This document shows, in pieces, positions 1 through 13,623 of a stretch of DNA of 13,623 nucleotides. The DNA lies in the NCBI RefSeq assembly GCF_000720115.1, contig NZ_JOIR01000072.1, forward strand, positions 1-13,623. Reading direction: 5' to 3'. The notes under the pieces were generated by a model. That model was not told where the DNA came from. It saw only the letters and a program-made list of their open reading frames with translations, and made no database searches. Source of the stretch: Streptomyces sp. NRRL F-2580 (GTDB taxonomy: Bacteria > Actinomycetota > Actinomycetes > Streptomycetales > Streptomycetaceae). Made by a program: the position numbers and the translations under genes. Each line of letters begins with the position of its first letter. The first letter of the stretch is position 1.

Positions 1-10
1 CCCGCCCCCG

Positions 11-120
11 GCACAACCGGCCCCCACCCGACCCCGCCCGAGCGGCGCAGCCAACCCGCACAACCGGCCCCCGCCCGACCCCGCCCAAGCGGCGCAGCCA
101 ACCGGCGGCGCAGCCAACCC
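11..120. repeat. 47-bp tandem duplication downstream of the RNase H/phosphatase gene
   Basis: A 47-bp unit at 11-57 is repeated at 58-104 with about three differences, and a third partial copy of 16 bp (ending GCGCAGCCAACCC) follows at 105-120. The unit length is not a multiple of three, and I see no convincing reading frame across it, so it is probably intergenic. It lies just beyond the 3' end of the minus-strand operon. Together with 121-174 it forms the left gene-free stretch. The only other structure there is a small CCCC-GCA-GGGG hairpin. Confidence 0.8.
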
Positions 121-151
121 GCGCTCGGGCACGCCGAAACCGTCCGGGCCA

Positions 152-162
152 CCCCGCAGGGG
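152..162 (-). terminator. Possible short hairpin after the RNase H/phosphatase stop
   Basis: CCCC-GCA-GGGG can fold into a 4-bp stem about 13 nt past the stop codon of the minus-strand gene. It is short and has no T-run. It is offered only as a weak candidate for a 3' end, and the tandem repeat beyond it may matter as much. Confidence 0.2.
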
Positions 163-174
163 CTACGGCAGGGG

Positions 175-1602
175 TCACCGCAAGTGCGACGTGTCGTTCA
201 GGAGGCGGACCGAGGCGTTGCCGTCGGCGTAGTAGGCGACGGCCGAGAGGGAGGCCGCCGAGAGTTCCATGCGGAACAGCGCTTCGGGCGGGGCGCCCAG
301 CGCGAGGCGGACGAGGATCTTGACCGGGGTCACGTGGGTGACGAGCAGGACCGTACGGCCCGCGTGCGCGGCCAGCAGCCTGTCGCGCGTGGCCGAGATC
401 CGGCGGGTGGCGGCCGCGAAGCTCTCGCCGCCGCCCGTGGGGGCCGCCCTCGGGGAGTCCAGCCAGGCCTGGAGGTCGTCCGGGAAGCGCTCCTGCACCT
501 CGGCGAAGGTCAGGCCCTCCCAGGCACCGAAGTCCACCTCGCGCAGACCGTCCTCGACCGTCACGGTCAGACCGAGGCGGTCGGCGACACCCTGCGCGGT
601 CTCGCGGCAGCGGCGCAGCGGGGAACTGATGACCGTCTGGACGGTGCCGCGGGCGGCGAGTGCCTCGGCCACGGCGGCGGCCTGGCGGCGGCCGGCCGGG
701 GACAGCTCGGGGTCGGACCCCCCGCTGCCGGAGAAGCGCTTCTGCGGGGTGAGCGCGGTCTCCCCGTGCCGCAGCAGCACGAAGGTGGCCGGCGCACCCA
801 TGTCCGGGCCCCAGCCCTGGCCCCGGGCGGGCGCGTCGGCCGCAGCCGCAGTCGCAGCCGCAGTCGCAGCCGCAGGAGCCCTGTCGGCGACGCGCGTCCC
901 GTCCGGGACGAAGAGCGTGTCGGCGGCAGCCGGAGCCGGCTCGGCCGCATCGCGGGAGGCCGTAACCCCGGAGGCCGCACCGCCGGAGGCCGCACCGCGG
1001 GACGCCGTAACGCCGGAGACCGCACCGCGGGACGCCGTACCGGCTCCGGCGGCGAGGGCGGCCCGGACGGCCGCGGCGCCCGCCGCGGCGTCACCGGGCG
1101 GGCCGGACGGCACGGGCCCCGCCAGGGACCGGGCCGCCGAGGCGTCCAGCGCGGCCGTGGAGCCGGACGGCTCCCACTGCCTGCCGAGCCTGCCCGCGTC
1201 CATCGCCTCGTTGGCGAGCCGGTCCGCGTGCTTGTTCTTCTCGCGCGGGATCCACTCGTACGTGACCTGGGCACGCGGAAGGATCTTCGCCGCCTCCGCC
1301 GCCAGGGGCTTCATGTCCGGGTGCTTGATCTTCCAGCGGCCCGACATCTGCTCGACGACGAGCTTGGAGTCCATCCGCACCAGGACCTGCGCGCCCGGCG
1401 CGAGCTCGCGGGCCGCCTTGAGCCCGGCGATCAGGCCCTTGTACTCCGCCACGTTGTTCGTCGCGACGCCGATGTACTCCGCGCGCTCGGCGAGCGTCTC
1501 GCCCGTCGCCGGGTCGAGGACGACGGCGCCGTAGCCGGCGGGTCCCGGGTTGCCCCGGGAGCCGCCGTCCGCCTCCACGACGAACCCGCCGAGCCCCGGC
1601 AT
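175..1602 (-). CDS. Bifunctional RNase HI / acid (CobC-like) phosphatase
   Basis: A 475-residue two-domain protein. Residues 5-135 form an RNase HI domain that cuts the RNA strand of RNA:DNA hybrids, with acidic residues D12 (in EADGGSRGNPGPAG), E53 (NNVAEYKG), D78 (RMDSKLVVE) and D127 (HADRLAN) in the expected order. Residues 273-475 form a histidine phosphatase of the phosphoglycerate mutase/CobC family, with the RHGET motif (H279 nucleophile) and a second catalytic His in VTHVTP (H423). The domain pair matches the mycobacterial Rv2228c type, where the phosphatase half has alpha-ribazole-phosphate phosphatase activity linked to cobalamin. The linker (about 140-272) is Ala-rich and contains tandem repeats. 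The ATG start shares one base with the upstream TGA (TGATG), so translation is probably coupled. The same frame stays open far upstream, but that stretch antisense-shadows the zinc-ribbon gene. Confidence 0.93.
   Translation of the reverse strand: MPGLGGFVVEADGGSRGNPGPAGYGAVVLDPATGETLAERAEYIGVATNNVAEYKGLIAGLKAARELAPGAQVLVRMDSKLVVEQMSGRWKIKHPDMKPLAAEAAKILPRAQVTYEWIPREKNKHADRLANEAMDAGRLGRQWEPSGSTAALDASAARSLAGPVPSGPPGDAAAGAAAVRAALAAGAGTASRGAVSGVTASRGAASGGAASGVTASRDAAEPAPAAADTLFVPDGTRVADRAPAAATAAATAAAADAPARGQGWGPDMGAPATFVLLRHGETALTPQKRFSGSGGSDPELSPAGRRQAAAVAEALAARGTVQTVISSPLRRCRETAQGVADRLGLTVTVEDGLREVDFGAWEGLTFAEVQERFPDDLQAWLDSPRAAPTGGGESFAAATRRISATRDRLLAAHAGRTVLLVTHVTPVKILVRLALGAPPEALFRMELSAASLSAVAYYADGNASVRLLNDTSHLR
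842..877. repeat. 12-bp tandem repeat in the linker of the RNase H/phosphatase gene
   Basis: Three nearly perfect copies of GCAGCCGCAGTC start at 842, 854 and 866. The period is four codons, so the repeat stays in frame and encodes Ala/Thr-rich spacer sequence (ATAAATAAA type). It falls between the two enzyme domains, where length change should be tolerated. Confidence 0.85.
946..1035. repeat. 15-bp (five-codon) degenerate tandem repeat in the same linker
   Basis: About six 15-bp units start at 946, 961, 976, 991, 1006 and 1021. The units at 991 and 1021 are identical (CGCACCGCGGGACGC). On the minus strand they encode pentapeptides of the form [A/V]-S-[R/G]-x-[A/T], for example ASRGA, VSGVT and ASGGA. 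The repeat is in frame and confined to the interdomain linker. Confidence 0.8.
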
Positions 1603-2345
1603 CAGATGCCCGAGTCCGCCGTACGGACCAGGATGCGGCCGCAGTTCTCGTGACGTACGACCTGGTCGCGGGGCGCGGCCTTGATCTCGTTCACCTCGGC
1701 CATGTCGAGCTCCAGCCGGCAGCCCTCGCAGCGGCGCTGGTACAGGCGCGCGGCGCCGACCCCGCCCTGCTTGACGCGGATCTTCTCGTACAGGGCCATC
1801 AGGTCCGCCGGCATGGACGTGACGATCACCTCGCGGTCCTTGGTGACCTTCGCGGCCTCGGCGTCGATCTCGGCGGTGGCCGTGTCCCGGCGCTCGGTGG
1901 CGTCCGCCACCTTGGCCTCCAGGGCGGAGACGCGCTCGGTGAGCTCGGTGACGCGCTCCGTCGCGGCCTCCAGGCGCTCCATGACCTCCAGGACCACGTC
2001 CTCCAGGTCGCCCTGGCGCTTGGCGAGGGAGACGACCTCGCTCTGCAGGTTCGCCAAGTCCCGGGCCGAGATGCCGACGCCGGAGTCCAGCCGCTGCTGG
2101 TCGCGGACGGCGCGCTGGCGCACCTGGTCGACGTCCTGCTCGGCCTTGGTCTGCTCGCGCGCGGTGTCGCTCGCCTGGGTCTGGGCGGCGACGAGCAGGT
2201 CGCGCTGCTGCGTCAGGTCCTTGGTGAGCGAGTCGAGCTCGGCGTGCTCGGGCAGCGACTTGCGCTTGTGGGTGAGCTGAGACAGCCGGACGTCCAGCGC
2301 CTGGACGTCGAGAAGTCGGATCTGGTCGGCGGGCTCGGCGTTCAG
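1602..2345 (-). CDS. Coiled-coil zinc-ribbon protein (C4-type zinc ribbon family), CTG start
   Basis: A 247-residue protein. Residues about 10-175 are rich in charged heptads (QALDVRLSQLTHKRKSL onward), predicting a long antiparallel coiled coil. The C-terminus holds a zinc-ribbon-like site, C206-x2-C209 (CEGC) and H232-x2-C235 (HENCGRILVR). This is the family that sits between Nif3 and RNase H/CobC genes in actinobacteria (Rv2229c type). Its molecular role is not established; nucleic-acid binding or a scaffold is possible. The start is the notable point. The conserved N-terminus (NAEPADQIRLLD) is preceded in frame only by CTG at 2345-2343; there is no ATG, GTG or TTG nearby. A GGAG Shine-Dalgarno sequence sits 7 nt before the CTG. 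The CTG overlaps the upstream stop as CTGA, and the gene's own stop overlaps the next start as TGATG. Confidence 0.88.
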   Translation of the reverse strand: MNAEPADQIRLLDVQALDVRLSQLTHKRKSLPEHAELDSLTKDLTQQRDLLVAAQTQASDTAREQTKAEQDVDQVRQRAVRDQQRLDSGVGISARDLANLQSEVVSLAKRQGDLEDVVLEVMERLEAATERVTELTERVSALEAKVADATERRDTATAEIDAEAAKVTKDREVIVTSMPADLMALYEKIRVKQGGVGAARLYQRRCEGCRLELDMAEVNEIKAAPRDQVVRHENCGRILVRTADSGI

Positions 2346-3199
2346 TTGGGGGCTCCAGGGATAGAAGGGTGTGTGACGGACGGCGCGTGCGCCGTCCAGG
2401 GGTCGGTGACCGTGCGCGAGACATGGGTGCGCAGACCCCAGCCCTTGCGCTCGGAGATCGCGTCGAGCTGCGCGGCGGCCTGCTCGCACCAGGGCCACTC
2501 GGTGGCCCAGTGGGCGGCGTCGACGAGGGCGAGCGGGCTCTGCTCGCGGGCCTCGGACACCGGGTGGTGGCGCAGGTCGGCGGTCAGGAAGGCGTCCACG
2601 CCCGCGGCCCTGACCTGCTCGAAGAGGCTGTCGCCGGAGCCTCCGCTGACGGCGACGGTACGGATGAGGGCGTCCGGGTCGCCCGCGAAGCGGATGCCCT
2701 GCGCGGTCTGCGGCAGCCAGGCGGCGGCGCGGGCCGCGAACTCGCGCAGGGTCTCGGGGTGGTCCAGTTCGCAGAGCCGGCCGAGGCCGCGGCGGCCCTC
2801 GGGGTCGGTCGGGTCGGGCACCAGCGGGCCGGTGATCCGCAGGTCGAGCGCGCCGGCGAGGGCGTCGGAGACGCCCGGGTCGGCGGTGTCGGCGTTGGTG
2901 TGGGCGACGTGCAGCGCGATGTCGTTCTTGATCAGCGTGTGCACGACGCGGCCCTTGAAGGTGCCGGCCTCGACGGTGGTGGTGCCCCGCAGATAGAGGG
3001 GATGGTGGGTGACGATCAGGTCGGCGCCCAGCTTCACCGCCTCGTCGGCGATCACCTGGACGGGGTCCACGGCGAACAGGACCCGGCTGACCTCGGCTTC
3101 GGGGTCGCCGCAGACGGTTCCGACGGCATCCCACTGCTCGGCCCGCGAGGGGGGCCAGAGAGCGTCCAGCGCGGCGATGACTTCAGAGAGACGGGGCAC
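2342..3199 (-). CDS. Nif3-like dinuclear metal-centre protein
   Basis: A 285-residue protein of the Nif3/YbgI/DUF34 family. Motifs in order are EQWDAVG (21-27), AVDP (43-46), the metal-binding VTHHPLYLRG (H65, H66), AHTNAD (H100-D104), the SGGSGDS loop, ADLRHHP, and a C-terminal DAAHWATEWPW with H230 and E234. These histidines and acids bind two divalent metals in family members. The biochemical role remains poorly defined; some members have been linked to GTP cyclohydrolase-related or hydrolase activity. It is the first gene of the three-gene block, and its stop overlaps the CTG start of the zinc-ribbon gene. The start is GTG with no clear Shine-Dalgarno sequence. Instead TAGCCT lies 6 nt before the GTG, suggesting a leaderless transcript. 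Confidence 0.92.
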   Translation of the reverse strand: MPRLSEVIAALDALWPPSRAEQWDAVGTVCGDPEAEVSRVLFAVDPVQVIADEAVKLGADLIVTHHPLYLRGTTTVEAGTFKGRVVHTLIKNDIALHVAHTNADTADPGVSDALAGALDLRITGPLVPDPTDPEGRRGLGRLCELDHPETLREFAARAAAWLPQTAQGIRFAGDPDALIRTVAVSGGSGDSLFEQVRAAGVDAFLTADLRHHPVSEAREQSPLALVDAAHWATEWPWCEQAAAQLDAISERKGWGLRTHVSRTVTDPWTAHAPSVTHPSIPGAPN

Positions 3200-3205
3200 G
3201 GGCCA

Positions 3206-3211
3206 AGGCTA
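3206..3211 (-). promoter_or_regulatory. Candidate -10 box for a leaderless Nif3 transcript
   Basis: On the minus strand TAGCCT (TAnnnT) is followed by exactly six bases, TGGCCC, and then the GTG start at 3199. No Shine-Dalgarno sequence is visible, and no convincing -35 hexamer is seen 16-18 nt upstream. The geometry is that of Streptomyces leaderless promoters. Confidence 0.4.
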
Positions 3212-3239
3212 CCGTCCCCGTCACCACGACCTGCCCGTA

Positions 3240-3347
3240 CTACTTGACCAGGAAACCGCGCAGGTCGTCGAGGACCTTGTCGGCGGCGGTCACGCCGAGG
3301 CCGAGGTACAAACCTGGGGGGGTGGGGGCGGAGGGCCGACCGAGCAT
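3240..3347 (-). CDS. Possible 35-residue small protein or C-terminal gene remnant
   Basis: I do not recognise this ORF. Its last 22 codons, from TAC to AAG before the TAG stop (YLGLGVTAADKV and the following residues), use G or C in the third position almost without exception. This looks like genuine coding sequence, as does the amphipathic helical composition. The upstream part (MLGRPSAPTPPGL) crosses a seven-G run and has no Shine-Dalgarno sequence. It may therefore be a small gene ahead of the Nif3 gene, or the tail of a decayed gene joined by a frameshift at the G-run. It ends about 40 nt before the Nif3 start on the same strand. Confidence 0.3.
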   Translation of the reverse strand: MLGRPSAPTPPGLYLGLGVTAADKVLDDLRGFLVK

Positions 3348-3521
3348 CCGGTAAGGCACTTGACGTCGCCCCACCCCAAACGCCCCGATATCGCACAGCA
3401 CAATCGCCTCGTCCACCACAAACGAATCGCCACCCGGACACCCGTATGTGTGAAGCCGCCCTGGTCGTGTTGTTCACCGGGAAGCCCGAAAACTAGCTTC
3501 CCCTCCGGAGGTGACGCACGG
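3348..3521. other. Intergenic region between the divergent Nif3 block and the unknown gene
   Basis: This stretch of about 175 bp holds no convincing gene. It carries a possible rightward promoter, TTGTTC (3470-3475), an 18-nt spacer and TAGCTT (3494-3499). It also has a perfect 7-bp inverted repeat, GGGAAGC/GCTTCCC (3479-3485 and 3496-3502). Its base composition is less G+C-rich than the surrounding genes. Confidence 0.5.
3470..3499 (+). promoter_or_regulatory. Possible promoter for the 3522 gene, overlapping a 7-bp hairpin
   Basis: TTGTTC and TAGCTT are separated by 18 nt. The -10 element lies inside the loop and right arm of the inverted repeat GGGAAGC-N10-GCTTCCC (3479-3502), which ends four bases before the GGAGG ribosome binding site. 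Either an operator or an RNA hairpin near the ribosome binding site is possible. Confidence 0.3.
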
Positions 3522-4592
3522 ATGTCTGTCTGTGCCATCGAAATGACGACCATGGCCCCGTTCACGATCGCGGCGGACGGGTCGTACGCCGCCCGGCTTG
3601 CCGGGGAGGGGGAGGCGCGCTTCGTGGAGCGCTGGACCCTGGCCGGGCCCGAGCCGTACGCGGTTCCGCTGCCGCTCTCGCAGCCCGAGGAGGCCGACAG
3701 CGAGGTGCTGCCGCTGACCGACGGGCGGGTGCTGATCCACCGGCGGGTCGCGGAGCGGCACGCCTTCGCGCTGCTGTACCCGACGGGCGCGGCGGCCGGG
3801 CCGCGCACCGGGGAGCTCCAGCTGGGCGCGGTGGACGCGGAGGAGGGCGTACGGGTGCGGCTGCTCCCGCCGTCCCCGGAGGGCTCCGACGCCTTCGCGC
3901 TGGCCTCGGCGGACGGGGTGACCACGGTGTGGCAGGTGGCCGGGTGCTCCTTCGGGCCGCAGCCGGTCGCCCGGATCCCGGGGCGGTGCTCCGGCGGTGT
4001 GTGGCTGGACCGGGTGGGCCGGCTGCTGGCCCTGGACCGTGAGCTGGAGGGCACGACCAAGGCCGTCGCCGTGGACCTGGGGCGCGGCGAGGTCTCCCCG
4101 CTGCTGCAGATCACCGAGGACAGTGACGACCGGCTGCTGCTGGCGGACCCGGACAGCGGGTTGCTGCTGATCCGCTCCGACGCCCCGGGCGAACCGCGCC
4201 TGGGCTGGGGGGTGCTGGGCAGCTCGCGTCCGGTGCGCTTCCCGGAGTGCCTGCGGCTCGGGGAGGCGCTCCCCTTCGCCGTACAGCCGGGCCAGGCCCT
4301 GATGCCGGAGACCTGCGGGGTGGCGTTGCGGCTGCCCGAGGGGGACATCGCCCTGTGGCGTCCTGCCGACCGTCACGTGTTCCGGCTGGCCGCCCCGGCC
4401 GGCTGGCTCGGCGGTGCGGGGCTGTGGAGTCCGCAGGGCCGCCTGCACCTGCCGTGCGCGACGCCGGACGTGCCGTGCGGGATCCTCGGCCTGACGCTGC
4501 CCGTGTCTCCTCCCCCGCCGGTCCGGCTGGATCCGCCGCCGGCTCCGCCCCGCCCGGTGCCCCTCCAGCAGGCTCCGCTGTCGGGGCGGTAG
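3522..4592 (+). CDS. Conserved protein of unknown function, possible beta-propeller-like fold
   Basis: A 356-residue protein that I cannot assign to a named family. GGAGG at 3507-3511 lies 10 nt before the ATG. The alternative ATG at 3543 would remove seven residues. No signal peptide or membrane segment is apparent. The body consists of repeated short hydrophobic strands separated by turns (for example VLPLTDGRVLIHRRV, FALASADGVTTVWQVAG and GLLLIRSDAPGE). These recall the repeating four-stranded blades of WD40-like propellers, but there is no clear WD signature. The C-terminal 40 residues are very proline-rich (VSPPPPVRLDPPPAPP), suggesting an unstructured tail or a protein-binding segment. 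It is a single gene, convergent with the SDR gene. Confidence 0.75.
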   Translation: MSVCAIEMTTMAPFTIAADGSYAARLAGEGEARFVERWTLAGPEPYAVPLPLSQPEEADSEVLPLTDGRVLIHRRVAERHAFALLYPTGAAAGPRTGELQLGAVDAEEGVRVRLLPPSPEGSDAFALASADGVTTVWQVAGCSFGPQPVARIPGRCSGGVWLDRVGRLLALDRELEGTTKAVAVDLGRGEVSPLLQITEDSDDRLLLADPDSGLLLIRSDAPGEPRLGWGVLGSSRPVRFPECLRLGEALPFAVQPGQALMPETCGVALRLPEGDIALWRPADRHVFRLAAPAGWLGGAGLWSPQGRLHLPCATPDVPCGILGLTLPVSPPPPVRLDPPPAPPRPVPLQQAPLSGR

Positions 4593-4607
4593 GGCGGGCG
4601 CGGCGGC

Positions 4608-4645
4608 GGCCGGCGGCTGGTGGCCGGCGGCTGGTGGCCGGCGGC
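4608..4645. repeat. 14-bp tandem repeat between convergent genes
   Basis: GGCCGGCGGCTGGT occurs at 4608-4621 and 4622-4635, followed by a partial third copy (GGCCGGCGGC) to 4645. It fills most of the 68-bp gap between two convergent stop codons, the usual place for a bidirectional terminator. I see no clean hairpin with a T-run. Confidence 0.75.
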
Positions 4646-4660
4646 CCGTGGCGTTCCCGG

Positions 4661-5602
4661 TCAGGCGTGCTTGAGCCCCAGGACCTCCGTCGCGGCGAAG
4701 GTCTCGTTCGCCGGGCGGGAGTCGTAGTGCGGGGTCAGGACCTCGTCGAGCTCCTCGTAGGAGAAGGCCTCCTTGCCCGTGTCGAACTTGGCGGCCACCT
4801 TCGGTCGTTCCATGACGACGACGATGCCGCCGTGTACGACGAACAGCTGGCCGTTGGCCTTGGCGGCGGCGGGCGAGGCCAGGTAGCCGACGAGCGGGGA
4901 GACGTGCTCGGGGGCGAGGGCGTCCAGCTTGCCCTCCTCCGGGACCTCGAAGCCGGCGAAGACGTCCTCGGTCATCCGGGTGCGGGCGCGCGGGCAGATG
5001 GCGTTGGCCGTCACCCCGTACTTGGCGAGCGCCAGGGCGGTCGAGGTGGTCAGGCCCACGATGCCGCCCTTGGCCGCCGCGTAGTTGGGCTGGCCGGCCG
5101 AGCCGCCGAGGAAGGCCTCGGAGGAGGTGTTGACGATCCGGCCGTAGACCGGGCCGCCCGCCGCCTTCGACCGCTCGCGCCAGTGCACGGAGGCGAAGTG
5201 CGTGGTGTTGAAGTGGCCCTTGAGGTGGACCCGGATCACCGCGTCCCATTCCTCCTCCGACATCGAGAAGACCATCCGGTCGCGCAGGATGCCCGCGTTG
5301 TTGACCAGGATGTCGAGCTTCCCGAAGCTGCTCACGGCCAGCTCGACCAGCTCGCGCGCCTGCTCGAAGTCGGCCACGTCGCCCAGGTGCGCCACCGCCC
5401 GGCCGCCCCCCGCGCGGATCTCCGCGGCGACCTCCTCCGCCGGGGCGGCCGAGGCCTCCCCGGAGCCGTCCCGTCCGGGTTGCCCGAAGTCGTTGACGAC
5501 CACGCTCGCGCCGAGCCGTGCGAGCTCGATCGCCTCGGCCCGGCCGAGCCCGCGGCCCGCGCCCGTGACGATGGCGGAGAGTCCCTCAAGTGGCAGTGAC
5601 AT
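4661..5602 (-). CDS. SDR-family 3-hydroxyacyl-CoA dehydrogenase (MFE-2-like)
   Basis: A 313-residue short-chain dehydrogenase. The glycine-rich nucleotide motif TGAGRGLG is at 13-20, D75 lies in the LGDV segment, NNAG is at 101-104, and the catalytic set is S161, Y174 and K178 (NYAAAKGG). The extra length and the segments VVVNDFG and GHFNTTHFASVHWRERSK resemble the dehydrogenase part of the peroxisomal multifunctional enzyme 2 (HSD17B4) and the mycobacterial Hsd4A/ChsB1 group. These oxidise 3-hydroxyacyl-CoA esters of branched or steroid side chains. FabG-like annotation as 3-oxoacyl-ACP reductase is also common for this family. It is the last gene of the operon, 33 nt after the alcohol dehydrogenase. 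A GAGGGGA Shine-Dalgarno sequence lies about 9 nt before the ATG. The partner hydratase is the first gene of the same operon, which supports a beta-oxidation role. Confidence 0.9.
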   Translation of the reverse strand: MSLPLEGLSAIVTGAGRGLGRAEAIELARLGASVVVNDFGQPGRDGSGEASAAPAEEVAAEIRAGGGRAVAHLGDVADFEQARELVELAVSSFGKLDILVNNAGILRDRMVFSMSEEEWDAVIRVHLKGHFNTTHFASVHWRERSKAAGGPVYGRIVNTSSEAFLGGSAGQPNYAAAKGGIVGLTTSTALALAKYGVTANAICPRARTRMTEDVFAGFEVPEEGKLDALAPEHVSPLVGYLASPAAAKANGQLFVVHGGIVVVMERPKVAAKFDTGKEAFSYEELDEVLTPHYDSRPANETFAATEVLGLKHA

Positions 5603-5635
5603 CCGTACGGTTCCCCTCGGAATCGGCAGAACGGG

Positions 5636-6712
5636 TCAGAGTTCGATGCAGGTGCGCAAGGCGACGCCCGTGCGCATCTGGTCGAGGGCCTCGTTGATCT
5701 CGGCGAGGCTCACCCGGTGGGTGATCAGGTTCTCCAGGTCGATGCGGCCGGCCCGCCAGAGCGCGATGGTGCGCTCGTAGGAGCGGAGCACGTCGCCGCC
5801 GCCGTACATCGACGGGAGGATCTTCTTCTCGTCGAAGAACAGCGAGAACATGTTGATCTGGAAGTTGTCGTCGAGGGCGCCCGCGCCGACGATGACGACG
5901 GAGCCGCCGCGGCGCGTCATCTCGTACGCCTTCTGCGCGGTCGCGGACTTGCCGACGACCTCGAAGACGTAGTCGAAGCCCTCGCCGGCCGTGATCCGGT
6001 TCTTGGCGTCGGCGAACTCCTCGGGGGAGACCGCCTCGGTGGCGCCGAACCGCAGCGCCGCCTCGCGCCGCGACCGGACCGGGTCCACGGCGATGATCTG
6101 GGCGGCGCCCTGGACCTTGGCGCCCTGGATGACGGATATGCCGACGCCGCCGCAGCCGATGACGGCGACCGCGGAGCCGGCCTCCACCTTGGCGGTGTTG
6201 ATGGCCGCGCCGAGCCCGGTGGTGACGCCGCAGCCGATCAGCGCCGCGATGTCGAAGGGCAGGTCGTCGGGGATCGGGATGGCGCAGGCGGCCGGTACGA
6301 CCATCTCCTCGGAGAAGGTGCCGGTGCCGGCGAAGCCGAAGATGTCGCTGGCCGCCCGCTTGAAGTTGGGGGTGGCGACGTTCCCGAAGGCCTCCAGGCA
6401 CAGGTGCCCCTGGCCGCGGTTGCAGGAGGGACAGTGCCCGCACGGCGGCAGCCAGCAGACGAGGACGCGGTCGCCGATCTTGTGGCTGGTGACCCCGTCG
6501 CCGACGTCGGTGATCACGCCGGAGCCCTCGTGGCCGGGGATGAAGGGGGCGGGCTGGGGCAGTACGCCGCTCATCGCGGAGAGGTCGGAGTGGCACAGGC
6601 CGGTGGCCTTGATGCGGATCCTGACCTTGCCGGGGCCGAAGCCCACGGCCTCCATGTCGTCGACGACTTCGAGCTTGTCCTGGCCGATCTCGCTCTGCAG
6701 TGCTGCGCGCAC
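5636..6712 (-). CDS. Zinc-dependent alcohol dehydrogenase (MDR superfamily)
   Basis: A 358-residue medium-chain dehydrogenase. Catalytic zinc ligands are C40, H61 with E62 (PGHEGSG) and C161. The structural zinc lobe has C91, C94, C97 and C105. The Rossmann motif GCGGVG is at 186-191, and D210 at the end of the next strand favours NAD(H) over NADP(H). It resembles class III-type bacterial alcohol dehydrogenases. The GTG start at 6712 is preceded by AAGGAG at 7 nt spacing; the longer open frame upstream antisense-overlaps the hydratase gene. It lies between hydratase and SDR genes with 26- and 33-nt gaps, so it is clearly in the operon. Its substrate is unknown. Oxidation of a side-chain alcohol or release of an aldehyde intermediate would fit the context. 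Confidence 0.92.
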   Translation of the reverse strand: MRAALQSEIGQDKLEVVDDMEAVGFGPGKVRIRIKATGLCHSDLSAMSGVLPQPAPFIPGHEGSGVITDVGDGVTSHKIGDRVLVCWLPPCGHCPSCNRGQGHLCLEAFGNVATPNFKRAASDIFGFAGTGTFSEEMVVPAACAIPIPDDLPFDIAALIGCGVTTGLGAAINTAKVEAGSAVAVIGCGGVGISVIQGAKVQGAAQIIAVDPVRSRREAALRFGATEAVSPEEFADAKNRITAGEGFDYVFEVVGKSATAQKAYEMTRRGGSVVIVGAGALDDNFQINMFSLFFDEKKILPSMYGGGDVLRSYERTIALWRAGRIDLENLITHRVSLAEINEALDQMRTGVALRTCIEL

Positions 6713-6738
6713 GGTGCGGCTCCTTAAAGGGCGTACGA

Positions 6739-7593
6739 CTACGAGTGTTCGACGACGGTGTCGGCGAGGACCGGCGCGTCGTCCCGTTCGACGGCGGTCA
6801 CCGAGACCAGGACGCGGGCGGGCTCCTGCCACATCCGGATGCGGAGCGTCTCGCCCGGGAAGACGATCCCGGCGAAGCGCGTGCGGTAGGCGCGGACCCG
6901 GGAGACGTCCCCGCCGAGCGCCGTGTCGACGACGGCCTTGAGGGTCATCCCGTACGAGCACAGGCCGTGCAGGATGGGCTGGTCGAAGCCGGCCAGCTTG
7001 GCGAACTCGGGGTCGGCGTGCAGGGGGTTCCAGTCGCCGGAGAGGCGGTAGAGGAGCGCCTGGTCCTCGCGGATGTGCCGCTCCTCGACCCGGTCGGGGG
7101 CGCGGCCCGGCAGCTCCTCCTTGACGGAGGGGCCGCGCTCACCGCCGAAGCCGCCCTCTCCCCGTACGAAGATCTGCGCGTCGCTGGTCCACAGCGGCCC
7201 GTCGGCGTCCGCGACCTCGGTGCGCAGCACGATCACGGCCGCCTTGCCCTTGTCGTACAGGGCGGCGACCTTGGCGGAGGAGGTGGCGTCGCCCTTGACG
7301 GGGATGGGCCGGTGCAGCTCGATGGACTGGCCGCCGTGCAGGACGTGGGCGAGGTTGACGTCGATCCCGGGGGCGGCGAGGCCGCCCATCATGGCCATGC
7401 CGGCGCCGGCGACGGTCGCGAAGCTGGGGAGGACGTGGAGTTTGGATTCGAGGGTGTAGCGCAGTTCGTCCGGGTCCGTGGCCGGCAGGCCCGCGCCGAG
7501 GCCGAGGTGGTAGAGCTGGATGTCCTTGTGGTCCCAGCCGATGTTCCCCTGGCGGGGGTCGGCGGCGAGGGCCCTGGCGGCATCGATCGGCAT
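6739..7593 (-). CDS. MaoC-family enoyl-CoA hydratase 2 (hot-dog fold)
   Basis: A 284-residue hydratase with an N-terminal partially degenerate hot-dog domain and a C-terminal catalytic one, the arrangement of hydratase 2 in MFE-2 and of the mycobacterial Hsd4B/ChsH3 group. The active-site motif is SGDWNPLHADP with D187 and H192, followed by LAGFDQPILHG. It adds water to trans-2-enoyl-CoA to give (R)-3-hydroxyacyl-CoA, the substrate of the SDR two genes downstream. The ATG start has AGGGAG 10 nt upstream. It is the first gene of a three-gene operon. A KstR-like palindrome lies about 100 bp upstream of the start, and a large hairpin lies between the two. The bulky-acyl specificity is an inference from family resemblance and context. 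Confidence 0.92.
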   Translation of the reverse strand: MPIDAARALAADPRQGNIGWDHKDIQLYHLGLGAGLPATDPDELRYTLESKLHVLPSFATVAGAGMAMMGGLAAPGIDVNLAHVLHGGQSIELHRPIPVKGDATSSAKVAALYDKGKAAVIVLRTEVADADGPLWTSDAQIFVRGEGGFGGERGPSVKEELPGRAPDRVEERHIREDQALLYRLSGDWNPLHADPEFAKLAGFDQPILHGLCSYGMTLKAVVDTALGGDVSRVRAYRTRFAGIVFPGETLRIRMWQEPARVLVSVTAVERDDAPVLADTVVEHS

Positions 7594-7635
7594 GAGGATG
7601 CGGCTCCCTGTCGTTGGAATGTCGCTGCCCTGGAA

Positions 7636-7677
7636 GACCTCGGTGCGGCCGTCCGCACCGTCGGCCGCACCGAGGTC
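7636..7677 (-). other. 16-bp perfect inverted repeat in the leader of the hydratase operon
   Basis: GACCTCGGTGCGGCCG (7636-7651) and CGGCCGCACCGAGGTC (7662-7677) are exact complements around a 10-nt loop. The loop itself contains CGCACCG (7654-7660), which can pair instead with CGGTGCG of the left arm (7641-7647), so two mutually exclusive stems are possible. It lies between the operator and the ribosome binding site of the hydratase gene, so it should be transcribed as leader RNA. No T-run follows. An attenuator, an RNA-stability element or a second protein-binding site are all possible. Confidence 0.75.
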
Positions 7678-7685
7678 GTAAACGG

Positions 7686-7717
7686 GGCCGGTTCTAGAAC
7701 GCGTTCTAGGACCGGCC
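7686..7717. promoter_or_regulatory. KstR-like operator within an extended palindrome
   Basis: The 14-bp core TAGAACGCGTTCTA at 7695-7708 matches the KstR operator consensus TnnAACnnGTTnnA at every fixed position. The perfect palindrome is CTAGAACGCGTTCTAG (7694-7709). Symmetry continues to GGCCGG and CCGGCC arms at 7686 and 7717 with one mismatched pair (7693/7710). It lies between the hydratase operon (minus) and the receiver-like gene (plus). TetR-family repressors bind such sites. The regulator itself is not in the window. Confidence 0.75.
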
Positions 7718-7735
7718 GGTGAGGGAATGTATAAC
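7707..7735. promoter_or_regulatory. Overlapping candidate promoters beside the operator
   Basis: On the plus strand TAGGAC (7707-7712), a 17-nt spacer and TATAAC (7730-7735) form a possible promoter whose -35 box touches the operator. On the minus strand TATACA (7733-7728) could be the -10 box for the hydratase operon, which would place the operator just downstream of the start point. Neither has a strong -35 match. Confidence 0.3.
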
Positions 7736-7790
7736 GCACGCCCCCGCAGTTGGGAAGACCAGCCGGAAAGACTCCTGACTTCGCGTCAGA

Positions 7791-7796
7791 TATGCT
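7791..7796 (+). promoter_or_regulatory. Candidate -10 box for a leaderless transcript of the receiver-like gene
   Basis: TATGCT is followed by six bases, TTCCCG, and then GTG at 7803. No Shine-Dalgarno sequence is visible. An inverted repeat CTGAC-N5-GTCAG (7775-7789) sits immediately upstream and could be an operator. Confidence 0.4.
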
Positions 7797-7802
7797 TTCC
7801 CG

Positions 7803-8165
7803 GTGGACGAAATGCCCGTGGAACACCGTCAGGCCCGCGCCCTGCGGGTCCTGCTCGATCCGCAGAACCCGGCCCTCGCGCTCCAGCTCGGCCTCGTGCC
7901 GGACATCGAGGTCGTGCGGGACCTGACGGCCCGCCCGGCGGTGGCGCTGGTCGAGGAGGTCACGGCCGTGACGGCCCTGCTGGCGGAGGATCCGGAGTGC
8001 CGGGTCCTCGTCCTGACGGGCTCGGCGCACCCCGGCCTGGCCGCCTCCGCGCTCGACGCCGGGGCGGCGGGCCTGATCCTGCGCGACGGCCCGGTCGAGG
8101 ACCTGGCGGACTCGATCCGCCGCGCCTCGATGGGCGAGACGGTGGTCGATCCGGCCCTGGGGTGA
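7803..8165 (+). CDS. Degenerate response-regulator receiver-like protein without DNA-binding domain
   Basis: A 120-residue protein resembling the receiver domain of NarL/LuxR-type regulators. LRVLLD matches the first strand, CRVLVLTGS matches the strand with the conserved Ser/Thr, and AGAAGLILRDGPVEDLADSIRRASMGETVVDP matches the last strand and helix, where those regulators normally continue into a linker and helix-turn-helix. Here the protein stops at that point. The acidic pair of the first loop is missing, the phosphoacceptor segment reads PAVALVEEV with no aspartate at the expected place, and the usual LLKD lysine is replaced (LILRD). Phosphorylation is therefore unlikely. It may be an interaction-only pseudo-receiver or a decayed regulator. 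The start is GTG at 7803, probably leaderless; ATG at 7812 is the alternative. Confidence 0.75.
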   Translation: MDEMPVEHRQARALRVLLDPQNPALALQLGLVPDIEVVRDLTARPAVALVEEVTAVTALLAEDPECRVLVLTGSAHPGLAASALDAGAAGLILRDGPVEDLADSIRRASMGETVVDPALG

Positions 8166-8199
8166 ATCCTTATCCGGGGGTCGCGCCTCTTGTGTGTAC

Positions 8200-8221
8200 G
8201 TGCCGATGCCAAGGTCGGCAC
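8200..8221 (+). other. 7-bp inverted repeat upstream of the sigma-factor unit
   Basis: GTGCCGA (8200-8206) and TCGGCAC (8215-8221) are exact complements around an 8-nt loop. It lies between the receiver-like gene and the ribosome binding site GGAGG at 8229-8233. It has no T-run, so it could be a weak terminator for the gene before it or an operator for the unit after it. Confidence 0.45.
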
Positions 8222-8238
8222 ATGACCCGGAGGTTGTC

Positions 8239-8334
8239 GTGACCGCTGTTCTCGTGGGTGCCGGTGCGCTCGTCCTGCTCTGCACGTGCGTCCTCGTACT
8301 GCGTCGCCGTGGACGGGGCCGGACCCGTGGCTGA
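8239..8334 (+). CDS. 31-residue predicted membrane microprotein coupled to the sigma factor
   Basis: GTG at 8239 is preceded by GGAGG (8229-8233) at 5 nt spacing, the best ribosome binding site in the neighbourhood. The product starts VTAVLVGAGALVLLCTCVLV, a single hydrophobic helix with two cysteines, and ends in a strongly basic tail (LRRRGRGRTRG). It is thus predicted to be a short membrane peptide with its tail in the cytoplasm. Its stop codon lies inside the sigma-factor coding region; the sigma GTG at 8327 is only five bases before that stop. The overlap suggests translational coupling. It resembles no family I can name. It could instead be a leader peptide whose translation opens the sigma start. 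Confidence 0.55.
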   Translation: MTAVLVGAGALVLLCTCVLVLRRRGRGRTRG

Positions 8335-8872
8335 CCGCACGGACTGGCCCGATGAGGCGCTGATCGTCGCCGCGCAGGGCGGTGACCTCGACTCGCTCAC
8401 CGCCCTGGTCACCGGATCGCACCCGAACGTGCGGCGCTTCGCGCACTCGCTGTGCGCGTCGCGCGAGGACGCCGAGGACGCGGCTCAGGAGGCGCTGATC
8501 ATCCTCTACCGGAGGATCGGCATGCTGCGTGCTTCCGGCGCCCTGGCCTCGTGGATGTTCCGCATCGTCCGCAACGAGTGCCTGCGCCGGGCCCGGCTGG
8601 TGCCGCGGGAGCGTGCGCCGCTGCCGGAGACCGCCGTGATGTCGGCCGAGGACGAGGTGCTGCAGCGGCTGGAGGCGGGGCGGGTGGCGGAGGCCATCGC
8701 CGCGCTGCCGGCGGACCAGCGGCGCGTACTGATCATGCGGGACGTCCAGGGCTACAGCGGGCGGATGGCCGCCGAGTCCCTCGGTCTCAGCACAGCCGCG
8801 ATGAAGTCGCGGCTCCACCGGGCCCGCGCGGCCGTTCAGCACTCCTTGGGAGACACCCGTGCCCTTCACTGA
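8327..8872 (+). CDS. ECF-type RNA polymerase sigma factor
   Basis: A 181-residue sigma-70 family protein of the ECF group. Region 2 (about 20-90) contains SREDAEDAAQEALIILYRR and the promoter-melting segment ASWMFRIVRNECLRRAR. Region 4 (about 120-171) contains ALPADQRRVLIMRDVQGYS and the helix-turn-helix AAESLGLSTAAMKSRLHRARAAV. Region 3 is absent, as expected. The GTG at 8327 is chosen because the protein then begins VADRTDWPDEALIVAAQGG, close to the usual ECF start; further upstream the frame overlaps the 31-residue ORF. The 3' end overlaps the start of the 100-residue membrane protein by 14 nt. A classical zinc-binding anti-sigma gene is not seen, so the small membrane proteins on either side are the obvious candidate partners. 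Confidence 0.88.
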   Translation: MADRTDWPDEALIVAAQGGDLDSLTALVTGSHPNVRRFAHSLCASREDAEDAAQEALIILYRRIGMLRASGALASWMFRIVRNECLRRARLVPRERAPLPETAVMSAEDEVLQRLEAGRVAEAIAALPADQRRVLIMRDVQGYSGRMAAESLGLSTAAMKSRLHRARAAVQHSLGDTRALH

Positions 8873-9161
8873 CGCCCCTTCGTCCGTGTCCGCCTCGGGC
8901 TCCGCCTCGGGCTCCGGTTTCGCGAGCGCGTCCGTGCTGCGGCACCTGGCGCGCGGCGCGGTGGGCTTCGGCGCGCTGATCGCGGCCTTCGCCCTCCTCC
9001 CGGTCTTCGGCCCGGCCACCCTGCTCCTCGCCCCGGTCGGCCTGGTCGCCCTGCGCGGCTGCCCGATGTGCTGGGCGATCGGCCTGGCCGAGACCGTCTC
9101 CCGGGGCCGGCTCCGCCGGGAGTGCGTGGACGGCCGCTGCGAACTGAGACCGGCCCGGTAG
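8859..9161 (+). CDS. Small membrane protein with CxxC and C-x4-C motifs
   Basis: A 100-residue protein. A low-complexity Ser/Ala/Gly N-terminus (8-25) is followed by hydrophobic helices across about 33-65 (GAVGFGALIAAFALLPVFGP and TLLLAPVGLVAL). The cysteine motif RGCPMCWAIGLAET (C68, C71) follows, then a basic segment and CVDGRCEL (C89, C94) near the end. The helical part recalls small YgaP/DUF2892-like membrane proteins, but I do not assign it. GTG at 8859 is preceded by GGGAGA at about 6 nt and lies inside the sigma gene (14-nt overlap), so expression is coupled. Two cysteine pairs beside an ECF sigma factor make a redox- or metal-responsive anti-sigma or accessory role conceivable. That is an inference. 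Confidence 0.75.
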   Translation: MPFTDAPSSVSASGSASGSGFASASVLRHLARGAVGFGALIAAFALLPVFGPATLLLAPVGLVALRGCPMCWAIGLAETVSRGRLRRECVDGRCELRPAR

Positions 9162-9215
9162 GGGGCCGGGTGGCGGGCGGGGAGGTGCGCCGTGCCGCCG
9201 GGAGCCGGGACTTCG

Positions 9216-9221
9216 TAGGCT
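9216..9221 (+). promoter_or_regulatory. Candidate -10 box for a leaderless transcript at 9228
   Basis: TAGGCT is followed by six bases, GGCCCG, and then ATG. There is no Shine-Dalgarno sequence in the usual window. The spacing is identical to the TAnnnT-N6-start arrangement before the Nif3 and receiver-like genes. Confidence 0.4.
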
Positions 9222-9227
9222 GGCCCG

Positions 9228-9713
9228 ATGGGCCTCTTCGACAAGCTGACCGGCACCCGGCGCCCCGCCCCCGGCACGGCGCCCCGCTCCGCCGCGGAGG
9301 TCCGGGCCGCGCTGCTGGCGCTCGACGGCCCGGACGCGCCGTTCTTCCTGCGCGAGGGCACCGCGAAGGAGGGCGCCCAGCTGGTGGCGGTGTGGCGGCT
9401 CCCGCGGGGCGGCCCGCACCCCGTACGGGGCCACACCCTGCTGCGCCTGGACGCGCGGGCCCGCGAGGTGCGCACGCTCGACGAACGGTGGGAGCGCCTG
9501 GAGCCGGGCGAGCGGTCGTTCGACGGCGGGAACCTGAAGCGCATCCGCGGCCCGGTCAACTCGTTCTCCCAACAGTGGACGTTCGAAAGGGGCCCGAACG
9601 GCCGCCGCCGCATGGTCCCGGAGTCCGGCTTCAGCTCGGCGGCGGTGAAGGCCCCCCTCCGCGAAGCCGTTCTCGCGGCGGGGTGGACCTGGCGGGGCGT
9701 CTTCCGGCTGTGA
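9228..9713 (+). CDS. Conserved protein of unknown function (161 aa)
   Basis: I do not recognise a named family. It begins MGLFDKLTGTRRP, a type of N-terminus common in small cytoplasmic actinobacterial proteins. The middle has an alternating strand-like pattern (LVAVWRLPRG, GHTLLRLDARAREVRTLDERWERL), and the C-terminus ends in AGWTWRGVFRL. No signal peptide, membrane helix, cysteine or obvious catalytic motif is visible. It lacks a Shine-Dalgarno sequence and is probably read from its own leaderless promoter rather than with the sigma unit 66 nt upstream. It converges on the thiolase gene. Confidence 0.75.
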   Translation: MGLFDKLTGTRRPAPGTAPRSAAEVRAALLALDGPDAPFFLREGTAKEGAQLVAVWRLPRGGPHPVRGHTLLRLDARAREVRTLDERWERLEPGERSFDGGNLKRIRGPVNSFSQQWTFERGPNGRRRMVPESGFSSAAVKAPLREAVLAAGWTWRGVFRL

Positions 9714-9765
9714 CCGTCGCGCAGCTGCGCGGGTGCGGCGCCGCTGCGGGGGGCGCGGCCGAAAG

Positions 9766-9816
9766 ATCGGGGCTCCGCCCCGGACCCCGCGCCTCAAACG
9801 CCGGCGGGGCTGAAAT
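9766..9816. terminator. Bidirectional hairpin repeat between convergent genes
   Basis: GGGGC-TCC-GCCCC (9769-9781) is followed by a second stem CCCCGC/GCGGGG (9785-9790 and 9804-9809) enclosing GCCTCAAACGCCG. This double-hairpin arrangement, with the CCTCAAACGCCGG loop, is a sequence I recognise as recurrent at convergent gene ends in Streptomyces. It lies in the 109-nt gap between two facing stop codons, which fits a bidirectional terminator. There is no T-run. Confidence 0.65.
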
Positions 9817-9822
9817 CGCCCG

Positions 9823-11043
9823 TCACCTGCGGAGCAACGTCACCACCGCCGCGCCGCCCAGGCCGATGTTGTGCGCCAGGCCGACCCGGGCGCCGGGGAC
9901 CTGCCGGGCACCGGCCTGACCCCGCAGCTGCCACACCAGCTCCGCCGCCTGCGCCAGCCCCGTCGCGCCGAGCGGATGCCCTTTGGAGATCAGCCCCCCG
10001 GAGGGGTTCACCACCCACCGCCCCCCGTACGTGGTCGCACCCGACTCCACCAGCTTCCCGGCGGCGCCGTCCCCGCACATGCCCAGCGCCTCGTACGTCA
10101 GCAGCTCGTTGATCGAGAAGCAGTCGTGCAGTTCCACCACGTCCACGTCCTCGATGCCGAGCCCCGAGTCCTCGTACACCCGCCGCGCCGCCGCCGCGGT
10201 CATGGGCTTGCCGACCACGTCGATGCACGAGCCCGACGCGAACGACTCCTCCGTGTCCGTGGTCATCGCCTGGGCGACGATCTCCACCGCCTTGTCGTGC
10301 AGCCCGTGCGCCACCACGAACCGTTCCGACACCACCAGTGCCGCCGCGGCCCCGTCCGAGGTCGGCGAGCACTGGAGCTTCGTCAGCGGCGCGTGGATCT
10401 CCTTCGCCGCCAGGATCTCCTCCACCGAGTACACGTCCTGGAACTGCGCGTTCGGGTTGTTCGCCGAGTGCCGGTGGTTCTTCGCGCCGACCGCCGCGAG
10501 CTGCGCGGCCGTGGTCCCGTACCGCTCCATGTGTTCCCGCGCCGCGTTGCCGAAGATCTGCGCGGTCGGCGGGGACATCTCGAAGCCGTGGCCGGCCGCC
10601 ATGATCCCGTAGTGGCGGGCCACCGGGGAGGTCTTGCCGAAATCATTGGCGGCTCCGCCGCGGGCGCCGCCGTCCGCCCCGCCGCCCAGCGCTCCGCGCT
10701 TCATCTTCTCGAAGCCCAGCGCCAGCACGCAGTCGTTCAGTCCGCCCTCCACGAACTGCCGCGCCATCATCAGTGCCGTCGAGCCCGTGGCGCAGTTGTT
10801 GTTGACGTTGTAGACCGGGACGCCGCTCAGCCCCAGCTCGTACGCGGCCCGCTGGCCGGCCGTGGAGGCCTGGAAGCAGTAGCCCACCGGGACCTGTTCG
10901 ACCAGCCCGTAGTCCACGCCCGCGTCGGCGAGCGCGGCGGTCCCGGCCTCCTTCGCCATGTCCCAGTACTGCCAGTCCCGCGACTCCGGCTTCTCGAACT
11001 TCGTCATGCCGACGCCCACGATGTACGACTTTCGCGACTTCAT
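9823..11043 (-). CDS. SCP-x-type thiolase (lipid-transfer protein family)
   Basis: A 406-residue thiolase closely resembling the thiolase part of peroxisomal sterol carrier protein X along its length. Landmarks are [11 protein letters not shown] (9-19), the acylated cysteine C84 in [58 protein letters not shown] (H306), the conserved [17 protein letters not shown] (H356) and AHNIGLGG (H391). The second cysteine of ordinary degradative thiolases is replaced by this HN motif, as in SCP-x enzymes. It cleaves 3-oxoacyl-CoA, and the family favours bulky or 2-methyl-branched acyl chains. The sterol-carrier (SCP2) domain is absent. A glycine-rich stretch at 117-130 is a local oddity. The ATG has GGAG 9 nt upstream. 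It lies 20 nt after the acyl-CoA dehydrogenase, so the two form an operon. Confidence 0.93.
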
Positions 11044-11063
11044 GCCCGATGACTCCTAGTCCC

Positions 11064-13229
11064 TTAGTCCCTGGGGAGGCCGAGAATCCGCTCGGCGACG
11101 ACGTTGAGCTGGACCTGCGTGGTGCCCCCGGCGATGGTCAGGCAGCGGGACATGAGCATGCCGTGCACCGCCCGCTCCCCCGCGCCCTCCCGTACGGCGC
11201 CCGCTGGTCCCAGCAGTTCGAGCGCGAGCTCGGCGGTCCGCTGCTGGTGCGGGGTCTGGACGAGTTTGCGTACGGACGCGCCCGCGCCCGGCTCCAGTCC
11301 GGAGACCTGTTGGAGGGTGGTGCGCAGCCCGATGCAGGCCAGGGCGTGCGCCTCGGCGGCGAGGGCGCCGATCCGCGCCCTGTACGTCCCGTCGAGGTCG
11401 GCGGCTTGGGCGAGGAGCGCTTCCAGGCTGGGGGTACCTCCCGGGCCGCCAGGCCCAGGGGGAGTGTCGAAGGTCATCTGGTCGGCCATGTGGACCCGTT
11501 CGTTGCCGAGGGTGTTGCGGGCGACCTTCCAGCCGCCGTCGGCGGCGCCGACCAGGGCGTCCGCCGGGAGTTCCACGTCGTCGAACCAGACCTCGTTGAA
11601 GAGGGCCTCGCCGGTGATCTCCTTCAGCGGCCGGACGTCGATGCCGGGGGTGTTCTTCATGTCGACGACGAAGTAGCCGAGCCCCTTGTGCTTGGGTGCG
11701 TCCGGGTCGGTGCGGGCCAGCAGGATCCCGAGGTCGGCGCTGTGCGCGGAACTCGTCCACACTTTTTGTCCGTTGACCCTCCAGGTGCCGTCTCCGGCCC
11801 GCTCGGCCTTCGTCCGCAGCGAGGCCAGGTCGGAGCCCGCCCCCGGCTCCGAGAAGAGCTGGCACCAGGTGAGGTCCCCGCGCAGGGTCGGCAGGACGTA
11901 GGCGTCCCGCTGCGCCTGCGTGCCGTAGGCGAGCAGGGAGGGCACGACCCAGGTGGCGATCCCGAGGTCGGCGACCTTGACCCCGGCCGCGGCCAGTTCC
12001 TGCTGGACGACGAGCTGCTCGACGGGGCCCGCGCCGAGCCCGTACGGGGGCGGCAGGTAGGGGGCCGCGTAGCCGGTGGGGGCCAGGATCCGACGGGCGG
12101 CGGCCGGGTCGAGCCCGCGCGCGTCCTCGATGGCGGTCCGGGCCTTCGCCCGGTACGCCTCGGCCTCCGCCGGCAGTTCCAGGCGCAGCTCGCGCCGCGC
12201 CCCGCCCGCGGCGAGCCGTACGGCCCGCAGGCGGTGTCCGTCGCCGGACCCCAGCAGCTGGCGGGCGACGAGCGCTCGCCGGAGGTGGATGTGGGCGTCG
12301 TGCTCCCAGGTGAAGCCGATCCCGCCGAGGATCTGGATGCAGTCCTTGGCGCAGGAGTACGCGGCGTCCAGGGCGCTCCCGGCGGCGAGTGCGGCCACGA
12401 GCGAGCGCACGTCGGCGGGTTCGTCCATGGCCTGCGCGGCGTCCCAGGCCAGTGCCCGGGCCTGTTCCAGCCGGACCAGCATGTCGGCGCACAGGTGCTT
12501 GACGCCCTGGAACCGTCCGATGGGCCGGCCGAACTGCTCGCGCACCTTGGCGTATTCGGCGGCAGTGTGCAGGGTCCAGGCGGCGGTGCCGCAGGCGTCG
12601 GCGGCGAAGAGGGTGCAGGCCAGGTCGCGCACCAGCGCCGCGTCCAGCTCCAGCAGCCGGTCGGGCGCGGTGGCGACCCCGCGCGCCCGGACCTCGGCGG
12701 TGGGGCGGGTCGGGTCCGCGCTCTCGTGCGTACGGATGTCCAGCGCGGCGGCGTCGACGGCGAACCACCGGGTGCCGTGCACGGCTTCGGCCGCGAGCAG
12801 GACGAGGTCGGCCTCGCCGGCGCCGAGCACGGGCGGCGCAAGTCCGTCGAGCAGGTACCCGCCGCCCTCGACGGCCACGGCGGTCAGGGTCCCGGGCCCC
12901 AGCGCGACCGCCCCGACCCGCCCGGCGAGGGGCTCGGCACCGGTCCGCGCCAGCAGTACGGAGGCCAGCGCGCTCGGCAGGTACGCCCCGGGCAGCGCGG
13001 CCCGGGCCGCCTCCTCGACGACGACGGCCAGGTCGAGCAGGGTCCCGCCGTCCAGGTGCGGTTCCAGCAGGCCCTGGGCGGTCATCGCGTCCCAGTAGGC
13101 GGGCCGCGTCCCGGTCTGCGGCGGGGTGTCGAGCAGCTTGCGCACCTCTTCGCGAGGCACGGCCCGCGCGACCCATCCGCGCACCGCCTCGGCCAGCTCG
13201 CGCTGCTGTTGCGTGATTCCGATGCCCAT
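11064..13229 (-). CDS. Two-domain fused acyl-CoA dehydrogenase (FadE34/ChsE3-like)
   Basis: A 721-residue protein made of two acyl-CoA dehydrogenase units. The N-terminal unit (about 1-340) has REQFGRPIG (230-238) and ILGGIGFTWEHDAHIHLRR, with E309 at the usual catalytic-base place, but a poorly conserved middle domain. The C-terminal unit (about 365-721) has LFSEPGAGSDL (from 459), NGQKVWTSSAH and IAGGTTQVQLN (from 699), where the Glu of EGT-type motifs is lost. This fused layout and size match mycobacterial FadE34, a single-chain version of the alpha2-beta2 steroid side-chain dehydrogenases. It oxidises acyl-CoA to enoyl-CoA with FAD, the first step of beta-oxidation. The ATG at 13229 is chosen over an ATG 25 codons upstream because the KstR-like box and a TAGTCT -10 box lie between them. 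The steroid substrate is inferred. Confidence 0.9.
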   Translation of the reverse strand: MGIGITQQQRELAEAVRGWVARAVPREEVRKLLDTPPQTGTRPAYWDAMTAQGLLEPHLDGGTLLDLAVVVEEAARAALPGAYLPSALASVLLARTGAEPLAGRVGAVALGPGTLTAVAVEGGGYLLDGLAPPVLGAGEADLVLLAAEAVHGTRWFAVDAAALDIRTHESADPTRPTAEVRARGVATAPDRLLELDAALVRDLACTLFAADACGTAAWTLHTAAEYAKVREQFGRPIGRFQGVKHLCADMLVRLEQARALAWDAAQAMDEPADVRSLVAALAAGSALDAAYSCAKDCIQILGGIGFTWEHDAHIHLRRALVARQLLGSGDGHRLRAVRLAAGGARRELRLELPAEAEAYRAKARTAIEDARGLDPAAARRILAPTGYAAPYLPPPYGLGAGPVEQLVVQQELAAAGVKVADLGIATWVVPSLLAYGTQAQRDAYVLPTLRGDLTWCQLFSEPGAGSDLASLRTKAERAGDGTWRVNGQKVWTSSAHSADLGILLARTDPDAPKHKGLGYFVVDMKNTPGIDVRPLKEITGEALFNEVWFDDVELPADALVGAADGGWKVARNTLGNERVHMADQMTFDTPPGPGGPGGTPSLEALLAQAADLDGTYRARIGALAAEAHALACIGLRTTLQQVSGLEPGAGASVRKLVQTPHQQRTAELALELLGPAGAVREGAGERAVHGMLMSRCLTIAGGTTQVQLNVVAERILGLPRD

Positions 13230-13236
13230 GCGCGGC

Positions 13237-13242
13237 AGACTA
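13237..13242 (-). promoter_or_regulatory. Candidate -10 box for a leaderless acyl-CoA dehydrogenase transcript
   Basis: On the minus strand TAGTCT is followed by seven bases, GCCGCGC, and then the ATG. It overlaps the KstR-like operator by two bases, so a bound repressor would block polymerase directly. No Shine-Dalgarno sequence precedes the ATG. Confidence 0.4.
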
Positions 13243-13254
13243 GAACACGTTCCA
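13241..13254. promoter_or_regulatory. KstR-like operator of the acyl-CoA dehydrogenase/thiolase operon
   Basis: TAGAACACGTTCCA fits TnnAACnnGTTnnA at all eight fixed positions. It lies 12 to 25 bp upstream of the acyl-CoA dehydrogenase start. It shares TAGAAC-C-GTTC- with the operator of the hydratase operon at 7695-7708, pointing to one common TetR-type repressor. Confidence 0.75.
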
Positions 13255-13502
13255 ATCTGACGGAAGGTCAGATGCCGGACTGCATCGCCCGGCGTGGCGT
13301 TCACTCTTGTTCATTGCAACGCCACAGAGGGGAAACGTTGCATTGAAATCAAAACCATTGCAATGAAATACCTGCTGTGAGCTGGATAAACATCGTCAGT
13401 GCGCAACGAGGTCGTTGCCAGGTCTGTGAATGCAACGTAGCTTTTCGTTCATCAGAAACGGCGGGCCGTCTGAGTGCCCGCCACTGGAGAAAGAGAAGAA
13501 CG
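13255..13502. other. Regulatory intergenic region with clustered TTGCA-type boxes
   Basis: This stretch is unusually A+T-rich for the window and holds no convincing gene. It contains CATTGCAACG (13312), CGTTGCATTG (13336), the perfect palindrome CATTGCAATG (13356-13365), the inverted repeat GCAACGA-GG-TCGTTGC (13403-13418) and AATGCAACG (13429-13437). TTGCATTGAAAT and TTGCAATGAAAT (13338 and 13358) are direct repeats exactly 20 bp apart, two helical turns. The boxes lead up to the DUF4097-type gene and overlap its promoter, so a dedicated DNA-binding regulator is likely. Confidence 0.6.
13415..13443 (+). promoter_or_regulatory. Promoter of the DUF4097-type gene
   Basis: TTGCCA (13415-13420), a 17-nt spacer and TAGCTT (13438-13443) give good housekeeping-type spacing. 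The -35 box is inside the inverted repeat GCAACGA-GG-TCGTTGC, and AATGCAACG directly abuts the -10 box, so repression by occlusion is easy to imagine. The predicted leader is about 50 nt. Confidence 0.55.
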
Positions 13503-13623
13503 ATGCAGAAGTTCGCCACCGCCGCCCCCGTCTCCGCCGTCCTGGACATCCCCGCGGGCCGCATCCGCTTCATCGCCGCCGACCGCGCCGACACCACCGT
13601 CGAGGTCCTCCCCGCGAACGCCG
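13503..13623 (+). CDS. DUF4097-type beta-strand repeat protein, N-terminal fragment
   Basis: Only the first 40 codons lie in the window; the gene continues past the right edge. The protein begins MQKFATAAPVSAVLDIPAGR and then has IRFIAADRADTTVEVLPANA. This matches the N-terminus of the DUF4097 family, proteins predicted to form repeated beta strands, with no signal peptide in this subgroup. The function is unknown. ATG 13503 is preceded by a purine-rich ribosome binding region (GGAGAAAGAGAAG). It is divergent from the acyl-CoA dehydrogenase operon and has its own promoter with clustered TTGCA boxes. Confidence 0.75.
   Translation, partial: MQKFATAAPVSAVLDIPAGRIRFIAADRADTTVEVLPANA

Follow-up and report, generated by a model that had tools for sequence, protein, structure and literature searches.

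The closest described system is the KstR (Rv3574) regulon of Mycobacterium and its relatives, and mycobacterial KstR binds the boxes of Rv3515c/Rv3516, Rv3503c/Rv3504 and Rv3573c/Rv3574 in gel shifts (PMC1995591). SCO2319 was put forward as a possible KstR orthologue in S. coelicolor, with 32% identity and no synteny, in a report (Kendall et al. 2007, PMC1995591) whose passages on this protein name neither operators nor targets in Streptomyces. In Nocardioides simplex the KstR regulon includes a KstR site at choE (PMC9782250; PMC7807495). A study across 31 genomes, of which two were from Streptomyces, traced KstR and its sites to a Mycobacterium-Rhodococcus ancestor, and notes that organisms farther away have paralogues of KstR (PMC3388012).

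The window, by which we mean the whole stretch of 13,623 bases analysed here, contains two operons with putative operators of this type, each accompanied by a second palindrome of a different kind. The features are as follows.

4661..5602, minus strand: short-chain dehydrogenase (SDR), PRK07792 family, operon 1 (NCBIfam NF005862, 482 bits against a cut-off of 414)
5636..6736, minus strand: zinc-type alcohol dehydrogenase (ADH), operon 1 (Pfam ADH_N and ADH_zinc_N; start codon uncertain, 6712 or 6736)
6739..7593, minus strand: MaoC-type 2-enoyl-CoA hydratase of 284 aa, at the head of operon 1 (Pfam MaoC_dehydratas and MFE-2_hydrat-2_N)
7695..7708: KstR-type operator box 1, TAGAACGCGTTCTA, a perfect palindrome in front of the MaoC-ADH-SDR operon
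7775..7789: second palindrome, MaoC side, CTGAC-TTCGC-GTCAG (core TGAC-N5-GTCA at 7776-7788)
9823..11043, minus strand: SCP2-type thiolase or lipid-transfer protein, operon 2 (NCBIfam NF006102, 617 bits against a cut-off of 436; PDB 6hsj, an SCP2-thiolase)
11064..13229, minus strand: FadE34-like acyl-CoA dehydrogenase of 721 aa, a fusion of two parts, at the head of operon 2 (Pfam acyl-CoA dehydrogenase domains)
13241..13254: KstR-type operator box 2, TAGAACACGTTCCA, 12–25 bp before the acyl-CoA dehydrogenase ATG
13255..13273: second palindrome, acyl-CoA dehydrogenase side, ATCTGAC-GGAAG-GTCAGAT (core at 13258-13270)

Box 1 lies 102–115 bp upstream of the MaoC start codon. Both boxes had been placed correctly in the initial annotation, and they are the sole matches in the window to the strict pattern TNNAACNNGTTNNA, for which 200 dinucleotide-preserving shuffles give a mean expectation of 0.01, with no shuffle reaching two. 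They are not, however, the only AACnnGTT palindromes, although no others had been noticed; two more, at 5847 and 9558, lie within called genes.

The acyl-CoA dehydrogenase, whose gene is separated by 20 bp from that of the SCP2-type thiolase, clusters in a tree with the FadE34 adjoining kstR (split support 97/96, with a midpoint root only), and a strict box is present at all four mycobacterial FadE34 loci next to kstR and at none of eight other fetched mycobacterial fused dehydrogenases. Orthology from score alone was dropped, because all four mycobacterial genomes have another fused dehydrogenase that outscores the kstR-adjacent FadE34 (for example, 534 versus 498 bits in G354). Four mycobacterial genomes encode, at 36–94 kb from kstR, a MaoC that is 49–53% identical to that of the window. 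No strict box lies within 1.5 kb of these mycobacterial homologues, and in M. ostraviense the nearest is 1.7 kb upstream. The window SDR is 50% identical to an SDR of the M. ostraviense kstR region that is preceded, at 410 bp, by a box; another SDR of that region (49.5%) has no box within 3 kb.

A KstR homologue, which the initial annotation had suggested looking for, is encoded outside the window (C55:15275-15895). It is the only TetR_C_20 (PF17925) protein in the genome (87.1 bits against a cut-off of 26.5), and its best named PDB matches are KstR (3mnl and 5cw8, 141 bits), with an unnamed TetR protein, 3bjb, at 143 bits and the next match at 46 bits. Relative to 80 KstR loci, 77 of them titled Mycobacteriaceae, it is 74% identical in the helix-turn-helix (HTH), 67% in the DNA-binding domain and about 36% in the ligand domain, and the KstR equivalog NF033703, though its best-scoring model, gives 199.1 bits against a cut-off of 280. 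Because of this sub-cut-off score and the divergence of the ligand domain we call the regulator KstR-like, not KstR proper, and with a ligand domain this different from that of mycobacterial KstR its inducer may also differ. A candidate autoregulatory box, TAGAACAAGTTTCA, is located 164 bp upstream of the gene, as in the KstR regulon, with which the system also shares the operator consensus TnnAACnnGTTnnA and FadE34, FadD19/EchA19, FadE26 and side-chain beta-oxidation genes as members. Unlike kstR, the regulator gene is not beside fadE34 but has a divergent glycosyltransferase gene as its neighbor (in G054 about 20 kb separate it from the FadE34-like gene), and the genome further departs from the known regulon in having no strong KshA and in the second palindrome near several of its boxes. 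The regulator is present in 57 of 61 Streptomyces genomes and is presumably the same genus-wide protein as SCO2319, to which we liken it by description, not sequence.

The boxes are well conserved across the genus. Box 2 keeps TNNAACNNGTTNNA in all 21 other loci examined and is the best-retained 14-mer of the acyl-CoA dehydrogenase promoter; box 1 keeps it in 28 of 29 other loci, and GAACNNGTTC in all 29; and the regulator box fits the strict pattern in 28 of 29, where the chance expectation for each of these three sets is 0.015–0.03 loci. All 23 further genus regulator loci have a strict box within the fetched locus, as does only one of five fetched from outside the genus. The EchA19 box is imperfect (strict pattern at 14 of 29 other loci, GAACNNGTTC at none), and the cholesterol oxidase box is strict at 12 of 19. 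The box is not uniquely well retained in the regulator, MaoC, cholesterol oxidase and EchA19 promoters, where 8/340, 10/340, 7/417 and 30/340 windows, respectively, equal or beat its retention.

Across the whole genome the strict pattern occurs in 27 places, compared to 15 for a reversed control, and when up to three mismatches are allowed the control is the commoner (2,239 versus 1,137 per strand). The bare consensus is thus only mildly enriched and such a scan is too weak as proof, so that conservation and context carry the case. The genome scan proposed in the initial annotation did find boxes at a cholesterol oxidase gene, a FadE26-like gene and a divergent FadD19-like/EchA19-like pair, in addition to the regulator, but 11 of the 27 matches are inside called genes and six are of a different class, TTGAAC-N2-GTTCAA; both groups were set aside as unassigned or not of the KstR type. 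Also set aside were TGCAACAAGTTGCA, whose centre is 22 bp ahead of a gene judged by eye to be PadR-type, and the matches at C34, C9:4376 and C14, whose neighbors have no clear link; the neighbor at C14 resembles CoA-transferase family III, by eye only.

FadE34-, FadD19/EchA19- and FadE26-like genes lie behind boxes, names that we take from homology and arrangement, and ChsH2-like and Ltp4-like genes are also under or adjoining boxes. The box between the divergent FadD19-like and EchA19-like genes is found in M. ostraviense too, and the kstR region of that species holds homologues of most of the boxed enzymes, although not of the cholesterol oxidase. The latter is of the GMC type (764 bits to 1coy) and has two boxes. 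Its promoter box is found in 19 of 20 close orthologues, and these boxed orthologues occur in 20 of the 61 genus genomes (the two-piece gene of G054 being left out); among more distant homologues, 10 of the 27 matched were examined and none has a box. In placing a cholesterol oxidase behind a putative site of the KstR type, the system recalls N. simplex, which differs in that it catabolises steroids and has KstR2 sites too, whereas the only KshA_C match in the genome here is a Rieske relative of 70.6 bits (Pfam cut-off 23.3). Strong KshA (about 300 bits) occurs in only two of the 61 genus genomes, and thus the pathway appears to oxidise sterols and degrade their side chain but not to cleave the rings.

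The second palindrome, TGAC-N5-GTCA, is new with respect to the open-access literature searched, and is absent from the initial annotation. It is found near the KstR-type boxes in 29 of 30 MaoC, 21 of 22 acyl-CoA dehydrogenase and 30 of 30 FadD19/EchA19 promoters, with a spacer that varies across the MaoC loci, and also before an LLM gene; it is at none of 30 regulator and none of 20 cholesterol oxidase promoters. Among 2,816 arm and spacer combinations it takes first place in the acyl-CoA dehydrogenase promoters, shares first place with its own nested form in those of EchA19 and is joint second in those of MaoC. In the 80 kstR loci there is no second palindrome within 200 bp of an exact TAGAAC-N2-GTTCTA. 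The motifs printed for MftR, BkaR and AccR differ from it, and that of SAV151 has similar arms but a 10-base spacer, and so does not match N5.

We propose that box 1 and box 2 are putative operators of the KstR-like TetR repressor, whose gene lies outside the window, and from these sequence comparisons put the probability at about 0.85. The KstR-type regulon of the initial annotation thus gains support from the KstR homologue, the box in its promoter, the genus-wide conservation of the boxes and their presence at other sterol-type genes. The refutations named there that sequence can address, such as a genome without a KstR homologue, did not materialise. Without substrate, a dimer of the repressor would sit on each box. 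Since box 2 almost touches the start codon, its occupancy should keep the FadE34-like acyl-CoA dehydrogenase/thiolase operon from being transcribed, and occupancy of box 1 should likewise block the MaoC/ADH/SDR operon. The same protein would also repress its own gene and those for the secreted cholesterol oxidase, the FadE26-like dehydrogenase and the divergent FadD19-like and EchA19-like proteins. Release is probably by an acyl-CoA (or acid) from a sterol or sterol-like branched side chain, so that side-chain activation and beta-oxidation would be turned on together.

The boxes could instead be chance palindromes, and the modest excess over the reversed control and the 11 matches within called genes would fit this; yet only 0.01 matches are expected in the window, and retention at orthologous promoters (28/29 and 21/21 loci) rules it out for practical purposes. 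TetR proteins are numerous in such genomes, and another with a like operator preference might act on the window boxes, leaving the KstR-like protein to control only itself. We regard this as improbable, as the genome has a single PF17925 protein and the same box is co-conserved across the genus at the promoters of the regulator and its putative targets. It is also unlikely, if less so, that the protein acting at TGAC-N5-GTCA is the main controller of both operons, with the KstR-type boxes secondary. The top or joint second rank of that palindrome in the acyl-CoA dehydrogenase, EchA19 and MaoC promoters and its presence before the LLM gene speak for such an arrangement, but the KstR-type box is kept about equally well in the MaoC and acyl-CoA dehydrogenase promoters and is also found at the regulator and cholesterol oxidase promoters, which lack the second palindrome.

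A possibility that we take more seriously, without preferring it, accepts the boxes and the KstR-like protein as real and sees in them a regulon for branched or isoprenoid acyl chains generally, the cholesterol oxidase being incidental in some species. It would account for the rarity of strong KshA, with only the 70.6-bit Rieske relative in this genome, for the diverged ligand domain of the regulator and for the restriction of boxed close cholesterol oxidase orthologues to a third of the genomes (20/61), and a steroid pathway was reported to be missing from 55 of 57 Streptomyces genomes (Bergstrand et al. 2016, PMC4810484). However, the FadD19-, EchA19-, FadE26-, ChsH2- and Ltp4-like genes at boxes correspond to the sterol side-chain set, there are two boxes at the cholesterol oxidase, and the S. 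peucetius enzyme CYP125A13 hydroxylates cholesterol at C-27 (PMC9728343). Returning to the KstR-like repressor acting on a sterol pathway, we favor on balance a joint arrangement in which side-chain beta-oxidation is under both the KstR-type operator, common to the regulator and cholesterol oxidase, and the candidate operator TCTGAC-N5-GTCAGA (at MaoC, acyl-CoA dehydrogenase, FadD19/EchA19 and LLM), as a two-key lock that would need a sterol and a second metabolic signal, with a second KstR-type operator, in the signal-peptide codons of the cholesterol oxidase, serving as a transcription roadblock.

That a KstR-like regulator, the candidate autoregulatory box before it and homologous target genes are all conserved in a genus mostly without strong KshA argues for the circuit being older, with ring catabolism gained or lost later. 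For sterol conversion by Streptomyces these findings offer as targets one regulator, six boxed promoters and a second conserved candidate operator, and the second palindrome would predict that the pathway might be only partly induced when nothing but the KstR-like gene is deleted.

Both KstR-type operator candidates proposed in the initial annotation are present, and they are the sole TNNAACNNGTTNNA sites in the window (2 versus 0.01 expected in 200 shuffles); the further claim that they are its only AACnnGTT palindromes needs correcting, as there are two extra AACnnGTT cores, both within called genes. The boxes and the genes they precede are:

4661–5602, minus strand, SDR gene, operon 1
5636–6736, minus strand, zinc-type alcohol dehydrogenase gene, operon 1
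6739–7593, minus strand, MaoC gene, first gene of operon 1
7695–7708, box 1, 102–115 bp upstream of the MaoC start codon
9823–11043, minus strand, SCP2-type thiolase gene, operon 2
11064–13229, minus strand, fused acyl-CoA dehydrogenase gene, first gene of operon 2
13241–13254, box 2, 12–25 bp upstream of the acyl-CoA dehydrogenase start codon

The MaoC, alcohol dehydrogenase and SDR genes are tightly packed, and strand and spacing suggest that these three and the dehydrogenase/thiolase pair form two operons. Between the operons (8258–9713) lie an ECF sigma factor gene and two small genes, none of which is called between thiolase and MaoC in the Streptomyces relative G054 (locus L120). Divergent from MaoC is a small receiver-like ORF (7803–8165) with weak NarL-type matches and no Pfam domain, and a tblastn match to it is found in just 9 of 30 MaoC loci, its own included.

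The genome encodes exactly one TetR_C_20 protein (contig C55, 15275–15895). Its top PDB match is an unnamed TetR protein (3bjb, 143 bits), together with the KstR structures 3mnl, 5cw8, 5ua2 and 5aqc at about 141 bits, and the following match scores 46 bits; its best NCBIfam model is KstR, at 199 bits, below the cut-off of 280. Compared with 80 KstR loci, 77 of them titled Mycobacteriaceae, the HTH is 74% identical, the DNA-binding domain 67% and the ligand domain 36%. A box, TAGAACAAGTTTCA, starts 164 bp upstream of the regulator start, in the intergenic region shared with a divergent glycosyltransferase gene. The regulator is present in 57 of 61 Streptomyces genomes and in 103 of 296 genomes of the class (E 1e-20); among the loci added by the class-wide search, a strict box (the full consensus palindrome) lies within the fetched locus in 23/23 of the same genus and in only one of five fetched from other groups.

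All 27 strict matches in the genome were examined individually. Six are the two window boxes and those at the regulator, the cholesterol oxidase, a FadE26-like dehydrogenase (C6:22096) and a divergent FadD19-like/EchA19-like pair (C18:17181); eleven fall within called genes, and four look different or have no assigned regulon gene. The other six are TTGAAC-N2-GTTCAA palindromes (L017:11428, L022:3315 and 3356, L030:3337, L031:3250 and 3294, including two tandem pairs), and this class looks like the operator of another regulator; by eye, the genes downstream have no evident sterol link. Outside the strict pattern, a candidate CAGAACGTGTTCTA (C4:6877) precedes another acyl-CoA dehydrogenase gene. 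At L034:3388 (C14:213387), the centre of TCGAACTTGTTCAA is 255 bp upstream of a gene that by eye resembles alpha-methylacyl-CoA racemase, a possible further regulon member.

Upstream regions were compared among same-genus orthologues of the regulator (30 fetched of 58 matches), MaoC (30 of 50), acyl-CoA dehydrogenase (all 22), cholesterol oxidase (20 loci of a close clade, without the two-piece copy in G054) and the EchA19-like gene (30 of 45). The results were as follows.

Retention among the other loci (strict pattern; loci expected from base composition; AACNNGTT core)
Regulator: 28/29; 0.029; 29/29
MaoC: 28/29; 0.019; 29/29
Acyl-CoA dehydrogenase: 21/21; 0.015; 21/21
Cholesterol oxidase: 12/19; 0.024; 19/19
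EchA19-like: 14/29; 0.030; 28/29

When every 14-mer of each promoter was ranked blindly by how often it is retained with at most one mismatch, the box came first, without ties, at the acyl-CoA dehydrogenase; it was tied or outranked at the regulator (8/340 windows at least as good), MaoC (10/340) and EchA19 (30/340), and at the cholesterol oxidase, where the promoter box is kept in 8/19, 7/417 windows were at least as good. Among 2,816 inverted-repeat shapes GAAC-N2-GTTC ranks first in the MaoC (30/30) and cholesterol oxidase (20/20) regions and lower in the acyl-CoA dehydrogenase (14/22) and regulator (17/30) regions, and is found in none of the 29 other EchA19 regions.

Within the signal-peptide codons of the cholesterol oxidase, a GMC-type enzyme scoring 764 bits to 1coy, lies a strict KstR-type palindrome (L018:3922–3935; C35:22421–22434). 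Among close orthologues, 19/20 have a promoter box (up to three mismatches allowed) and 20/20 a second GAAC-N2-GTTC in the signal-peptide codons; the regions scanned in ten more distant homologues, those fetched out of 27 matched, lack any box. The codons fixing the palindrome are partly rare: (G/A)GA and (G/A)GT occur in all 20 signal peptides, whereas GGA and GGT make up just 5.7% and 5.5% of downstream glycine codons, and TCT is present in 13/20 versus 0/473 downstream serine codons, although A/T third bases are elevated across the N-terminal region (167/600 flanking codons) and the exact 14-mer is poorly kept (2/19 within one mismatch). KstR motifs within coding regions are among those described in Kendall et al. 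2007 (PMC1995591).

A 220-kb region of Mycobacterium ostraviense spanning kstR contains counterparts of several of these genes. FadE34, the counterpart of the acyl-CoA dehydrogenase (44.5%), has a box upstream; so do the counterparts of the FadE26-like dehydrogenase (49%, at 124 bp), the SDR (50%, at 410 bp; another SDR there lacks one) and an LLM oxidoreductase (52%, at 48 bp), for which the G054 copy, incomplete at its end, served as query. The FadD19-like and EchA19-like counterparts (43% and 53%) have a box between them, that of MaoC (49%) has its nearest box 1.7 kb upstream, and an Ltp4-like thiolase is matched at 55%. Nothing in this region is closely related to the window thiolase (28%) or alcohol dehydrogenase (26%), and the cholesterol oxidase has no counterpart in it. 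Among the mycobacterial loci fetched, a strict box lies within 1.5 kb of the four FadE34 loci but not of eight other fused dehydrogenase loci, nor of the MaoC loci of four genomes; the best genome-wide MaoC match is 36–94 kb from kstR in three of these four, and in G354 a higher-scoring match sits elsewhere. We take Rv3515c/Rv3516, Rv3503c/Rv3504 and Rv3573c/Rv3574 to be fadD19/echA19, fadE26 and fadE34/kstR, respectively. Gel shifts at these three regions are among those reported by Kendall et al. 2007 (PMC1995591).

A second palindrome, TGAC-N5-GTCA, is found in the scanned upstream regions of MaoC (29/30), acyl-CoA dehydrogenase (21/22) and EchA19 (30/30), and in none of those of the regulator (0/30) or cholesterol oxidase (0/20). 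In these promoters the arms are constant, other spacer lengths are rare, and variation in the spacer letters is greatest for MaoC, smaller for EchA19 and slight for acyl-CoA dehydrogenase. TCTGAC-N5-GTCAGA-type palindromes occur near KstR-type boxes at window positions 7775–7789 and 13255–13273, L028:3137–3155 and L124:3392–3410; that at L122:8443–8461 precedes the LLM gene with no KstR-type box nearby. A 199-kb sample of this genome, non-random and mostly around strict matches, holds six TGAC-N5-GTCA versus 1.3 expected (two in the window and one each before the LLM gene, beside the C4:6877 box, between the FadD19-like and EchA19-like genes, and elsewhere), but these counts alone are no proof: with a spacer of 1 the sample contains five sites, and with a spacer of 10 it contains six. 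The case is carried by conservation. The arms of the TGAC-N10-GTCA sites resemble the printed SAV151 motif. In the 80 KstR loci no TGAC-N5-GTCA lies 200 bp or less from an exact TAGAAC-N2-GTTCTA, and no published operator matching it was found in the open-access literature.

Ring cleavage is sparsely represented: a strong KshA_C match (about 300 bits) occurs in 2/61 Streptomyces genomes, any match in 17/61 and one above the Pfam cut-off in 16/61, with 70.6 bits in this genome. Bergstrand et al. (PMC4810484) give 55 of 57 Streptomyces genomes as without the steroid pathway.

The regulator gene, the box in its own promoter, the conserved boxes and the shared targets together uphold, at the level of sequence, the KstR-type regulon first proposed from the window. 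Most likely, an acyl-CoA derived from a sterol or a branched chain would release a KstR-like repressor, so that genes for side-chain activation and beta-oxidation would be opened together, with a second putative regulator acting on the beta-oxidation promoters.
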